64,000 nucleotides of DNA, from positions 132,523 to 196,522 of the forward strand of contig NZ_JAMDHK010000016.1 in assembly GCF_024721115.1 (NCBI RefSeq). Direction: 5' to 3'. The DNA is from Salipiger pentaromativorans. GTDB lineage: Bacteria > Pseudomonadota > Alphaproteobacteria > Rhodobacterales > Rhodobacteraceae. This document shows, one piece after another, positions 1 through 64,000 of this stretch. A program made the position numbers and the translations under genes. The notes under the pieces are model-generated. The model was not told the DNA's origin. It made no database searches and worked only from the letters and a program-made list of their open reading frames with translations. Positions within the stretch are counted from its first letter, which is position 1, and each line of letters starts with the position of its first letter.

Positions 1-13
1 GGACGGGGGGCGT

Positions 14-394
14 TCACAGGATCAGCGTCGCGACCCAGAGCCCGGCCAGGATCCAGAGCAGCGCGATATGGGCGAAGTCGATCCCGCGCGCGCGGGTGCC
101 GGGCAGATAGGCGCTGAGCGCGAGGAAGAGCGAGGGCAGGAGCAGCGGCAGCATGCCGTTGCCGAGCGTCATGAAGCGGTTTGCGGCGGCCACCGCCGGG
201 CCGGCGGCCCCGGCCAGCGGTGCGAGCAGCGCCGCGGCGCCCGTCAGCGCCAGCAGAAGCGCGGCGAGCGCGGCCAGCCGCGCGGGGCCAGCGGCGCGGA
301 TCACCCGCGCCAGCGCCAGGGCGGCGACCAGTTCGAGGAAGACGAACCGCTTGAAGACCAGGAAGGCGAGCAGGACGGGGCCGGGTTCGAACAT
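14..394 (-). CDS. Small hydrophobic membrane protein of unknown function
   Basis: A 126-residue protein, almost entirely hydrophobic, with about four predicted membrane segments (near residues 5-28, 38-62, 75-95 and 105-125). I recognise no family motif. The ATG at 394 has an AGAGG ribosome site seven bases upstream. The gene begins 10 bp after mlaF stops, on the same strand, so it is probably the last gene of the alr-mlaE-mlaF transcription unit. That position suggests an envelope role, but nothing in the protein itself proves it. It is not MlaD: there is no single N-terminal helix followed by an MCE domain. Confidence 0.6.
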   Translation of the reverse strand: MFEPGPVLLAFLVFKRFVFLELVAALALARVIRAAGPARLAALAALLLALTGAAALLAPLAGAAGPAVAAANRFMTLGNGMLPLLLPSLFLALSAYLPGTRARGIDFAHIALLWILAGLWVATLIL

Positions 395-404
395 GGCGGG
401 GCCT

Positions 405-1151
405 CTATCTCACGGCGGCGATCGGGCCCTCGGCGCGCCCGTGGATGAACTGTTGCAGATAGGGATCTTCCGCCGCATCCATCTGCGCCACGGGCCCCGT
501 CCACTTGATCACCCCGTCATGCAGCATCGCCACATGGTCCGCAATGGCGCGCACCGAGGACATGTCATGGGTGATGGTCATCGCCGTCGCGCCCATTTCG
601 GTGACGATCTCGCGGATGAGATCGTTGATGACCCCGGCCATGATCGGGTCGAGTCCGGTGGTGGGCTCGTCGAAGAAGATGATCTCGGGGTCGGCGGCGA
701 TGGCGCGCGCGAGGCCGACGCGTTTCTGCATGCCGCCCGAAAGCTCTGCGGGGAAGGCGTCGGCCACATCCGGGGTGAGCCCGACGCGGCGCAGTTTCTC
801 GATGGCGATCTCGCGCGCCTCCGCCCTGGGGCGCTTCAGCGCGCCGCGCAGCAGGCGGAAGGCGACATTCTGCCAGACCGGCAGCGAGTCGAAGAGCGCG
901 CCGCCCTGGAACAGCATGCCGAAGCGGGCGAGAAAGGCGTCGCGGTCGCCCTCGTGCACATCGCTGCCATCGACGGTGATGGTGCCCGCGTCGGGCTCGA
1001 CCAGCCCGAGGATGCATTTCAGCGTGACGGATTTGCCGGTGCCGGAGCCGCCGATGATCACCATGGAGGTGCCGCGCGGGACGGTCAGGTCGACATGGCG
1101 CAGGACGGTCTTCGGGCCGAAGGATTTTTGCACGCCGGTGAGGGTGATCAT
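405..1151 (-). CDS. mlaF: Mla-type phospholipid ABC transporter ATPase (MlaF-like)
   Basis: A 248-residue ABC ATPase that would power retrograde or anterograde lipid transport between inner and outer membranes with an MlaE permease. Visible motifs are Walker A GGSGTGKS (34-41), the Q-loop Q83, signature LSGGM (138-142), Walker B IIFFDEP (158-164) and the switch His196. The GGSGTGKS loop and the short, extension-free length are typical of the MlaF/Ttg2A group. The permease gene lies 88 bp upstream on the same strand. The gap between them holds a copy of a dispersed repeat. No MlaD substrate-binding gene is seen between or just after these genes, so the periplasmic MCE partner must be elsewhere. 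Family assignment is strong; the transported lipid is inferred from the family. Confidence 0.88.
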   Translation of the reverse strand: MITLTGVQKSFGPKTVLRHVDLTVPRGTSMVIIGGSGTGKSVTLKCILGLVEPDAGTITVDGSDVHEGDRDAFLARFGMLFQGGALFDSLPVWQNVAFRLLRGALKRPRAEAREIAIEKLRRVGLTPDVADAFPAELSGGMQKRVGLARAIAADPEIIFFDEPTTGLDPIMAGVINDLIREIVTEMGATAMTITHDMSSVRAIADHVAMLHDGVIKWTGPVAQMDAAEDPYLQQFIHGRAEGPIAAVR

Positions 1152-1197
1152 GGCGCATCTCCTCGGGCCTTGGCGCCTGCGGCACGGGCGGCGGTGC

Positions 1198-1217
1198 GTA
1201 TTTGGAAAGAGAAGAAG
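1198..1217 (+). repeat. Dispersed GTATTT/GGAAAG motif, degenerate copy
   Basis: GTATTTGGAAAGAGAAGAAG is a diverged copy of a motif that recurs near 7405, 7437, 21208, 42141 and 59736. It lies between mlaE and mlaF. It reads on the plus strand although both flanking genes are on the minus strand. Confidence 0.4.
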
Positions 1218-1239
1218 GGCAGGGTGCGGGGCGGGTGGG

Positions 1240-2022
1240 TCATACCGAGAAGAACACCCCCGTGAGCAGGAAGTTCGCGGCGAGGATCAGCACGGCGGCG
1301 GCCTCGACCGAGCTTTTGGTGGCGCGGCCCACGCCCTGCGCGCCGCGGCCCGAATGCATGCCGTAATAGCAGCCCATGAGCGCGGCGATGCCGCCGAAGG
1401 CGCAGCCCTTGACCAGCGAGGAGATCACGTCGAGCGGTTCGAGGAAATCGACGGTGTTCTTGAGATAGCTCGCCGGGTTGAAGCCCAGCGAGCCGGTGCC
1501 GACGAAATAGCCGCCGAAAATGCCGATGATGTCGCCGATTCCCACCAGCAGCGGCACCACGATCAGCGCCGCCAGCAGGCGCGGCGCGGTGAGATATTTC
1601 ATCGGATGGGTGGAGAGCGTCACCAGCGCGTCGATCTGTTCGGTCACCTTCATGGTGGCGATCTCGGCGGCGATGGAGGAGGTGACGCGGGCGGCGATCA
1701 TCAGCCCCACCAGCACCGGGCCCAGCTCGCGCACCATGCCGATGGCGACGATCTGCGGCACCACCGCCTCGGCGTTGAAGCGGGCGCCGCCGGAATAGAT
1801 CTGTAGCGCCAGCGCGCCGCCGGTGAAGACCGCCGTCAGCCCCACCACGGGCAGCGACAGCCAGCCGATCTGCAAGAGCGCCTGCAGGAATTCGCGCCCG
1901 TAGAAGGGTGGGCGCAGGATATGGGAAAGCGCGTCGCCCGCGAAAAGCGCCACCCGCCCCACGGCGGCGAGAAAGCCCAGCACCGTGCGGCCGAGCAGCG
2001 CGAGAGGGGCGGCGGGGCTCAT
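1240..2022 (-). CDS. mlaE: Mla-type ABC transporter permease (MlaE family)
   Basis: A 260-residue integral membrane protein of the MlaE/YrbE permease family. The hallmark stretch [16 protein letters not shown] followed by [19 protein letters not shown] is visible in the middle (about residues 96-132), with four to five hydrophobic segments around it. It should form the membrane channel for the MlaF ATPase encoded next. The start at 2022 overlaps the alr stop codon (ATGA), showing translational coupling. The open frame continues upstream through alr, but that part is a shadow reading frame. Confidence 0.88.
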
Positions 2023-3056
2023 GCGCCCGTGTAGCTGCGGGCGTAGCGGCTCCCGAGGGAGGTGAGGATTTCGTAGCCGATGGTGCCCACCGCGTCGGCG
2101 ACCGTGTCGATGCCCTGATGCGGGCCCAGCAGTTCGAGATGCTCGGGCACCTGCTTGACTGCCGTCACATCCACGGTGATCAGGTCCATGGAGACGCGGC
2201 CGAGGATCTTGCAGCGGATCTCGCCGGCCCAGAGCGACCCCTTGGGAGCCAGCGCGCGGTGGATGCCATCGGCATAGCCCGCGGCGACGGTGGCGACGCG
2301 GGTCGGCACCCGCGCAACGAAGGCATTGCCATAGCCCACCGCCTCGCCGGGGGCCACGTCGCGGATCTGGATCACCGGCAGCGTCAAGGTGACGACCGGG
2401 CTGGCCTCGACGAAGGGCAGGCCGCCATAGATCCCGACGCCGGGGCGGGTCACCTCGAAATGATAGTCCGGGCCCAGCAGGATTCCGCCGGTCGCCGAGA
2501 GCGAGCGCGGCACGTCGATGCCGTCGGTCATGGCGCGGAAGCTGCGGAGCTGGAAATCGTTCATGCCGTGCTCGCGCTCGTCGGCACAGGCCAGATGCGA
2601 CATGAGCAGCACCGGCTTCTGCGCCAGGGCGATGTCGCGCAGCGCCGACCATTCGGCGGGCTCCATGCCCAGACGGTTCATGCCGCTGTCGAGCTGGATG
2701 CCGAAGGGATGGCCGGGCAGCGCCTCGACATGGCGCAGCATCTGGTCGATGGAGTTGATCATCGGCGTCAGCCGGTGATCGCGCAGCACCGCCGCATCGC
2801 CGTCCATATGGCCGGAAAAGACGCAGATCTCGGGGCCGGGCCCCAGCGCGCGGCGCACCGCGATGCCTTCCTCGGCGGCGGCGACGAAAAAGCGCCTTGC
2901 GCCTTCGGCGGCCAGCGCCGGCACGACCCGCTCGACGCCGAGCCCATAGGCGTTGGCCTTGACGACGGCGCCGGCCTCGCCGGTGGTGAGTTGGGCGAGC
3001 GCGCGCCAGTTGGCGCGGATCGCGGCGAGGTCGATGGTGAGCTGTGCCTGTGCCAT
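2019..3056 (-). CDS. alr: Alanine racemase
   Basis: A PLP-dependent enzyme interconverting L- and D-alanine for peptidoglycan precursors (345 residues, cytoplasmic). The PLP lysine sits in [10 protein letters not shown] (about K33) and the opposite catalytic tyrosine in AAGYADG (about Y261). The conserved RPGVGIYGG stretch is also present. I prefer the ATG at 3056 over the upstream in-frame TTG at 3074 because the N-terminus [16 protein letters not shown] matches the usual family start. The gene follows dnaB by 59 bp and its stop overlaps the mlaE start, so cell-wall and envelope-lipid functions appear co-transcribed. Confidence 0.93.
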
Positions 3057-3115
3057 GTCCTGCTTGAAAGCCAAGCCCGCAGGGGCGTCAAGGGGGAAAG
3101 ACGCCGCGCGGCGGC

Positions 3116-4600
3116 TCAGTAGCCTTCGCCGTCCTGCTGCCAGGGTTTCACCAGGTTGCCGAAGCGGGTGAACTGGCTTTCGAAGGAGAGTTCCACGGTG
3201 CCGATGGGGCCGTGACGCTGCTTGCCGATGATCACCTCGGCCTTGCCGTGCAGGCGGCTCATGCGCTCCTGCCAGGCGGCCATCTCGTCGAGCCGGTCGT
3301 CGGAGGGTTTCTCGCGCTCGACGTAATATTCCTCGCGGAAGACGAACATCACCACGTCGGCATCCTGTTCGATCGAGCCCGATTCGCGCAGGTCCGAGAG
3401 CTGCGGGCGCTTGTCGTCGCGGCTTTCCACCTGACGCGAGAGCTGCGACAGCGCGATCACCGGGATGTTCAGCTCCTTGGCGATGGCCTTGAGCCCCATG
3501 GAAATTTCCGCAATCTCCTGCACCCGGTTTTCGGCGGTGCCGCGCAGAAGCTGGAGATAGTCGACGATGATCAGGTCGAGCCCATGGGTCCGCTTGAGCC
3601 GCCGCGACCGGGCCGCGACCTGGGAGATCGGCAGGGCGGGCGTGTCGTCGATGAAGAGCGGGCAGGCCTCCAGCTCCTTGGCGGCATCGACGAAGCGGCG
3701 GAATTCCTTTTCGTCCATGTCGCCCTGGCGGATCTTGTGGCTGGAGATCTCGGAGGCTTCGGCGAGGATCCGGCTGGCAAGCTGCTCGGCGCTCATTTCG
3801 AGCGAGAAGAAGCCCACGACGCCGCCGTCGATGGCGCCCTCGCTGCCGTCGTGTTTCTGCCCGCGCTTGTAGGCCTTGGCGATGTTGAAGGCGATGTTGG
3901 TGGCGAGCGAGGTCTTGCCCATCGAGGGGCGCCCGGCGAGGATCAGCAGGTCGGAGGGGTGCAGCCCGCCCAGCTTCTTGTCCATGTCGATGAGGCCGGT
4001 GGAGATGCCGGCGAGCCCGCCTTCACGCTGATAGGCCGCGTTGGCGACGTTAACAGCATCCGTTACAGCCCTGAGAAAGCTCTGGAAACCGCCTTCGGTC
4101 TGGCCTTGCTCGGCGAGCTTGTAAAGCGCCTGTTCCGCCTCGACGATCTGCTCGCGCGGTTCGGATTTCACATCGACCTTGGAGGCCTTGGCCGAGATGT
4201 CGCGCCCCAGCGCGATCAGGTCGCGGCGCACCGCGAGATCGTAGATGATCTGCGCATAGTCGCGCACCGCGAAGCTGGACACGGCGGCACCGGCGAGCCG
4301 GGCGAGATAGGCCGGGCCGCCCAGCTCCTTCAGCCCCTCGTCATCCTCCATGAACGCCTTGAGCGTCACGGGCGAGGCAAGATTGTTCTTCGCGATGCGC
4401 GCCGCCGCGATCTCGAAGATGCGGGCGTGTACCGGCTCATAGAAGTGATGCGCGCCGAGGATCGCCGCGACCCGGTCGTAAATGTCGTTGTTGGTCAGGA
4501 TCGCGCCCAGCAATTGCTGCTCGGCCTCGATCGAATGCGGCATGGTCTCCGCCTGTTCGACCTCGACTCCGGCCGGATTGAACACGCTGTGGTCGTTCAT
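3116..4600 (-). CDS. dnaB: Replicative DNA helicase DnaB
   Basis: The hexameric 5'-3' helicase that unwinds DNA at the replication fork (494 residues). The N-terminal domain includes [15 protein letters not shown] (21-35). A RecA-like C-terminal domain carries Walker [10 protein letters not shown] (223-231), the FFSLEMS motif and Walker [13 protein letters not shown]. There is no intein or insertion. The open frame extends 23 codons upstream, but the ATG at 4600 has a GGGGGCAGAG ribosome site and gives the family-typical N-terminus. alr follows closely on the same strand. Confidence 0.95.
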
Positions 4601-4742
4601 TGCTCTGCCCCCATTTTCCCGTCTGTCCCGCGGTTCATGCGTCATAGCCAATGCGCGGGCCGGAACCAATCGGGATAGTTTTGTGGAGAACCGCCGGGAA
4701 AAAGCGGTGGAGATCGCGGCACCCCGCCGCGCCTCGGCTCAT

Positions 4743-4770
4743 ATCGTAGCAGATTGCGCTGATGCCGCAA
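4743..4770 (-). promoter_or_regulatory. Candidate sigma-70 promoter for dnaB
   Basis: On the minus strand TTGCGG (4770-4765) and TACGAT (4748-4743) are separated by 16 bases, about 140 bases before the dnaB start. The match is good for this GC-rich sequence, but it is based only on hexamer fit. Confidence 0.35.
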
Positions 4771-4827
4771 TATCTGGTTGTGGTGGGGCGATTCGAGCCG
4801 GGGTTATCCCCCGGCGCCGGTGAAAAT

Positions 4828-5508
4828 TTACGCGCCGTTTTCCGCCTGCCATTTGCGCGGATCGGCAAGGAACGCCTCGACCGCGCTCAGCGTCTCGGCA
4901 TCGAACCCGCCGCGCGTCTTGGCCTCGGCCAGAACGTCGTGCCAGGTGCAGAGGTAATGCAGATCGACCCCATGGTCGCCCAGCGTCTTCGTCGTCTCGG
5001 GGAAGATGCCGTAATAGAAGATCACCGCCGTATGGGCGCAGGTGGCGCCGGTCTCGCGGATCGCATCGACAAAGCTCAGCTTGCTGCCGCCGTCGGTGGT
5101 CAGATCCTCGACCAGCAGCACCCGCTGGCCCTCGGTCATCACGCCCTCGATGCGGGCGTTGCGGCCATGGCCCTTGGGCTTCTTGCGCACATAGGTCATC
5201 GGCAGCGCCATGCGCTCGGCCACCATGGCGGCAAAGGGGATGCCGGCGGTCTCGCCGCCCGCGATATTGTCGAAGGCCTCGAAACCCGCGTTGCGCATCA
5301 CCGTGACGGCGAGGAAATCCATCAGCGTCGAGCGCACGCGCGGGAAGGAGTTCGGCTTGCGGCAGTCGATATAGACCGGCGAGGGCAGGCCGGAGGCCAG
5401 CTTGAACGGCGTGCCGTTCTCCATGAAATGCACCGCCCCGATCTCCCAGAGCATCCGCGCGGTCAGCCGGGCCATTTCTTCGGAAGAGGGGTAGGACGAG
5501 GGGATCAT
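4828..5508 (-). CDS. pyrE: Orotate phosphoribosyltransferase
   Basis: Transfers phosphoribose from PRPP to orotate, giving OMP in pyrimidine synthesis (226 residues). The PRPP-binding motif [13 protein letters not shown] (about 130-142) and the active-site loop RKKPKGHGR (108-116) are intact. An in-frame GTG at 5517 is possible, but a GGAG ribosome site ends eight bases before the ATG at 5508, which decides the start. pyrC lies 0.8 kb upstream on the same strand, separated by one small gene, so two pyrimidine genes are close neighbours. Confidence 0.94.
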
Positions 5509-5637
5509 GGGGCGCACTCCTTAAGGGTTCCGCCCCCTCTAGCGCGGTTTGTCGCCTGCTTGAAGCCCCGCGGTGGCGGTTCGGGCGGAAATGGCAGCGC
5601 GCGTTTCGCCCAGGTGCCGGCGCTGCCGGGGCGCCGC

Positions 5638-6108
5638 TCAGCAGGTGGAATAGGCGTGCGCCCAGAACATCCGGTTCGGCATCGGGTCGTCGATGCGTTT
5701 CTGCTTCAGATAGCGGCCGCCCAGCGTATAGGCTTCCATTTCGCCAAAGCGCCGGCATTCCCAGTGCGCGGTCGCCCCCGATTGGGCCTGCGCATGATGC
5801 ACCAGCTCGTGCAGCAGGATTTCCCGCCACAGCGGGTTCTGATGCGGATCGTCGTAATGCGCGGCGCCCTCGATCGTCGCCGCATCGAGAATGTAGATCG
5901 TGCCGTTGGGTCCGTCGGTCACCGCGAAAAGCGCGTTCAGCCGCTCGTCCACACCATCCTCGGGCATCAGGCTGGCAATGCCGTTGTAGAATTCCAGCGT
6001 CAGCTCCTGGGGGCTCAGCTCGACCACTGCGGGATGCGGCATCGCCGTCGTGTCGTAATCGCTGTTGCCGGCCACCCAGGCCAGCAAGGCGTCGATCAAT
6101 GCGTCCAT
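5638..6108 (-). CDS. Small HExxH-type putative metallopeptidase (unknown family)
   Basis: A 156-residue protein with the zinc-protease signature HELVHHAQ near residues 104-111, preceded by LWREILL. An ECRRFGEMEAY stretch follows and could supply the third, glutamate ligand of a gluzincin-like site. No clear signal peptide or membrane segment is seen. The start at 6108 is chosen over an upstream TTG because of a GGAG site nine bases before it. It lies between pyrE and pyrC on the same strand. I recognise it only as a conserved uncharacterised type; peptidase activity is inferred from the motif. Confidence 0.7.
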   Translation of the reverse strand: MDALIDALLAWVAGNSDYDTTAMPHPAVVELSPQELTLEFYNGIASLMPEDGVDERLNALFAVTDGPNGTIYILDAATIEGAAHYDDPHQNPLWREILLHELVHHAQAQSGATAHWECRRFGEMEAYTLGGRYLKQKRIDDPMPNRMFWAHAYSTC

Positions 6109-6280
6109 CGGGCCCGTCTCCGGTACAGATCCTCCCGAAGACCAGCCTGCCAGATCTACGACCAAGGTCGCATGAGCGACCCGGCCTGATGATGCTGCAT
6201 TGCAGCATTTGCCGCTTTTGTGAGCGGCGAGGGGGTGTTTGCCATGGGATTGGGCGGCGCCGGACGCCGCCGCGCCCGGT

Positions 6281-7315
6281 TCAGGCCACCTGCCAGTGCA
6301 ACGGGAAGCCGGGATCGAAGACCGTGAGCGGCCCGTCGCCGGTGGCGATCTTATCGGGATAGGTCACCGGCGCGCCCTTGGTCAGCGTCAGGGTCGCCTC
6401 GTTCGGCGGCAGCCGGTAGAAGGCCGGACCGTTGAGCGAGGTAAAGCCCTCGAGCCGGTCCAGCGCGCCGGCGCGCTCGAAGACTTCGGCGAGGATAGAC
6501 ATCGTGTTGGTGGCGGTGAAGCAGCCGGCGCAGCCGCAGGCGCTTTCCTTGTTGGGATCGGTATGCGGCGCGCTGTCGGTGCCCAGGAAGAAGCAGCTCT
6601 CGCCGCCGGTGGCGGCGGCGACCAGCGCCTGGCGGTGGGTCTCGCGCTTGGCCACGGGCAGGCAGTAGTAATGCGGCTTGATCCCGCCGACGAGGATGTG
6701 GTTGCGGTTGATCACCAGGTGATGGGTGGTGATCGTGGCGCCCAGATCGGGCCCGCCGGCACGCGCGTAATCGGCGCCGTCCCTGGTGGTGATATGCTCC
6801 ATCACCACGCGCAGGCCGGGGGTGGCGCGGCGGATCGGGTCGAGCACCCGGTCGATGAACACCGCCTCGCGGTCGAAGATATCGACCTCCGGATCGACCA
6901 CCTCGCCATGCACGCATAGCGGGATGCCGCGCTCGGCCATGGTCTCGAGCACGGGGCGCACCTTGTCGAAATCGCGCACGCCCGAGGCGGAGTTGGTGGT
7001 GGCGCCCGCCGGGTAGAGCTTGAGCGCGGTGATGAGGCCGGACTCATGCGCCCTGGCCACATCCGCCGGATCGGTGGTCTCGGTCAGATAGAGCGTCATC
7101 AGCGGGGTGAAATCGCTGCCTTCGGGCAGGGCGGCAAGGATGCGCGCGCGATAGGCCGCCGCCTCGGCGCCGGTCACCACCGGGGGCACGAGGTTGGGCA
7201 TGATGATGGCGCGGCCGAAATGCCGGGCGGTCTCGGGGGCGACGGCCTGCAACATGGCGCCATCGCGCAGGTGCAGGTGCCAGTCATCGGGGCGGCGGAG
7301 CGTGATCTGGGTCAT
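6281..7315 (-). CDS. pyrC: Dihydroorotase (class II)
   Basis: Cyclises carbamoyl-aspartate to dihydroorotate (344 residues). Metal-binding residues are visible in DWHLHLRDG (11-19), the probable carboxylated Lys99 in [15 protein letters not shown] and TTHHL, with the catalytic Asp in FLGTDSAPH. Length and the Lys bridge are typical of the E. coli-like PyrC group, not of allantoinase-like forms. It belongs to the same pathway as pyrE on the same strand. Confidence 0.95.
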
Positions 7316-7404
7316 GGCCGAGCCGATAGCATGCGGCGCGAAGCGGGGCCAGAGGCAAGCGCGCGCCTCCCGCAGCGGCGCCCGGCGGCACCGCCGGCAG
7401 GTGA

Positions 7405-7457
7405 GTATTTATCGGAAAGATGAAAGACAGGCCCGGCTTTCATCTTTCTTCCAATAC
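7405..7457. repeat. Inverted pair of the GTATTT/GGAAAGATGAAAG motif
   Basis: One copy reads plus-strand from GTATTT at 7405 to TGAAAG at 7426. A second reads the opposite way from CTTTCATCTTTC at 7437 to AATAC at 7457. The two can pair as a long imperfect hairpin with a 10-base loop. It lies between the end of the cytochrome b561 gene and the start of pyrC, so it could terminate or attenuate transcription, or be a two-unit form of the dispersed repeat. Confidence 0.6.
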
Positions 7458-7482
7458 GCCCGCCGGAGGCATCCGCCGCGGC

Positions 7483-8679
7483 TCACTCGGCGCTGCGGGT
7501 GGCGGTCAGGGCGACGATGACCTCGACCTCGTGGCTGAGCTGGCCGGGGTCGGCCATGTTCGCGCCGATGGCAAAGCCCATCCGGTCGAGCGTGGTGCGC
7601 CCCGTCATCTCGGCACGGTCGCCGTCGAGCGTCAGCGTGAAGGGCAGCGACACCGGCAGGTCCACCCCCTTGAGGCTCAGCGTGCCCTCGGCCACATAGC
7701 CGTCGGCGACATTCATCAGATCGGCCTGGAAGGTGGCGGTGGGATAGGTTTCGGCGTCGAAGAAATCCGCCCCCATCGCCTGTTTCGTCACCGAGCCGAG
7801 GGTCAGCGACGGGATGGCGATCTGCACGGTGACCTCGCCGCTCTTGCCCGGCGCGTCCTGCGGCTCGAACGTGATGGCGGCGGTCCAGTCGGCGAAGCTG
7901 CCGGTGACCTCGGAGCCCATCTGCACCAGCGCGATCGACAGCGTCCCCTCCTGCACCTGCCAGTCGCTGGCGGCCGCCTCGAGCGCGGGGGCGTCCGGCG
8001 CGCCTTCCTGGGTGAAATAGCCTGCGGCCGCACCGCCGCCGATCACCCCGGCCCAGATCAGCACCGCCAGCGCCAGCGGCGCGGCAAAGCCGGAATGACC
8101 GCCCTCGGTGCCGGCAGCGGTGCCGCGCGCCATGCGGGCCAGCGTCGCGTCGCGGTCGAGCACCGTGTGTTTCAGCACCCCCGCGATATGCAGCGCCAGC
8201 GCGCCCACCAGCGCCCATTGCGACAGGAAATGCACCGTGGCGGCGGTTTCGGCCACCTGCGGCGAGCTCGGCACGAAGGGCAGGTTCTGTCCGAAGGGCC
8301 AGAGGATCGGCGCGAAACCGTCGGTCGCGGCATGTTCGACCCAGCCCGACAGCGGCACGATCACCAGGGCCGCGTAAAGCACCCAGTGGATCGCCTCGGC
8401 CAGCAGCGTCTCGCCCTTGCGGTGCGGGTGCAGCGGCACCGGCTTGGGCTGGACCAGCGCCCAGAGAATGCGCAGCAGCGCCAGCAGGAAGAGCGCCACG
8501 CCCAGCGTCTTGTGGGCAGAGAACAGCGCGGTCTTGAGTGCGATCTGGTCGGCATCCTGCATCGGTGCCAGATGGGCGATCCATCCCAGCGGGATCATCA
8601 GCAGAATGCCGAGCGCGATCAGCCAGTGAAACGCGCGGGCGAGGGGGCCATAGGTCGTGGTCGAATTGGCGAGGGGCAT
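7483..8679 (-). CDS. Cytochrome b561 fused to a YceI domain
   Basis: A 398-residue fusion. Residues 10-175 form a four-helix cytochrome b561 with candidate haem-ligand histidines H18, H56, H150 and H164. A fifth helix lies at about 200-222. The remainder (about 235-398) is a periplasmic YceI-like lipocalin fold, seen in the GADFFDAETYPTATFQ and GTLSLKGVDLPV stretches. Membrane-bound b561 proteins move electrons to or from quinone and YceI domains bind polyisoprenoids such as quinones, so the fusion plausibly couples both. The ATG at 8679 is chosen for its AGGAG site seven bases upstream. The gene stands alone, divergent from fabD. Confidence 0.85.
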   Translation of the reverse strand: MPLANSTTTYGPLARAFHWLIALGILLMIPLGWIAHLAPMQDADQIALKTALFSAHKTLGVALFLLALLRILWALVQPKPVPLHPHRKGETLLAEAIHWVLYAALVIVPLSGWVEHAATDGFAPILWPFGQNLPFVPSSPQVAETAATVHFLSQWALVGALALHIAGVLKHTVLDRDATLARMARGTAAGTEGGHSGFAAPLALAVLIWAGVIGGGAAAGYFTQEGAPDAPALEAAASDWQVQEGTLSIALVQMGSEVTGSFADWTAAITFEPQDAPGKSGEVTVQIAIPSLTLGSVTKQAMGADFFDAETYPTATFQADLMNVADGYVAEGTLSLKGVDLPVSLPFTLTLDGDRAEMTGRTTLDRMGFAIGANMADPGQLSHEVEVIVALTATRSAE

Positions 8680-8864
8680 CTTGCGGCTCCTGAGGTTGGG
8701 CATGGGGCATGGGCTCCGGCTTTGCCCTACCTAGCGTCGCTGCGGCGCAGCGCAATTGCGAAGCTGCGCACAATAGGCGTGCATGAGCGTTGCGAAAGCG
8801 TTACGAGGGCGCTATGGGAGGCGCCCAAACCGCTGGATCACCGCAGAAGATGGGAGGAGCCCCT

Positions 8865-9809
8865 ATGTCCCGAGCATTCATTTTCCCCGGTCAGGGCGCA
8901 CAGGCCATCGGCATGGGCAAGGCGCTGGCCGAGGCCTATCCGGCAGCGCGCGCCGTTTTCGACGAGGTCGACGCCGCGCTGGGGGAAAACCTCTCTGCGC
9001 TGATCTGGGAGGGCGAGGCCGAGACGTTGACGCTGACCGAGAACGCGCAGCCCGCGCTGATGGCTACCTCGATGGCGGCGCTGCGCGCGCTGGAAGCCGA
9101 GGGCGTGAGCGTCGGTTCGGCGGCCTTTGTGGCAGGCCATTCGCTGGGCGAGTATTCCGCGCTGACCGCCGCCGGGGCGCTGAGCATCGCCGATGCGGCG
9201 CGGCTGCTGCGCACGCGCGGCCGCGCGATGCAGCAGGCGGTGCCGGTGGGCGAGGGCGCCATGGCGGCGCTGCTGGGGCTCGATCTCGCCGCCGCGCGCG
9301 AGGTGGCCGAGGCCGCTGCCGCGCCGGGCGAGGTCTGCGCCGCCGCGAATGACAACGATCCGGGTCAGGTGGTGATCTCGGGCAGCAAGGCCGCCGTCGA
9401 GCGTGCCGTGGAGCTGGCCAAGGAAAAGGGCGCCAAGCGCGCGGTGATGCTGCCGGTGAGCGCGCCCTTCCATTGTGCGCTGATGGCGCCCGCCGCCGAG
9501 GTGATGGCCGAGGCGCTGGCAGGGGTCGAGATCACAGCCCCTTCGGTGCCGCTGGTGGCCAATGTGCGCGCCGCGGCGGTGACCGATCCGGCAGAGATCC
9601 GCGCGCTGCTGGTCGAGCAGGTGACGGGCTCTGTCCGCTGGCGGGAATCGGTGGAATACATGGTGGCGCAGGGCGTCACCGAGTTCTGGGAAATCGGCGC
9701 GGGCAAGGCGCTTTCGGGCATGGTGCGGCGCATCAACCGCGCCGCCGCCGTGCAGGCGGTGGGCACGCCCGAGGACGTGGCCAAGGTGCTCGAGGCCGCG
9801 TCGGTCTGA
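8865..9809 (+). CDS. fabD: Malonyl-CoA:ACP transacylase
   Basis: Loads malonate onto acyl carrier protein for fatty-acid synthesis (314 residues). The nucleophile Ser93 is in GHSLGEY, the partner His203 in PFHCALM, and the oxyanion-hole segment FPGQGAQ is at 7-13. The ATG at 8865 has AGGAG six bases upstream; the longer open frame before it is not supported. It is the first of the fabD-fabG-acpP set, with fabG starting 35 bp after it. Confidence 0.95.
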   Translation: MSRAFIFPGQGAQAIGMGKALAEAYPAARAVFDEVDAALGENLSALIWEGEAETLTLTENAQPALMATSMAALRALEAEGVSVGSAAFVAGHSLGEYSALTAAGALSIADAARLLRTRGRAMQQAVPVGEGAMAALLGLDLAAAREVAEAAAAPGEVCAAANDNDPGQVVISGSKAAVERAVELAKEKGAKRAVMLPVSAPFHCALMAPAAEVMAEALAGVEITAPSVPLVANVRAAAVTDPAEIRALLVEQVTGSVRWRESVEYMVAQGVTEFWEIGAGKALSGMVRRINRAAAVQAVGTPEDVAKVLEAASV

Positions 9810-9844
9810 GCGGCGCCAGGAACGAGGCAGGGAGACTAACGGAC

Positions 9845-10582
9845 ATGTTCGATCTTACGGGAAAATGCGCGCTGATCACCGGCGCGTCGGGCGGCATCGG
9901 CGGGGCCATCGCCAAGGCGCTGCATGCGGCGGGCGCGACGGTGGGGCTGTCGGGCACCCGCGAAGCGCCGCTTCAGGCGCTGGCGGAAGAGCTGGGCGAG
10001 CGCGCCTTCGTGTTGCCCTGCAACCTCTCGGATGCCGAGGCCGTGGCAGCGCTGCCGAAACAGGCGGCCGAGGCCATGGGGGCCGTCGATATTCTGGTGA
10101 ACAACGCCGGCATCACCCGCGACAACCTCTTCATGCGGATGTCGGACGAGGAATGGCAGTCGGTGATCGACGTGAACCTCACCGCGACCTTCAAGCTCTG
10201 CAAGGGGGTGCTGCGCGGCATGATGAAGGCGCGCTGGGGCCGGATCGTGAACATCTCCTCGATCGTGGGGGCCACCGGCAACCCCGGTCAGGGCAACTAT
10301 GCCGCCGCCAAGGCGGGCATGGTGGGCATGTCCAAGTCGCTCGCCTACGAGGTCGCGACGCGTGGGATCACTGTGAATGCCGTGGCGCCGGGCTTTATCG
10401 AGACCGCGATGACCGACAAGCTCAACGACGACCAGAAGGCCGCGATCATGGGCCAGATCCCCGCCGGGCGCATGGGCACGCCCGAGGAAATCGCCGCCGC
10501 CGTGCTCTATCTTTCGAGCCCGGAAGCCGCTTATGTGACGGGCACAACGCTGCACGTCAACGGCGGTATGGCGATGCTGTAA
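9845..10582 (+). CDS. fabG: 3-oxoacyl-ACP reductase
   Basis: An NADPH-dependent short-chain dehydrogenase that reduces 3-oxoacyl-ACP in fatty-acid elongation (245 residues). It shows the cofactor motif TGASGGIG (12-19), NNAG (86-89) and the catalytic Ser139, Tyr152 and Lys156. The start is the ATG after an AGGGAG site. The upstream open frame in the same register is a shadow of fabD. Its place between fabD and acpP supports the biosynthetic role over other SDR functions. Confidence 0.95.
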   Translation: MFDLTGKCALITGASGGIGGAIAKALHAAGATVGLSGTREAPLQALAEELGERAFVLPCNLSDAEAVAALPKQAAEAMGAVDILVNNAGITRDNLFMRMSDEEWQSVIDVNLTATFKLCKGVLRGMMKARWGRIVNISSIVGATGNPGQGNYAAAKAGMVGMSKSLAYEVATRGITVNAVAPGFIETAMTDKLNDDQKAAIMGQIPAGRMGTPEEIAAAVLYLSSPEAAYVTGTTLHVNGGMAML

Positions 10583-10612
10583 GGGCAGCCTGCCAGGGCG
10601 GGCGGAAAGCAT

Positions 10613-10640
10613 TTGCCATCCCGCCCCCTTATGGTATAGG
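10613..10640 (+). promoter_or_regulatory. Candidate promoter for acpP
   Basis: TTGCCA (10613-10618) and TATAGG (10635-10640) are spaced by 16 bases in the 219-bp gap between fabG and acpP. This would give acpP, a very abundant protein, its own promoter and a leader of about 155 bases. The call rests on sequence fit only. Confidence 0.45.
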
Positions 10641-10801
10641 CGCGCAAGGAATGAGGCCCGGACGTGCGGTTCTGCCGCGCTGCAAGGCCGGTCCCGGTGC
10701 ATCCGGGGATGAGCCGCCCGTCACGGGCGCGAGGAGCAGCCACCCCGGTGGGGCAAGGGCAGAACGGGGCCGATGGCCCGGAGAAATGTGAGGACGTTAG
10801 A

Positions 10802-11035
10802 ATGAGCGATATTCCTGATCGCGTGCGCAAAATCGTTGTCGAGCATCTCGGCGTGGAAGAAGACAAGGTGACCGAGAGCGCGTCGTTCATCGACGATCTG
10901 GGCGCCGACAGCCTCGACACCGTCGAGCTGGTCATGGCCTTCGAAGAAGAGTTCGGCATCGAGATCCCGGACGACGCCGCCGAAACGATCCAGACTTTCG
11001 GCGACGCGGTGAAGTTCATCAAGGAAGCGTCGTAA
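10802..11035 (+). CDS. acpP: Acyl carrier protein
   Basis: A 77-residue acidic carrier of growing acyl chains. The phosphopantetheine-accepting Ser37 lies in DLGADSLD, and the sequence is close to the alphaproteobacterial housekeeping ACP along its length. The ATG at 10802 is clear; the longer open frame before it runs through the untranslated leader. It is followed by a strong hairpin terminator. Confidence 0.97.
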
Positions 11036-11067
11036 GACGCTTTCCGGACGAACCGGAATATTGCAGC

Positions 11068-11097
11068 GGCGTCCCTCGGGGCGCCGTTTTGCGTTTT
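11068..11097 (+). terminator. Rho-independent terminator after acpP
   Basis: A GGCGTCCC/GGGGCGCC hairpin with a tight loop (11068-11085) is followed by GTTTTGCGTTTT, 32 bp after the acpP stop codon. Confidence 0.75.
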
Positions 11098-11130
11098 GGG
11101 GATGTGGTGCGGGCCGGATGTTCGGGGAGG

Positions 11131-11155
11131 GGTGGGCAGGATTGCCCACCCTACG
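11131..11155. repeat. REP-like GGTGGGCA/TGCCCACC element, single copy
   Basis: A self-complementary element of about 25 bp: GGTGGGCA, then GGAT, then TGCCCACC, ending in CTACG. Near-identical copies occur as an inverted pair at 54127-54155 and 54261-54289. Here it sits in the convergent acpP/iron-binding-protein gap. I see nothing else in 11098-11332. Confidence 0.65.
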
Positions 11156-11332
11156 GTGTCCGGTCGAGAGAACAGACCGGTGCGTTGCAGTCATATGCAA
11201 AGCAAGCCGGGCCCAGCGGCAGCCCGCCGGGACGGGCCGCCGCTGGGCCCGGCGGCCTTCGGCCTTGATTCCGGGCCAGAGGCGCGGGGATTGAGCGCGG
11301 TGGCAAGAGATCCGTCACCACGCCCCGCAGCC

Positions 11333-12334
11333 TCAGCCGTCGAAATCGACCTCTTCGATGATCCGCAGCGCGTCGGCGCGGTGGGCGGCCAGATCCATGA
11401 GGTTCACGTCATCCGCCGTGAAGCTGCCCCAGCTCTTGACCAGATCGTCCGCCTCGCTGCCCGGGGCGACGGGGTATTCGAAATTCGCGTGGGCATAGAT
11501 TTCCTGCGCCTCGGGCGAGGTCAGGAATTCCATCATTTTCAGGGCGTTTTCGCGGTTCGGGGCCGCTTTGGTCATCGCCACGCCCGAGATGTTCTCATGC
11601 GTGCCGCCGCCCTCGAAGACCGGGAACAGCACATTGACCGATTCCGCCCAGGCCACCTGTTCGGGGTCGTTCAGCATCTCGCCCATATAATAGGTGTTGC
11701 CGAGCGCGATGTCGCACTCTCCCGACCAGATCGCCTTGACCTGGGCGCGGTCGTTGCCCTGCGGCTTGCGCGCCAGATTGGCCTTGAGCCCTTCGAGCCA
11801 GGCTTTCGTCGCCTCTTCCCCGTGATGGTAGAGATAGGCTGCGGTCAGCGCGACATTATACGGGTGCGTGCCCGAGCGGGTGCAGAGCCGCCCCTGCCAT
11901 TTCGGATCGGTGAGATCCTCATAGGTGGTTACCTCGGAGGGATCGACGCGGTCCTTGGAGGCATAGATGATGCGTGCCCGGGTGGTCAGCCCGTACCATT
12001 CCCCGCCCGGATCGCGATATTGCGCCGGCACGTTCTCGTCCAGCACCGGGCTTTCCACCTTCTGTGTCACGCCGGCCTGTACGATCGCCGCCAGGCGGGC
12101 GATGTCCACGGTGAACACCAGATCGGCGGGCGAGCGGTCGCCCTCGGCCTGCAGCCGCTCCACCAGCCCGCTGCTGAGATAGGCGACATTGACCTCGATC
12201 CCGGTCGCCTTGGTGAACGCCTCGGTCAGCGGCGCCAGAAGCTCCGGCTGGCGGTAGGAATAGAGATTGACCTCTTCCGCCAGGGCGGGGCTGGCGGTCG
12301 CGAGCAGGGCGAGGGCAGTGGATGCGAGGCGCAT
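11333..12334 (-). CDS. Periplasmic ferric-iron binding protein (FbpA/FutA family)
   Basis: A 333-residue ABC solute-binding protein with a signal peptide (about 1-20, ending SPALA). The paired tyrosines Y215-Y216 in GNTYYMGEM and the N-terminal NLYSYRQ segment are the usual Fe3+ ligands of the FbpA/FutA group. The ATG at 12334 follows a CGGAG site; an in-frame TTG at 12340 is less likely. Its permease and ATPase are not adjacent, unlike most fbpABC loci, so this is an orphan binding protein here. A good promoter lies just upstream. Confidence 0.85.
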   Translation of the reverse strand: MRLASTALALLATASPALAEEVNLYSYRQPELLAPLTEAFTKATGIEVNVAYLSSGLVERLQAEGDRSPADLVFTVDIARLAAIVQAGVTQKVESPVLDENVPAQYRDPGGEWYGLTTRARIIYASKDRVDPSEVTTYEDLTDPKWQGRLCTRSGTHPYNVALTAAYLYHHGEEATKAWLEGLKANLARKPQGNDRAQVKAIWSGECDIALGNTYYMGEMLNDPEQVAWAESVNVLFPVFEGGGTHENISGVAMTKAAPNRENALKMMEFLTSPEAQEIYAHANFEYPVAPGSEADDLVKSWGSFTADDVNLMDLAAHRADALRIIEEVDFDG

Positions 12335-12374
12335 GGGCAAAGGCTCCGGTCTTGCAGGGTTCCAATTTCGCCAT

Positions 12375-12403
12375 GTTAAATCCGATAAAAATTGTCAGGT
12401 CAA
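12375..12403 (-). promoter_or_regulatory. Candidate promoter for the iron-binding protein gene
   Basis: On the minus strand TTGACC (12403-12398) and TTTAAC (12380-12375) have an ideal 17-base spacer, about 40 bases before the start codon. The spacer is AT-rich (contains ATTTTTAT) and could house an iron-responsive operator. I cannot assign it to Irr, RirA or Fur. Confidence 0.5.
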
Positions 12404-12505
12404 TGGGGCGGAAGTCGGAGAGACAGCCTGGCACGCGCCCTGCTGGGGCGGATCGCGGCTCAGAGCGCTTTGTGCAAGATCATAGAGTTTATGGGTAAGG
12501 TCTTG

Positions 12506-12538
12506 GTGCCAAAATTATTTTTCAAATAATTTTGGCAC
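12506..12538. repeat. Perfect AT-rich inverted repeat (15-bp arms)
   Basis: GTGCCAAAATTATTT (12506-12520) is followed by TTC and then its exact reverse complement (12524-12538). It lies in the divergence-free gap between mazG (end 12606) and the iron-binding-protein gene. It could be a hairpin in RNA or a DNA-level repeat. It resembles other AT-rich palindromes near 17421, 17441 and 18574. Confidence 0.8.
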
Positions 12539-12605
12539 TGCGCAGTCCCCGGGTCGCGCCTTGGCGCCCGGCCGCACATCCGCGTGACCGGGCGGTGGGC
12601 TCTGG

Positions 12606-13415
12606 TCAGCCACCGGTTTTTTCCTGCGCCTTGGCCGCATCCCAAAGCGCATCCATCTCTTCCAGAGTGCTGTCCTCGGGGCGCTTGCCCCGCGTGGCGA
12701 GCGCGGTTTCGATGGATTCGAAGCGCCGGGTGAACTTGGCGTTGGCGGCGCGTAGCGCGGCCTCCGGGTCGATCTTCAGGTGCCGCGCCAGATTGGCCAT
12801 GACGAAGAGCAGATCGCCGAATTCCTCTTCCACATGCGCCGGATCGCTGGCCTCGCGCAGCTCCTGCGCCTCTTCGACGATCTTGTCGATCACCTCGTCG
12901 GTCGAGGGCCAGTCGAACCCCACCCGCGCGGCGCGCTTTTGCAGCTTCACCGCGCGCAGAAGCGCCGGCAGCCCCAGCGCCACCCCGTCGAGCACGCCTT
13001 TCTCGGCCCGTGCCGCGCGCTCCTGCGCTTTGATCGCTTCCCAGTCCGCGGTCTGTTGTTCCGGTGTTTTGGCGTTCGACTCGTCGCCGAAGACATGCGG
13101 ATGCCGCGCGACCATCTTGTCCGACATGGTGTCGGCCACCTCGTCGAAGCTGAAGAGGCCCTTTTCGCTCGCCATCTGGGCGTGAAACACCGACTGGAAC
13201 AGCAGGTCGCCCAGCTCGCCCTTCAGCTCGTCCCAGGCTTCGCGCTCGATGGCGTCGGCGACCTCATAGGCCTCTTCGATCGTGTAGGGCGCGATACTGG
13301 CGAAATCCTGTTCGATGTCCCAGGGGCAGCCGGTCTCCGGGTCGCGCAGCCGCCGCATGATCTCGAGCAGCCGCGGCATTCCGCCCTTGGGATTGTGGAT
13401 CAGATCGTCGCTCAT
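12606..13415 (-). CDS. mazG: Nucleoside triphosphate pyrophosphohydrolase MazG
   Basis: An all-alpha NTP pyrophosphatase (269 residues) that hydrolyses NTPs and dNTPs to monophosphates, in house-cleaning and possibly alarmone control. Two MazG repeats are visible: EEAYEVADAI with GELGDLLFQSVFHAQ in the first half, and EEAQEL with EEFGDLLFVMANLAR in the second, giving the acidic Mg2+ sites. The ATG at 13415 follows GGGGGAAG. A much longer open frame upstream is an antisense shadow of the neighbouring amidohydrolase. mazG is divergent from that gene, with 63 bp between starts. Confidence 0.93.
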   Translation of the reverse strand: MSDDLIHNPKGGMPRLLEIMRRLRDPETGCPWDIEQDFASIAPYTIEEAYEVADAIEREAWDELKGELGDLLFQSVFHAQMASEKGLFSFDEVADTMSDKMVARHPHVFGDESNAKTPEQQTADWEAIKAQERAARAEKGVLDGVALGLPALLRAVKLQKRAARVGFDWPSTDEVIDKIVEEAQELREASDPAHVEEEFGDLLFVMANLARHLKIDPEAALRAANAKFTRRFESIETALATRGKRPEDSTLEEMDALWDAAKAQEKTGG

Positions 13416-13478
13416 GGACTTCCCCCGCGTTTCGGTATTGGGTTCAGTCCTGCGCCATGCCAGCACCGGAGTCCACCC

Positions 13479-14639
13479 ATGCCCATCGTCAACCGCATTG
13501 CCGATTACGCCGAGGAGATGAAGACCTGGCGCCGCCATCTGCACAGCCACCCGGAGCTGAGCCTCGACTGTCACGAGACAGCAGCCTTCGTGGTCGAGAA
13601 ACTGCGGGAATTCGGTATTTCGGAAATCCACGAAGGGATCGCGCAAAGCGGTGTCGTGGCGGTGATCGAGGGGCAGGGCGACGGGCCCGTGACCGGGCTG
13701 CGCGCCGACATGGACGCGCTGCCGATGGACGAGGAAACCGGCGCGGAATATGCCTCCGAGGTGCCGGGGCGCATGCATGCCTGCGGCCATGACGGGCACA
13801 CGACCATGCTGCTGGGCGCCGCGAAATATCTCGCCGAGACGCGCAAGTTCTCGGGCAAGGTGGCGCTGATCTTCCAGCCGGCGGAAGAGACCATCGGCGG
13901 CGGGCGTATCATGGTCGAAGAGGGGATCATGGAGCGGTTCGGCATCGAGGAGGTCTATGCCCTGCACACCGATCCCTCGCGCCCGCTGGGCGAGATCGCC
14001 ACGCGCACCGGCCCGCTGATGGCGGCGGTGGACGATTTCGAGCTGCGGCTCACCGGGCGCGGCGGCCATGCGGCGCATCCCGACACCTGCATCGACCCGG
14101 TGCCCTGCGCGCTGGCCATCGGCCAGGCGCTTCAGACCGTGGTGTCGCGCAACACCGATCCGCTGCAGTCGCTGGTCGTGTCGCTGACCGTGGTGCAGGC
14201 GGGATCGGCCACCAATGTGATCCCCGAGACGGCCTATCTCGCGGGGACCGTGCGCAGCTTTGATCCGCATATCCGCGACATGGCGGAAAAGCGCATCCGC
14301 GAGATCGTGGCGGGCACCGCGATGAGCTATGGGCTGACCGCCGAGCTGGATTACCAGCGCAACTACCCGCCCACCGTCAACCACGCCAAACAGACCGGGT
14401 TTGCCGTGTCCGTGGCGCGCGAGATCGTGGCCGAGGTCGAGGACGACTCCGTGCCCTCCATGGGGGCGGAGGATTTCTCTTACATGCTCGAGGCGCGGCC
14501 CGGCGCCTTCCTCTATCTCGGGCAGGGCGAGGGACCGTTTTGTCACCACCCGAAATTCGATTTCAACGACGAGGCCGCGCCCATCGGCGCCAGCTTCTTC
14601 GCCCGGCTGATCGAGACGCGCCACCCCTTGAAGAGCTGA
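13479..14639 (+). CDS. M20 family amidohydrolase (hippurate hydrolase-like), copy 1
   Basis: A 386-residue dinuclear-metal amidohydrolase of the HipO/N-acyl-amino-acid hydrolase group. Visible motifs include HLHSHPELS, the metal-site ACGHDGHTTM (Cys102, His104), QPAEE near 133-137 and GRGGHAAHP in the dimerisation domain. The metal-ligand histidine in YALHTDP is followed by Thr-Asp where the family usually has Asn. The start at 13479 has CGGAG seven bases upstream. It forms an operon with a close paralogue and an agmatinase-family gene. The acyl-amino-acid substrate is unknown. Confidence 0.88.
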   Translation: MPIVNRIADYAEEMKTWRRHLHSHPELSLDCHETAAFVVEKLREFGISEIHEGIAQSGVVAVIEGQGDGPVTGLRADMDALPMDEETGAEYASEVPGRMHACGHDGHTTMLLGAAKYLAETRKFSGKVALIFQPAEETIGGGRIMVEEGIMERFGIEEVYALHTDPSRPLGEIATRTGPLMAAVDDFELRLTGRGGHAAHPDTCIDPVPCALAIGQALQTVVSRNTDPLQSLVVSLTVVQAGSATNVIPETAYLAGTVRSFDPHIRDMAEKRIREIVAGTAMSYGLTAELDYQRNYPPTVNHAKQTGFAVSVAREIVAEVEDDSVPSMGAEDFSYMLEARPGAFLYLGQGEGPFCHHPKFDFNDEAAPIGASFFARLIETRHPLKS

Positions 14640-14695
14640 GCGGTTTTATCGTTTCATGAGAAGATACGCGGGACAGGCCCGCGAGGGAGAGACCC

Positions 14696-15862
14696 ATGCC
14701 CGTGATCAATTCCATTGCCGCCGATGCCGACACGCTGACCGCATGGCGCCGGCATCTGCATCAGCATCCCGAACTCCTCTTCGACTGCGTCAAGACCGCC
14801 GGGTTTGTCGTTGAAAAGCTGACATCTTTCGGGATTTCGGAAATACACGAAGGGATCGCCAAAACCGGGGTCGTGGCGATCATCGAGGGGCGCGCACCGG
14901 GCAGGACCATCGGGCTGCGCGCCGATATGGACGCTCTGCCGATGCAGGATCTTTCGGGCAGCGATCATGCCTCGACGGTGCCGGGCGTGGCCCATACCTG
15001 CGGCCATGACGGCCATACGACGATGCTGCTTGGGGCCGCGAAATACCTCGCCGAGACGCGCAATTTCGCGGGCCGCGTGGCGCTGCTCTTCCAGCCCGCC
15101 GAAGAGGGCGGCGGCGGCGGCAAGGTCATGGTCGACGAGGGGATCATGGACCGCTTCGGCATCGAGGAGGTCTATGGCATCCACAACGCGCCGGGCGAGC
15201 CCGAGGGGCATATCGTCACCGCCCCCGGCCCGCTCATGGCCTCGGCGGATGAGTTCCGTATCGAGATCACCGGCAAGGGCGGCCATGGCGCCGAACCGCA
15301 GGACTGCATCGACCCGGTGCCCGCCGCGGCGGCGCTGGTGGGCGCGCTGCAGACGATCGTCAGCCGCAACACCTCGGCCATCGACAACCTTGTGGTCTCG
15401 GTGACCGAGATCCACGCGGGCACCGCCCATAACATCATCCCCTCGACCGCCTGGCTGGGCGGCACGGTGCGCAGCTTCCGACCCGAGACCCGCGACATGG
15501 CCGAACGGCGGATGCGCGAGATCGCCGAAGCGCAGGCGGCGGTCTTCGGCTGCACGGCGGAGGTGATCTATGACCGGGGCTATCCGCCGACCGTGAACCA
15601 CGCCGCGCAGGCGGCTTTCGCGGCCGAGGTGGCGCGCGAGGTGGTGGGCGCCGACAAGGTGCGCGACGACATCGACCCGATCATGCCGGCGGAGGATTTC
15701 TCCTACATGCTGGAAGCGCGGCCCGGCGCCTATCTGTTTCTGGGGCAGGGCGACACGCCGGTCTGTCACCACCCGGAATACGATTTCAACGATTCCATCG
15801 CGCCCATCGGCGCGTCCTTCTTCGCGCGGCTGGTGGAAACCGCGCTGCCCCTGAAAGGCTGA
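14696..15862 (+). CDS. M20 family amidohydrolase (hippurate hydrolase-like), copy 2
   Basis: A 388-residue paralogue of the preceding protein, clearly a tandem duplicate (shared N-terminus, TCGHDGHTTMLLGAAKYLAE block and PAEDFSYMLEARPGA block). It has the more usual YGIHNAP at the metal-ligand histidine and an insertion near VGADKVRDD. The ribosome site is GAGGGAGAGACCC before the ATG. Copies this diverged usually differ in substrate. The agmatinase-family gene follows after 8 bp. Confidence 0.88.
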   Translation: MPVINSIAADADTLTAWRRHLHQHPELLFDCVKTAGFVVEKLTSFGISEIHEGIAKTGVVAIIEGRAPGRTIGLRADMDALPMQDLSGSDHASTVPGVAHTCGHDGHTTMLLGAAKYLAETRNFAGRVALLFQPAEEGGGGGKVMVDEGIMDRFGIEEVYGIHNAPGEPEGHIVTAPGPLMASADEFRIEITGKGGHGAEPQDCIDPVPAAAALVGALQTIVSRNTSAIDNLVVSVTEIHAGTAHNIIPSTAWLGGTVRSFRPETRDMAERRMREIAEAQAAVFGCTAEVIYDRGYPPTVNHAAQAAFAAEVAREVVGADKVRDDIDPIMPAEDFSYMLEARPGAYLFLGQGDTPVCHHPEYDFNDSIAPIGASFFARLVETALPLKG

Positions 15863-15870
15863 GGCATCCC

Positions 15871-16839
15871 ATGGCACTGGAAGACGCAAAGACCCAGATC
15901 GACCACGCCTTCACCCGTGAAGACCTGAAGGGGCCGAGTTTCGAGAACGTGTTCGGCGGCGCCACCTCGTTCCTGCGCCGCAAATACACCAAGGATCTGC
16001 GCGGGGTGGACATCGCCGTGACCGGCGTGCCCTTCGATCAGGCGGTGACCAACCGCACCGGCACGCGGCTCGGGCCGCGCGCGATCCGCGAGGCCAGCGC
16101 CCTGCAACCCTGCGATGCGCCCTATGGCTGGGGCTATGATGTGCTGAGCGAATTTGCCATCGCCGATTACGGCGATCTGGCCTTCGACTATGCCAATGTT
16201 CCGGGGTTTCCCGAAACGCTGGAAAAGCATATTTCGGGAATCCTCGAACAAGGCGCGGCCACCGTCACGCTGGGCGGCGATCATTCGATCACCCTGCCGA
16301 TCCTCAAGGCGCATGCAGAGAAATACGGGCCCCTGAGCGTGATCCAGTTCGACGCCCATACCGACACCTGGGCGGATGACGATTTCAGCCGCATCGACCA
16401 TGGCACCTTTATGTATAAGGCGGTGAAGCTCGGCTATGTGGACCCGCAGCGCTCGGTGCAGATCGGCATCCGCACTGACAACCCCGATACGATGGGGTTC
16501 CACATCCTCGACGCCCGCGAGCTGCATCGCGAGGGGCCGGAGACAATTGCGGAACGGGTCAAGGACATCGTCGGGCGTCATCCGGTCTATCTGACCTTCG
16601 ACATCGACGCGCTCGACCCGGCCTTTGCGCCGGGCACGGGCACGCCGGTCTGGGGCGGGCTCACCAGCCATCAGGCGGCGGTGATGCTGCGCGGTCTGGC
16701 GGGGATCAACCTCAAGGGCGGCGATGTGGTCGAGGTCTCGCCCCCCTTCGACACCAGTGGCGCCACCGCTATTGCGGCAGCCCATGTGGCGACGGAGCTG
16801 CTCTGCCTCTGGGGCTGGACCCGGCGCGCCGGCGGTTAA
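15871..16839 (+). CDS. speB: Agmatinase/ureohydrolase family enzyme
   Basis: A 322-residue binuclear manganese ureohydrolase. Metal ligands are in GGDHS (135-139), DAHTD (161-165) and DIDALDP (244-250). TGTRLGP and DHGTF match the agmatinase branch more than arginase. It would release urea from a guanidino compound, agmatine being the default guess. Guanidinobutyrate or another guanidino acid is also possible, since it is co-transcribed with two amidohydrolases that could first remove an acyl group. The gene symbol is by family, not by proven substrate. Confidence 0.85.
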   Translation: MALEDAKTQIDHAFTREDLKGPSFENVFGGATSFLRRKYTKDLRGVDIAVTGVPFDQAVTNRTGTRLGPRAIREASALQPCDAPYGWGYDVLSEFAIADYGDLAFDYANVPGFPETLEKHISGILEQGAATVTLGGDHSITLPILKAHAEKYGPLSVIQFDAHTDTWADDDFSRIDHGTFMYKAVKLGYVDPQRSVQIGIRTDNPDTMGFHILDARELHREGPETIAERVKDIVGRHPVYLTFDIDALDPAFAPGTGTPVWGGLTSHQAAVMLRGLAGINLKGGDVVEVSPPFDTSGATAIAAAHVATELLCLWGWTRRAGG

Positions 16840-17009
16840 CGCTATCGGCGGATTCCCGCGATTGTGAGCGGGTCAGCCTTTTCCCGCCGGGCAGAATCGT
16901 GTGAACAGGAAAGCGTCGGCGGCTCTGTCATGCGCAGCGCCGCTGCGGCGTGCCTCGCGGGCGTGCCGGTTTTGACCCCCATCGACCGAAAGGATCGGAG
17001 CCTTTGCGA

Positions 17010-17414
17010 ATGCTGTTCTGGATCGTTGTGCTTGTCGTCGTGGGCGGGCTTGCCTGGATTCGCCTCGCGCCGTCGGATCCCGCCGTGTGGCATGTGGATC
17101 CGAAGGTGACAGCCGACCAGGACCTCGCGAGCGGGGTGCGCCGGCGGATCGCTGGCGGCGCACCGGTCTTTGCGGCGCTGCACCGGATCATCCTCGAGAC
17201 GCCGCGCACCGAGGTGCTGGCGGGCGCGCCGGATGACGGGCGGGTGACCTATGTCACGCGCTCGCAATGGATGGGCTTTCCCGATTACACCACCGTGCAG
17301 CTGGGCGAGGGCCATCTGGAGCTTTATGCCCGACAGCGTTTCGGTCAGTCCGATCTGGGGGTGAACCGGGCGCGGGTCGAGGGCTGGCTGGCGCAGCTCG
17401 GCGACGGGCGCTGA
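17010..17414 (+). CDS. DUF1499-type membrane-anchored protein
   Basis: A 134-residue protein with one N-terminal membrane helix (about 2-19) and a soluble domain rich in the DUF1499 pattern (TRSQWMGFPDYTTVQL, RQRFGQSDLGVNRARVEGWL). Its function is unknown. I start at the ATG at 17010, nine bases after a GGAG; an in-frame TTG two codons earlier is possible. It lies between the agmatinase-family gene and prfA on the same strand. Confidence 0.75.
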   Translation: MLFWIVVLVVVGGLAWIRLAPSDPAVWHVDPKVTADQDLASGVRRRIAGGAPVFAALHRIILETPRTEVLAGAPDDGRVTYVTRSQWMGFPDYTTVQLGEGHLELYARQRFGQSDLGVNRARVEGWLAQLGDGR

Positions 17415-17420
17415 GCGCAA

Positions 17421-17436
17421 ATTCCTTCGAAGGAAT
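17421..17436. repeat. 16-bp perfect palindrome ATTCCTTCGAAGGAAT
   Basis: A perfect self-complementary 16-mer just after the DUF1499 gene, four bases before a second palindrome with the same CTTCGAAG core. Together they could form two hairpins between DUF1499 and prfA. Confidence 0.75.
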
Positions 17437-17440
17437 ATGC

Positions 17441-17460
17441 AAATCTCTTCGAAGAGATTT
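17441..17460. repeat. 20-bp perfect palindrome with CTTCGAAG core
   Basis: AAATCTCTTCGAAGAGATTT is perfectly self-complementary. It ends 45 bases before the prfA start and may act as an operator, a hairpin or a mobile palindromic repeat unit. Confidence 0.75.
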
Positions 17461-17505
17461 GGCCGCCCTTGACGCCTGTGCGGTTTCGGGAAAGACAGTT
17501 GCGCC

Positions 17506-18555
17506 ATGATCCCAGCAGACCGTCTTCAGCAAATCCGAGAGCGTTTCGAATATCTCGAGGCCCGTATGGCCGAGGGGGCCGGCGATCTGGCCGCGCTCGG
17601 CCGTGAATATGCCGAGCTGAAGCCGGTGGTGGACCAGATCGCCGAATGGGACCGGCTTCAGGCCGATCTGGCCGAGGCCGAGGCCATGCTGTCCGATCCG
17701 GAAATGAAGGCGCTGGCCGATGAGGAACTGCCGGCGCTGCGGGCGCGGCTGCCCGAGGCGGAAAAGGCGTTGCAGCTTTCGCTGCTGCCCAGGGATGCCG
17801 CCGATGCGCGCCCGGCGATTCTGGAGATCCGCCCGGGCACCGGCGGCGAAGAGGCGGCGCTGTTCGCGGGCGATCTGGCGCGCATGTATCAGCGTTATGC
17901 CGAGGCGCGCGGCTGGCGCTGGGAGGTGATTGAGGAACAGGCGACCGAGCTCGGCGGGCTCAAGGAACTCGTGGTGCGCATCGAGGGCGAGAACGTCTTT
18001 GCGCGACTCAAGTTCGAATCCGGCGTGCATCGGGTGCAGCGCGTGCCGGAAACCGAGTCGGGCGGGCGGATCCACACCTCCGCCGCGACCGTCGCCGTGC
18101 TGCCAGAGGCCGAGGCGGTGGACATCGACATCGCCCCGGGCGACATCCGCATCGACACGATGCGCAGTTCCGGCGCCGGCGGCCAGCATGTGAACACCAC
18201 CGATTCTGCCGTGCGCATCACCCATCTTCCCACCGGGATCGTGGTCACCAGCTCCGAGAAATCCCAGCACCGCAATCGCGAGATCGCGATGAACGTGCTG
18301 CGGGCCCGTCTCTACGATATGGAGCGCCAGAAAGCCGCCGATGCCCGCGCCTCGGATCGCCGCAGCCAGGTGGGGACGGGCGACCGCTCGGAACGGATCC
18401 GCACCTATAATTTCCCGCAGGGCCGGATGACCGATCACCGGATCGGGCTGACGCTCTACCGGCTGGACCAGATCATGGGCGGCGATCTCGACGAGATCGT
18501 CGATGCGCTGACCGCCGACGCCCAGGCGGCGCAGCTTGCGGAGATGGGCGCGTGA
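17506..18555 (+). CDS. prfA: Peptide chain release factor 1
   Basis: Recognises UAA/UAG and triggers peptide release (349 residues). The codon-reading PxT motif is PET (181-183), as in RF1. The peptidyl-transferase-site GGQ is at 225-227 within [16 protein letters not shown]. It is followed by prmC, whose product methylates the glutamine of this GGQ. Confidence 0.96.
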
Positions 18556-18573
18556 CGCGGGCCGCCGGGGAGG

Positions 18574-18603
18574 GGCAAGAATGTTCGTCCGAAAATTCTT
18601 GCC
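18574..18603. repeat. Near-perfect inverted repeat at the prmC start
   Basis: GGCAAGAATGTTCG (18574-18587), TC, CGAAAATTCTTGCC (18590-18603): 14-bp arms with a single mismatch. It spans the ribosome-site-proximal ATG of prmC, so it either sequesters the start in a hairpin or has been inserted into the beginning of the gene. Confidence 0.75.
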
Positions 18604-19456
18604 TGCGCGCGTGACAGGCGCGGTGCTTCTGGCCGGCGCGACCCGGCAACTGGCGCAGGCGGGGATCCCCGATCCGGGCCGCGATGCGCGCCGGCTGCTG
18701 GCCCATGTGCTCGGGGTCGCTCCGGGTCGGCTCTCGCTGTGCCTGCAAGACCCGGTGACGCCCGAGGACGAGGCCGCCTTTTCCGACCTGATCGCGCGCC
18801 GCGCCTTGCATGCGCCGGTGTCGCATCTGACCGGGCGGCGGGCGTTTTACGGCCGCGATTTCCAGGTGACCCCGGATGTGCTGGATCCGCGCCCGGAAAC
18901 CGAGACGCTTGTCGCTCAGGCGCTCTCCGCCCCGTTCGACCGGGTGCTCGACCTGGGCACCGGCTCGGGCTGTCTGCTTTTCACCCTGCTGGCCGAGCGC
19001 GGATCGGCGACCGGAATCGGCACCGATCTCTCCGAGGCGGCGCTGCGCGTCGCCGGGCGGAACGGCGATGCGCTGGGGCTCATGGCCCGCGCGGCGCTGC
19101 GGCGGGGCGACTGGTTCGGCGCGCTTGGCAGCCTCTCCGGGCGCTTCGACCTGATCGTGTCGAACCCGCCCTATATCGCCGCCACCGAGATGCCGGGGCT
19201 CGCGCCGGATGTGCGCGACCACGAGCCGCGCATGGCCCTGACCGACGAGGGCGACGGGCTGTCCGCCTATCGCGCCATCGCCGCGGGCGCGGCGCGGCAT
19301 CTTGTCCCGGGTGGCCGGCTGCTGGTCGAGATCGGCCCCACCCAGGGGGCCGCGGTGGCGGCGCTTTTTGCGCAGGCCGGGCTGGACGAGATCGCGGTGA
19401 TCCCCGATCTCGACGGGCGCGACCGGGTGGTGGCCGCCCGGCTGCAAGCGGTTTGA
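18581..19456 (+). CDS. prmC: Release-factor glutamine methyltransferase
   Basis: A SAM-dependent methyltransferase that N5-methylates the GGQ glutamine of RF1/RF2 (291 residues from this start). It shows LDLGTGSGCL for SAM binding and the catalytic NPPY in IVSNPPYIA. Two starts are possible. The ATG at 18581 has a GGAGGGG site seven bases upstream. The GTG at 18611 gives an N-terminus (TGAVLLAGATRQL) closer to what I expect for the family but has no ribosome site. The ten extra residues are encoded by the inverted repeat at 18574-18603. Confidence 0.9.
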   Translation: MFVRKFLPARVTGAVLLAGATRQLAQAGIPDPGRDARRLLAHVLGVAPGRLSLCLQDPVTPEDEAAFSDLIARRALHAPVSHLTGRRAFYGRDFQVTPDVLDPRPETETLVAQALSAPFDRVLDLGTGSGCLLFTLLAERGSATGIGTDLSEAALRVAGRNGDALGLMARAALRRGDWFGALGSLSGRFDLIVSNPPYIAATEMPGLAPDVRDHEPRMALTDEGDGLSAYRAIAAGAARHLVPGGRLLVEIGPTQGAAVAALFAQAGLDEIAVIPDLDGRDRVVAARLQAV

Positions 19457-19677
19457 GCCGGGACGAGCGCAGATTTCCGCCGGATTTCCGAATGTTTTCC
19501 CGATTTTTGCTTGTTTCCGGGGGCCGGACGTGATTATCAGAGGGGGTTGGAGCGGTGGATGCCTCGCGGCGGTCCCGCCCGACGTCAACCCAACATTGGT
19601 GTGACCTCGCAATTGATCGCGCTCAGGCGCCGCAGGGTCACAGGGACAGTCAGACACAAGGCTGATAGCAGAACAAC

Positions 19678-20286
19678 ATGCGATCCTCGAAATCCCGTTC
19701 GCGGTCGAAGAACAACCGCAACCGCAACTCTCTGGGCAATGTCGTCAACCGTGTGTTCGACAGCAGCGGTCCCGAGGGCAAGGTGCGCGGCACGCCGCAG
19801 CAGATCATTGACAAATACAACCAGCTCGCCCGCGACGCAGGGCTCGCCAATGACCGGGTCGCGGCGGAGAACTTCCAGCAGCATGCCGAGCATTACATGC
19901 GGCTGCTCTCCGAAGCGCAGCGCGAGGCCGAGGTCCGGCGCGAGCAGCAGGAGCGCGAGAACCGCGAGCGCCAGGCGCAGCGCGACAAGGAGCGGGCCGA
20001 GCGCGACGTGCAGAAATCCGCCGCGCGCGAGGAGCCCGAGGAGGCCGAGGCGCCCCGGGCCGATCCGCTGGGCGGCGGCGACCAGCCCGATGTGATCGAC
20101 ATGGGCGGCGAGGAGGCCGGGCTGGTGGAGACGCCGGAAAACCGCGAAACGCCGCCGCCGGCCGAGGAAAAGCCCAAGAAGCCGCGCCGCACGCGCAAGA
20201 AGGCCGAACCCAAACCGGACCCCAAACCCGAGCCCGAGCCCAGCGCCGAAAACGGCGAGACCCCGGCGCCGGACGCGGCAGAATAA
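19678..20286 (+). CDS. DUF4167 protein, basic N-terminus and charged low-complexity tail
   Basis: A 202-residue protein. The N-terminal 80 residues carry the DUF4167 pattern typical of alphaproteobacteria (SKNNRNRNSLGNVVNRVFDS, then KVRGTPQQIIDKYNQLARD, then QHAEHYMRLL). The rest is an Arg/Glu-rich predicted coiled coil (about 80-115) and a Pro/Lys/Glu-rich tail. The very basic start suggests nucleic-acid binding, but the role is unknown. It is a single-gene unit with its own terminator. Confidence 0.85.
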   Translation: MRSSKSRSRSKNNRNRNSLGNVVNRVFDSSGPEGKVRGTPQQIIDKYNQLARDAGLANDRVAAENFQQHAEHYMRLLSEAQREAEVRREQQERENRERQAQRDKERAERDVQKSAAREEPEEAEAPRADPLGGGDQPDVIDMGGEEAGLVETPENRETPPPAEEKPKKPRRTRKKAEPKPDPKPEPEPSAENGETPAPDAAE

Positions 20287-20318
20287 GCCGGATCCCGAAA
20301 CGGACGGCACTTATCGCA

Positions 20319-20348
20319 ACGCCACGCCCCCTCCGGGCGTGGCGTTTT
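20319..20348 (+). terminator. Rho-independent terminator after the DUF4167 gene
   Basis: ACGCCACGCCC (20319-20329), five-base loop, GGGCGTGGCGT (20335-20345), then TTT. The 11-bp stem is perfect. It lies between convergent genes and may work on both strands. Confidence 0.85.
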
Positions 20349-20368
20349 CCGTTCCGCGCAGGGGACTG

Positions 20369-21205
20369 TCAGGCGAGGGCGCGGGCCAGCGCGCAGAATT
20401 GCTCCAGCGACACCTGTTCGGCGCGCTGGGTCGGCGCGATTCCCGCGGCTTCGAGCCGCGCCTCGATGTCGGGGGCCAGCCCCTTCAGGGCCGCGCGCAG
20501 CATCTTGCGGCGCTGGTTGAAGGCGGCGGCCACCACCCGTTCCAGCACCGCCTGATCGGCGGGAAAGCGCGGCGCGGGCAGGGCGCGCAGATGCACCACC
20601 GCCGAGGATACCTTGGGCGGCGGGGTAAAGGCCGAGGGCGGCAGGGACAGCACGATGCGCGCCTCCGCCCGCCATTGCGCCAGAACCGCAAGCCGCCCAT
20701 AGGCCTTGGAGCCGGGCTGGGCCACGATGCGCTCGGCCACCTCGCGCTGGAACATCAGCGTGAGCGTGGTCCAGAACGGCGGCCATTCCGCCGGCGTCAG
20801 CCAGCGCACCAGCAGCTCGGTGCCCACGTTGTAGGGCAGATTGGCGCAGATCGCGATGGGCGGGGTGAGATGCGCCAGCGGGTCCACCTCCAGCGCATCG
20901 CCCGAGATCACCTCGAGCCGCCCGGGATAGGCCTCGGCGATCTCGGCCAGCGCCGGCAGGCAGCGGCGGTCCTTCTCGATGGCCAGCACCTTGCGCGCGC
21001 CCTCGGCCAGCAGCCCACGGGTCAGCCCGCCGGGGCCGGGACCGATTTCCAGCACATCCATCCCGGACAGATCGCCCGCCTGGCGCGCGATCTTGGCGGT
21101 CAGGTTCAGGTCGAGCAGAAAGTTCTGGCCCAGCGATTTCTTCGCCGAAAGCTCATGGGTGGCAATCACCTCGCGCAGCGGCGGCAGCCCGTCGATCCCG
21201 CTCAT
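20369..21205 (-). CDS. rsmA: 16S rRNA (adenine1518-N6/adenine1519-N6) dimethyltransferase
   Basis: The KsgA enzyme that dimethylates two adjacent adenines in the 3' hairpin of 16S rRNA (278 residues). It shows [10 protein letters not shown] (44-53), the SAM motif [12 protein letters not shown] and the catalytic NLPYNVG. It is the last gene of the lptFGD-surA-pdxA set, starting 84 bp after pdxA ends. A dispersed repeat copy lies directly before its ATG and supplies a GGAAAG that could serve as the ribosome site. Confidence 0.94.
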
Positions 21206-21207
21206 GG

Positions 21208-21227
21208 TTTCATCTTTCCGAAAATAC
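21208..21227 (-). repeat. Dispersed GTATTTTCGGAAAGATGAAA motif before rsmA
   Basis: Read on the minus strand, GTATTTTCGGAAAGATGAAA is followed by CC and the rsmA ATG. This copy is in gene orientation and may provide the ribosome binding site. Confidence 0.65.
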
Positions 21228-21289
21228 GCACTGTCAGCCGCCGGGCCTGCACGGGGCCTGGCAGGGGCCGCGGCCTCGCCGCCCGCCGG

Positions 21290-22267
21290 TCACGCGGCTC
21301 CTCCGGCCATGCGCCAGGCGAGTTTCAGCGCCTCCACCGTCGAGCTCGGGCTGGCGATGCCTTGCCCGGCGATCCCGAAAGCGGTGCCATGATCGGGGGA
21401 GGTGCGGATGAAGGGCAGCCCCAGCGTGACGTTCACGCCCTTGTCGAAGGCCAGCGTCTTGATCGGGATCAGCGCCTGATCATGATACATGCAGACCGCC
21501 GCGTCGTAGCCCGCCCGTGCCTCGGCATGGAACATCGTGTCGGCGGGCAGCGGGCCGGCGAGGTCCATGCCCTCGGCACGCAGCCGCTCGAGCAGCGGCG
21601 CGATCAGCTCGATCTCCTCGCGGCCCATGCGCCCGCCTTCGCCGGCATGGGGGTTGAGCCCCGCCACCGCGATGCGCGGCGCGGCGATGCCGAACTGCGC
21701 GATCAGCGCGTCGCGGGTGATGCGCAGGCGCTTTTCCAGAAGCTCTGCGGTGAGCGCGCGGGGCACGTCCGCCAGTGCGATATGGATGGTGGCGGGCACC
21801 ACGCGCAGTTCGTCACAGGCGAGCATCATCACCACCTCGTCGGCGCCGGCCAGCGCCGCGAGATATTCGGTGTGACCGGGATAGGCAAAGCCCGCCCCCT
21901 CGGCCAGCGCCTGTTTCGAGATCGGCAGCGTGCAGAGCGCCGAGCAGGCGCCGTCCTGCACCAGCGCCACGCCGCGCGCGATGGAGTCGATCACCCCGGC
22001 GGCCTGTGCCGGCTGCGGCGTGCCGGGCACGCGCGGCCCGGGCATCGGCAGCGGCAGAACCGGCAGCCCCTCCTCGGCCGCTTGCGCCGCCTCCTCGGGG
22101 CGGCTCAGCAGCACATGCGGCACCCGTCCGGGCAGATGCCCGGGCGCGCCGATCCAGACGAAGGGCAGGGCCGCGCCCAAGATCTCCCAGGCGGATTCGG
22201 CCAGTTCCGGGCCGATCCCCGAGGGCTCCCCGCAGCTCAGCGCGACGGGTGCGGGGGACGGGCTCAT
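21290..22267 (-). CDS. pdxA: 4-hydroxythreonine-4-phosphate dehydrogenase
   Basis: A zinc-dependent NAD enzyme of the DXP-dependent pyridoxal-5'-phosphate pathway (325 residues). It shows CGEPSGIGPE near the start, GHTEYLA with a metal-ligand His, and MYHDQALIPIKTL followed by RTSPDHGTAFGIAG. Its start overlaps the surA stop (ATGA). The surA-pdxA-rsmA order is widely conserved in proteobacteria. Confidence 0.95.
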   Translation of the reverse strand: MSPSPAPVALSCGEPSGIGPELAESAWEILGAALPFVWIGAPGHLPGRVPHVLLSRPEEAAQAAEEGLPVLPLPMPGPRVPGTPQPAQAAGVIDSIARGVALVQDGACSALCTLPISKQALAEGAGFAYPGHTEYLAALAGADEVVMMLACDELRVVPATIHIALADVPRALTAELLEKRLRITRDALIAQFGIAAPRIAVAGLNPHAGEGGRMGREEIELIAPLLERLRAEGMDLAGPLPADTMFHAEARAGYDAAVCMYHDQALIPIKTLAFDKGVNVTLGLPFIRTSPDHGTAFGIAGQGIASPSSTVEALKLAWRMAGGAA

Positions 22268-23496
22268 TTCTCGATGATGCGGGCGTTGGCGCGCAGCTCG
22301 GCGAGATAGCCATCGGCCAGCGCGCCCAGCCGCTGGTTGCGCAGCCCCATCTCGACCTGTCCGCGATCGGCATCCTCGGCCACCGTCGCGGTCCGGCCGC
22401 AGAGCATCAGGAAAACCAGCGTCTGCCCGTTCGACCGCGTCAGCGCGGTCGAGACCTCGCCGTCGTCGAGCTTGGAAAGCTCATAGGCGATGTCGGTGGG
22501 GATCTCCGCCGGCGGCAGGGCGCCGCGCTCGAGCACCTCTTCGGGCTGGCCCTTGGCAATGCCGTAAAGATCGTCGCAGCGGTCGATCCGCTCGGCCAGC
22601 ACCCGGGCCTTGGCCAGCGTCTCGGGCGTGCGGCCGCCGGGCATGTAATAGGCGGCATATTCCACCGAGGCGATCTCGGGCGCGGAATAACCGGTCTCCT
22701 CGATGTCGCGAAGCTGGAACAGCGCGATGGCGCCGGGGATCGGCAGCGGTTCGGTGACCTCACCCGGAGCCAGCCCCAGCATCAGCGGCTGAAGCTGCGG
22801 CGGCAGCTCGGCCAGATCGCGCCAGGGCAGGCGCCCGCCGCTGCCGCGGGTCGCGGTGGCCGAATAGCGCCGCGCCTCGGCCGAGAACGCCGACTCGGAG
22901 GTGAGCTGCGCGATGCGCTCGGCCCGCGCGCGCACCTCTTCGGCATTCTGCGGCGTCATCGGCATGATCAGCTCCGACATCAGCACCCGCACATTCGAGC
23001 CGCTGCCATTGCCGGCCAGCGCGCGGTCGATCTCGTCCGAAGAGATCTGCGCCCGTTGCGCGAAGCGGCTTTGCACCAGCATCCGCCAGGCAAAGCCCGC
23101 CTGGACGAAATCGCGGAAGGTCTGTTCGGCGACGCCGCCCCGTTCCAGCGCCTGCACGAATTCGTCGCGGGTCATGTCGGCGCGGCCGGCGAATTCGTCC
23201 ATGCCGTCCATCACGTCCTGCGCCGAGGGCTCGATGCCCGCGTCGCGCGCGGCCTGCATGCGCAGACGGTCGTCGATGAGCTGTTCGCGGGCCAGTTCGG
23301 TGGAATTGCCGGGCGCGTTCAGCAGCGTCAGCATCCGCGCGCGCTGCTCGATCTCGTAGCCGGTGATCACCATCTCATCGACCACGATGGCGGGCGCGAA
23401 AAGATTCTGCGCCGGCGCCATGGCCGGGGTCAGCACCAGCGCAAGCCCGGCGGCGAGGGTGAGCGAACGGAAAAGGCGGGCAGGGGTCAGTTGCAT
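22264..23496 (-). CDS. surA: SurA-like periplasmic chaperone/peptidyl-prolyl isomerase
   Basis: A 410-residue exported chaperone for outer-membrane proteins. It has a signal peptide (about 1-29, ending MAPAQ), a SurA-type N-terminal helical domain (VDEMVITGYEIEQRARML) and a parvulin-like region around SGGRLPWRDLAELPPQL. The C-terminal part is less conserved. Its first codons overlap the end of lptD by 10 bp, fitting with its role in LptD assembly. Confidence 0.9.
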   Translation of the reverse strand: MQLTPARLFRSLTLAAGLALVLTPAMAPAQNLFAPAIVVDEMVITGYEIEQRARMLTLLNAPGNSTELAREQLIDDRLRMQAARDAGIEPSAQDVMDGMDEFAGRADMTRDEFVQALERGGVAEQTFRDFVQAGFAWRMLVQSRFAQRAQISSDEIDRALAGNGSGSNVRVLMSELIMPMTPQNAEEVRARAERIAQLTSESAFSAEARRYSATATRGSGGRLPWRDLAELPPQLQPLMLGLAPGEVTEPLPIPGAIALFQLRDIEETGYSAPEIASVEYAAYYMPGGRTPETLAKARVLAERIDRCDDLYGIAKGQPEEVLERGALPPAEIPTDIAYELSKLDDGEVSTALTRSNGQTLVFLMLCGRTATVAEDADRGQVEMGLRNQRLGALADGYLAELRANARIIEK

Positions 23497-25670
23497 GTGC
23501 GTCGATACTCCTTGGCGCTGCCGGTGGTGCCGAACCCGGTCAGCGCGACCGTCAGGCCGAAATCTGTAGACGGTTCGAGGTTAGTCGAGGAGGCAAACTT
23601 GCGCATCACCGAAAAATCCACCTGAACGCATTCATTGCGGTATTGCAGCCCCACGCCGGTGCGGTCAAGCCGCTGGTCGGCGAGGTCATAGCGCCACTCC
23701 GCCGATCCGGTCCAGTGGCGGGTGATCCGGTAGGTGCCGTCAAAGCCCCATTCCGCCTGGCTTTCGTCGCGGTCCTCGGCCGGGTCCTGCACCAGCATCA
23801 CATAGGTGGCGCCCAGATCCATCCGGGCGTTGGACCAGCCGGCGCGGGCCTCGGCCTTGTTGAACTGCGCGGTGTCGTCCAGCAGGCCGCGCGCCGAGAT
23901 GCTGAGCCCCAGCGGATTGGTGAAGCCGCCCGCGATCAGCCAGTCCGAGGCCTCGCTGTCGAGCCCCGAGGAGCGGCTGAAATCGCTGTCGGGCTCGTCG
24001 CGCCAGACCCGGCCCAGCGTGAGCCCCGCCGTCCAGCCCGACGGCGCCTCGTGCAGCCAGCGCAGCCCGGCAGCCATCAGCCGTCCGCGCTCGTGGCGGT
24101 CGGCGGCGGGAAAGCGCGACAGCGACAGCAGGTTGGCCTCGTCGAACTCGACCCGCGTGCTTTCGTCATTGGGGATGTTCGGGCGCTCGCCGCCGACCCA
24201 GCCGTATTGCAGCACCGGTTCGAGCAGGGTGCGCTCGCCATAGGCGCCGCGCCGGATCAGCGGCCAGCGCAGTTCCAGCGCCGCGCCGGGGGTGAGCTGC
24301 GAGGCCTCGCTGTCCGAGGCGGCGTCGTCGCGCACCGCGTAGCGGTCGGCCCAGAGATGCCCCGACACGCCCGCGCGGATGCCGCCCGCCAGCGTCCACC
24401 GCCGCTGCCAGCTCGCCTCGGCCGAAAGCCGCGCCATGTCGCGCCCATCGACGACGCTGTCGTCGTCGGCGCTGTCGATGTCCAGATCCGAGCGCCGGTA
24501 ATGCGCGTGCAGCATGGCGCCCAGCCGCAGCTCGCCGCCCGTGCGGGTCGGGAAAAAGCGCCGCTCGTACATGGTGTTGATCATGGCCGAGGGCTGGGTG
24601 TCGTTCTCTTCCGAGGCGCGCAGAGTCTCGTAATAGAGCAGATCGGCCTGCAGGTAGTCGTCCTTGCGGGCACGGCTCAGCGTCAGCCCGCTCTTGAGCC
24701 GTTCGCTGGGGCCGTAATCGTATTCGTTGAAATAGGCGTCGTCGGAGACCGTTGCCACGTCGAAATCGAGCTGGAACCCGTCGCGCAGCCCGAACTGCCC
24801 CTCGGCGAAGAGATAGCCGCGCGTGTGGTCGGGCATCAGCGTGTCCTTGCTCACCGCACCGTTCAGCTCGATCGTGCCATTGGCAAAGGCGCGGCGATAG
24901 CGCGCCTCGAGCGTGCGGGTCTCGGAAGAGAGATAAGGCGTGAGGGTGATGTCCTGATGGTCGCCCAGCGGGATGAAATAGGGGATGCGCAGCCCGCTGC
25001 CCAACAGCGAGGTGCTGCGGATCGAGGGGGTCAGGAAGCCGCGCGCGCGTTTCAGCGTCGGGTCGGGCAGGCGCATATGCGGCACCCAGAGGATCGGCAC
25101 ATCGAGCACGCGGAACTGCGCGCCCTCGAAATAGAGCTGGCGCTGCTCCTCGTCATGGATCACCCGCTGCGCGCGGATCTGCCAGAGCGGCGTGGCGTTG
25201 CGCCCGCAGACCTGGCACGAGGTGACCGCGACGCGCGAAAGCTGGGTGTAGCGCCCGTCGACCCGCTGCGCCTCGACGGCGGCGAGCTGAAGCTGGTCGT
25301 CCATCACCATGCGCGCGCCCTTGAGCAGCCCGTTGCGCAGCCCTTCCTCCATCTCGGCGGCGTCGGCCAGCAGCAGGTTGCCGGCCTCGTCGGTGATGCG
25401 GATCGGGCCCTCGATGGTGAGCAGCCCGCTGTCCTGATCGAAGAGGATGCGCGCCGCCGTCAGCCGCAGCCCATCGTGCAGCGCCTCGACATTGCCGCTG
25501 GCGACAAGCTGCGAGCCGTCCTGGATGAACACCTCGTCGGCAATCAGCAGCGCGGCTTCCGTGCTGGTGTCCTCGGCATTGGCGGACAGGGTCGTGGTCT
25601 GTGCAGCCAGCGGCACGGGCGCGCTCAGCGCCAGCAGCGCGGCGAGGCAAAGATGGCGGGCAAGGCGCAT
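23487..25670 (-). CDS. lptD: LPS-assembly protein LptD
   Basis: The outer-membrane barrel that inserts lipopolysaccharide into the outer leaflet (727 residues). It has a signal peptide (1-23), an OstA/LptA-like beta-jellyroll domain (about 30-150, IADEVFIQDGSQLVASGNVEA) and a large C-terminal beta-barrel. Cysteines occur as a CQVC pair after the jellyroll and as two near the C-terminus, matching the long-range disulfide design of LptD. The ATG at 25670 shares one base with the lptG stop (TGATG). Upstream in-frame sequence belongs to a shadow. Confidence 0.94.
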   Translation of the reverse strand: MRLARHLCLAALLALSAPVPLAAQTTTLSANAEDTSTEAALLIADEVFIQDGSQLVASGNVEALHDGLRLTAARILFDQDSGLLTIEGPIRITDEAGNLLLADAAEMEEGLRNGLLKGARMVMDDQLQLAAVEAQRVDGRYTQLSRVAVTSCQVCGRNATPLWQIRAQRVIHDEEQRQLYFEGAQFRVLDVPILWVPHMRLPDPTLKRARGFLTPSIRSTSLLGSGLRIPYFIPLGDHQDITLTPYLSSETRTLEARYRRAFANGTIELNGAVSKDTLMPDHTRGYLFAEGQFGLRDGFQLDFDVATVSDDAYFNEYDYGPSERLKSGLTLSRARKDDYLQADLLYYETLRASEENDTQPSAMINTMYERRFFPTRTGGELRLGAMLHAHYRRSDLDIDSADDDSVVDGRDMARLSAEASWQRRWTLAGGIRAGVSGHLWADRYAVRDDAASDSEASQLTPGAALELRWPLIRRGAYGERTLLEPVLQYGWVGGERPNIPNDESTRVEFDEANLLSLSRFPAADRHERGRLMAAGLRWLHEAPSGWTAGLTLGRVWRDEPDSDFSRSSGLDSEASDWLIAGGFTNPLGLSISARGLLDDTAQFNKAEARAGWSNARMDLGATYVMLVQDPAEDRDESQAEWGFDGTYRITRHWTGSAEWRYDLADQRLDRTGVGLQYRNECVQVDFSVMRKFASSTNLEPSTDFGLTVALTGFGTTGSAKEYRRTCN

Positions 25671-26764
25671 CAGCCGTCCTCCATCTGAAGCACCAGCCCC
25701 AGTGCCAGAAGCAGCGAGGCGACAGGGGGAATCCAGGCGGCGAGGAGCGGCGGAAGCTGGCCGTTCTCGCCCATGATCTGCGCGAAGTTGCGCACGTAAT
25801 ACAGGCCGAAGCCCAGCAGCACCGCCGCCAGCACATAAAGCCCGGTCCGGCCCAGCCGCGCGGGTCGCATGGTGAAGCCCGCCGCGACCAGCACCATGGC
25901 GATCAGGAAGATCGGCCGCGCCAGCTCCATCTGGAACCAGACGATGTGGCGGCGCGCGGAAAAGCCTGCCTGTTCCAGCCCGTCGATGAAAGCGGGCAGA
26001 TCCCAGATGGCAATGGCCGAGGGTTTGCCGAACCGGTCGCGGATGCCGTCCTGGGTGAGATCCGACTCGATGCGCAGCACGTCGTGACGCTCGGCCGAGG
26101 TTTCGGGGTTGAGCCCTGCGGCCAGCGGCCAGGCCTTGGCGTCGTGCAGCACCCAGGCACCGTCCTCGAGCTGGGCCTCGGCGGCCTCGATCCGGCGCAC
26201 CGGCCCGCCATCGGGCGCGTAGGCCAGAAAGCTCACCTGATACAGTACGGTGGCATCGGGGTTGGCGCGTTCGGCACGGATCACCGTCTGGCCGCGTGGC
26301 CCGCCCTGGCGCAGCCAGAGCCCTTCCTTGCCGATGGAGATCACCGAGGCGCCGTTGCTCTCGTAGCTTTCGGTCAGGTCCGAGGCGCGCTTCGAGGTGG
26401 CCGCGACGATGGGATTGAGCATCGCCACGGTCACGCCGCTGATCGCCAGCGCCACCAGCACCGGCCCCAGCAGCGCGGTGAGCCCCGAGCGCCCGGCCGC
26501 GCGCACCACCACCAGTTCGGAGCTGCGCGCCAGCATCAGGAACAGCGATGCGGTGGCGAGGATCATCACCAGCGGCAGGATCTCGTACATGCCTTCGGGC
26601 AGTTTCAGCAGCGTCACCTGCACCACCTGGCCGAAGCTCACGTCGCTGTCGAATTTGCGCAGTTGCTCGACCAGATCGACAAGCCCCAGAAACAGCGCGA
26701 AGACCGCGAGGATCGACATGAACATCCAGAAGAAGCGCCGGGCGAAATAGAGATGCAGGATCAT
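25670..26764 (-). CDS. lptG: LPS export ABC transporter permease LptG
   Basis: A 364-residue permease with six membrane helices (three at each end) flanking a periplasmic beta-jellyroll. With LptF and LptB it extracts LPS from the inner membrane. ARSSELVVVRAAGRS and the C-terminal FVRNF-type segment (YYVRNFAQIMGENG) are typical. Its ATG overlaps the lptF stop (ATGA). The longer upstream open frame is a shadow of lptF. Confidence 0.93.
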   Translation of the reverse strand: MILHLYFARRFFWMFMSILAVFALFLGLVDLVEQLRKFDSDVSFGQVVQVTLLKLPEGMYEILPLVMILATASLFLMLARSSELVVVRAAGRSGLTALLGPVLVALAISGVTVAMLNPIVAATSKRASDLTESYESNGASVISIGKEGLWLRQGGPRGQTVIRAERANPDATVLYQVSFLAYAPDGGPVRRIEAAEAQLEDGAWVLHDAKAWPLAAGLNPETSAERHDVLRIESDLTQDGIRDRFGKPSAIAIWDLPAFIDGLEQAGFSARRHIVWFQMELARPIFLIAMVLVAAGFTMRPARLGRTGLYVLAAVLLGFGLYYVRNFAQIMGENGQLPPLLAAWIPPVASLLLALGLVLQMEDG

Positions 26765-27897
26765 GCGGGCAGCGCCTCCGCCTCGGCCACGGGCTTGCCG
26801 GGCCGGAAGGGGCGTGAGGCGCGCCAGAGCAGCGCGCCGGCAATGCCGACGCCGGTCACGCTGGGCAGGTAGATGAGCGGCCAGAGCGCCGCATTGGCGC
26901 GCACCGGATCGCTTACCGCGCTTTCCACCAGCTTGAGCAGCACCAGCAGGAAGATCGCCCCGACGATCTGCTTGGTCACCCCGAAGCGCGAATAGGTGCC
27001 GGTCATCAGCGCCGCATAGCCGATCAGCGCCGCCACGATGCAAAGCAGCGGCAGTTCGAAGCGGGCATGCGCCTCTTCGAGAATCTCGCCGACGCTGTCA
27101 TTGACCTCTTCGGCCACCGCGTCGGTGTTGGTCAGCAGCTCCCAGGTCGACACCTGGCGGGCACGGCGTCCGGGGCGGTTTCCGGCGGTGACCAGCCCGG
27201 TGATGTCATAGGTGAGATCGGTGAAGTTGGTTGTCGAGAGCGTCTGTTCCTCGAGCAGCAGGGTCTGCGCCAGCCCCGATTGCATGGCGAGCTTCGGCCC
27301 CTCGTCGTCGCGCAGGATATAGGCGGTTTCGGCGGTGTAGGTGATCGCGCGCTTCTCGTCGCGGCGGTCGGCGAGATAGACGTCCTTGAGCTCGCCATCG
27401 GCGGTGATGTCACGGATGTAGAAGGTCACGCCGCGGGTCGGGTGCAGGAAGGTGCCCTCGTGCAGCAGCCGGGCCGAGACCGAGCCCGAGATCTGCGTCT
27501 CGCGCAGCCGGAGCTGCGCGATCGAGGCGGGCACCAGCACATGGCTGAGAATCGCCATCAGCACGGCGATGAGCAGACCAAAGACCAGCACCGGACGGGC
27601 CAGGCGCCAGGGCGACAGCCCGGTGGCCTGAAGCACGGTCAGCTCGGATTCGTTCGACATGCGGTTGGTGACATAGACGGCCGCGCCAAAGGCCGCCATC
27701 GGCAGCACGATGGCGATGACGCCCGGAAGGCTCAGCAGTGTGAATTCGAGAAAGATGCCCGCGGAATGGCCGTCTGCGATCAGCCTGTCGAACAGGCTTA
27801 CCGACCGGTTGACCCAATAGACCATCACCAGCACAAGGGCGAAAAACCCGAACACCACCATGAGTTGCGACAGCATGTATCTGTCGAATCTCTGCAC
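26761..27897 (-). CDS. lptF: LPS export ABC transporter permease LptF
   Basis: A 378-residue permease, structurally like LptG, with six helices around a periplasmic jellyroll. It carries NESELTVLQATGLSPWRLARP, the coupling-helix pattern of the family. It is the first gene of the lptF-lptG-lptD-surA-pdxA-rsmA run and is divergent from pepA across 127 bp, which must hold both promoters. The cytoplasmic ATPase LptB is not in the window. Confidence 0.93.
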   Translation of the reverse strand: MQRFDRYMLSQLMVVFGFFALVLVMVYWVNRSVSLFDRLIADGHSAGIFLEFTLLSLPGVIAIVLPMAAFGAAVYVTNRMSNESELTVLQATGLSPWRLARPVLVFGLLIAVLMAILSHVLVPASIAQLRLRETQISGSVSARLLHEGTFLHPTRGVTFYIRDITADGELKDVYLADRRDEKRAITYTAETAYILRDDEGPKLAMQSGLAQTLLLEEQTLSTTNFTDLTYDITGLVTAGNRPGRRARQVSTWELLTNTDAVAEEVNDSVGEILEEAHARFELPLLCIVAALIGYAALMTGTYSRFGVTKQIVGAIFLLVLLKLVESAVSDPVRANAALWPLIYLPSVTGVGIAGALLWRASRPFRPGKPVAEAEALPA

Positions 27898-28024
27898 GCC
27901 TGCGTTCCCCCCAGAACTTATGTCGCATCAGACCCTAGACGATCGGTGTGTGGGGGAAAAGGTGCCTCTGGTCAATGCCGTCCGGCGGCTCTACCACTTG
28001 GGACAAGGAACACAGGAGAGCACG

Positions 28025-29497
28025 ATGACCGATCTGCGCGAGATCACCTTTGCCGAAACCGATCTGGACGCCCTGGCGGCGGCCGAGGGGCGGGTGGCCG
28101 TCTTTGTCAATGCGGCGGGGCAACTGGGGCGCGGGGCGCGGCGGCTGAACCGGCTGACCCGGGGCGCGGTGGCCCGCGCGGTGGCCGGCGAAAGCTGGGA
28201 GAAGAAGGCGGCGGGCGAGATGATCAGCCTGGCCTTTCCCGCCGGCATGGCCGCAGAGGCGGTGGATGTGATCAAGCTCGAGCGCCGTTCGGAGGTGTCC
28301 GAGGCGCGCGCGGCGGGGGCGGCCATCGCCCGCGCCGCCGGCGGCAGCGCGGTGACGGTGCTGGGCGAGTCGCTGATCCGGCTGCCGCAGGTGGTGCTGG
28401 GGCTGGCGCTGCGCGGCTACGGCTTCACCGATCACAAGAGCGACAAGGGCAAGACCCCGGGGCGGGCGCATGTCTTCTGTGCCAAGCCGGAAGAGATGCA
28501 GGCGGCCTGCGTGCCGCTGCTCGGGCTGGCCGAGGGGGTGTTCTTTACCCGCGACCTGGTCAACGAGCCCGCCAATGTGCTGACCACCACGGAATTCGCC
28601 ACCCGTCTCGAAGGGCTGCGCGATCTGGGGGTCGAGGTCGAGGTTCTGGAAGAGGACAGGCTGGCCGAGTTGGGCATGGGCGCGCTGCTGTGCGTGGGGC
28701 AGGGCTCGGCCTCGCCGTCGAAGGTGGTGGTGATGCGCTGGAAGGGCGCCGAGGGCGCGCCGCTGGCGCTGGTCGGCAAGGGCGTGGTTTTCGACACCGG
28801 CGGGATCTCGCTCAAGCCCGGTGCGGGCATGGAAGACATGACCATGGACATGGGCGGCGCGGGCGTCGTCTCGGGGGTGATGAAAGCGCTGGCGCTGCGC
28901 AAGGCGCCGGCGCATGTGGTGGGGCTTGTGGGGCTGGTCGAGAACATGCCCTCGGGCACCGCGGTGCGCCCGGGCGATGTGGTGACCTCGATGAAGGGCG
29001 ACACGATCGAGGTGATCAACACCGATGCCGAGGGGCGGCTCGTGCTGTGCGACGTGATGTGGTACGCGCAGGAGCATGTCAAACCCGCCGCGATGGTCGA
29101 TCTCGCCACGCTGACCGGCGCCTGCATCGTGGCGCTGGGGTATGACAACGCCGCGGTGTTCTCCAACGACGACGGCTTTGCCGATGCCTTCCTTAAGGCC
29201 GCCGGTGCCGAGGGCGAAGGTGCCTGGCGGATGCCCATGGGCAAGGCCTATGACGACATGCTGAAATCGCCGGTGGCGGATATGAAGAACATCGGCGGCC
29301 GTCCGGCGGGCTCGATCACGGCGGCGCAGTTCCTTGGCCGTTTCGTCAAGCCCGATGTGCCGTGGATCCATCTCGATATCGCCGGTGTCGCCCATCTCAA
29401 GAGCGACAGCACGCTGGCGCCCAAGGGCGCGACGGGCTGGGGCGTGATGGCGCTCGATAGGCTGGTCCGCGACCGGTTCGAGGGCGGGGAGGGCTGA
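28025..29497 (+). CDS. pepA: Leucyl aminopeptidase (M17)
   Basis: A two-metal cytosolic aminopeptidase (490 residues). The M17 signature NTDAEGRL is at 332-339, with metal and catalytic residues in VGKGVVFDTGG (250-260) and MDMGGAG. The N-terminal domain is typical of PepA. The ATG at 28025 follows AGGAG; the longer frame upstream is not needed. Followed after 2 bp by a small VOC gene and then holC, an order familiar from Rhodobacteraceae. Confidence 0.94.
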   Translation: MTDLREITFAETDLDALAAAEGRVAVFVNAAGQLGRGARRLNRLTRGAVARAVAGESWEKKAAGEMISLAFPAGMAAEAVDVIKLERRSEVSEARAAGAAIARAAGGSAVTVLGESLIRLPQVVLGLALRGYGFTDHKSDKGKTPGRAHVFCAKPEEMQAACVPLLGLAEGVFFTRDLVNEPANVLTTTEFATRLEGLRDLGVEVEVLEEDRLAELGMGALLCVGQGSASPSKVVVMRWKGAEGAPLALVGKGVVFDTGGISLKPGAGMEDMTMDMGGAGVVSGVMKALALRKAPAHVVGLVGLVENMPSGTAVRPGDVVTSMKGDTIEVINTDAEGRLVLCDVMWYAQEHVKPAAMVDLATLTGACIVALGYDNAAVFSNDDGFADAFLKAAGAEGEGAWRMPMGKAYDDMLKSPVADMKNIGGRPAGSITAAQFLGRFVKPDVPWIHLDIAGVAHLKSDSTLAPKGATGWGVMALDRLVRDRFEGGEG

Positions 29498-29499
29498 GC

Positions 29500-29907
29500 G
29501 TGATCGTTCCCGCGATGCGCTATGCGGATTGCGACGCGGCGCTGGCCTTTCTGACCGGCGCGCTCGGCTTTGCCGAACACGCGGTCTATCGCGATTCCTA
29601 CGGGCGGATCATCCACGCCGAGCTGAAGCAGGGCGACGGGTTCCTGATGTTCGGCCCGGAACATCGCGACAGCCCGATGGGGCGGCACATGCTGCGGCCT
29701 CCGGCGGCGGGCGGCGTGACCGCCGCCATCTATGTCTGCGTGTCGAACGTGGCCGGTCATTTCGCCCGCGCCGTGGGGGCCGGGGCCGAGATCCTGCTGC
29801 CGCTCGAAGAGCTGCCCTATGGCGGACAGAGCTATACGGTGCGCGATCCTGAGGGGCAGATCTTTACCTTCGGCGAATATCATCCCGAAGGCGCGCATGG
29901 GGGCTGA
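29500..29907 (+). CDS. VOC (glyoxalase/bleomycin-resistance fold) protein
   Basis: A 135-residue protein with the paired beta-alpha-beta-beta-beta pattern: MRYADCDAALAFLTGALGFAEH at the start, and GGQSYTVRDPEGQIFTFGEY at the end with the metal-ligand Glu. This version resembles PhnB-like uncharacterised VOC proteins. It begins with GTG two bases after the pepA stop (an in-frame ATG is at 29515), so it is translationally linked to pepA. The substrate is unknown. Confidence 0.8.
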   Translation: MIVPAMRYADCDAALAFLTGALGFAEHAVYRDSYGRIIHAELKQGDGFLMFGPEHRDSPMGRHMLRPPAAGGVTAAIYVCVSNVAGHFARAVGAGAEILLPLEELPYGGQSYTVRDPEGQIFTFGEYHPEGAHGG

Positions 29908-29910
29908 GCC

Positions 29911-30369
29911 ATGGGGGCGGCGTATTTCTACCATCTGACGCAGCGCCCGCTCGAGGCGACGCTGCCGGTGCTTCTGGAGAAGTCTCTGGCGGCGGGCTGG
30001 CGCGTGGCGGTGCGCGGCACCGACCGCGCGCGCATGGACTGGCTCGACCAGCGGCTGTGGCTGGGGCCCGAGGAGGGGTTCCTGCCGCACGGTCTGGCGG
30101 GCGGCAGGCATGACGCGCTGCAACCGGTGCTGCTGACGGTGGAAGCGGCGATTCCGAACGCGGCGGCCTGCCTGATGACGGTGGACGGCGCCGAGGTGAG
30201 CCCCGAGGAAGTGACCGAGCTGGAGCGGGTCTGCATCCTCTTCGACGGGCACGACCCGGCGGCGGTGCAGGCGGCGCGCGGCTTGTGGCGCCGGCTGACC
30301 GGTGCCGGATGCGCGGCGCAATACTGGTCCGAGGAAAGCGGGCGATGGGAGAAGAAGGCGGAAGCCTGA
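29911..30369 (+). CDS. holC: DNA polymerase III chi subunit
   Basis: A 152-residue HolC protein linking the clamp loader to single-strand-binding protein. It shows the N-terminal YHLTQRPLEATLPVLLEKSL, WLDQRLW, and GFLPHGLAGG followed by QPVLLT, which define the family. It starts three bases after the VOC stop codon, completing the pepA-VOC-holC unit. Confidence 0.92.
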   Translation: MGAAYFYHLTQRPLEATLPVLLEKSLAAGWRVAVRGTDRARMDWLDQRLWLGPEEGFLPHGLAGGRHDALQPVLLTVEAAIPNAAACLMTVDGAEVSPEEVTELERVCILFDGHDPAAVQAARGLWRRLTGAGCAAQYWSEESGRWEKKAEA

Positions 30370-30435
30370 ACGGACCTTCTCGCGCGAAAACCCCTATTAT
30401 TTCAGCATGTTGACGCTATATCCTTGCATGCCGTC

Positions 30436-31017
30436 TCAACGTTCCAGAACCAGCTTTCCGCCCGAGATCTCCAGCCGGTGAAAGCGCTGAAGATAGCTCA
30501 TGCCCAGCAGCGAGGTCTTCATCTCGCCGCCATTCACATAGGCGCGCACGCCGCGGTCGGTGAAGGGGCCAAGCGCCACCTCGTCGAGCCGCACCGGGGC
30601 GGTCTGCACGGTGCCATTGGCGGTGGTGGCCTCGCCGTGGAACATCAGAGCCTCGGGGTCGAGCCCGGCGCGTTCGGCATCCTTCTGCGTCAGCACCATG
30701 CCGGTGGCGCCGGTATCGACCACAAAGCGCGTCGGTACGCCGTTGATGTCGAGCGACACGTAATAATGCCCGTCGGGCGCGCGCGGCAGCTCAACCCGGC
30801 CCTGATCGGCAAACACCGCCTGAGCGGGCATCATGGTCTGGCGAATGTCGCCCCACAACCCCGCCGCCGCGACGGCGCCCAGAAAGATCAGCCCCCAGAC
30901 GGCGAGATATTGCAGCTTCTTGCCCAGACGGTCGCGGTTCTGGACGAACATCCAGAAGATCAGGGCGGCGGCCAGAAGCCCCAGATAGGCAAGCGATCCG
31001 TAATCGAGGGTATTCAA
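30436..31017 (-). CDS. Membrane-anchored retropepsin-like aspartic protease
   Basis: A 193-residue protein with two N-terminal membrane helices (about 9-25 and 36-55) and a single retropepsin unit with VVDTGATGMVLT (catalytic Asp near 104). One catalytic Asp per chain means it would work as a homodimer outside the cytoplasm (TIGR02281-type clan AA protease). The start codon is TTG at 31017, supported by a GGAG seven bases upstream and no better ATG. The substrate is unknown. Confidence 0.82.
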   Translation of the reverse strand: MNTLDYGSLAYLGLLAAALIFWMFVQNRDRLGKKLQYLAVWGLIFLGAVAAAGLWGDIRQTMMPAQAVFADQGRVELPRAPDGHYYVSLDINGVPTRFVVDTGATGMVLTQKDAERAGLDPEALMFHGEATTANGTVQTAPVRLDEVALGPFTDRGVRAYVNGGEMKTSLLGMSYLQRFHRLEISGGKLVLER

Positions 31018-31081
31018 GGGGCTGCTCCGCTGCGCTGTGCTTACGGGTAATGTAGGGACCCGGGCGGCACGGCGGTAGGGG

Positions 31082-31702
31082 TCAGAAGAGCGGACCGATA
31101 TTCCGCAGCCCGTCGATGACGAATTGCACCGAGAGCGCCGCCAGAAGCATGCCCAGCAGCCGGGTGACCACCACGATCCCGGTATGCCCCAGCGCGCGCT
31201 CGATGGGGCCGGCGCTCAGAAACAGCAGCAGCACGAGACCGAGTACCGCCGCCAGCACCCCCAGAACCGCCGCCACCCCCAGCGCCGAGCTGGTCTGTCC
31301 CACCAGCAGGATCATCGTGGCGATGGCGCCGGGGCCGGCGATCAGCGGGATGGCGATGGGAAAGACCGACGGGTCGGGCAGGGCGGTTTCCTCTTCCGCC
31401 TTGTCCTCGCGCCGCTTCGAGCGCCGCTCGAACAGCATGTCGAGCGCGGTCAGAAACAGCAGGATGCCGCCGGCGATGCGGAAGGCGGGCATCGAGATGC
31501 CGATAAAGCCCAGAACCGCCTCGCCGAAGAAGGCGAAGAGCGTGAGGATCAGCGCCGCGATGATGCAGGCGCGCAGCGCCACGCCCCGGCGGTGCCGCGC
31601 ATCCGCCCCCTGCGTCAGCGCGATAAAGATCGGCGTCAGCCCGATCGGGTCGATCACCACGAAAAGCGTGGCGAAAGCGGTGATGAGAAAGGCGGCCTCC
31701 AT
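31082..31702 (-). CDS. MarC family integral membrane protein
   Basis: A 206-residue protein with about six membrane helices and the family motif VVIDPIGLTPIFIALTQG near the N-terminus, with RIAGGILLFLTALDML in the middle. MarC proteins are widespread, and the old link to multiple antibiotic resistance is not supported, so the function is open. Same strand as the retropepsin gene; neither obviously informs the other. Confidence 0.88.
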   Translation of the reverse strand: MEAAFLITAFATLFVVIDPIGLTPIFIALTQGADARHRRGVALRACIIAALILTLFAFFGEAVLGFIGISMPAFRIAGGILLFLTALDMLFERRSKRREDKAEEETALPDPSVFPIAIPLIAGPGAIATMILLVGQTSSALGVAAVLGVLAAVLGLVLLLFLSAGPIERALGHTGIVVVTRLLGMLLAALSVQFVIDGLRNIGPLF

Positions 31703-31753
31703 CCTGAATGGGCTAGGAGAGCGCGGCGCGTTTGTCCAGCGGGGAATGCGGGC

Positions 31754-32338
31754 TCAGGCAGAGGACGCGCGGGCGCCGGCCAGAAGCTGTTCGGCCATGG
31801 CCCGCGCGGTTGCCGCGAAGCTGGCGTCGCGGGTGTGCTGGGCCGCCACGATGGCGCCGTCGATCAGCACCGCGAAAGAGCGTGCGACCTCCTGCACATC
31901 GGGCAGGTTCATTTCGATGGCCTGTGCCTTGAGCCAGGTCATCAGATGCGACTTATGCGCCTCTGCGGCCTTGCGCACCGCATCGTTGCCGGTTTCGAAC
32001 TCGGCCACCGCATTGATGAAGGGGCAGCCGTAGAAACCGGGGTCGGAGAACCACTCGCCCAGCACGTCGAACACGGCCAGCATCCGCTGATCGGGCGCGC
32101 CCTGGATCTCGGCCAGCCGCCCGAAGAACCACGACCGCCAGGTCGCGCCCTCGGCGTTCAGCGCGGCCTCGATCAGCTCCTGTTTCGAGGAGAAGTGTTT
32201 ATAAAGCGTCGCCTTGGCCGTGCCCGCCTGCTCGATCACCGTGTCGATCCCCGTCGCCGCAAAGCCGTGGCGGCAGAACAATGTGGAGGCGGCGACGAGA
32301 ATGCGGTCGCGTGCCGTGCGGGGCTCGGACTGTGCCAT
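31754..32338 (-). CDS. TetR family transcriptional regulator
   Basis: A 194-residue repressor with an N-terminal helix-turn-helix (RILVAASTLFCRHGFAATGI, then GTAKATLYKHFSSKQEL, residues about 12-50) and a variable ligand domain. I start at the ATG at 32338; an in-frame ATG at 32392 would add 18 residues without a clear ribosome site. It is divergent from the ABC/cyanase cluster that starts at 32696, so it is the natural candidate regulator of that cluster. The effector is unknown. Confidence 0.85.
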   Translation of the reverse strand: MAQSEPRTARDRILVAASTLFCRHGFAATGIDTVIEQAGTAKATLYKHFSSKQELIEAALNAEGATWRSWFFGRLAEIQGAPDQRMLAVFDVLGEWFSDPGFYGCPFINAVAEFETGNDAVRKAAEAHKSHLMTWLKAQAIEMNLPDVQEVARSFAVLIDGAIVAAQHTRDASFAATARAMAEQLLAGARASSA

Positions 32339-32695
32339 GCTCCAGCGGCCGTTCGGGGGCGTGGGGCAGGCGGGATCGAGTGTCTTGAGCATGAGTCGGT
32401 ATCCGGGAACTGGCCTTTGGGAAACTATCGCAAGAGATGGTGGCACACGCAAGTAAAGGAGACAGATTCGTTCACCTTTGGCCGAGATGGTGCGGCTTTG
32501 CATCATTTCCGGGCATTCACCCGAAATACAGCCTTTTCGCGCTGAATATGCGCATTAATGGCGCAAATTTGCGTATAAAAAGCGGGCACAGAAAAAACTG
32601 AGGCATTTTTTAGGAGCCTGCGCTTGACGAGAATCGGGATTTATCTCCGAAATACAGACAGACCTGTTCGTCTGATTTTGGAGTGAAATGCTGAC
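32339..32695. other. Divergent intergenic region, tetR / ABC-cyanase cluster
   Basis: This 357-bp gap is markedly AT-rich in its middle (about 32510-32620), including TATAAAA at 32574-32580 and a GCGCATTAATGGCGC inverted repeat at about 32550-32564. TTGACG occurs at 32624-32629 but lacks a good -10 at the right distance. It probably holds both divergent promoters and the TetR operator. I see no gene in it. Confidence 0.5.
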
Positions 32696-33556
32696 ATGAT
32701 CTCGCAAGCCGCCTATGCGACTGCCTCCGCCAAACCCGCCTCGGCCGGGATTCGCCAAGCCGTTTCGCGCGGCGCGCATCTTGCGGTGATGGGGCTTGGC
32801 CACGCCTATCGCAAAAGCGACGGGATGGTGCTTGACGACATCAATTTCGAGGTGCGCCCGGGCGAGGTGCTGGCGCTTCTGGGGCGCTCGGGCTGCGGCA
32901 AGTCCACGCTTCTGCACATGCTGGCGGGGCTGACCCTGCCAAGCCGGGGCGAGGTGGTGATCAACGGCAATACCGTCACCGAACCATCGCCGAAATGGGT
33001 CATGATGTTTCAGGCGCCGTCGCTTTACCCTTGGATGACGGTGGCGCAGAACGCGGCGCTTGGTCTGCGCTTTACCCGCCGCGGCCACGAGATCGCCAAG
33101 CGCGTGCCCGAGGTGCTGGAGCTGGTCGATCTGGCGAGCTTTGCCGACCGCAACGCACAGGAACTCTCCGGCGGCCAGCAGCAGCGCGTGGCGCTGGCGC
33201 GGTCGCTGGCCACCAACCCCGAAATGCTGCTGCTCGACGAGCCGTTCTCGGCGCTCGACGCTTTTACCCGCCGTTCCTTACAGCGCGATGTGCGCGCCAT
33301 TGCGCGCAACCTCGGCCTGACGCTGGTGATCGTCACCCATGACGTCTCGGAGGCCGTGCGCATGGCCGACCGCGTGCTGGTGCTCGACGCCAATCCCGGG
33401 CGCATCGCCGAGGATACCGAGGTCGCGCTCGACGAGATGCAGCGCGAGGGCGGCTGCGACCGGTTCAACGCCGAGCATGTGCGCCTGATGGATCTTTATA
33501 CCCGCGTCGCCCACGGCGATCCCGCGGATGCCAGCGACGACAACGAACAATACTGA
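32696..33556 (+). CDS. ABC importer ATPase, nitrate/taurine/cyanate type
   Basis: A 286-residue ATPase of the NrtD/SsuB/TauB group. It has Walker A GRSGCGKST (63-71), signature LSGGQQQRVALARSLA and Walker B MLLLDEPFSALDAF, followed by THDVSEAVRMADRVLVL. The 30-residue N-terminal extension is unremarkable. It is the first gene of the cluster and is followed after 13 bp by the binding protein. A three-codon reading frame (ATG CTG ACA TGA, 32688-32699) with its own GGAG overlaps the start codon. The substrate is inferred from the downstream cyanase. Confidence 0.88.
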   Translation: MISQAAYATASAKPASAGIRQAVSRGAHLAVMGLGHAYRKSDGMVLDDINFEVRPGEVLALLGRSGCGKSTLLHMLAGLTLPSRGEVVINGNTVTEPSPKWVMMFQAPSLYPWMTVAQNAALGLRFTRRGHEIAKRVPEVLELVDLASFADRNAQELSGGQQQRVALARSLATNPEMLLLDEPFSALDAFTRRSLQRDVRAIARNLGLTLVIVTHDVSEAVRMADRVLVLDANPGRIAEDTEVALDEMQREGGCDRFNAEHVRLMDLYTRVAHGDPADASDDNEQY

Positions 33557-33569
33557 CAGCGAGGACCGG

Positions 33570-34847
33570 ATGACCGATTGCAAGACCCACTCTCACCACG
33601 ACCTGCACGCGGCCTGCTGCGGCCATGACGGCATCGACAAAGGCTTTGACCGGGGCCGCCGCATGACGCTCGACATGTTGGCGGGCGGCGGTCTGGCCGC
33701 CATGATGGGCGCGCTGACCGGCGGCTTGCCGATGCCCGCCATGGCGCAGGAGGACGATGTAGTGCGCATCGGCTATCTGCCGATCACCGACGCCACGCCG
33801 CTTCTGGTCGCCCATGCCAAGGGGTTCTATGCGGATGAGGGGCTCGAGGCCGAGCGCCCGACGCTGATCCGCGGCTGGTCGCCGCTGATCGAGGCGTTCG
33901 TCGCCGGCAAGTTCAACCTGGTGCATTTCCTCAAGCCGATCCCGGTCTGGATGCGCTACAACAACAACTTCCCGGTCAAGGTCATGGCCTGGGCGCATAC
34001 CAACGGCTCGGCGCTGGTGGTGGGCCGGCACACGGACATCGCGGATTTCGCCGGTCTCGGCGGCAAACAGGTGGCGGTGCCGTTCTGGTATTCGATGCAC
34101 AATATCGTGCTGCAATACGCGCTGCGCGCCAATGGCATCAAACCGGTGATCAAGGCGCAGGGCGAGCCGCTGGCCGCCGACGAATGCAACCTCCAGGTCC
34201 TGCCGCCGCCGGAAATGCCCCCCGCGCTCGCGGCAAAGAAGATCGACGCCTATATCGTGGCCGAACCCTTCAACGCGCTGGGTGAGCTGAAGGCCGGCGC
34301 GCGGATGCTGCGCTTTACCGGCGACATCTGGAAGAACCACCCCTGCTGCGTGGTCTGCATGAACGAGCAGGTGACCACGGCCAAGCCGGAATGGACCCAG
34401 AAGGTGATGAACGCCGTCGTGCGCGCCTCGGTCTATGCCAGCCAGAACAAGGAAGAGGTGGCCGAGCTGCTGTCGAAGGACGGCGAGGGCTATCTGCCGG
34501 CACCCGCGCCGGTGGTGAAGCGCGCGATGACGCTTTACGCCGATGACGCCACCTATCTGGAAACCGGCGCGATCAAGAACGAGGCCGAATACAAGAACGG
34601 CCGCATCGACTTCCAGCCCTGGCCCTATCCCTCGGCCACCAAGCTGATCGTGGAGGAGATGAACCAGACCGTGGTGTCGGGCGACGCCACCTTCCTCAGC
34701 GGGCTCGACCCCGAGTTCGTGGCGCAGGATCTGGTCAATTACGACTATGTGAAAGCCGCGCTTCAGAAATACCCCGAGTGGCAGAACGATCCTTCGGTGG
34801 CCACCGGCGGCGATCCCTTCACCCGCGAAGAGGTGCTGAAGCTGTGA
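33570..34847 (+). CDS. ABC importer solute-binding protein, NrtA/CynA-like, Tat-type signal
   Basis: A 425-residue periplasmic binding protein. A twin-arginine signal (GRRMTLDML, Arg30-Arg31) is followed by a hydrophobic stretch and a likely cleavage at AMAQ (about 60). The leader is unusually long and rich in His and Cys before the RR (Cys4, His7, His9, His10, His13, Cys16, Cys17, His19). The mature domain has RIGYLPITDATPLLVAHAKGFYADEG and GWSPLIEAFVAGKFNLVHFL, as in nitrate, bicarbonate and cyanate binding proteins. Tat export suggests folding or cofactor loading in the cytoplasm. The ligand (cyanate, thiocyanate or a related anion) is inferred from context. Confidence 0.85.
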   Translation: MTDCKTHSHHDLHAACCGHDGIDKGFDRGRRMTLDMLAGGGLAAMMGALTGGLPMPAMAQEDDVVRIGYLPITDATPLLVAHAKGFYADEGLEAERPTLIRGWSPLIEAFVAGKFNLVHFLKPIPVWMRYNNNFPVKVMAWAHTNGSALVVGRHTDIADFAGLGGKQVAVPFWYSMHNIVLQYALRANGIKPVIKAQGEPLAADECNLQVLPPPEMPPALAAKKIDAYIVAEPFNALGELKAGARMLRFTGDIWKNHPCCVVCMNEQVTTAKPEWTQKVMNAVVRASVYASQNKEEVAELLSKDGEGYLPAPAPVVKRAMTLYADDATYLETGAIKNEAEYKNGRIDFQPWPYPSATKLIVEEMNQTVVSGDATFLSGLDPEFVAQDLVNYDYVKAALQKYPEWQNDPSVATGGDPFTREEVLKL

Positions 34848-35665
34848 GCTCGATGGCCGACACCCCAAGCGTCAAGCTCGCGCTCCCGTCCATGGGCCGT
34901 CTGCGCGGCCTCGGCATGGGCGCGCTCGGCATCGCGGTGCTGCTGGGCCTCTGGTGGCTGGGCGGCTGGGCGGTGGCGAACGATCCCGACATGTTCGCCT
35001 TCGCCGATTTCGCCCCGGCGCCGACGCTTTCCGCGCTCTGGGACATCCTGAGGTCGGGCGAGGTCTTTGCGATGTCCGGCCCCTCGCTCTACCGCGTGGG
35101 CGCGGGGCTGCTGATCGCGGCGGCGCTGGGGGTGCCGGTGGGCATCGCCATCGGCCGCATCGACTGGCTGCGCGAGCTGACCAACGTGCCGTTCCAGTTC
35201 CTGCGGATGATCTCGCCGCTGAGCTGGATGCCCATCGCGGTCATGGTCTACGAGACCTGGGACGGCGCCATCGTCTTTCTGATCGGGGTGGCGGCGATCT
35301 GGCCGATCCTGTTCAGCACCGCCGCAGGGGTGCGCCGCATCGACCCGAGCTGGCTCAAGGTGGCGCGCAACCTGGGCGCCAACCCGATCCACATGCTCTT
35401 TGTGGTGATCCTGCCCGCCATCGCGGTGGATGTGCTGACCGGTATCCGGCTGGCGCTGGGGGTGGCCTGGGTGGTGCTGGTGCCCGCCGAATATCTCGGC
35501 GTCACCTCGGGGCTCGGCTACGCCATCAACGACGCCCGCGACACGCTGGATTACGCGCGCCTCGCCGCCGTGGTGGTGGTGATCGGGGCGATCGGCTTCG
35601 CCCTCGATTACGCCTGCGCGGCGCTCATCAAACGTTTCAACTGGGTGCGCGACAGCGCGCACTGA
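34844..35665 (+). CDS. ABC importer permease, nitrate/taurine/cyanate type
   Basis: A 273-residue inner-membrane permease with six to seven helices. The BPD-type coupling motif is visible around VARNLGANPIHMLFVVILPAI (EAA loop) and RLALGVAWVVLVPAEYLG. I start at the GTG at 34844, which overlaps the binding-protein stop (GTGA) and has AGAGG at fair spacing; the ATG at 34853 is an alternative. It completes a three-gene importer. Confidence 0.85.
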   Translation: MSSMADTPSVKLALPSMGRLRGLGMGALGIAVLLGLWWLGGWAVANDPDMFAFADFAPAPTLSALWDILRSGEVFAMSGPSLYRVGAGLLIAAALGVPVGIAIGRIDWLRELTNVPFQFLRMISPLSWMPIAVMVYETWDGAIVFLIGVAAIWPILFSTAAGVRRIDPSWLKVARNLGANPIHMLFVVILPAIAVDVLTGIRLALGVAWVVLVPAEYLGVTSGLGYAINDARDTLDYARLAAVVVVIGAIGFALDYACAALIKRFNWVRDSAH

Positions 35666-35707
35666 CCGATCCACCAGACAGACGACTGTTTCATAAAGGA
35701 GGAAACC

Positions 35708-36244
35708 ATGTCTGAACCCGCAACCGCACTGACCGGCTGCCTTGCGCCGATCGACAAGACCGGGCTCGACGGCCTGATCGAGCAGGGCAAGGCCAACCCC
35801 AAAGCCGTCAAGACGCTGAAATGCAAGACCGTTGCCGAGGGCCGCTTCCGCCACGCCAACTATATCCGCGATCTCGATCCCTATATCGTGGACGAGCCGC
35901 CCGGGCTTCTGGGCGACGACACCGCGCCGAACCCCTCCGAGGCCTCGCTGGCCGCTCTGGGCTCCTGCGTTGCCGTCGGCCTGCACGCCAACGCCATCGC
36001 CCGCGGCATCACCATCCAGTCCCTGGAACTGGTGCTTGAGGGCGATCTGAACATCACCGCCGTCTGGGGCACGGGCGACGTGTCGGAGAAGCCGGTGGGC
36101 TTCACCGATGTGCGCATCAAGGTCGATATGAAGGCCGACTGCCCGCAAGAGGAAATCGACGCGCTGATCGCCCATGTGATCCAGTGGTCGCCGGTGTTCA
36201 ACACCTTCTCGCGCCCCGTGAACATGGTCGCCGAGGCGGTCTGA
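35708..36244 (+). CDS. OsmC/Ohr family thiol-dependent protein
   Basis: A 178-residue OsmC-fold protein. The two redox cysteines expected in the family are visible: Cys87 in ALGSCVAVGLHANA and Cys145 in MKADCPQEE. Cys11 and Cys39 are extra. OsmC proteins reduce organic peroxides, and some handle other thiol-reactive substrates or sulfane sulfur. An excellent AAAGGAGG ribosome site precedes the ATG. Lying between an importer and a rhodanese, it may protect against or process a reactive sulfur intermediate; that role is inference. Confidence 0.82.
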   Translation: MSEPATALTGCLAPIDKTGLDGLIEQGKANPKAVKTLKCKTVAEGRFRHANYIRDLDPYIVDEPPGLLGDDTAPNPSEASLAALGSCVAVGLHANAIARGITIQSLELVLEGDLNITAVWGTGDVSEKPVGFTDVRIKVDMKADCPQEEIDALIAHVIQWSPVFNTFSRPVNMVAEAV

Positions 36245-36253
36245 TCCGTCTGT

Positions 36254-36287
36254 CCCGCCCCCCGTTGCCGCGCGGCAGGGGGGCGGG
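36254..36287 (+). other. Strong intercistronic hairpin (OsmC / flavoprotein gap)
   Basis: CCCGCCCCCC (36254-36263) pairs perfectly with GGGGGGCGGG (36278-36287), and the loop contains a second palindrome, TGCCGCGCGGCA. There is no T-run, so it is more likely an mRNA processing or stability element than a terminator. Confidence 0.55.
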
Positions 36288-36335
36288 GCCCACCCCATCC
36301 GTACCGACATGCCCGCCTTGCCAGGAGCCCCCGAC

Positions 36336-37439
36336 ATGAACATCGCCACCCCCCTGAACGTGGTCGATTTCGACGCCATCGAGCGGATCTCGAAAACCGA
36401 TCTCGCCCCCATCGCTCGCAAGATCGACGAAGAGCGTATCTATCCCGAAGAGATCATGCGCGCCCTGGGCGCGGCGGGGGCCTATGGCACCCATATCGGC
36501 GGCAGCGACGCGGCGACCGATCTGTCCGAGGCGATCCTTGCGATGTCCCGGGCCTCGGAAACCTGTCTTTCGACCGGCTTCTGCATGTGGTGCCAGGATG
36601 CGCTGGCCTGGTACATCGCCTCGTCGGAAAACGACTGGCTGAAAACCAGCATCCTGCCCGGCGTGGCCAGGGGCGAGATCCTCGGCGGCACCGGCATGTC
36701 GAACCCGATGAAATCCATCGCCGAGATCGAGCCGCTGCGCCTCAAGGGCAAGCGCGTCGAGGGCGGCTATCAGGTCAAGGGCCTGCTGCCCTGGGTCTCG
36801 AACCTGTCCGACGGCGGCTATTTCGGCGTGATGTTCTCGGTCGAGGAGGGCGACGCGGTCAAGACCGTCATGGCCATCGCCCATGCGGACGAGGCCAAGG
36901 GCGTGCGTCTGAAGCTCGACCACGAATTTGTCGCCATGGGCGGCACGGCCACGGTCAACGTCCAGTTCCGCGACGTGTTCATCCCCGACGAACAGGTGAT
37001 CGGCGACCCGGCGCCGGCATTCATCAAGCGCATCCGCGGCGGCTTTGTGCTGCTGCAATGCGGCATGGCCGCCGGCATGATCAAAAGCGCCATCGACCTG
37101 ATGGTGCAGGTCGAAAAGCCGCTGGGTCATGTGAACCGCTATCTCGAAAAGCAGCCGGCGGATTTCCAGGCGGAATACGATGCGCTGGTGGCCGAGGTGC
37201 TGGAGCTGTCGAAAACCCCTTATGACGAAAGCCCGGATTACTGGAAGCGCGTGCTTCAGGCGCGGCTGACCGGCGGCGAGCTGGCGGTCGAGGCGGCGCA
37301 TTACGCCATGCTGCATTGCGGGGCGCGCGGCTATGTCAGCCAGGGCGTGGCGCAGCGGCGGCTGCGCGAAGCCTATTTCGTGGCCATCGTGACCCCCGCG
37401 ACCAAGCACCTGCGCAAGATGCTGGCCGAGCTGGGCTGA
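36336..37439 (+). CDS. Acyl-CoA dehydrogenase-fold flavoprotein, probable monooxygenase type
   Basis: A 367-residue protein with the three acyl-CoA dehydrogenase domains: an N-terminal helical part, a middle beta-domain (GGTGMSNPMKSIAEIEPL, 117-134) and a C-terminal four-helix bundle. In true dehydrogenases the segment after GY near the end carries the catalytic Glu; here RGYVSQGVAQRRLREA has Gln336 at about that position. Loss of this base is typical of flavin-dependent oxygenases of this fold, so oxygenation of a nitrogen or sulfur compound is plausible. The ATG at 36336 has AGGAG eight bases upstream. The partner reductase could be the FAD enzyme at 38981. The substrate is unknown. Confidence 0.8.
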   Translation: MNIATPLNVVDFDAIERISKTDLAPIARKIDEERIYPEEIMRALGAAGAYGTHIGGSDAATDLSEAILAMSRASETCLSTGFCMWCQDALAWYIASSENDWLKTSILPGVARGEILGGTGMSNPMKSIAEIEPLRLKGKRVEGGYQVKGLLPWVSNLSDGGYFGVMFSVEEGDAVKTVMAIAHADEAKGVRLKLDHEFVAMGGTATVNVQFRDVFIPDEQVIGDPAPAFIKRIRGGFVLLQCGMAAGMIKSAIDLMVQVEKPLGHVNRYLEKQPADFQAEYDALVAEVLELSKTPYDESPDYWKRVLQARLTGGELAVEAAHYAMLHCGARGYVSQGVAQRRLREAYFVAIVTPATKHLRKMLAELG

Positions 37440-37468
37440 TCCGTCCCGGATCCTTGGAAAACCGCAAC

Positions 37469-37491
37469 GGCGGCGCGCGATCCGCGCCGCC
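37469..37491 (+). other. Intercistronic hairpin before the rhodanese gene
   Basis: GGCGGCGCG and CGCGCCGCC form a perfect 9-bp stem with a CGATC loop, 30 bp after the flavoprotein stop. There is no T-run. The rest of the 139-bp gap shows no other feature. Confidence 0.5.
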
Positions 37492-37578
37492 GGACGGGGA
37501 AGAACGGCCCGGACACAGGGCCGCGGAAGACCGACGAAGATTTGCGAACAGGACTCCCAACAGAGAGGAAATGCCGAA

Positions 37579-38436
37579 ATGACGTCTGCCCTTGTCACTC
37601 CCGAAGAGCTGTCGAAAATGGTCGATGCCGAGGTTGCCGTGGTGATCGACACCCGCGACCCCGAAAGCTACGCCGCGGGCCATATCCCCGGCGCGGTCAA
37701 CATGCATGACATCTTCACCTATCTCGCCACCTCCGACGCCTCGGGCATGTCCGAGCTGAAAGAGAAATTCGCCGCCGAATTCGGCGCGGCGGGGCTCGAC
37801 GGCGAAAAGACCGCCGTGATCTACGAAGCCTCGATGAACACCGGCTTCGGCCAGTCCTGCCGGGGCTTCTATCTGCTGAGCTTCCTCGGCTATCCCAAGG
37901 TCAAGGTGCTGCATGGCGGCTTTGCCGCCTGGACGACCGAGGGCATGCCCGTCTCGACCGAAGCGGTCACGCCGGTGCCGGGCAGCTTCGAGATCGACGA
38001 GGCCGCCGCCGCGATCATGATGGATGCCGAGGACATGAAGGCCGCCATCGCGGACGAGGGGGCCGTCATCCTCGACGTGCGCGACATCGACGAATGGATC
38101 GCCACCTCGTCTTCGCCCTATGGCGTCGATTTCTGCCCGCGCAAGGGCCGCATCCCCGGTGCCGTCTGGATCGAATGGTATCGCATGATGAAGCCCACCG
38201 CGCTTGGCCCGATGCTGAAATCCAAGGACGAGGTGCTGGCCGAATGCGCCACCGTCGGCATCACGCCCGACACGCCGGTCAAGCTCTATTGCTTCAAGGG
38301 CGCGCGTGCCTCGAACACCTTCCTCGCGCTGAAAGAGGCGGGGGTGAAGGATGTCGCGATCTATTTCGGCTCGTGGAACGAATGGTCGCGCGACCCGTCC
38401 CTGCCGATCGAGGAAGGGCTGCCCTTCGGCGCCTGA
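37579..38436 (+). CDS. Two-domain rhodanese (sulfurtransferase)
   Basis: A 285-residue tandem rhodanese that moves sulfane sulfur between thiols, cyanide or other acceptors. The N-terminal domain (about 5-125, IDTRDPESYAAGHIPGAVN) lacks a usable active loop. The C-terminal domain (about 145-280) has LDVRDIDEW and the active-site Cys238 in the loop CFKGARA. A three-codon frame (ATG CCG AAA TGA, 37571-37582) overlaps the start. Lying directly before cyanase, it points to a substrate containing both sulfur and a cyanate-type carbon-nitrogen unit. Confidence 0.88.
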   Translation: MTSALVTPEELSKMVDAEVAVVIDTRDPESYAAGHIPGAVNMHDIFTYLATSDASGMSELKEKFAAEFGAAGLDGEKTAVIYEASMNTGFGQSCRGFYLLSFLGYPKVKVLHGGFAAWTTEGMPVSTEAVTPVPGSFEIDEAAAAIMMDAEDMKAAIADEGAVILDVRDIDEWIATSSSPYGVDFCPRKGRIPGAVWIEWYRMMKPTALGPMLKSKDEVLAECATVGITPDTPVKLYCFKGARASNTFLALKEAGVKDVAIYFGSWNEWSRDPSLPIEEGLPFGA

Positions 38437-38475
38437 TCTTCAAACGATACCAACCACCTGAACGGAGACCTTACC

Positions 38476-38928
38476 ATGACCACCCGTGCCGAGCTGACCG
38501 AGAAAATCGTCGCGCACAAGACCTTCAACGACATCAAATGGGCCGATGTGGCCGCTGCTGTCGGCCAGTCCAAGGAATGGACCACCGCCGCGCTGATGGG
38601 GCAGATCTCGCTCACCAAGGAGCAGATCGAAAAGGCCGGCAACGCGATGGGCCTCAACTTCTCGGACGAGGAAATCGCGCTGCTGATGACCGTGCCCTAT
38701 CGCGGCTCGCTGCCCACTGCCGTGCCCACCGATCCGCTGATCTACCGCCTTTACGAAGTGGTGAACGTCTACGGCACCACCATGAAGGCGCTGATCGAGG
38801 AAGAGTTCGGCGACGGCATCATGTCGGCCATCGACTTCACCATGGACATCTCGCGCACCGAAGACCCCAAGGGCGACCGCGTGAAGATCGTGCTCGACGG
38901 CAAGTTCCTGCCCTACAAGATGTATTGA
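38476..38928 (+). CDS. cynS: Cyanase (cyanate hydratase)
   Basis: Catalyses bicarbonate-dependent decomposition of cyanate to ammonia and CO2 (150 residues; family about 150-160, a decamer). The catalytic triad is present as Arg91 and Glu94 in YRLYEVVNVYG and Ser117 in GDGIMSAIDF. An N-terminal helical domain precedes it. An ATG with GGAGACC upstream starts it 39 bp after the rhodanese gene. No cynT carbonic anhydrase or LysR-type cynR is nearby, unlike E. coli; the candidate regulator is TetR-type. Confidence 0.95.
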   Translation: MTTRAELTEKIVAHKTFNDIKWADVAAAVGQSKEWTTAALMGQISLTKEQIEKAGNAMGLNFSDEEIALLMTVPYRGSLPTAVPTDPLIYRLYEVVNVYGTTMKALIEEEFGDGIMSAIDFTMDISRTEDPKGDRVKIVLDGKFLPYKMY

Positions 38929-38937
38929 TCCCGTCGC

Positions 38938-38959
38938 GGGGGCGGTCATGGCCGCCCCC
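38938..38959 (+). other. Intercistronic hairpin after cynS
   Basis: GGGGGCGG and CCGCCCCC form an 8-bp perfect stem with a six-base loop between cynS and the reductase gene. The next ribosome site, GGAGG, follows shortly. There is no T-run. Confidence 0.45.
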
Positions 38960-38980
38960 GGACCCTCGGAGGATTTTCCC

Positions 38981-40213
38981 ATGACCCATATCGCGATCGT
39001 GGGCGCGGGCCAGGCGGGCTCGGCGCTGGCGGCGAAACTGCGCGCGCTGACATTCGACGGGCGCATCAGCCTGATCGGCGAAGAGCCCGCGCCGCCTTAT
39101 CAGCGCCCGCCGCTGTCGAAGAAATACATGTCGGGCGAGATGGCGCTGGAACGGCTCTATCTGCGTCCCGAGAGCTTTTACGCCGAGCAGGAGATCGCGC
39201 TGCGCACGGGCTGCCGGGTCACCGGGCTGTCGGCGGAGACGCGGCAGCTTGCGCTGACGGGGGGCGAGACGCTCGATTGCGATGCGGTGGTGCTGTGCAC
39301 CGGGGCCGCGCCGATCCGTCTGCCCGCCGCCATCGGCGGCGATTTGGCTGGCGTCCATGTGATGCGCAGCCTTGCCGATGCCGATGCCATGGCGCCGGAA
39401 TTCGGTGCCGGACGTCATGTTCTGATCGTGGGCGGCGGCTATATCGGTCTTGAGGCCGCGGCGGTGGCCGCCGCCAAGGGGCTGAAGGTCACGCTGGTGG
39501 AAATGGCGCCGCGCATTCTGGCGCGGGTCGCGGCCCCCGAGACCGCCGCCTATTTCCGCGCGCTGCATCGCGGGCACGGGGTCGAGATCCTCGAAGGCAC
39601 GGGGCTGACCGGGCTGACCGGGCGCGATGGCCGCGTATGCGAGGCAACGCTCACCGACGGGCGCCGGATCGCGGTGGATTTCGTGATCGCCGGGATCGGG
39701 GTGCGCCCCGACACCGCGCTGGCCGAGGCGGCCGGTCTGGCGCTGGAGGACGGGATTGCCGTCGATGCGCTGGGGCAGAGCTCGGCGCCGGGCATTTATG
39801 CGGCGGGCGATTGCGCCTCGTTTCCCTGGCGGGGCGGGCGGCTGCGGCTGGAAAGCGTGCCGAATGCCATCGACCACGCCGAGGCGGTGGCCGCCACGCT
39901 TATGGGGCAGGGCGCGCCCTATGTGCCAAGGCCCTGGTTCTGGTCCGATCAATACGATGTGAAACTCCAGATCGCCGGGCTGAACAGCGGTTACGACCGG
40001 GTTATTCACCGCCCCGGCGACAGGCCCGGCGCGCAAAGCCACTGGTATTTCCGGGGCACGACCCTGCTGTCGGTGGATGCGATGAACGATCCGCGCGCCT
40101 ATATGGCGGGCAAGCGGTTGATCGACGCCGGAAAATCGCCGCTGATCGACGCGGTGGCCGATCCTGGAACGGCGCTGAAGGCGCTGCCGCTCGCCACGGC
40201 GGAACCGGCCTGA
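38981..40213 (+). CDS. FAD/NAD(P)H-dependent oxidoreductase, ferredoxin/rubredoxin reductase type
   Basis: A 410-residue two-dinucleotide-fold flavoprotein. FAD binding is at IVGAGQAGSALA (5-16), NAD(P) binding at VGGGYIGLEAAAVA, and the second FAD motif is YAAGDCASF. The C-terminal reductase domain carries YDVKLQIAGL and HWYFRGTTLL. Such enzymes feed electrons to small iron-sulfur proteins or oxygenases. No ferredoxin gene is adjacent, so its partner may be the flavoprotein at 36336 or a distant ferredoxin. GGAGG precedes the ATG at 38981. It is the last gene of the cluster and is convergent with the ABC-F gene. Confidence 0.85.
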   Translation: MTHIAIVGAGQAGSALAAKLRALTFDGRISLIGEEPAPPYQRPPLSKKYMSGEMALERLYLRPESFYAEQEIALRTGCRVTGLSAETRQLALTGGETLDCDAVVLCTGAAPIRLPAAIGGDLAGVHVMRSLADADAMAPEFGAGRHVLIVGGGYIGLEAAAVAAAKGLKVTLVEMAPRILARVAAPETAAYFRALHRGHGVEILEGTGLTGLTGRDGRVCEATLTDGRRIAVDFVIAGIGVRPDTALAEAAGLALEDGIAVDALGQSSAPGIYAAGDCASFPWRGGRLRLESVPNAIDHAEAVAATLMGQGAPYVPRPWFWSDQYDVKLQIAGLNSGYDRVIHRPGDRPGAQSHWYFRGTTLLSVDAMNDPRAYMAGKRLIDAGKSPLIDAVADPGTALKALPLATAEPA

Positions 40214-40240
40214 CCCGGTGCCGAGGGGCGCTTGCGCCCC

Positions 40241-42094
40241 TCAGGCGGCCTGCGCCGCCTCCAGCTTTTCCAGCGCCGCTTCCCAAAGCGCCTCGGCGCG
40301 GTGAAGCCCGTCCATGACCTCGGCGTATTTCTTGTTCCAGGTCGCCAGCTCGCCCGCCCGCGTGTCTTCGTAAAGCGCGGGATCGGCGAGCTTGGTGGCG
40401 AGTTTCTCGCGCATCTCCTCGATCTTCTCGACCCGCGCCTCGCATTTGCGCACCTCGGCGCGCAGCGCGAGGATCTCGTCGCGCGTGGGTTTCGGCGCCT
40501 TGGGCGCGGCGGCTTTCTCCGCCTTGGCGGGCTTTTCCTGCGTCAGCAGCATGGCGCGATAGGCGTCGAGATCCTCGTCATAGGGGGTGACGGTGCCGTC
40601 CTTGACCAGCCACAGCCGGTCGGCGACGAGGCTCAGCAGATGCATGTCGTGGCTCACCAGGATCACCGCGCCGGAATAATCGGTCAGCGCCTCGACCAGC
40701 GCCTCGCGGCTTTCGATGTCGAGGTGGTTGGTGGGCTCGTCGAGGATCAGCATATGCGGCGCATCCAGCGTCGCCAGCAGCAGCGACAGCCGCGCCTTCT
40801 GCCCGCCGGAAAGCCGGCCCACCTCGGTCTCCGCCTGCGCCGCCATCAGCCCGAAGCCCGCGAGCTGCGCGCGCAGCCTTGCGGGCGGCGTGTCGGGACG
40901 TTCGCGCTGGAGGTGCTGGAGCGGGGTTTCGTCGAGATAGAGCTCGTCCACCTGGTGCTGGGCGAAATAGCCGATGCGCAGCTTGGAGCTGCGGGTCATC
41001 TTGCCCTCCATCAGCGGCAGCCGGTCGGCCAGCAGCTTCGAGAGCGTCGATTTGCCCTGACCGTTGCGGCCCAAGAGCGCAATCCGGTCGTCCTGGTCGA
41101 TGCGCAGCGTCAGTTTCTTCAGCACCTGCCTGTCGCCATAGCCGGTGGCGCCGCCCTCCAGCGCCACGATGGGGGGCGACAGCGCATCGGGCTGCGGGAA
41201 GGTGAAGACGCGCTTGGCGGCGTCCTCGGGCGCGGTGATGGTCTCCATCTTGGCGATCATCTTGAGCCGCGCCTGCGCCTGCTTGGCCTTGCTGGCCTTG
41301 GCGCGGAACCGGTCCACGAAGCTTTGCAGATGGGCGCGGCGCTCGTCCTGCTTGCGCGCGGCGGCGGCCTGCACCGCGCGGCGCTCGGCCCGTGTGCGGG
41401 CGAAGGTGTCGTAGCCGCCCTGATAAAGCGTCAGCTTGCGCGCCTCCAGATGCAGGATCGCGCCCACGGCGCGGTTCAGCAGCCCGCGGTCGTGGCTGAT
41501 CACGATCACCGTATGCGGGTAGCGCATCAAGTAGCTTTCCAGCCAGAGCGCGCCCTCGAGGTCGAGATAGTTGGTCGGTTCGTCGAGCAGCAGCAGATCC
41601 GGCTCGGCAAAAAGCACGCCCGCCAGCGCCAGCCGCATCCGCCAGCCGCCGGAGAAATCCGAGCTCGGGCGCTGCTGGTCGGCCTCGCTGAACCCCAGCC
41701 CCTTGAGGATCGCGGCCGCACGCCCCTCCGCCGACCAGGCGTCGATATCGGCAAGCCGCGTCTGCACCTCGGCGATGCGGTGCGGGTCGGTGGCGGTCTC
41801 GGCCTCGGCCATCAGCGCGGCGCGCTCGGTATCGGCGGCCAGCACCGTCTCGATCAGCGACATGTCGTTCGCCGGCGCCTCCTGCGCCACGCCGCCGATG
41901 CGGGCGCGCTCGGGCAGCGAGATCTCGCCGCCATCCAGCGTCAGCTCGCCCCGGATCAGCCGGAAGAGCGTGGTCTTGCCGGCGCCGTTCGGCCCCACGA
42001 GACCGACCTTGTGACCGGCGGGAATCACGGCGGAGGCGCCCTCGAACAGAGGCCGGCCCTCGATGGAAAAGGAGATGTCGTCGATGCGTAACAT
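40241..42094 (-). CDS. ABC-F family ATPase (Uup/YheS-like)
   Basis: A 617-residue soluble protein with two ABC domains and no membrane part: Walker A GPNGAGKT (34-41) and GRNGQGKS in the second half, each with an LSGGQ-like signature ([14 protein letters not shown] and [13 protein letters not shown]). The Lys/Arg/Glu-rich linker and a C-terminal coiled coil (about 545-617) are typical of ABC-F proteins that act on ribosomes to relieve stalling. It is divergent from ndk. The subtype (YheS or Uup) is not certain. Confidence 0.88.
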
Positions 42095-42140
42095 GTGCGC
42101 GCTCTATCAGAGGCCGCAGGGCGCGGAAATCCCCTATGCT

Positions 42141-42160
42141 CTTCATCTTTCCGAAAATAC
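42141..42160 (-). repeat. Dispersed GTATTTTCGGAAAGATGAAG motif
   Basis: A minus-strand copy of the recurring motif, 47 bases upstream of the ABC-F start, in the divergent gap with ndk. It contains an in-frame ATGAAG that opens a shadow frame. Confidence 0.6.
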
Positions 42161-42302
42161 TCCGGCGCGGCGCGGGGGGAGGGCCGCATCGCTGCCGCCG
42201 CGGCCCGGTTTCCAGGTCTTCCCAATCCGCCCCCCCCGTGCTAACGCCCGCAGCAGAGAATACCGGCCGGGCCCTTTGCCCGGCCTTTCAATGGAGACCA
42301 AC

Positions 42303-42725
42303 ATGTCCGTCGAACGTACCCTTTCGATCATCAAGCCCGATGCCACCCGCCGCAACCTCACCGGCAAGATCAATGCGAAGTTCGAGGAAGCGGGGCTGCG
42401 CATCGTCGCGCAGAAACGCATCCAGCTCACCAAGGCGCAGGCGGGCGAGTTCTACAAGGTGCACGCCGAGCGTCCCTTCTATGACGAGCTCTGCGAGTTC
42501 ATGGCTTCCGAGCCGGTCGTGGTGCAGGTGCTGGAAGGCGATGGTGCCATCGCGAAGAACCGCGAAGTGATGGGCGCCACCAACCCCGCCGATGCCGCAG
42601 AGGGCACCATCCGCGCCGAATTCGCCGAGTCGGTCGGCGAGAACTCGGTGCACGGCTCCGACGCGCCGGAAACCGCCGCCGTCGAGATCGCCTATTTCTT
42701 CTCGGGCCTCGAGCTGGTCGGCTGA
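42303..42725 (+). CDS. ndk: Nucleoside diphosphate kinase
   Basis: Transfers the terminal phosphate between nucleoside di- and triphosphates (140 residues). The phosphohistidine His117 lies in [13 protein letters not shown], and LSIIKPDA is at the start. The ATG at 42303 follows GGAGACC. It is a single-gene unit ending in a strong terminator. Confidence 0.97.
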
Positions 42726-42761
42726 GCCCTTCGGCACAGCGCCCAGACTACTCCGATCGCG

Positions 42762-42791
42762 AAACGGGCGCCCCGCAGGGGCGCCCGTTTT
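42762..42791 (+). terminator. Rho-independent terminator after ndk
   Basis: CGGGCGCCCC, GCA loop, GGGGCGCCCG is a perfect 10-bp stem, extended by AAA/TTT and ending in TTTT. It lies between convergent genes, so it can serve both strands. Confidence 0.88.
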
Positions 42792-42856
42792 CGCGTTGTG
42801 CCGGGGGTGTTCCCGGCGAGAAGCCCCGCAAGGGGCGCCGAGCGCGCGCCGGAGGG

Positions 42857-43198
42857 CTAGGTTTTGCGGGGCGGCAGCACGCCGATCTCGTTCAGCACCG
42901 CCTCGAGCCCGCTCAGCGGCGCGGCCTGGCCCGCGACCTCGGCGCAAAGCGCATCGAAACGCGCGCGCAGCGCCTCTTTCTCCTTGCCTTGGCAATCGTT
43001 CCACGGCCGGCCCTGCAAGGCCATATGCATCACGTAATAGCCGATGAAATGCGGCTTGGTGCCGGCGCGCAGCAGCCGCGCATAGGCCGCATGGGCGCCG
43101 AGCTCGCGCAGGGTCTCGGCATCGGGAATGCCGGCCCGGGCGCAGGCGGCCTCGACCGCCGGTCCCAGGTTGCGGATCGAGGACACCGGCGTGCCCAT
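42857..43198 (-). CDS. TfoX/Sxy C-terminal-domain protein
   Basis: A 113-residue protein matching the TfoX C-terminal (helix-hairpin-helix-like) domain: IRNLGPAVEAACARAGI near the N-terminus, LRELGAHAAYARLLRAG, then HMALQGRPWNDC. The TfoX N-terminal domain is absent, which is common for stand-alone versions. A role in competence is known only for full-length TfoX. It follows the aminotransferase gene with 3 bp between. Confidence 0.8.
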   Translation of the reverse strand: MGTPVSSIRNLGPAVEAACARAGIPDAETLRELGAHAAYARLLRAGTKPHFIGYYVMHMALQGRPWNDCQGKEKEALRARFDALCAEVAGQAAPLSGLEAVLNEIGVLPPRKT

Positions 43199-43201
43199 GG
43201 T

Positions 43202-44389
43202 TCAGGCCGCGACCGCGCGGGTCTCGGCGAAGGCGCAGAGCGTTTCCAGCGCGGCGGCGAAGTCCGCGTCGGGCACGGTCATGGCGACACGGACGAAGCC
43301 CGCCGCCGAGGCGCCGAAACTTTCCCCCGGCATCACCGCGATCCGCCGCTCGTCGAGCAGCGCATGGGCAAAGCTCTCGCCCGAGAGGCCGGTGGCGCGG
43401 ATGTCGAGAAACAGATACATCGCCCCGCCCGAAGGCACGAGCCCGACGCTGTTCTGCTGGGCGAGGATCTGCTGCGCCAGCGCGCGGCGGCGGCGGAAGG
43501 GCTCGGCGATGCGCGTCTCCAGCGGCGTGCCCTGCCGCAACGCGAAAAGCGCCGCGTCCTGGATATAGCCGGGCACGCCATAGGTGGTGTTCACCGACAG
43601 ATCGTAGAGCCGCGCGATGGCCTCTTCCGGCCCCGCGACCCAGCCGATGCGGCTTCCGGTCATGGCATGGCTCTTCGACATCGAGCCGATCACCAGCGTG
43701 CGCGCCGCCATGCCGGGCAGGGCGCGGGGCGACAGATGCGCCCCCTCCCAGATCTGCGTGTCATAGACCTCGTCCGAGATCAGCCAGAGATCCGCCGCCT
43801 CGGCGGCCTGCGCGATCCCCTCCAGCGTGGCGCGCGGATAGATCGCGCCGCTGGGGTTGTTGGGCGTGTTGATCAGCAGCGAGGCGGCGCCGGTCTCCTG
43901 CGCGGCCTCGGCGATGCGTTGCGGGTCGGGCAGGAAGGCCCGCGCCGGGTCGGTGGCGATGGCGCGCGGGCGCGCGCCCACGGCGCGCAGCGTGCCGGGA
44001 TAGGTGGCGTAATGCGGGTCGATGAACAGCGCCGTGTCGCCGGGATCGCAGGCGGCCATATGCGCGGCAAACAGCGCCGCCTGGCCGCCGGGGGTGATCA
44101 GCACATTGGCGCGCGAGGTGGCAACGCCGCTGCGGGCGGCGATGCGCGCGGCCACCGCGTCGCGCAGCGCATCGGTGCCGGGGATCGCCGAATAGCCGGT
44201 GTGGCCGCCGGCGGCGGCCTCGGCCATGGCGCGCAGGATCTCCGGATCGGTGCGGATGTCGTGTTCGCCGATGGTCAGCTCGATGACCGGCTCGCCGGCC
44301 TCGGCCATGCGGCGCGCCTTGAGGAACACCTCCCAGCCGTCGGAGCCGCCGTCGTTCAGCGTGGAAATGCGGTTGGACAGGCGTGGCAT
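43202..44389 (-). CDS. PLP-dependent aminotransferase, class I/II
   Basis: A 395-residue fold-type I aminotransferase. It shows NTPNNPSGAIY, SDEVYD and the PLP lysine in GSMSKSHAMTGSRIGW, with a C-terminal VRVAM. The sequence resembles the broad aspartate/aromatic aminotransferase-like group, and no substrate can be assigned. The ATG at 44389 is clear. The upstream extension of the frame overlaps the sigma-factor operon and is a shadow. It is probably co-transcribed with the TfoX-like gene. Confidence 0.87.
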   Translation of the reverse strand: MPRLSNRISTLNDGGSDGWEVFLKARRMAEAGEPVIELTIGEHDIRTDPEILRAMAEAAAGGHTGYSAIPGTDALRDAVAARIAARSGVATSRANVLITPGGQAALFAAHMAACDPGDTALFIDPHYATYPGTLRAVGARPRAIATDPARAFLPDPQRIAEAAQETGAASLLINTPNNPSGAIYPRATLEGIAQAAEAADLWLISDEVYDTQIWEGAHLSPRALPGMAARTLVIGSMSKSHAMTGSRIGWVAGPEEAIARLYDLSVNTTYGVPGYIQDAALFALRQGTPLETRIAEPFRRRRALAQQILAQQNSVGLVPSGGAMYLFLDIRATGLSGESFAHALLDERRIAVMPGESFGASAAGFVRVAMTVPDADFAAALETLCAFAETRAVAA

Positions 44390-44508
44390 GGCAGGGCTCC
44401 CGATCGGTCTGGCCCGGTCTTGCCACCGGGGCGAAGTGGGGACAAGGGGTGTTGTCGGACAGGGGCCCCCGCCGCGCGCGGGACGGTGCGCGGGCAGGGG
44501 CAACGGCC

Positions 44509-44907
44509 TCAGCCGTCTTCCGAGGCGCGGGCGACAAGCACGACCAGCACCACGTCCTGAACCAGCCGCAGCGTGGTGTCGGCATCGCCGCGGAAGCGCT
44601 CCATCGCGGCCTCGACCGCGGCCTTGTCGAAGGGCCGCGCGGTGCCCGCCGCGACGATGGCGGCACGGGTGCTGGCCAGGTCGCGCAGCGCCGGGCGCAG
44701 CGTGTCGCCATTCGCCGCCAGCGCGTCGCGCAGATCCTTGCGGATCTCGCGGGAGAAGAACGCGTCCTCCGCCGCAGGGCCCAGCAGGTCGGCGCGCATC
44801 GACTGGAAGCGCAGCAGCGCCCCCGCCGTCAGCGCATTGCCCAGCAGCGAGACCGTCAGCACGGCGACAAGCGCGATGCGGCCCGTGTTGCGTTTGATCC
44901 GCTCCAT
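44509..44907 (-). CDS. Periplasmic metal-sensor-like protein (CnrX/ZraP type)
   Basis: A 132-residue protein with one N-terminal membrane helix (about 10-33) and a helical periplasmic domain (REIRKDLRDALAANGDTLRPAL, then AVEAAMERFRGDADTTLRLVQ) as in heavy-metal resistance CnrX/ZraP-like proteins. It ends with hydrophobic residues. Its start shares a base with the preceding stop (TGATG), so it is the third gene of an ECF sigma, membrane protein, sensor operon. Metal-ligand His and Met residues typical of CnrX are not obvious, so the signal may not be a metal. Confidence 0.75.
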   Translation of the reverse strand: MERIKRNTGRIALVAVLTVSLLGNALTAGALLRFQSMRADLLGPAAEDAFFSREIRKDLRDALAANGDTLRPALRDLASTRAAIVAAGTARPFDKAAVEAAMERFRGDADTTLRLVQDVVLVVLVARASEDG

Positions 44908-45224
44908 CACAGGCCTCCGGCAAAGCCGAGCAGCTCGGCAAGGGCGCTGGCAAAGACCATCTCCTCGCCGCCGAGAAGCGGCAGCGCGGCGTATCCCAGC
45001 GCCACTGCGCCCAGCAGCAGCAGCCCATAGCCCGCCGCGACCGGGCCGGGATGGCTCAGCACCTCGGCCAGAGGCTCGGCGCGCTGCGGATGCGCCTCTT
45101 CCTCGGCGAGCCGGGTCAGCACCGCGCGGGCCAGCGGCGGGGTCTCGACCGGCATCTCCTCTTTCAGCGCGGCGCTCAGGGCCTTGTCGAAAGCGGTGTC
45201 ATCGAAAGCGTCGTCTTGCGTCAT
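44907..45224 (-). CDS. Small membrane protein, probable anti-sigma factor
   Basis: A 105-residue protein with an acidic cytoplasmic N-terminal half (DDTAFDKALSAALKEEMPVE) and one or two hydrophobic segments (about 60-80 and 85-103). It has no zinc-binding HxxxCxxC motif. It lies between the ECF sigma gene and the periplasmic sensor and is coupled to both by TGATG overlaps, the position CnrY-like anti-sigma factors occupy. The function is inferred from position and topology. Confidence 0.7.
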   Translation of the reverse strand: MTQDDAFDDTAFDKALSAALKEEMPVETPPLARAVLTRLAEEEAHPQRAEPLAEVLSHPGPVAAGYGLLLLGAVALGYAALPLLGGEEMVFASALAELLGFAGGL

Positions 45225-45796
45225 CAGGGCCTCCTCTCCTCCATATCGTCCGGGTCGAGCTGCCGGCGCAGGGTGGCGCGGGCGCGGACCAGAAGTTGTT
45301 CCACCGCGCCGGCGCTCACCCCCATGGCGGAGGCGATCTCGGCGGTGCTCAGGTCGCCGGCCGCGCGGAGCAGAATCGCGCGGCGCTGGCGGTCGGGGAG
45401 CTCCGCGATGGCGTCGCGCGTGCGCGCCAGCCGGTCGCGGCTCTCGTGGATGGCGGCCGCGCCCGGGCCGTCATCGCTCATCTCGTCGGTCGCTTCCAAA
45501 CCGATGAATCGGCGAAAGCGGGTGCGGCGGCTGCGGTCGATACAGTGGTTGACCGCGATCCGGTAGAGCCAGGTCGACACCGCCGCCTTGCCCGGGTCGT
45601 AGCGTCCGGCATTGCGCCAGGCCTTGAGAAAGACCTCCTGCACGACATCCTCGGCCTCCGAGGGCGCGTCGAGCATCTGCGCGGCATAGCGGGTCAGGCC
45701 CGGCCCGTAGAGAGCCACGAGCCGTCCCAGCGCCCGCCGGTCGCCTTGCGCCATGGCGGCCATCGCCGCCTGCGCCTCTGTCGCGCGTTGATCCAT
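45224..45796 (-). CDS. ECF RNA polymerase sigma factor
   Basis: A 190-residue group IV sigma factor. Region 2 is at about 20-90 (YAAQMLDAPSEAEDVVQEVFLKAW, then VSTWLYRIAVNHCIDRSRR). Region 4 is at about 130-185 (LPDRQRRAILLRAAGDLSTAEIA, then GVSAGAVEQLLVRARATLRR). It is the first of three tightly coupled genes (sigma, membrane protein, periplasmic sensor). A stem-loop lies between it and the upstream secreted-protein gene. Its regulon is unknown; the neighbouring secreted genes are candidates. Confidence 0.92.
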   Translation of the reverse strand: MDQRATEAQAAMAAMAQGDRRALGRLVALYGPGLTRYAAQMLDAPSEAEDVVQEVFLKAWRNAGRYDPGKAAVSTWLYRIAVNHCIDRSRRTRFRRFIGLEATDEMSDDGPGAAAIHESRDRLARTRDAIAELPDRQRRAILLRAAGDLSTAEIASAMGVSAGAVEQLLVRARATLRRQLDPDDMEERRP

Positions 45797-45836
45797 ATGC
45801 GTCAGCTTTGGCCCTTGCCATCCGGGGCGCAAGGGC

Positions 45837-45872
45837 CCGGCAGCCCGCCACCGAGGGGCGGCGGGCTGCCGG
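45837..45872 (-). other. Long stem-loop between secreted-protein and sigma-factor genes
   Basis: CCGGCAGCCCGCC (45837-45849) pairs exactly with GGCGGGCTGCCGG (45860-45872) across a 10-base loop. It may terminate the upstream gene or attenuate read-through into the sigma operon. No T-run is seen on either strand. Confidence 0.5.
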
Positions 45873-45879
45873 CGGATCC

Positions 45880-46185
45880 TTACTTCGTCACCAGGCGGGT
45901 GCGGGTGCCGCTCTGGCCGCCGGGGCCGGTGGTGGTGACCGAGGTTGCCGAGGCGCCGTTGCCGCTCACGCGGGTGCGGTCCTTGCCCCAAGTGGCCGAC
46001 TGGCCGCCGGCGGTGGTCGCCGTGGTGCTTGTCGCGCAGTTCGCGGTGCCGGCGCTGCGGTCGCAATCGCGCGATTTCTGCACCGTGCCGCCATTGCCAT
46101 TGGTCACGGTGACGTTCTGTGCGGGCAGGGCGGTTGCGGCCATGAGCGGCAGGGCGAGGATGGCGAAGAAGCGAACGGTTTTCAT
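45880..46185 (-). CDS. Small secreted Thr/Gly/Asn-rich protein, unknown
   Basis: A 101-residue protein with a signal peptide (1-21, ending ALPA). The mature part is low in hydrophobics and rich in Thr, Gly, Ser and Asn (GNGGTV, TSTTATTAGGQSATWGKD), with two Cys in CDRSAGTANC. It has no recognised domain. The ATG at 46185 follows AAGGACC. It lies just upstream of the ECF sigma operon on the same strand and beside an EF-hand gene, so it could belong to that regulon. Confidence 0.65.
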   Translation of the reverse strand: MKTVRFFAILALPLMAATALPAQNVTVTNGNGGTVQKSRDCDRSAGTANCATSTTATTAGGQSATWGKDRTRVSGNGASATSVTTTGPGGQSGTRTRLVTK

Positions 46186-46258
46186 GTCTGGTCCTTTCAA
46201 AGACGGGGTAGAGCCAAGATCTTGGGATGACGTGTTGTGTTGAGGGTTGCGGGAGGGG

Positions 46259-46675
46259 TTATTGCCGGTAGGCGGCGAGGAAACGGGCGATGCGGTTGTA
46301 TTCCGCGACGCTGATCACGCCGTCATTGTTGCGGTCGGCCATGTCGAAACCACGGGTCTGCGACGTGTATTCGGCCAGGGTGAGCAGCCCGTCGCCATTG
46401 GCATCCTGATCCCAGATGCGCTTGTCGGACTGCATGGTGCGCTTGCCGGGCAGGGCCTGGCGGGCGGTCTCGATCTCGGCCGCGGTGATGGTGCCGCTGC
46501 GGTCCGCGTCGATCCGGTCGAACATGCTGACCCGCAGTTGCAGGAATTCGTTGCCGTCGATCACGCCGTCGCCATTGGCGTCGAGCTGTATGAAGATCGA
46601 GTCTTGCGCCAGCGCCGCCCCGGGGATCAGGGCCAGCGCAAAGGCGGCGCGGGTTATGGTCTGTCTCACTGTCAT
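46259..46675 (-). CDS. Secreted EF-hand calcium-binding protein
   Basis: A 138-residue protein with a signal peptide (1-23, ending AALA) and four EF-hand-type loops: DANGDGVIDGNE, DADRSGTITAAE, DANGDGLLTLAE and DRNNDGVISVAE. Each has Asp at position 1, and most have Glu at 12. It is probably a periplasmic calcium buffer or sensor. It is followed on the same strand by a small secreted protein and the sigma-sensor operon. Confidence 0.88.
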   Translation of the reverse strand: MTVRQTITRAAFALALIPGAALAQDSIFIQLDANGDGVIDGNEFLQLRVSMFDRIDADRSGTITAAEIETARQALPGKRTMQSDKRIWDQDANGDGLLTLAEYTSQTRGFDMADRNNDGVISVAEYNRIARFLAAYRQ

Positions 46676-47138
46676 GAATGCCTCCGACTGAGTGTGCTTT
46701 CACATAGGGATACGCCCGGGCCGCGCGCCCCTTACGCCGGGCGCCGATTTTTTTCCCGCGGCGACGTGTTTTTTTGTCCCGGGGCGGGGGGGGCCGGGAA
46801 CCGTCAAGAGAGGCGGCGAAAAAGCTGTGTGGATCTAATGACTTGCGCGGACGGCCTCGCGCCTGTCCGGTCCTGCGCCGGCATATGGCCCTCTGCTGCG
46901 CTTCCGGTGGGCAGGCGGGTGACACCGCGTCTATGCAGGTGCCAGAGGATCCCCGAGATCTGCGAGTAGAGCCGTCCTGCCATGCGGAACCGGTCCCGTG
47001 GCAAGGCGCGGATTTCTTAGCTCCTGCAAAGTCGCGGTTTGCAAATTATCCGTGCATTCGCCGTGCAAGATGACTTGCGATACCGGGGCGCTTCGTGCAG
47101 AAAATCGTGAAATGGAGATGAAAAAAGGGGGACACCCG
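46676..47138. other. 463-bp intergenic region, EF-hand gene / bioY
   Basis: A divergent gap that should hold promoters for both flanking genes. It contains runs of T (46748-46754 and 46770-46776) and a GC-rich stretch. Its last 120 bp have repeated TGCAAA/TTTGCAAA/GTGCAAGA words, including the inverted repeat GCAAG-ATGA-CTTGC (47065-47078) near bioY. No BioR-type TTATCTATAA box is visible. I see no gene here. Confidence 0.45.
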
Positions 47139-47744
47139 ATGAACATCGCGCAGAACCGGTCTGTACTGGTTGAAAGTTTCGGTGCCACGGAAGGCACCGC
47201 GCTGCGGCTCAAGCAGGCCGCGCTGGTGGTGGCGGGGATCGCGCTGCTGGCGATCTGTGCCAAGATCAAGGTGCCGGTGCCCGGCTCGCCTGTGGCCATG
47301 AACCTCGGCACCTTCGCCGTGCTGACCTTTGGTGCCGCCTATGGCCCGCGCCTCGGCCTGGCCACAATCATGGGCTACATGATCCTCGGGATGCTGGGTT
47401 TTGACATCTTTCAAAGCTCGACCGCCGATCTGAACGGCATCGAATACATGATGGGCAGCACCGGCGGCTATCTTGTCGGCTATGTCATCGCCACCGTGCT
47501 GATGGGGATGCTGGCGCGCGCCGGCTGGGACCGTTCGGCGCCGAAGATGGCGCTGGCGATGCTTGCGGGCAATGTGGTGCTTTACGTGCCGGGCCTGATC
47601 TGGCTGGGCATGCTCTATGGCTGGGACAAGCCGATCCTGGAATGGGGCCTGACGCCCTTCCTGCTGGGCGACGCCATCAAGCTGGCGCTGGCCGCGCTGA
47701 TGCTGCCCGCCGTCTGGGCGCTGGTGGGCCGCGCTCGCGGCTGA
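47139..47744 (+). CDS. bioY: Biotin transporter substrate-binding component BioY
   Basis: A 201-residue integral membrane S-component of an ECF-type vitamin transporter, which in some alphaproteobacteria works alone. Family features include KIKVPVPGSPVAMNLGTFAVL and a GGYLVGYVIATVLMG segment, with about six helices. The ATG at 47139 follows GGGGGAC. No bioM or bioN gene is adjacent, so it is either a solitary transporter or uses distant energising subunits. Confidence 0.92.
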   Translation: MNIAQNRSVLVESFGATEGTALRLKQAALVVAGIALLAICAKIKVPVPGSPVAMNLGTFAVLTFGAAYGPRLGLATIMGYMILGMLGFDIFQSSTADLNGIEYMMGSTGGYLVGYVIATVLMGMLARAGWDRSAPKMALAMLAGNVVLYVPGLIWLGMLYGWDKPILEWGLTPFLLGDAIKLALAALMLPAVWALVGRARG

Positions 47745-47770
47745 CCAACCGCCTGAAAGAAAGGCATTTT

Positions 47771-47806
47771 ACGCGGCGCGGGAGTTTCCCGCGCCGCGTT
47801 TCTTTT
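47771..47806 (+). terminator. Rho-independent terminator after bioY
   Basis: ACGCGGCGCGGG (47771-47782), five-base loop, CCCGCGCCGCGT (47788-47799), then TTCTTTT. The 12-bp stem is perfect. Confidence 0.9.
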
Positions 47807-47849
47807 GCGCCCTCTTGCGGCGGTTCCGGGCGGGCGCTAGGCAAGGGCC

Positions 47850-48605
47850 ATGATCCTGCAAGACCGCCTTCCCTACGATCTGTCCACCGCGCGCCCGCTG
47901 CCCAATATCGGGCCCGTCGCCATGGCCGACTGGCTGCTGGTGGACGAAGCCTATGCCGGCCAGATGGCCGAGCGCGAGCGCCTGCTCGACACCCGGCGCG
48001 AGGCGGTTCTGCAACTCGACCCGCAGGCGCGGCCGGTGGCCGATGAGCTGCTGGACACGGTTCTGGAGGCGCTTCCCGCCGGGTTCGCGCGGGATGCCGA
48101 GACGGTGCGGCGCCCCGATGGCGTTACCGTGCGGCTCGACCGCGACGATCCGATGGGCACGCTGGGGCGGCTGGTGCAGGAAGACCTCTGCCTGCTCGAG
48201 AAGCGCCCGGGCAGCGACGAACACGTTCTGACCGGGGCGGTGCTGTGTTTTCCGGCGGGCTGGCGGCTGGCGATGAAGATGATGCGACCGCTGACCGCGA
48301 TCCACATCCCGATTCCCGAGTATGACGCGGGCATCGCGAAACGGGTGCAGCGGCTGTTCGACGGGGTGCAGCCGGGGCGTCCGCTGATGCGCTTCAACCG
48401 GCTCTGGTACGACGATCCGGCGCTGTTCCAGCCCGGGCCGCGGCGCGACAACAACGATCGCGGCAAACCCGAAAGCGCCGCCTTCTTCCGCTCCGAGCGG
48501 CAATGTCTGGTGCGGCTGCCGGAAAGCCGGGCGGTGGTGTTCTCGATTCACACCTTCTTGCTGCCGCGTGCGGCTGCGCTGGCGCTTAACGCATCAGCCC
48601 CTTGA
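47850..48605 (+). CDS. DUF3445 / haem-dependent oxidative N-demethylase alpha-like protein
   Basis: A 251-residue protein of the HODM alpha-subunit-like family (formerly DUF3445). It shows GAVLCFPAGWRLAMKMMRPL, IHIPIPEYDAGI and RFNRLWYDDPALFQP, with a late SIHTFLLP. The characterised dimethylamine demethylase is multi-subunit; no beta or gamma partner is nearby, so this is probably a stand-alone homologue of unknown substrate. Its 3' end overlaps the convergent gene by 20 bp. Confidence 0.8.
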   Translation: MILQDRLPYDLSTARPLPNIGPVAMADWLLVDEAYAGQMAERERLLDTRREAVLQLDPQARPVADELLDTVLEALPAGFARDAETVRRPDGVTVRLDRDDPMGTLGRLVQEDLCLLEKRPGSDEHVLTGAVLCFPAGWRLAMKMMRPLTAIHIPIPEYDAGIAKRVQRLFDGVQPGRPLMRFNRLWYDDPALFQPGPRRDNNDRGKPESAAFFRSERQCLVRLPESRAVVFSIHTFLLPRAAALALNASAP

Positions 48606-49368
48606 AGAAATTGCCGACGAAATTGCTGTTGTGAAGCACGGCGACAAGCGCCGTCAGCGACAGGATGCGCGTGGCCAGACGGAAATCCATGCCGCGCAGC
48701 AATCCGATCCCCCAGCGTAGCGCCGAGACCGGCGCCAGGACCAGCCCAGTCATCCCGCCGCCGCTGCGGGCCGGGAGGGGAGTGTCCATTTCCGGATCGA
48801 CCGCGCGGCCATAGACCGTTTCCGCCGCCTTGCCGATGGTGGTGGCCGCCTCTTGCGTGTCGCGGGCGGTGTTGGCGGCCTCCGCCTCGGCCTGGAGCAT
48901 GGCGGCGCGGATGCTGTCGGCCAGCGCCTGTTCCTCGTCGCGCTCGATGGGCGCGAGCGTCTTGCGGCGCGGGGAGACATAGCTGTGCAGGCGGATGAAA
49001 TCCTCGGCCTCGATCACGCTGTCCGAGGAAAACCATTCGATCTGATCCGCCGGGCAGCGTTCGAGCACCGAAAGCACGATCTGCGCGAGGATATGGGCGG
49101 CCTGTTCGCCCTCGGGCTGCGCGCCGTCGCGGGAGATGAGGCGCAGCGTGGCGCGCGGGCGGGTATCCTCTGCGCGCGGGGGCCTGACCGCGATGCCGAA
49201 CCGGTCCGCCATCACCGCCGGCCGCTTCTTCGACCGGCGGACAGGCTGGCCCGACGCACCGTCGAGCCGCGCCAGAACGCCGGCGGCGGCCGCCAGGCAT
49301 TTCCGGATGTCGAAGGCGGCATGATCCGGCAGGATCAGACCGGCATAGGGGTAATCGGGGGCGTCCAT
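48586..49368 (-). CDS. Uncharacterised protein with C-terminal membrane segments
   Basis: A 260-residue protein without a family I recognise. The first 130 residues look globular (YAGLILPDHAAFDIRKCLAAAA, EQAAHILAQIVLSVLERC). Residues about 150-185 are Ala/Glu-rich and likely helical, and one or two hydrophobic segments lie near 205-250. It starts at the ATG at 49368 (a GTG precedes it). It is a single gene whose end overlaps the convergent DUF3445 gene. Confidence 0.6.
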   Translation of the reverse strand: MDAPDYPYAGLILPDHAAFDIRKCLAAAAGVLARLDGASGQPVRRSKKRPAVMADRFGIAVRPPRAEDTRPRATLRLISRDGAQPEGEQAAHILAQIVLSVLERCPADQIEWFSSDSVIEAEDFIRLHSYVSPRRKTLAPIERDEEQALADSIRAAMLQAEAEAANTARDTQEAATTIGKAAETVYGRAVDPEMDTPLPARSGGGMTGLVLAPVSALRWGIGLLRGMDFRLATRILSLTALVAVLHNSNFVGNFFKGLMR

Positions 49369-49500
49369 CACACTGGTCCCTGGTTCGGTTCAAGATCGAA
49401 GAATGATCTGAACAATAGGAATCAAATGCGGCTGGACGATGCCGGTCTTGAGGCATTTAGATGGCGTTAACCTTAACGGCCCGGCGCGCCGGGCGCCGTG

Positions 49501-50313
49501 TTACCCGTCGATCTTGGCCGCGACCAGCGCGATGGCCTGCTGATAGACGGTGGCGGCGTTCCATTCGTTCAGCACCCGGAAGTTGGACGTGCCCTGATTA
49601 TAGGGCTGTCCCGGACGCCAGCCTTTCTGCCGCAGGAAATTGGCGGTGGAGGCCAGCGCATCTGCCTCGTTGTAGAAATCCACCCGCCCGTCGCCATTGG
49701 CATCGACACCGTAGCGCAGCGCGTTGCCGGGCAGGAACTGGGTGTGACCGAGCTCGCCGTGGAACGCGCCTTTCTGGCTGGGCGAGAGCATGCCCTTGTC
49801 GACCATCTTCAGCGCCGCGATGGCATGCGGGGTGAAGAAGGACGACCGGCGGCAATCATAGGCCACGGTGGTGATCGACGAGACCACGGGCGTGCTGCCC
49901 ATGGTGCGGCCAAAGCCGGTCTCCATGCCGTGGATCGCCAGCAGGATCCCGGCGGGCACGCCATAGCGCTGTTCGAGCGCCTGATAGAACCCGGGATTGC
50001 GGTTCATCCGTTTCCGCGCGGTGGCGGCGAAGCCGTCGACCGAGCCGAGCCGGATGCGGATGAAGTCGTTGAGCGCGTATTTCACGCCCTTCTGGTTGCG
50101 GTCCGCGTTGATCGTGCCGGTGGAATAGCTCGCGGCCATCAGCGCCTGAATGCCGCGCTGGCCGACACCGGCCCGCTGCGCCTCGGCGGCGAATTCGCGT
50201 TTCCAGGCCTCGAAACCGCTGGCGGTGTTGCCGCAGCTTGCCGCCTGCGCCGCGCCGGCGGTGCTCAGGCCGAGGATGGCGGCGGCGGCGAGTTTGAAAA
50301 TAACGCGGGACAT
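49501..50313 (-). CDS. Lytic murein transglycosylase (MltB-like)
   Basis: A 270-residue periplasmic enzyme that cleaves peptidoglycan glycan strands to anhydro-muropeptides. It has a signal peptide (1-25, ending AQAAS). The catalytic Glu131 is in AIHGMETGFGR, followed by GELGHTQFLPGNALRYGVDANGD as in the SLT_2/MltB family. C-terminal FRVLNEWNAATVYQQAIALVA is typical. It is shorter than E. coli MltB and has no lipobox, so it is soluble. GGAGAGCG precedes the ATG. Confidence 0.9.
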   Translation of the reverse strand: MSRVIFKLAAAAILGLSTAGAAQAASCGNTASGFEAWKREFAAEAQRAGVGQRGIQALMAASYSTGTINADRNQKGVKYALNDFIRIRLGSVDGFAATARKRMNRNPGFYQALEQRYGVPAGILLAIHGMETGFGRTMGSTPVVSSITTVAYDCRRSSFFTPHAIAALKMVDKGMLSPSQKGAFHGELGHTQFLPGNALRYGVDANGDGRVDFYNEADALASTANFLRQKGWRPGQPYNQGTSNFRVLNEWNAATVYQQAIALVAAKIDG

Positions 50314-50480
50314 GGATCGCTCTCCGGAAAATACAGTCTTTTCGCAGAGGACGTTAGCTCAGCGTGTCGGCGGGGCAAACAAAAAAAGCCGGGCCTGACG
50401 TCGCGGCCACCGCGGCATGGCACCCGGACGGATCGGCAGAGGCGCCGGGGCCGGAGGGCGGGGTCGGGGCGCGCGAAAAG

Positions 50481-50510
50481 AAGAAAGGGCGCCCCGCGGG
50501 GCGCCCTTTC
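50481..50510 (-). terminator. Rho-independent terminator after glnA
   Basis: A perfect 28-nt palindrome (GAAAGGGCGCCCCG and its complement, 50483-50510). On the minus strand it is followed by TTCTTTT, 22 bp after the glnA stop codon. Confidence 0.87.
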
Positions 50511-50532
50511 GGTTTCGTCCGGAACCGGCGGC

Positions 50533-51939
50533 TCAGCAGCTGTAGTACAGCTTGAACTCGACCGGGTGCGGGGTCATTTCGTAGGCTTCCAGCTCTTCCA
50601 TCTTCAGGTCGATATAGCCTTCGATCTGGTCTTTGGTGAACACGTCACCGGCCAGCAGGAAGTCCATATCGGCCTTGAGCTCTTCCAGAGCCTCACGCAG
50701 CGAGCCGCAGACGGTGGGGATGCCTTCCAGCTCCTCCGGCGGCAGGTCGTAGAGGTTCTTGTCCATGGCTTCGCCCGGGTCGATCTTGTTCTTGATGCCG
50801 TCGAGGCCGGCCATCAGGAGCGCCGCGAAGCACAGGTAGGGGTTCGACGAGGGGTCGGGGAAGCGGGCTTCCACACGCTTGGCCTTCGGCGATTCCGCCC
50901 ACGGGATCCGGACGCAGCCCGAGCGGTTGCGGGCCGAGTAGGCGCGCAGAACGGGGGCTTCGTAGCCCGGGACCAGACGCTTGTAGGAGTTGGTCGAGGG
51001 GTTGGTGAAGGCGTTCAGCGCCTTGGCGTGCTTGAGCAGGCCGCCGATGAAATACAGCGCTTCCTGGCTCAGATCGGCGTATTTGTCGCCGGCAAAGAGC
51101 GGCTTGCCGTCTTTCCAGATCGACATGTTGACATGCATGCCGGTGCCGTTGTCGCCGGCGATCGGCTTCGGCATGAAGGTCGCCGATTTGCCGTAGGCCT
51201 GCGCCACGTTATGGATGATGTACTTGTACTTCTGAAGCTCGTCGGCCTGTTTGGTGACGGTGCCGAAGATCAGGCCCAGCTCGTGCTGGCAGGACGCCAC
51301 TTCGTGGTGGTGCTTGTCGACCTTCATGCCGATGCGCTTCATGGTCGAGAGCATCTCGGAGCGCAGGTCCTGCGCATCGTCGATCGGGTTGACCGGGAAG
51401 TAGCCGCCCTTGACGCCCGGACGGTGGCCGGTGTTGCCCATCTCGTAGTCGGTGTCGGTGTTCCATGCGGCGTCGAGCGCGTCGACCTCGTAGGAGACCT
51501 TGTTCATCGCGACCTGGAATTTCACGTCGTCGAACAGGAAGAATTCCGCTTCCGGACCCATATAGGCGGTGTCGCCGATGCCCGAGGAGATCAGATAGGC
51601 TTCGGCTTTCTGCGCGGTGCCGCGCGGGTCGCGCTCATAGGGTTCGCCGGTGTCGGGCTCGACCACCGAGCAGTGGATGCAGAGGGTTTTCTCGGCATAG
51701 AACGGGTCGATGTAGACGCTGTCCACGTCGGGCATCAGTTTCATGTCGGAGGCTTCGATCGACTTCCAGCCGGCGATGGAGGAACCGTCGAACATGAAGC
51801 CTTCTTCGAGGAAGTCCTCGTCGACCTCGTCGGCGATGACCGTTACGTGCTGGAGCTTGCCGCGCGGATCGGTGAAGCGGATGTCGACATAGGCGACCTC
51901 CTCGCTCTTCATCAATTCGAGAACGTCCTTGATGCTCAT
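50533..51939 (-). CDS. glnA: Glutamine synthetase type I
   Basis: Makes glutamine from glutamate and ammonia with ATP (468 residues, dodecamer). It shows the N-terminal [37 protein letters not shown], and the ATP-site [17 protein letters not shown]. The adenylylated tyrosine lies near the end in [13 protein letters not shown]. It is encoded just after glnB on the same strand, the standard alphaproteobacterial nitrogen-control pair. Confidence 0.97.
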
Positions 51940-52000
51940 TCCCTTCTTCCCTTTCTGTGACTTGCTACTTTTTGGGTCCGGATTGGTTGGGTGCGGCCGC

Positions 52001-54120
<2,120 letters not shown>

Positions 54121-54126
54121 GGAGAT

Positions 54127-54155
54127 GGGGCGGTGGGCAGATTGCCCACCCTACG
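54127..54155 (+). repeat. REP-like element, left copy of a 29-bp inverted pair
   Basis: GGGGCGGTGGGCAGATTGCC and the following nine bases are the exact reverse complement of 54261-54289. The unit itself is a short palindrome (GGTGGGCA/TGCCCACC). It lies right after nnr. Confidence 0.8.
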
Positions 54156-54260
54156 AGTTGCGCACAGGCCGCGCCGTCGCCCTCCTGAACGGGCCGGCGA
54201 TGGCGCGTCTCGCGGCATTTGCGGGCTGCGGCCTTATCCCGCGCCGGGACATTGTGCCGC

Positions 54261-54289
54261 CGTAGGGTGGGCAATCTGCCCACCGCCCC
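54261..54289 (-). repeat. REP-like element, right copy of a 29-bp inverted pair
   Basis: Exact reverse complement of 54127-54155, 105 bp away, just before the dctM stop. The pair may bracket a non-autonomous mobile unit or act as a bidirectional terminator between convergent genes. The spacer encodes nothing recognisable. Confidence 0.8.
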
Positions 54290-54301
54290 GGAGCGCCTCG
54301 C

Positions 54302-55729
54302 TCAATCCCCGTAGGCAGCCGAGGGCAGCCAGGTCGTCAGCGCCGGGAATTCGAACACGATGAAGAGCCCCAGAAGCTGAAGCAGCACGAAGGGGATGAT
54401 GCCCTTGTAGATATGCGACAGCGACACGCCCGGCGGGCAGACCCCCTTGAGGTAGAAGAGCGCAAACCCCACCGGCGGTGTCAGGAACGAGGTCTGCAAC
54501 GTCACCGCCACCAGAATGGCGAACCACACCACCTGCGGGTCGCGCACCTGGCCGAAGCCGGGCACCGCCAGTTCCAGCCCCTGAATGATCGGCAGCATCA
54601 GCGGCATGATGATGATGGTGATCTCGATCCAGTCGAGCAGGAAGCCCAGGCAGAAGACGATGAACAGGATGAAACTCACCGTCAGATAGGGGTTGTCGAA
54701 GGCCGACAGCACCAGCGTCTGCACGATCTCGTCGCCGCCGTAGCGCCGCAGCACATAAGCGAAGAAATTCGCCGCCAGAAAGATCCCGACGATGTAACCG
54801 GCGGTGTTCAGCGTCGAGCGCGCCACCTCGCGCGCCACCTTCCAGTTCAGCTTTTTCGCGAACAGCGCCAGCAGCGTGGCCCCCAGCGCGCCCAGCCCCG
54901 AGGCCTCGGTCGGGGTGGCGAGCCCCACGAAGATCGAGCCCAGCACCAGCAGGATCAGGAACATCGGCGGCACCACCGCCACCAGCACCTCGCGCAGCTC
55001 CGCCCAGCCGACACCTTCGGCGCGCTCTGGCGCCGGCATCGCGTCGGGAGAGATGACCCCGTAGATCACGATGAAGACGATGTAGAGCGCCCCCAGGATC
55101 AGCCCCGGAAACAGCGCCCCCATAAAGAGATCGCCGAGCGAGATGGCGAGCTGGTCGGACATGATCACCAGCATGATCGAGGGCGGGATGAGAATGCCCA
55201 GCGTGCCGGCGCTGGCGATGGTGCCGGTGGCGATGGGCTTGGAATAGTTCTGCGCCATCATCGCGGGCAGCGCCATCACGCCCAGCAGCGTGACCGAGGC
55301 GCCGATCACGCCGGTGGAGGCGGCAAGGATGATGCCGATCAGCAGCACGGTCAGCGACAGCCCGCCGCGCAGGCTTCCGAAGAGCTTTTGCATCGCGTGC
55401 ATCATGCGCTGCGCCACGCCGGACTGATCCAGCATCAGCCCCATATAGATGAACATCGGCAGCGCCACGAGCACCGGGTTCTTGATCGTATTGCCGAAGA
55501 TCCGGCCCGAGAGCGCCTGCAATTTGCGGTAGTCGATGCCGGTGCGGTCGAACGCGATGATGCCCTTGAAGACATTGCGATAGGGGTCGAGCGCGATCTC
55601 GGCCACCAGCACGAAGATCAGGCTGACGCCGACCAGCGCGAAGGCCACCGGCACGCCCCGGAACAGCAGCCAGATGAAGGTGGCGAACATCGCCGCGACG
55701 GCGATCTCGTTGACCGTGAGCCACTCCAT
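54302..55729 (-). CDS. dctM: TRAP transporter large permease (DctM)
   Basis: A 475-residue integral membrane protein with 12 or more helices that drives solute uptake by sodium symport. It carries VALPMFIYMGLMLDQSG, GASVTLLGVMALPAMM and SAGTLGILIPPSIMLVIMSDQ, hallmark DctM stretches. The longer central region with an extra loop (SPDAMPAPERAEGVGWAEL) is typical of TRAP large subunits for keto acids or aromatic acids. It is the last gene of dctP-dctQ-dctM. Confidence 0.93.
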   Translation of the reverse strand: MEWLTVNEIAVAAMFATFIWLLFRGVPVAFALVGVSLIFVLVAEIALDPYRNVFKGIIAFDRTGIDYRKLQALSGRIFGNTIKNPVLVALPMFIYMGLMLDQSGVAQRMMHAMQKLFGSLRGGLSLTVLLIGIILAASTGVIGASVTLLGVMALPAMMAQNYSKPIATGTIASAGTLGILIPPSIMLVIMSDQLAISLGDLFMGALFPGLILGALYIVFIVIYGVISPDAMPAPERAEGVGWAELREVLVAVVPPMFLILLVLGSIFVGLATPTEASGLGALGATLLALFAKKLNWKVAREVARSTLNTAGYIVGIFLAANFFAYVLRRYGGDEIVQTLVLSAFDNPYLTVSFILFIVFCLGFLLDWIEITIIIMPLMLPIIQGLELAVPGFGQVRDPQVVWFAILVAVTLQTSFLTPPVGFALFYLKGVCPPGVSLSHIYKGIIPFVLLQLLGLFIVFEFPALTTWLPSAAYGD

Positions 55730-55730
55730 G

Positions 55731-56528
55731 TCAGGCCTCCTTGCGGGCGAAAAGCCGCGCGATCACGATGGCGGCGACGGTCAGGACAAGCGCGGCCAGT
55801 ACCGTCCAGCGCATCTCCTGCTGGCCGAATTCCCAGACGCCGAAGATCGGCAGGCGCCCGACGTCGCGGCTGGTCATTTCGGGATCCCGGGTCGCGTAGA
55901 GCAGGCTGAAACAGCTATAGTAGAAGATGAGGTTGATCGCGTAAGCGACGGAAGGGAAGGCGAAAAACATCTGCTTCCAAAGCGCGGGCCGGGTCAGTTT
56001 CCCCAGCAGCCGCACATAGGCCGACCAGACGGCGACCGCGATGAAGACGAAGCTCACGTTCATGAAACTCTTCAGCAGCCAGAGATTGTGCAGCCCGTTG
56101 GGGCTGTCCGATCCCTCGTCGGCGCGGATCGAGGTCAGCGCGTAATCCAGCGTCACGTCCCAGCACAGGATGATGAAGGGCAGGAACAGCCAGGCGAGGC
56201 CGAAGATGTCGGTGACGATGCGTTTCCGCTTCTCGAAATTGTCATAGAAGATGTCGACCCGCACATGGCTGTTGGTGGTGACCGCATAGCCGATCCCCAT
56301 CAGCACGGCGGCGCCGTAAAGCCACCATTGCAGATCGTCGAGCCAGGCCTGGTTGTGCCCGGCCTGCCGCAGCACGACCTGCGCGCAGATCGCCAGCATC
56401 AGGATCGGGAACAGCCAAGCGGCCAGGTTCGCGACCCGGATGACGGCCCGGTCGCCGCAGTTCTGTTCGGCCCGCCCGATCTCTCCCGGATCGGAAATCG
56501 CGGCCACGACCTCTTGATGCTCGGCCAT
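55731..56528 (-). CDS. dctQ: TRAP transporter small permease (DctQ)
   Basis: A 265-residue small subunit with about six hydrophobic segments, longer than the usual 160-200. It has AICAQVVLRQAGHNQAWLDDLQWW and TTNSHVRVDIFYDNF, the DctQ pattern. One base separates it from the dctM start, so the two are coupled. GGGAGG lies upstream of its ATG. Confidence 0.9.
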   Translation of the reverse strand: MAEHQEVVAAISDPGEIGRAEQNCGDRAVIRVANLAAWLFPILMLAICAQVVLRQAGHNQAWLDDLQWWLYGAAVLMGIGYAVTTNSHVRVDIFYDNFEKRKRIVTDIFGLAWLFLPFIILCWDVTLDYALTSIRADEGSDSPNGLHNLWLLKSFMNVSFVFIAVAVWSAYVRLLGKLTRPALWKQMFFAFPSVAYAINLIFYYSCFSLLYATRDPEMTSRDVGRLPIFGVWEFGQQEMRWTVLAALVLTVAAIVIARLFARKEA

Positions 56529-56604
56529 CGCGCCTGCCTCCCTCGCGCAAGTCGGAAAACCGGGGCGGATGCGCCGCCCCGGTCCGGTTCAGGATCGGTG
56601 TGGC

Positions 56605-57666
56605 TTACTGCCCGGCAACCGAGAGATAGGGGCGCGGCAGGTAGATGTTGTTGCCCCAGAGCTTGTAGCCCTCACGGAACTCCTGAAGATCGCCCCAGAC
56701 CTCGGCGAAGAACGCGTCTTCGGCGGCCAGCTCGTCGGCGACCTCCAGCCAGGCGCGTTCGAAGGCCTGAAGCTGCTCTTCGTTCCAGTTCTTGATCTGC
56801 ACGCCGTGTTCCTCGACGTTTTCCTTCATCGCCGGGAAGTTCTTGGCCTCACCCTCGGCGAAGTTGTCGGCGAGGTTGGCCATGCAGGCGATGTTGATCT
56901 GGTTCTGGGCGGTCTCGTCGAGGCTTTCCCACTTGTCCTTGTTGATCAGCAGCTCGAACATGGTCGAGGGCTGGTGCCAGCCGGGGAAGTAGTTGTATTT
57001 CGCGATGTTGTAGAAGCCGAGATTGGCGTCCACCAGCGGCATGGAGAACTCGGTGGCGTCGATGGCGCCGCGCTCCAGCGCCGGGAAGATGTCGCCGCCC
57101 GCGAGCAGCGAGGTGGAGACGCCCAGCTTGGCCATGACCTCGGCACCGAGGCCGAAGAAGCGCATGTTGAGCCCCTTGAGATCGTCCATGGAGGTGATCT
57201 CTTTCTTGAACCAGCCCGAGGTCTCGGGGGCGTACATGCCGCAGAGGATGACCTTCACGTTGTAGCCGTTGTCATCGTACATCTGCTGGAAATACTTCAT
57301 GCCGTCGTCGTAGAGCATCCAGGCCAGCATCTCGCCCGGCTCGGGGCCGAAGGGCACGGCGGCGAAGAGGCCGGCGGCGTTCATCTTGCCCTGCCAGTAG
57401 CCCGAGGTCGAATAGGCTGCATCGACCGAGCCGTTCGAGGTGGCGTCGAGCATCTCCAGCGCGGGCACCAGCTCGCCGGGGTTGAAATGCTCGAATTCCA
57501 CCTCGTTGGAGATCGAGTTGATCTTTTCGACGAAATTGACGGATGCGGTGCCGAGGATCGGCAGGTTGTTCGCATAGCCGCTGGTCATCTCGAAGAGTTC
57601 CTGCGCCGAGGCGGCGCCGGTCACGGCGAAAGAGGCGGCGAAAGCCGCCGCGAAAGTCGTTTTCAT
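56605..57666 (-). CDS. dctP: TRAP transporter solute-binding protein (DctP)
   Basis: A 353-residue periplasmic receptor with a signal peptide (1-21, ending ASA). It shows GELVPALEMLDATSNGSVDAAY and MRFFGLGAEVMAKLGVSTSLL followed by GDIFPALERGAIDATEF, with the solute-carboxylate Arg in LNMRFFG. The long C-terminal helical part resembles receptors for 2-oxo acids and related organic acids (TakP-like), but the ligand is not determined. The ATG at 57666 has GGGAGGAAA. It is the first gene of the dctPQM unit. Confidence 0.92.
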   Translation of the reverse strand: MKTTFAAAFAASFAVTGAASAQELFEMTSGYANNLPILGTASVNFVEKINSISNEVEFEHFNPGELVPALEMLDATSNGSVDAAYSTSGYWQGKMNAAGLFAAVPFGPEPGEMLAWMLYDDGMKYFQQMYDDNGYNVKVILCGMYAPETSGWFKKEITSMDDLKGLNMRFFGLGAEVMAKLGVSTSLLAGGDIFPALERGAIDATEFSMPLVDANLGFYNIAKYNYFPGWHQPSTMFELLINKDKWESLDETAQNQINIACMANLADNFAEGEAKNFPAMKENVEEHGVQIKNWNEEQLQAFERAWLEVADELAAEDAFFAEVWGDLQEFREGYKLWGNNIYLPRPYLSVAGQ

Positions 57667-57895
57667 ATTGATTTCCTCCCTGGTTCCACGCCCCCTCCCA
57701 AGGGCGCGCGACGGATCTTTGCCCGCCGGTGTTGGGACGCTAACGAAGCCCGCCCCAGCTGTGAATACCCAAAACTGCGTAAGAGAAAGTGACGTTGCTG
57801 CCGGGGAGGGACAGAATGGCCCATTCCGGTACCGACAGGGCCGGGGTAGCATCACCTTCGCGCGGCATGGGTCGCGTGTCACGGAAAGGCCCGTC

Positions 57896-58390
57896 ATGAT
57901 CCTGCCCCCCAACATCCACGTTCTGCGGGCGCCGGAAACGCTCGACTATTACCACGCGCAGACGGTGGTGCTGCCGGTCGGGATGTCGGCGCTGGAGCTG
58001 TGGAACCGGCTGATGACGCAGCCTCTGCCGCTGATGTCGCTGGCGTTCCGGCTGCGCGACGCGATCTCGGCGCGGTTCGGGGTGAGGAAGATCGGCGGGT
58101 TCTCGGGCCAGCGGGCCGACCAGGTCGCGGTGGGCGACAGGCTCGACTTCTTCCTGGTCGAGCATGTGGCGCCGGATGTGCTGGTGCTGACCGAGCGCGA
58201 CCGCCATCTCGACGTGATGACCTGTCTCTCGACATCGGAAAACCGCGTGACGATCACCTCGTCGGTGGTGACGCATAATGCGTTCGGGCGCGCCTATATG
58301 CTGCCGGTGGGCATCGCGCATAAGCTGTTCGTCGGGGCCATGCTGCGGCGCCTGAAACGGAGCTTCGAGTCCGGTCAGCCTGCCGTCTAG
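57896..58390 (+). CDS. DUF2867 domain protein
   Basis: A 164-residue protein of the DUF2867 type (DYYHAQTVVLPVGMSALELWNRLM, VGDRLDFFLVEHV, ENRVTITSSVVTHNAFGRAYMLPVG). It may be a START-like ligand-binding fold; its function is unknown. The ATG at 57896 follows AAAGG. Its stop overlaps the convergent GntR gene by four bases. Confidence 0.78.
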   Translation: MILPPNIHVLRAPETLDYYHAQTVVLPVGMSALELWNRLMTQPLPLMSLAFRLRDAISARFGVRKIGGFSGQRADQVAVGDRLDFFLVEHVAPDVLVLTERDRHLDVMTCLSTSENRVTITSSVVTHNAFGRAYMLPVGIAHKLFVGAMLRRLKRSFESGQPAV

Positions 58391-59121
58391 CGCTGCTGCG
58401 CGGCACGGCGGGCCATGACGGCGCTGCCCAGCTCGCGCGTATAGCGTTCCAGCGCCGAGAGCGCGGCGTCGCAGGCGCGCGCGCTCTGCGTCTCGGCGGC
58501 GCCCGCGATGGCTTCGTGCAACTCGACGATGCGCGCGCGGTCGCGGGCGGTGAAGGTGATCATGTTCATCAGCGGCTGCATCGCCTCGACGGCGCCCGCA
58601 AGCTGGTAGGACAGCACCGGGTTGCCCGCAGCGTCCACCAGCGCGCGGTGAAACGCCACGTCGGAGGCGCAGAAATCCTCGTCCGACAGCGCTGGGTCCG
58701 ATTGCCGCGCGATCTCGGCGCGCATCCGGTCGAGATGCGCCTCCTGCCGCCGGGCGCAGGCCAGCGGCGCGCAGGCGCGTTCCATGGCGAAGCGCGCCTC
58801 GCAGGCGGTTTCGAACCCAACGGCGTTCATCGACAGAAGCAGGGTCGAGGTGGTGATCTGCTGCGCCTGCGCCGCCTCGAAGGAGAGGTGGTTCACAAAG
58901 GCACCGCCGGTGGCGCCGCGCCGCGTGCGGATCAGCGATTGCGCCGCCAGCCGCTTCAACGCCTCGCGCACGGTGGGGCGCGAGACGCCGTATTGCTCGG
59001 CCAGCTCCGCCTCGGAGGGCAGCCGGTCGCCCACCAGCAACCGGCCCGTGACGATGGCGTCGCGCAGGGCGGCGGCGATTTCCGTGGAACGGTCGGGTCG
59101 GGGGGCACTTGCGGCGGGCAT
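58387..59121 (-). CDS. GntR family regulator, FadR subfamily
   Basis: A 244-residue regulator with an N-terminal winged helix (RDAIVTGRLLVGDRLPSEAELAEQ, then GVSRPTVREALKRLAAQSLI, about 18-70) and a C-terminal all-helical FCD ligand domain with FHRALVDAAGNP. FCD members usually sense organic acids. The dctPQM transporter lies 0.7 kb away on the same strand, so it may control that operon; the DUF2867 gene lies between on the opposite strand. The large upstream frame extension is a shadow of acuI. Confidence 0.87.
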   Translation of the reverse strand: MPAASAPRPDRSTEIAAALRDAIVTGRLLVGDRLPSEAELAEQYGVSRPTVREALKRLAAQSLIRTRRGATGGAFVNHLSFEAAQAQQITTSTLLLSMNAVGFETACEARFAMERACAPLACARRQEAHLDRMRAEIARQSDPALSDEDFCASDVAFHRALVDAAGNPVLSYQLAGAVEAMQPLMNMITFTARDRARIVELHEAIAGAAETQSARACDAALSALERYTRELGSAVMARRAAQQR

Positions 59122-59211
59122 GGATCCCCGTTTAATTGTCTGACAATTGGAAGTCCAGCACCGAGTCGCCCGGTTACGGCGCGGTGCCCGAACCGATGGG
59201 AGCCGAGCGGC

Positions 59212-59727
59212 ATGCTGAGCCCGGACTATGTGCTGACCATGGCGCGCTACAACGCCTGGCAGAACCGCCAGATGAAAGAGGCGCTCGAGGCGCTGCCCGA
59301 AGCCGAGCTGCGCGCCGAGCGGGGCGCGTTTTTCGGGTCGATCTTCGCCACGGTGAACCATCTGCTCTGGGGCGACCGGATCTGGATGGCGCGATTTGCC
59401 GGGTGGGAGGCGCCTGAGGGCGGTATCCCGCAAAGCGTGGAGATGGTGCCGACGCTTTCGGTCTGGAGCGCGGAACGGTTCCGGGTGGATTCGCGTATGA
59501 TCCTCTGGGCCGAGGAGCTCAAGGCCGTGGATCTGCGTGGCGATCTGCGCTGGTTCTCGGGCGCCACCGGACGCGAGCAGGTCAAGCCGCTGGGGCTCTG
59601 CATCGCGCATATGTTCAACCATCAGACCCATCACCGTGGCCAGATCCACGCCATGGTGACGGCGGCGGGGGGAAAGGGCTGGGTCAGCGATCTGGCCTTC
59701 ATGCCGGAGGAGGGGCCCTGGCTCTGA
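59212..59727 (+). CDS. DinB family protein
   Basis: A 171-residue four-helix-bundle protein of the DinB superfamily. The three metal-ligand histidines are visible: His50 in TVNHLLWGDRIW and two in HMFNHQTHHRGQIHAM near the C-terminus. Some members are bacillithiol- or mycothiol-dependent transferases, but the substrate is unknown here. The ATG at 59212 follows GGGAG. Confidence 0.86.
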   Translation: MLSPDYVLTMARYNAWQNRQMKEALEALPEAELRAERGAFFGSIFATVNHLLWGDRIWMARFAGWEAPEGGIPQSVEMVPTLSVWSAERFRVDSRMILWAEELKAVDLRGDLRWFSGATGREQVKPLGLCIAHMFNHQTHHRGQIHAMVTAAGGKGWVSDLAFMPEEGPWL

Positions 59728-59735
59728 GCGGGTCC

Positions 59736-59759
59736 GAGTATTTGCCGGAAAGATGAAAG
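59736..59759 (+). repeat. Dispersed GAGTATTT/CGGAAAGATGAAAG motif
   Basis: A plus-strand copy of the recurring motif (GAGTATTTGC then CGGAAAGATGAAAG), in the short gap between the DinB and acuI genes. Confidence 0.65.
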
Positions 59760-59796
59760 GCCAAGGGCAGTGCGCCGGGGCCGGGAGGAGGAAGAG

Positions 59797-60789
59797 ATGT
59801 TCAAGGCTTTGGTGGTCGAAAAGGATGCCGAAAGCGGCAAGACCTCGGCAACGGTGAAGGAGATCGGGCTCGACGATCTGCCCGAGGGCGATGTCACGGT
59901 CGCGGTCGAATATTCCACACTGAATTACAAGGACGGGCTGTGTCTCGGGCCGGGCGGCGGGCTGGTGCGACGCTATCCGCATGTGCCGGGCATCGACTTT
60001 GCGGGCACCGTGGAAAGCTCGGAGGACGAGCGCTATTCGCCCGGCGACAAGGTGGTGCTGACCGGCTGGCGCGTGGGCGAGGTGCATTGGGGCGGCTATG
60101 CGCAGAAGGCGCGGGTCAAAGCCGACTGGCTGGTGCCGCTGCCCGACGGGATGGACACGCGCCAGGCGATGGCGGTGGGCACAGCGGGCTTTACCGCCAT
60201 GCTGGCGGTCATGGCGCTGGAGGATCACGGGCTGGCGCCGGGCAAGGGGCCGGTGCTGGTCACGGGCGCTGCGGGCGGCGTCGGTTCGGTCGCCACCGCG
60301 ATCCTGGCGCATCTGGGCTATGAGGTGGCGGCGGTCACCGGGCGGCCGGAGCAGGAAGCCTATCTGCGCGATCTCGGCGCCGCCCGGATCGTGCCGCGCG
60401 AGGATCTGGCCGAGCCGGTGAAACGGCCGCTGGAAAGCGAAAACTGGGCGGGCTGCGTCGATGCGGTGGGCGGGCCGATGCTTGCGCGGGTGCTGGGCCA
60501 GATGGCCTATGGCGGCTCGGTTGCGGCGGTGGGGCTGGCGGGCGGCGCGCAGCTGCCCGCGACGGTCATTCCCTTCCTGCTGCGCGGCGTGAACCTGCTG
60601 GGCATCGACAGCGTCATGCAGCCCTTCGACAACCGTCTGCGCGCCTGGCGCCGCATCGCGCGGGATCTGCCGATGGAAAAGCTCGAGGCGATGATCCGGC
60701 CCGCCACGCTGGCCGATCTGCCCGCGCTTGGGGCGGATATTCTCAAGGGCCAGGTCAAGGGCCGTGTGGTCGTCGATGTGAACGGCTGA
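59797..60789 (+). CDS. acuI: Acrylyl-CoA reductase (AcuI/YhdH family)
   Basis: A 330-residue NADPH-dependent medium-chain dehydrogenase/reductase without zinc ligands. It has STLNYKDGL, PHVPGIDFAGTV, the cofactor-site VTGAAGGVGSVA, and GVNLLGIDSV as in AcuI. The enzyme reduces toxic acryloyl-CoA to propionyl-CoA, a step in DMSP and 3-hydroxypropionate metabolism common in Roseobacters. No dmd or ddd gene is adjacent, so a DMSP role cannot be confirmed here. GGGAGGAGGAAGAG precedes the ATG. Confidence 0.86.
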   Translation: MFKALVVEKDAESGKTSATVKEIGLDDLPEGDVTVAVEYSTLNYKDGLCLGPGGGLVRRYPHVPGIDFAGTVESSEDERYSPGDKVVLTGWRVGEVHWGGYAQKARVKADWLVPLPDGMDTRQAMAVGTAGFTAMLAVMALEDHGLAPGKGPVLVTGAAGGVGSVATAILAHLGYEVAAVTGRPEQEAYLRDLGAARIVPREDLAEPVKRPLESENWAGCVDAVGGPMLARVLGQMAYGGSVAAVGLAGGAQLPATVIPFLLRGVNLLGIDSVMQPFDNRLRAWRRIARDLPMEKLEAMIRPATLADLPALGADILKGQVKGRVVVDVNG

Positions 60790-60808
60790 ACCGCGACGCG
60801 GTCCAAAA

Positions 60809-60836
60809 GCGACGCATTTTGCCATGAATGCGTCGC
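60809..60836. other. Stem-loop after acuI
   Basis: GCGACGCATT (60809-60818) and AATGCGTCGC (60827-60836) form a perfect 10-bp stem with an 8-base loop. There is no T-run. It may be a terminator-like or stability element. I see nothing else definite in 60837-61060. Confidence 0.45.
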
Positions 60837-61075
60837 AACCCCATGGCTTGATTTGCGTTTTCCGGCGCGGCTTATGTCGTTTTCAGACGATACTTCGCCG
60901 CGACGGTTTGCGTCTCGGGGCTGTTTCGCGTTAGGCTTGTGTTGCGCGATGCCCCTTGGCGGCGCCGCGCGGCAGACAGGGCGAAGGCCCGGGTTACGCG
61001 CGGGCCTGCCCCGTGCAGGCCTTTGCCTGACAAGAATGCCGGGACAGCCCGGCGGGACAGGAAAAGGAGGGACCC

Positions 61076-61489
61076 TTGTTCGAACGCATCATGGTGCCGG
61101 TCGATCTTGGCCACGCGGAGAAGCTCGAGAAAGCTCTGCTCTGCGCGGCGGACCTGGCGGCGCATTACGGCGCAACGGCGGTTTATGTGGGGGTGACCAC
61201 GGAACAGCCCTCGTCGCTGGCGCGCACGCCGGCGGAATATGCACAGAAGCTCGCGGCTTTTGCCGAGGATCAGGCCAAGCTGCGGGGCATCGCCACCGAG
61301 TCCAAGGCCTATGCCAGCCACGACCCGGCGGTCGATCTCGACCCCACGCTGCTGAAGGCGGTGGGCGAAACCCGGGCCGATCTGGTGGTGATGGCGAGCC
61401 ATATCCCCAATATCGCCGATCATCTCTGGCCGTCGAACGGCGGCAGCATTGCGACGCATACCGATGTGTCGGTTCTTCTGGTGCGCTGA
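61076..61489 (+). CDS. Universal stress protein family
   Basis: A 137-residue UspA-fold protein (FERIMVPVDLGHAEKLEKAL at the start, then ADLVVMASHIPNI and SVLLVR at the end). The full ATP-binding GxxGxxxxxxxGS pattern is altered (SNGGSIATHTDVSV), so nucleotide binding is uncertain. The start codon is TTG, decided by an AAAAGGAGG site just before it; the next ATG, at 61091, is too far. It is 42 bp before the BCCT transporter, suggesting a stress-linked osmolyte operon. Confidence 0.88.
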   Translation: MFERIMVPVDLGHAEKLEKALLCAADLAAHYGATAVYVGVTTEQPSSLARTPAEYAQKLAAFAEDQAKLRGIATESKAYASHDPAVDLDPTLLKAVGETRADLVVMASHIPNIADHLWPSNGGSIATHTDVSVLLVR

Positions 61490-61531
61490 GCCGCTCCGAC
61501 GACGGAAACCAACAACAGGGAGGTTCGTGCC

Positions 61532-63175
61532 ATGAGCGACACGAGCGACGACCAGGGTATTCCCGCGCCGGAGGGCACGGCGGATATCATCGACACCGAT
61601 TACACCATCGGTCAGGACAATATCGAAACGCAGATCGGCCCCTTCGGCCTCGACATCCACAACCCGGTCTTTCTGGTCTCGGGGCTGTCGATCATCGCCT
61701 TCGTCTTCTATGCGCTGGCGCTGCCCGAGCAGGCGAGCGGCTTTTTCGGCTGGCTGCGCCCGGCGCTGACCTCGACCTTCGACTGGTTCTTTCTCGGCGC
61801 GGCCAATATCTTTGTGCTGTTCTGCCTCGCGCTGATCGTCTTGCCGGTGGGCAATGTGCGGCTGGGCGGCGCCGAGGCGACGCCGGATTACAGCTATGTG
61901 GGCTGGTTCGCGATGCTCTTCGCCGCCGGCATGGGCATCGGGCTGATGTTCTTCGGCGTGCTGGAGCCGGTCTATCACATGGCCATTTCCGAGCCGCTGG
62001 GCGTGCCTTCGCCCATCGCGGAGGACGGCACGATCATTGCGGCCAATGTCGATGCGGCGCGCGAGATGGGGCTTGCCGCGACGATCTATCACTGGGGGCT
62101 GCACCCCTGGGCGATCTATGCGGTGGTGGCGCTGGCGCTGGCCTTGTTCAGCTATAACAAGGGCCTGCCTCTGACCATCCGCTCGGCCTTCTACCCGATC
62201 TTCGGCGAGCGCGTCTGGGGCTGGGTCGGCCATGTCATCGACATTCTGGCGGTCTTTGCCACGCTCTTCGGTCTCGCCACCTCGCTGGGCTTCGGGGCGC
62301 AGCAGGCCAATGCCGGGCTGGAACATGTGTTCGGCATTCCGGTGAGCACCTCGGTGCAGGTCATCCTGATCACCGGCATCACCGCGATTGCGCTGGTCTC
62401 GGTGCTGCGCGGGCTCGACGGCGGGGTCAAGGTGCTGTCCGAGATCAATATGCTGATCGCGGCGGCGCTGCTTCTGTTCGTGCTGTTTGCCGCCGGGGCC
62501 GCGGCGATCATGACCGAGTTCTTCGACGGGTTCGTGGCCTATGTGAAGGACATCGTGCCGCTGTCGAACCCGTTCGGGCGCGAGGACACCGGCTATATGC
62601 AGGGCTGGACGGCGTTCTACTGGGCCTGGTGGATCTCCTGGTCGCCCTTCGTCGGCATGTTCATCGCCCGCGTGTCGCGCGGCCGCACGGTGCGCGAATT
62701 CGTGGTCTGCGTGCTGCTGATCCCGTCGCTGGTCTGCATCCTCTGGATGGCGACCTTCGGCGGCGCGGCGATCGAGCAGGTGCTGGCCGATCCCGCGGGC
62801 AGCGCGGTCAAGGCGCAGGTGATCGACAGCTACAACCCGCCGATCTCGCTCTTTGCGATGCTGGAGGGGCTGCCGCTCTCGGGGCTGACCTCGGTCATCG
62901 CCATCGTGCTGGTGATCGTGTTCTTCGTGACCTCCTCGGACAGCGGCTCGCTGGTGATCGACACGATCACGGCGGGCGGCAAGGTGGATGCGCCGGTGCC
63001 GCAGCGGGTGTTCTGGTGCGTTTTCGAGGGCGCGGTGGCCATCGTGCTGCTTCTGGGCGGCGGGCTGGGCGCGTTGCAGGCCATGGTGATCTCGACCGGG
63101 CTGCCCTTCACGGTGGTGCTGTTGCTGATGTGCTGGGCGATCTGGCGCGGGCTTCTGGCCGAGCGCCGGGCGTGA
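61532..63175 (+). CDS. BCCT family betaine/carnitine/choline transporter
   Basis: A 547-residue transporter with 12 membrane helices that imports quaternary ammonium compounds or DMSP by sodium or proton symport. It has the glycine-rich GMGIGLMFFGVLEP of helix 3 (GMGIG, the sodium-coupled form) and the tryptophan-rich YMQGWTAFYWAWWISWSPFV segment with RVSRGRT. It lacks a long C-terminal regulatory extension. It is co-directional with a universal stress protein and close to acuI, which fits uptake of betaine or DMSP; the substrate is not proven. Confidence 0.93.
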   Translation: MSDTSDDQGIPAPEGTADIIDTDYTIGQDNIETQIGPFGLDIHNPVFLVSGLSIIAFVFYALALPEQASGFFGWLRPALTSTFDWFFLGAANIFVLFCLALIVLPVGNVRLGGAEATPDYSYVGWFAMLFAAGMGIGLMFFGVLEPVYHMAISEPLGVPSPIAEDGTIIAANVDAAREMGLAATIYHWGLHPWAIYAVVALALALFSYNKGLPLTIRSAFYPIFGERVWGWVGHVIDILAVFATLFGLATSLGFGAQQANAGLEHVFGIPVSTSVQVILITGITAIALVSVLRGLDGGVKVLSEINMLIAAALLLFVLFAAGAAAIMTEFFDGFVAYVKDIVPLSNPFGREDTGYMQGWTAFYWAWWISWSPFVGMFIARVSRGRTVREFVVCVLLIPSLVCILWMATFGGAAIEQVLADPAGSAVKAQVIDSYNPPISLFAMLEGLPLSGLTSVIAIVLVIVFFVTSSDSGSLVIDTITAGGKVDAPVPQRVFWCVFEGAVAIVLLLGGGLGALQAMVISTGLPFTVVLLLMCWAIWRGLLAERRA

Positions 63176-63204
63176 CACGGGTCAGCCGGGTTTGATCCAG
63201 CGGT

Positions 63205-63235
63205 GCGCGGGCCTTCGGGCCCGCGCGCTTTTTTT
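63205..63235 (+). terminator. Rho-independent terminator after the BCCT gene
   Basis: GCGCGGGCC, TTCG tetraloop, GGCCCGCGC, then GCTTTTTTT. A 9-bp perfect stem with a strong T-run. Confidence 0.92.
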
Positions 63236-63541
63236 GTGGGGCAGGGGGGGAGAGGTGGCGTGTGTTATGAGGCCAAGCTACTTGGCCCGTGCCGAGCCTT
63301 CGCTGCAGATGCACTCGTCCGTTCCCAGCCCACAGCTTAGTCACGCCAGGTGCAGCGTAGCGCTGCACCCAGCCCGGAGCGAACCTCTATATAGCATGAT
63401 ACAAAGGTTTCCCCACAAATCCCATCGCCGTCGATCAAGCATATTCCTGTCGGGCCAGCACGGTAGTTCATAGAAATTCCGGTGACATGTATGCCTTTCA
63501 CATGTAGGTTCGTATCAATAAGTGCCAATACTGGAAGAAGA
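63236..63541. other. Boundary region with falling GC content
   Basis: This stretch (306 bp) begins GC-rich and shifts near 63385 to about half GC or less. It contains a palindrome, GGTGCAGCG-TAG-CGCTGCACC (63349-63369). I see no tRNA, integrase or clear direct repeat. It probably holds the promoter of the RelA/SpoT-domain gene. A small antisense frame at 63337-63585 is not convincing. Confidence 0.5.
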
Positions 63542-64000
63542 ATGTCGATCTGGTCTCCTCCACCCGAAAGCAAGTCCCAAGTCAAACGTGCAGGAAAGCG
63601 TATTGCGGATGGAGTGGGGACAACAGAAGATTTTGATCTTGTGGATCAGTGGCGTTCATCACACGGCTATGTCATTAATACGTTTCAGATTTGGTTGAAG
63701 CGGAAAATCGCAATCAAGCCATACAACGTGGAATTTGCGCAGCGTCTCAAGCGTAGAAACACTGTGATTGACAAGCTACAGCGAAAGAACGATGCGGGCG
63801 ATCCGCTAATCGCAGACGTTTCAGCTATGCATGATTTCGCTGGATGCAGAATGATTTTTGAAAACCTCTCAGATCTTCATGACTTTAGGGATTATGTTAA
63901 TTCGACGGCCGTGATGAAAAACGTCAAGCATGAACTGAGATACCCGCGCGAAAAGTACGACTATATTGAAAAACCCAAGTTCACTGGGTACCGCGGTATC
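63542..64000 (+). CDS. RelA/SpoT-domain protein, partial (runs off the window)
   Basis: An open frame of 153 codons from the ATG at 63542 to the window end, no stop reached, with GGAAG just upstream. RLKRRNTVIDKLQRKND (about 70-86), SAMHDFAGCRMIFENLSDLHDF (about 97-118) and DYIEKPKFTGYRGI (140-153) match the (p)ppGpp synthetase core: the R..K..S..K-like basic patch, the D-x-A-G-x-R motif and the EKPKFTGYRG that precedes a catalytic His. There is no HD hydrolase domain before it, so it is a small synthetase-like or toxin-type protein. Codon use and base composition are clearly lower in GC than in neighbours, suggesting transfer. Confidence 0.8.
   Translation, partial: MSIWSPPPESKSQVKRAGKRIADGVGTTEDFDLVDQWRSSHGYVINTFQIWLKRKIAIKPYNVEFAQRLKRRNTVIDKLQRKNDAGDPLIADVSAMHDFAGCRMIFENLSDLHDFRDYVNSTAVMKNVKHELRYPREKYDYIEKPKFTGYRGI

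Follow-up and report, generated by a model that had tools for sequence, protein, structure and literature searches.

The window analysed here is a stretch of 64,000 nucleotides from Salipiger pentaromativorans. Between positions 32696 and 40213 it encodes, by Pfam and NCBIfam models, an NrtA/CmpA-type ABC importer, an OsmC-like protein, a flavoprotein of the acyl-CoA-dehydrogenase fold (ACAD), a two-domain rhodanese, a cyanase and a ferredoxin-reductase-type FAD enzyme. All nine genes described by the initial annotation, eight in one direction and the TetR gene diverging from them, are open frames at this place. Some gene starts were chosen by us, namely those of the substrate-binding protein (SBP-A, 33570), the permease (34853), ACAD (36336), the FAD reductase (38981) and TetR (32338, minus strand). 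The parts of the locus are:

31754..32338, minus strand: TetR-family regulator, divergent (Pfam TetR_N, TetR_C_13)
32656..32673, no strand assigned: operator-like imperfect palindrome AGACAGACCTGTTCGTCT, read from the sequence, 22 bases 5' of the ATPase start
32696..33556, plus strand: ABC importer ATPase (ABC_tran)
33570..34847, plus strand: SBP-A, substrate-binding protein with a twin-arginine motif (NMT1_2, 158 bits)
34853..35665, plus strand: ABC permease (BPD_transp_1)
35708..36244, plus strand: OsmC-like protein (OsmC, 61 bits)
36336..37439, plus strand: ACAD-fold flavoprotein, proposed thiocyanate-oxidising enzyme (Acyl-CoA_dh_N)
37579..38436, plus strand: two-domain rhodanese/sulfurtransferase (Rhodanese, two stretches)
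38476..38928, plus strand: cyanase, cynS (TIGR00673, 171.3 bits, above the curated cut-off of 113.3)
38981..40213, plus strand: ferredoxin-reductase-type FAD oxidoreductase, proposed electron supply (Pyr_redox_2 and Reductase_C)

Conserved gene order and co-occurrence with cynS

The initial annotation had staked its idea of a catabolic cluster on conservation of the gene order. Indeed, the order from the divergent TetR gene through ATPase, SBP, permease, OsmC and ACAD to the rhodanese is unbroken in 19 of the 22 related loci, and a TetR copy holds the divergent place in 20 of them, while most flanking ORFs (from a crude gene caller) lie outside any shared cluster. An order kept amid varied flanks rules out a chance neighbourhood and, together with the co-occurrence of cynS, makes the locus a real functional unit. 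Carriers of the ACAD belong to the Alpha-, Beta- and Gammaproteobacteria, and more remote kin occur in cyanobacteria, Thermomicrobiota and Deinococcota. The operon is present in Thioclava pacifica DSM 10166 (L026), which with Celeribacter neptunius is a cultured environmental carrier, and a passage on a thiocyanate-fed groundwater consortium describes a Rhodobacteraceae OTU with 98% 16S likeness to Thioclava pacifica (PMC6440457). At L033 and in G762, importer, OsmC and ACAD are present in a genome without cynS and with no rhodanese nearby. A full-text search limited to open-access papers returned no published description of the unit.

The association between flavoprotein and cynS that the initial annotation had proposed to check is strong. 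In particular, among 198 genomes of the family cynS is found in 8/8 with ACAD versus 17/190 lacking it (Fisher 2e-8, a type of value that overstates the association since related genomes are not independent draws), and phylum-wide in 13/14 genomes with an OsmC-type ACAD versus 51/374 without ACAD. Counting distinct genomes with a window-type ACAD, 24 of 25 carry cynS (29 of 30 entries, five pairs being the same genome). Linkage of cynS to ACAD changes label 12 times on the cynS tree, at least seven of these being forced by starred branches, and the cynS of operon L020 is of a very different kind; the gene co-occurs with ACAD even when it lies outside the locus or comes from another lineage. 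It is also present in the Marinobacter, Acetobacter and Caballeronia plasmid versions. Conversely, and unlike the window, 50 cynS loci of ACAD-less genomes have neither OsmC, rhodanese nor SBP-A as a neighbour, and no ACAD. In the CMD-type kin, cynS occurs in only 4 of 10 genomes and is linked in none. Since the presence of ACAD predicts cynS, an ordinary sulfonate, taurine or nitrate importer was rejected as the whole story; and the kept order, together with a cynS that accompanies ACAD even off-locus or from another lineage, gives good support to a product of the operon that needs cyanase.

Importer, flavoprotein and sulfur partners

The importer was assigned to the NrtA/CmpA type by its NMT1_2 domain and its nearest solved relatives, the chains closest to SBP-A being labelled CmpC, NrtC and NrtA, members of a family that we take to bind small inorganic anions. 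The ATPase falls under the cut-off of all 25 NCBIfam models listed of 188 and, as no cut-off was reached, the family does not give the ligand. The twin-arginine pair of SBP-A is invariant in 13/13 aligned relatives. The cynABDS operon likewise combines cynS with an importer from this broad SBP family, but there a CynA-type SBP lies next to cynS, whereas SBP-A shares only 27-28% identity with such proteins and belongs to another subfamily. L031 and L032 each hold SBP-A plus a separate CynABD-cynS set, and therefore what SBP-A imports is probably not cyanate but another compound. The importer adjoining ACAD in Acetobacter, Moraxella and Caballeronia is CynA/NrtA-type.

The window ACAD exceeds the cut-off of Acyl-CoA_dh_N and falls slightly under that of Acyl-CoA_dh_1 (21.8 vs 22.4). 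Its predicted model (pLDDT 91.4) has 1ws9 as top Foldseek match (TM 0.84, 21% identity); the 50 matches listed are mostly named acyl-CoA dehydrogenases, the top two being unnamed structural-genomics entries. The fold is common to SfnB and other ACAD-fold monooxygenases and to SCAD-type acyl-CoA dehydrogenases, while the active site is distinct. Indeed, Thr353 aligns with the EGT-motif Glu of 1ws9, presumably the catalytic residue of acyl-CoA dehydrogenases, and a Thr-Pro at this place is invariant in 19/19 aligned relatives; as the catalytic Glu is replaced in all of them, a classical fatty-acid dehydrogenase was ruled out. The signature of the ACAD reads FVAIVTPAxKHL. The window ACAD has no match to SfnB (TIGR04022) at E 1e-3.

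OsmC/Ohr peroxidases rely on two catalytic cysteines. In the OsmC-like protein, the Cys of a GSC motif is invariant in 44/44 relatives; other Cys columns, among which the second catalytic one may lie, are filled in 36/44, 37/44 and 21/44, none in all. CMD-type clusters contain instead an AhpD-like CxxC protein (20/20 rows). The rhodanese, whose nearest solved structure is 1e0c, reads CFKGAR at its motif; the stretches from Marinobacter, Methylocystis, Moraxella, Acetobacter and Caballeronia gave no rhodanese match, although they keep importer, thiol protein and ACAD. A homologue of the FAD reductase is present in 15 of 22 related loci, followed in four by one cluster of 107-aa ORFs whose single scanned member is a 2Fe-2S ferredoxin. 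Across versions, the electron chain is either the FAD reductase, alone or accompanied by a ferredoxin, or a rubredoxin plus rubredoxin reductase. Besides those with a rubredoxin reductase, there are versions with a CynABD transporter or with a persulfide-dioxygenase-like gene; in Caballeronia, an MBL protein beside cynS has the sulfur transferase/dioxygenase Blh as its best match, under cut-off. Distant ACAD-ABC kin lie near cysK on Synechococcus pANL, in what is described as a sulfur region (PMC9239245, in part). Taken as a whole, the rhodanese, the persulfide-dioxygenase-like MBL protein and the pANL region support the release of sulfur by the pathway. No sulfur genes were seen among ten flanking ORFs that were scanned, one of them from the OsmC-type L121 and the other nine from loci of the CMD-type or ACAD-only kind; six encode regulators, and the rest include a citrate transporter, SelA, a cytochrome c and an EamA protein.

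With regard to regulation, sites like the putative operator occur in 14/18 upstream regions against a mean of 1.43 in 200 mononucleotide shuffles, for a motif picked after inspecting the sequences, and TetR would control the operon. The 139-base gap 5' of the rhodanese gene has a weak RNA fold (z -1.9, equalled in 6/200 shuffles), and sigma-70 promoters and terminators were not above shuffles.

Proposed oxidation of thiocyanate to cyanate

The reading we favour, if by a modest margin over doubt, is that of a thiocyanate-assimilation operon, in which SCN- enters the cell and the ACAD-fold enzyme oxidises it to cyanate and sulfane sulfur. SBP-A, with its twin-arginine signal, and its ABC partners would bring in SCN-, and the FAD reductase would feed ACAD with electrons via ferredoxin or rubredoxin. 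ACAD, devoid of the catalytic Glu, would then activate O2 and oxidise SCN- at its sulfur, with a hypothiocyanite-like adduct as the probable intermediate. Cyanate would be released and converted by cyanase to CO2 and ammonia, while the sulfur would move to the invariant OsmC cysteine as sulfane sulfur, which the rhodanese would pass on to sulfur metabolism. The initial annotation's idea of import and oxidation to cyanate plus sulfur is thus strengthened as far as sequence comparison goes: a cyanase-requiring product and the release of sulfur have gained support, whereas SCN- as the substrate and ACAD as the enzyme of the key step are still a proposal. Against the thiocyanate reading count L033 and G762 with their missing cynS, the scarce and unlinked cynS of CMD-type kin, the cyanase beside thiocyanate hydrolase in T. 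thioparus and the NHase_alpha-family proteins of some ACAD-positive genomes.

Known systems share parts of this scheme. The initial annotation had seen no thiocyanate hydrolase, and this holds for the whole genome of the window, G000, which, unlike scnABC systems, has zero matches to NHase_alpha (PF02979), presumably the superfamily of that enzyme; 14 of 30 ACAD-positive genomes scanned encode elsewhere an NHase_alpha-family protein, which might hydrolyse either nitriles or thiocyanate. In common with the window, the hydrolase system (scnABC, carbonyl sulfide pathway) is described with a NitT/TauT-family ABC importer and, in T. thioparus, with a cyanase gene beside scnABC (PMC5328954, in part); a statement in print holds that cyanase is no marker of the cyanate pathway. 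The copper thiocyanate dehydrogenase (TcDH) cluster of Thioalkalivibrio, or 'cyanate pathway', agrees with the scheme in its net reaction, which turns thiocyanate into cyanate and sulfur as proposed here, and likewise has ABC transporter genes (passages of PMC5328954 and PMC5744179). TcDH is described as a copper enzyme that is exported and was assayed with cytochrome c550 (PMC6504805), whereas the window has a flavoprotein, a reductase, OsmC and a rhodanese, a distinction drawn by description rather than by sequence. No export signal was seen by eye on the window ACAD.

Other explanations can be weighed against the same evidence. An organic S-C-N or organosulfur substrate (isothiocyanate, thiourea or thiocarbamate), desulfurised by the flavoprotein with cyanate arising later, is unlikely, although it comes ahead of the other alternatives: ACAD-fold enzymes are known with organic substrates, one CMD-type ACAD, from Agrobacterium, weakly matches the SfnB-family model TIGR04022 (46 bits, cut-off 431), and the specific chemistry of ACAD is as yet a proposal, but the presumed inorganic-anion binders nearest to SBP-A and the CynA/NrtA-type importers beside ACAD in three genera argue against it, as does a conserved unit without hydrolase, amidase or decarboxylase for the organic remainder. 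Somewhat less probable still are two adjoining systems, an unrelated sulfur-source module (importer, OsmC, ACAD and rhodanese) and a cynS cyanate module, joined by shared habitats. CMD-type kin without linked cynS would fit such an arrangement, as would five genomes of one genus (Bradyrhizobium-like, by our guess) in which OsmC, ACAD and rhodanese lie beside a canonical cynABDS; it is at odds with the repeated linkage to cynS of differing lineages, with the presence of cynS in the genome even when off-locus, and with the co-directional arrangement in Rhodobacteraceae, Marinobacter, Acetobacter and Caballeronia.

Rhodanese and cyanase are a textbook pairing for cyanide, and electron-supply partners suit a monooxygenase. 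Cyanide oxidation or detoxification, with the flavoprotein turning cyanide into cyanate, the rhodanese forming thiocyanate from cyanide and cyanase clearing the product, is nonetheless very improbable: neutral HCN presumably needs no ABC importer, the rhodanese goes unmatched in five genera that still have the importer, the thiol protein and ACAD, and kin lie in the sulfur region of pANL (PMC9239245). We give even less credence to a defence against hypothiocyanite-type oxidants, in which thiol protein and flavoprotein would detoxify HOSCN. An importer would work in the wrong direction for detoxification, and cyanase would be of no need, against which stand the AhpD-like CxxC protein of CMD-type clusters, an AraC-cupin regulator in the four examined of five members of one CMD-type flanking ORF cluster (two of these four, scanned in NCBIfam, have RclR as best match with 81.7 and 86.5 bits, cut-off 400), and RclX, an AhpD-like protein described as shielding P. 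aeruginosa against HOSCN (PMC7950407, in part).

Thiocyanate use by heterotrophs

Beyond thiocyanate hydrolase and TcDH, we know of no enzyme assigned to thiocyanate use by heterotrophs. Heterotrophs from several genera are described as using thiocyanate as a nitrogen source (PMC5328954, in part). The thiocyanate reading can be widened, at slightly below even confidence, to a widespread and hitherto unrecognised flavin-dependent thiocyanate monooxygenase pathway, in which ACAD and a thiol partner (OsmC, AhpD-like CMD, perhaps SCO4226-like) may yield cyanate and a persulfide on a protein. With no relation to TcDH or thiocyanate hydrolase, ACAD may be the missing key enzyme by which heterotrophs, and perhaps sulfur-starved Synechococcus, use thiocyanate for nitrogen and sulfur. 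If true, there would be a third type of enzyme that opens thiocyanate, unrelated to the other two, and this could account for the way in which ordinary bacteria feed on such a common pollutant. It would also supply a marker gene by which a missing flow of the nitrogen and sulfur cycles could be followed, as well as a new candidate for the clean-up of mine and coking waste water, and it would make a long-standing question testable by a single gene deletion.

The operon and its gene order

The importer, OsmC-like, flavoprotein, rhodanese, cyanase, FAD reductase and TetR genes described by the initial annotation were recovered in the following arrangement:

32696-40213, + strand: whole operon, encoding an ATPase, a substrate-binding protein (SBP), a permease, OsmC, an acyl-CoA-dehydrogenase-fold flavoprotein (ACAD), a two-domain rhodanese, cyanase (cynS) and a FAD reductase
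TetR gene: divergent from the operon

An operator-like palindrome is present at 32656-32673 of the window, and 14 of 18 loci have similar sites, of a motif picked post hoc, 5' of their ATPase gene. Among named genomes, the closest ACAD relatives detected come from Antarcticimicrobium luteum (86%) and Thalassovita gelatinovora (84%).

Gene-order conservation, which the initial annotation had put forward as a check, was examined in 22 loci from a scan of genome contigs, and the order TetR<>ATPase-SBP-permease-OsmC-ACAD-rhodanese was complete in 19 of them. The incomplete loci are L016, without a rhodanese match, L019, truncated by the contig end, and L033 (ACAD 44%), without TetR and rhodanese. 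The FAD reductase is present in 15/22 loci (one cut, one at only 47%), while cynS lies directly 3' of the rhodanese gene in 11/22, L019 included. Otherwise, a strongly diverged cynS comes after the FAD reductase (L020), cynS belongs to a downstream set with the canonical cyanate importer CynABD (L031, L032), a cynS of 47% is located upstream (L015), or cynS is found elsewhere in the genome, outside the roughly 15 kb retrieved around the locus (L014, L016, L027-L030); in L033 it is absent from the whole genome. Most flanking ORFs belong to no shared cluster, although the gene calling was crude and skipped some operon genes as well. In L019 (3444-3897), the cynS of a MAG is broken over two frames, perhaps by an assembly error. 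In two lineages, a DsbA-like thioredoxin-fold gene directly follows that of the rhodanese (L031 8970-9581, L068 13609-14214), and its product is possibly another thiol or persulfide partner.

Association with cyanase

Among 198 genomes of the family, ACAD was found in 8, including the window's own, and cynS in 25; cynS was present in 8/8 genomes with ACAD vs 17/190 without (Fisher 2.1e-8). Carriers of this ACAD have cynS in 24 of 25 distinct genomes (29 of 30 handles, five pairs being the same genome by coordinates). The distribution of ACAD is patchy, since only 3 of the 385 genomes searched across the class contained it. Across 398 genomes of the phylum, the wider ACAD family occurs in 24 and cynS in 68. 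The 24 were split by the thiol gene beside ACAD, either OsmC or an AhpD-like CxxC protein (CMD). The OsmC-type is present in 14 genomes (two also with CMD-type copies), of which 13 have cynS, linked in 10 (ACAD to cynS within about 11 kb by coordinates); the ten with CMD-type only have cynS in 4, linked in none. Compared with ACAD-less phylum genomes (cynS in 51/374), Fisher values are 2.7e-10 for the OsmC-type and 0.04 for the CMD-type, and are overstated because five OsmC-type genomes share one genus code (g461). The co-occurrence of flavoprotein and cynS that the initial annotation had proposed to examine is thus borne out in the family and, for the OsmC-type, in the phylum.

As a control, the surroundings of cynS were inspected in 50 of the 68 cynS-containing, ACAD-less genomes (17/17 family, 33/51 phylum). 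In these stretches of about 11 kb (two shorter), OsmC, rhodanese, ACAD, CMD and the operon's binding protein were matched in 0/50 at E 1e-8, CynABD was present in 14/50 and a weak FAD-reductase match (28-31%) in 5/50. In a cynS tree of 92 rows, built from a short alignment after removal of one broken row and with 36 open forks, the ACAD-linked genes are spread over several separate parts, and the linkage label requires 12 changes, gains or losses, at least 7 of them forced by starred branches; the linked cynS of genomes G722 and G790 are missing from the tree because they lie at or past the ends of the fetched stretches.

The flavoprotein, its partners and other architectures

The ACAD structure model is of high confidence (pLDDT 91.4) and is nearest to acyl-CoA dehydrogenases (1ws9, TM 0.84, 21% identity). 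Although the fold is common to both, the place of their catalytic Glu is occupied in the window's protein by Thr353 of the motif VTPA, whose TP is invariant in 19/19 aligned relatives. Among the thiol proteins, OsmC keeps one Cys in 44/44 rows and others in 36, 37 and 21 of 44, and CMD keeps its CxxC and a third Cys in 20/20. Electron partners vary but are of an equivalent kind. One is a FAD enzyme of the ferredoxin-reductase type, followed in four loci by a 107-aa ORF (the one scanned is a 2Fe-2S ferredoxin); the other, in different architectures, is rubredoxin with a NorW-like reductase. These partners suggest an NAD(P)H-consuming reaction, in which the ACAD-fold enzyme would act as a monooxygenase.

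A Marinobacter plasmid carries ABC genes, a sigma-54 regulator, OsmC, ACAD, a rubredoxin-FAD reductase and cynS, and Acetobacter and Caballeronia plasmids carry OsmC, ACAD, a rubredoxin-FAD reductase (by domain scan in Caballeronia, by the annotation 'rubredoxin' in Acetobacter), a CynA-type ABC and cynS. Next in line in Caballeronia is an MBL protein whose best NCBIfam match, below cut-off, is the sulfur transferase/dioxygenase Blh. TetR<>OsmC-ACAD-rhodanese adjoins CynABD and cynS in five genomes that share a genus code and might be Bradyrhizobium-like. CMD, ACAD, a FAD oxidoreductase and an NrtA-type ABC are found in Moraxella, CMD-ACAD-ABC in Agrobacterium, Roseomonas, Deinococcus and Bartonella, and a DUF4242 (SCO4226-like) protein-ACAD-ABC in Synechococcus pANL and Thermomicrobium. 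In pANL, the latter comes after cysK and gamma-glutamyltransferase genes; excerpts of PMC9239245 mention a pANL sulfur cluster and those of PMC8049743 describe srpI, also on pANL, as induced by sulfur starvation, the ACAD-ABC genes being named in neither set of excerpts.

Plasmid records with the cluster or its kin comprise Pseudosulfitobacter p3, SC52 (L067), Marinobacter, Acetobacter, Caballeronia and Methylocystis. In p3 (L068 5054-8968), the cluster's ATPase gene is annotated short and adjoins Mu/TniB/TniQ transposition genes, with IS5 farther along. A Neisseria gonorrhoeae record (L078 7398-9056) holds an adjacent CMD and ACAD pair, but nothing in its 17-kb stretch matches the ABC genes of the window.

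Thiocyanate as the predicted substrate

Thiocyanate is the simplest anion with S, C and N. Several features favor it as substrate: cyanase is needed for the product, proteins that handle sulfur recur, and the importer belongs to a small-anion type. In L031 and L032, moreover, the importer's binding protein occurs together with a distinct CynABD set, and its ligand is thus probably something other than cyanate. The literature offers supportive but circumstantial context: NitT/TauT ABC genes and cyanase are reported near the thiocyanate hydrolase genes scnABC (PMC5328954), and a thiocyanate-fed consortium contained a Thioclava-like Rhodobacteraceae OTU, with use mainly as a nitrogen source suggested (PMC6440457).

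S-oxygenation of thiocyanate would yield hypothiocyanite (HOSCN), and an appealing, still speculative possibility is that the thiol partner handles an intermediate of this kind. A weak hint comes from AraC-cupin regulators beside CMD-type clusters (4 examined of the 5 members of one ORF cluster):

L125 9831-10730: AraC-cupin regulator
L127 6461-7360: AraC-cupin regulator
L133 9787-10806: AraC-cupin regulator
L135 6201-7283: AraC-cupin regulator

The best NCBIfam model for the two scanned (L125, L127) is RclR, far below cut-off; according to excerpts of PMC7950407, RclR and the AhpD-like RclX guard P. aeruginosa against HOSCN.

Against thiocyanate, an NHase_alpha-family protein (PF02979, the superfamily of thiocyanate hydrolase) is encoded elsewhere in 14 of 30 ACAD-containing genomes tested (24 of the 25 distinct ACAD carriers and 6 of 23 other phylum genomes with ACAD). 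The window's own genome (5.28 Mb) has three SoxZ-family matches and no NHase_alpha match anywhere, in agreement with the absence of thiocyanate hydrolase claimed initially. As for the proposed import and oxidation to cyanate and sulfur, the conserved unit, the tie to cyanase and the recurring sulfur proteins speak for it, but minimal clusters without cynS (L033, G762 and most CMD-types) speak against it.

No earlier description of this unit was found in the searched literature, mainly open-access papers. Collectively, the operon is a real, conserved and recurrently assembled catabolic unit, whose best-supported predicted role is to convert thiocyanate, or else a closely related S-C-N compound, into cyanate and sulfane sulfur by a new enzyme type.
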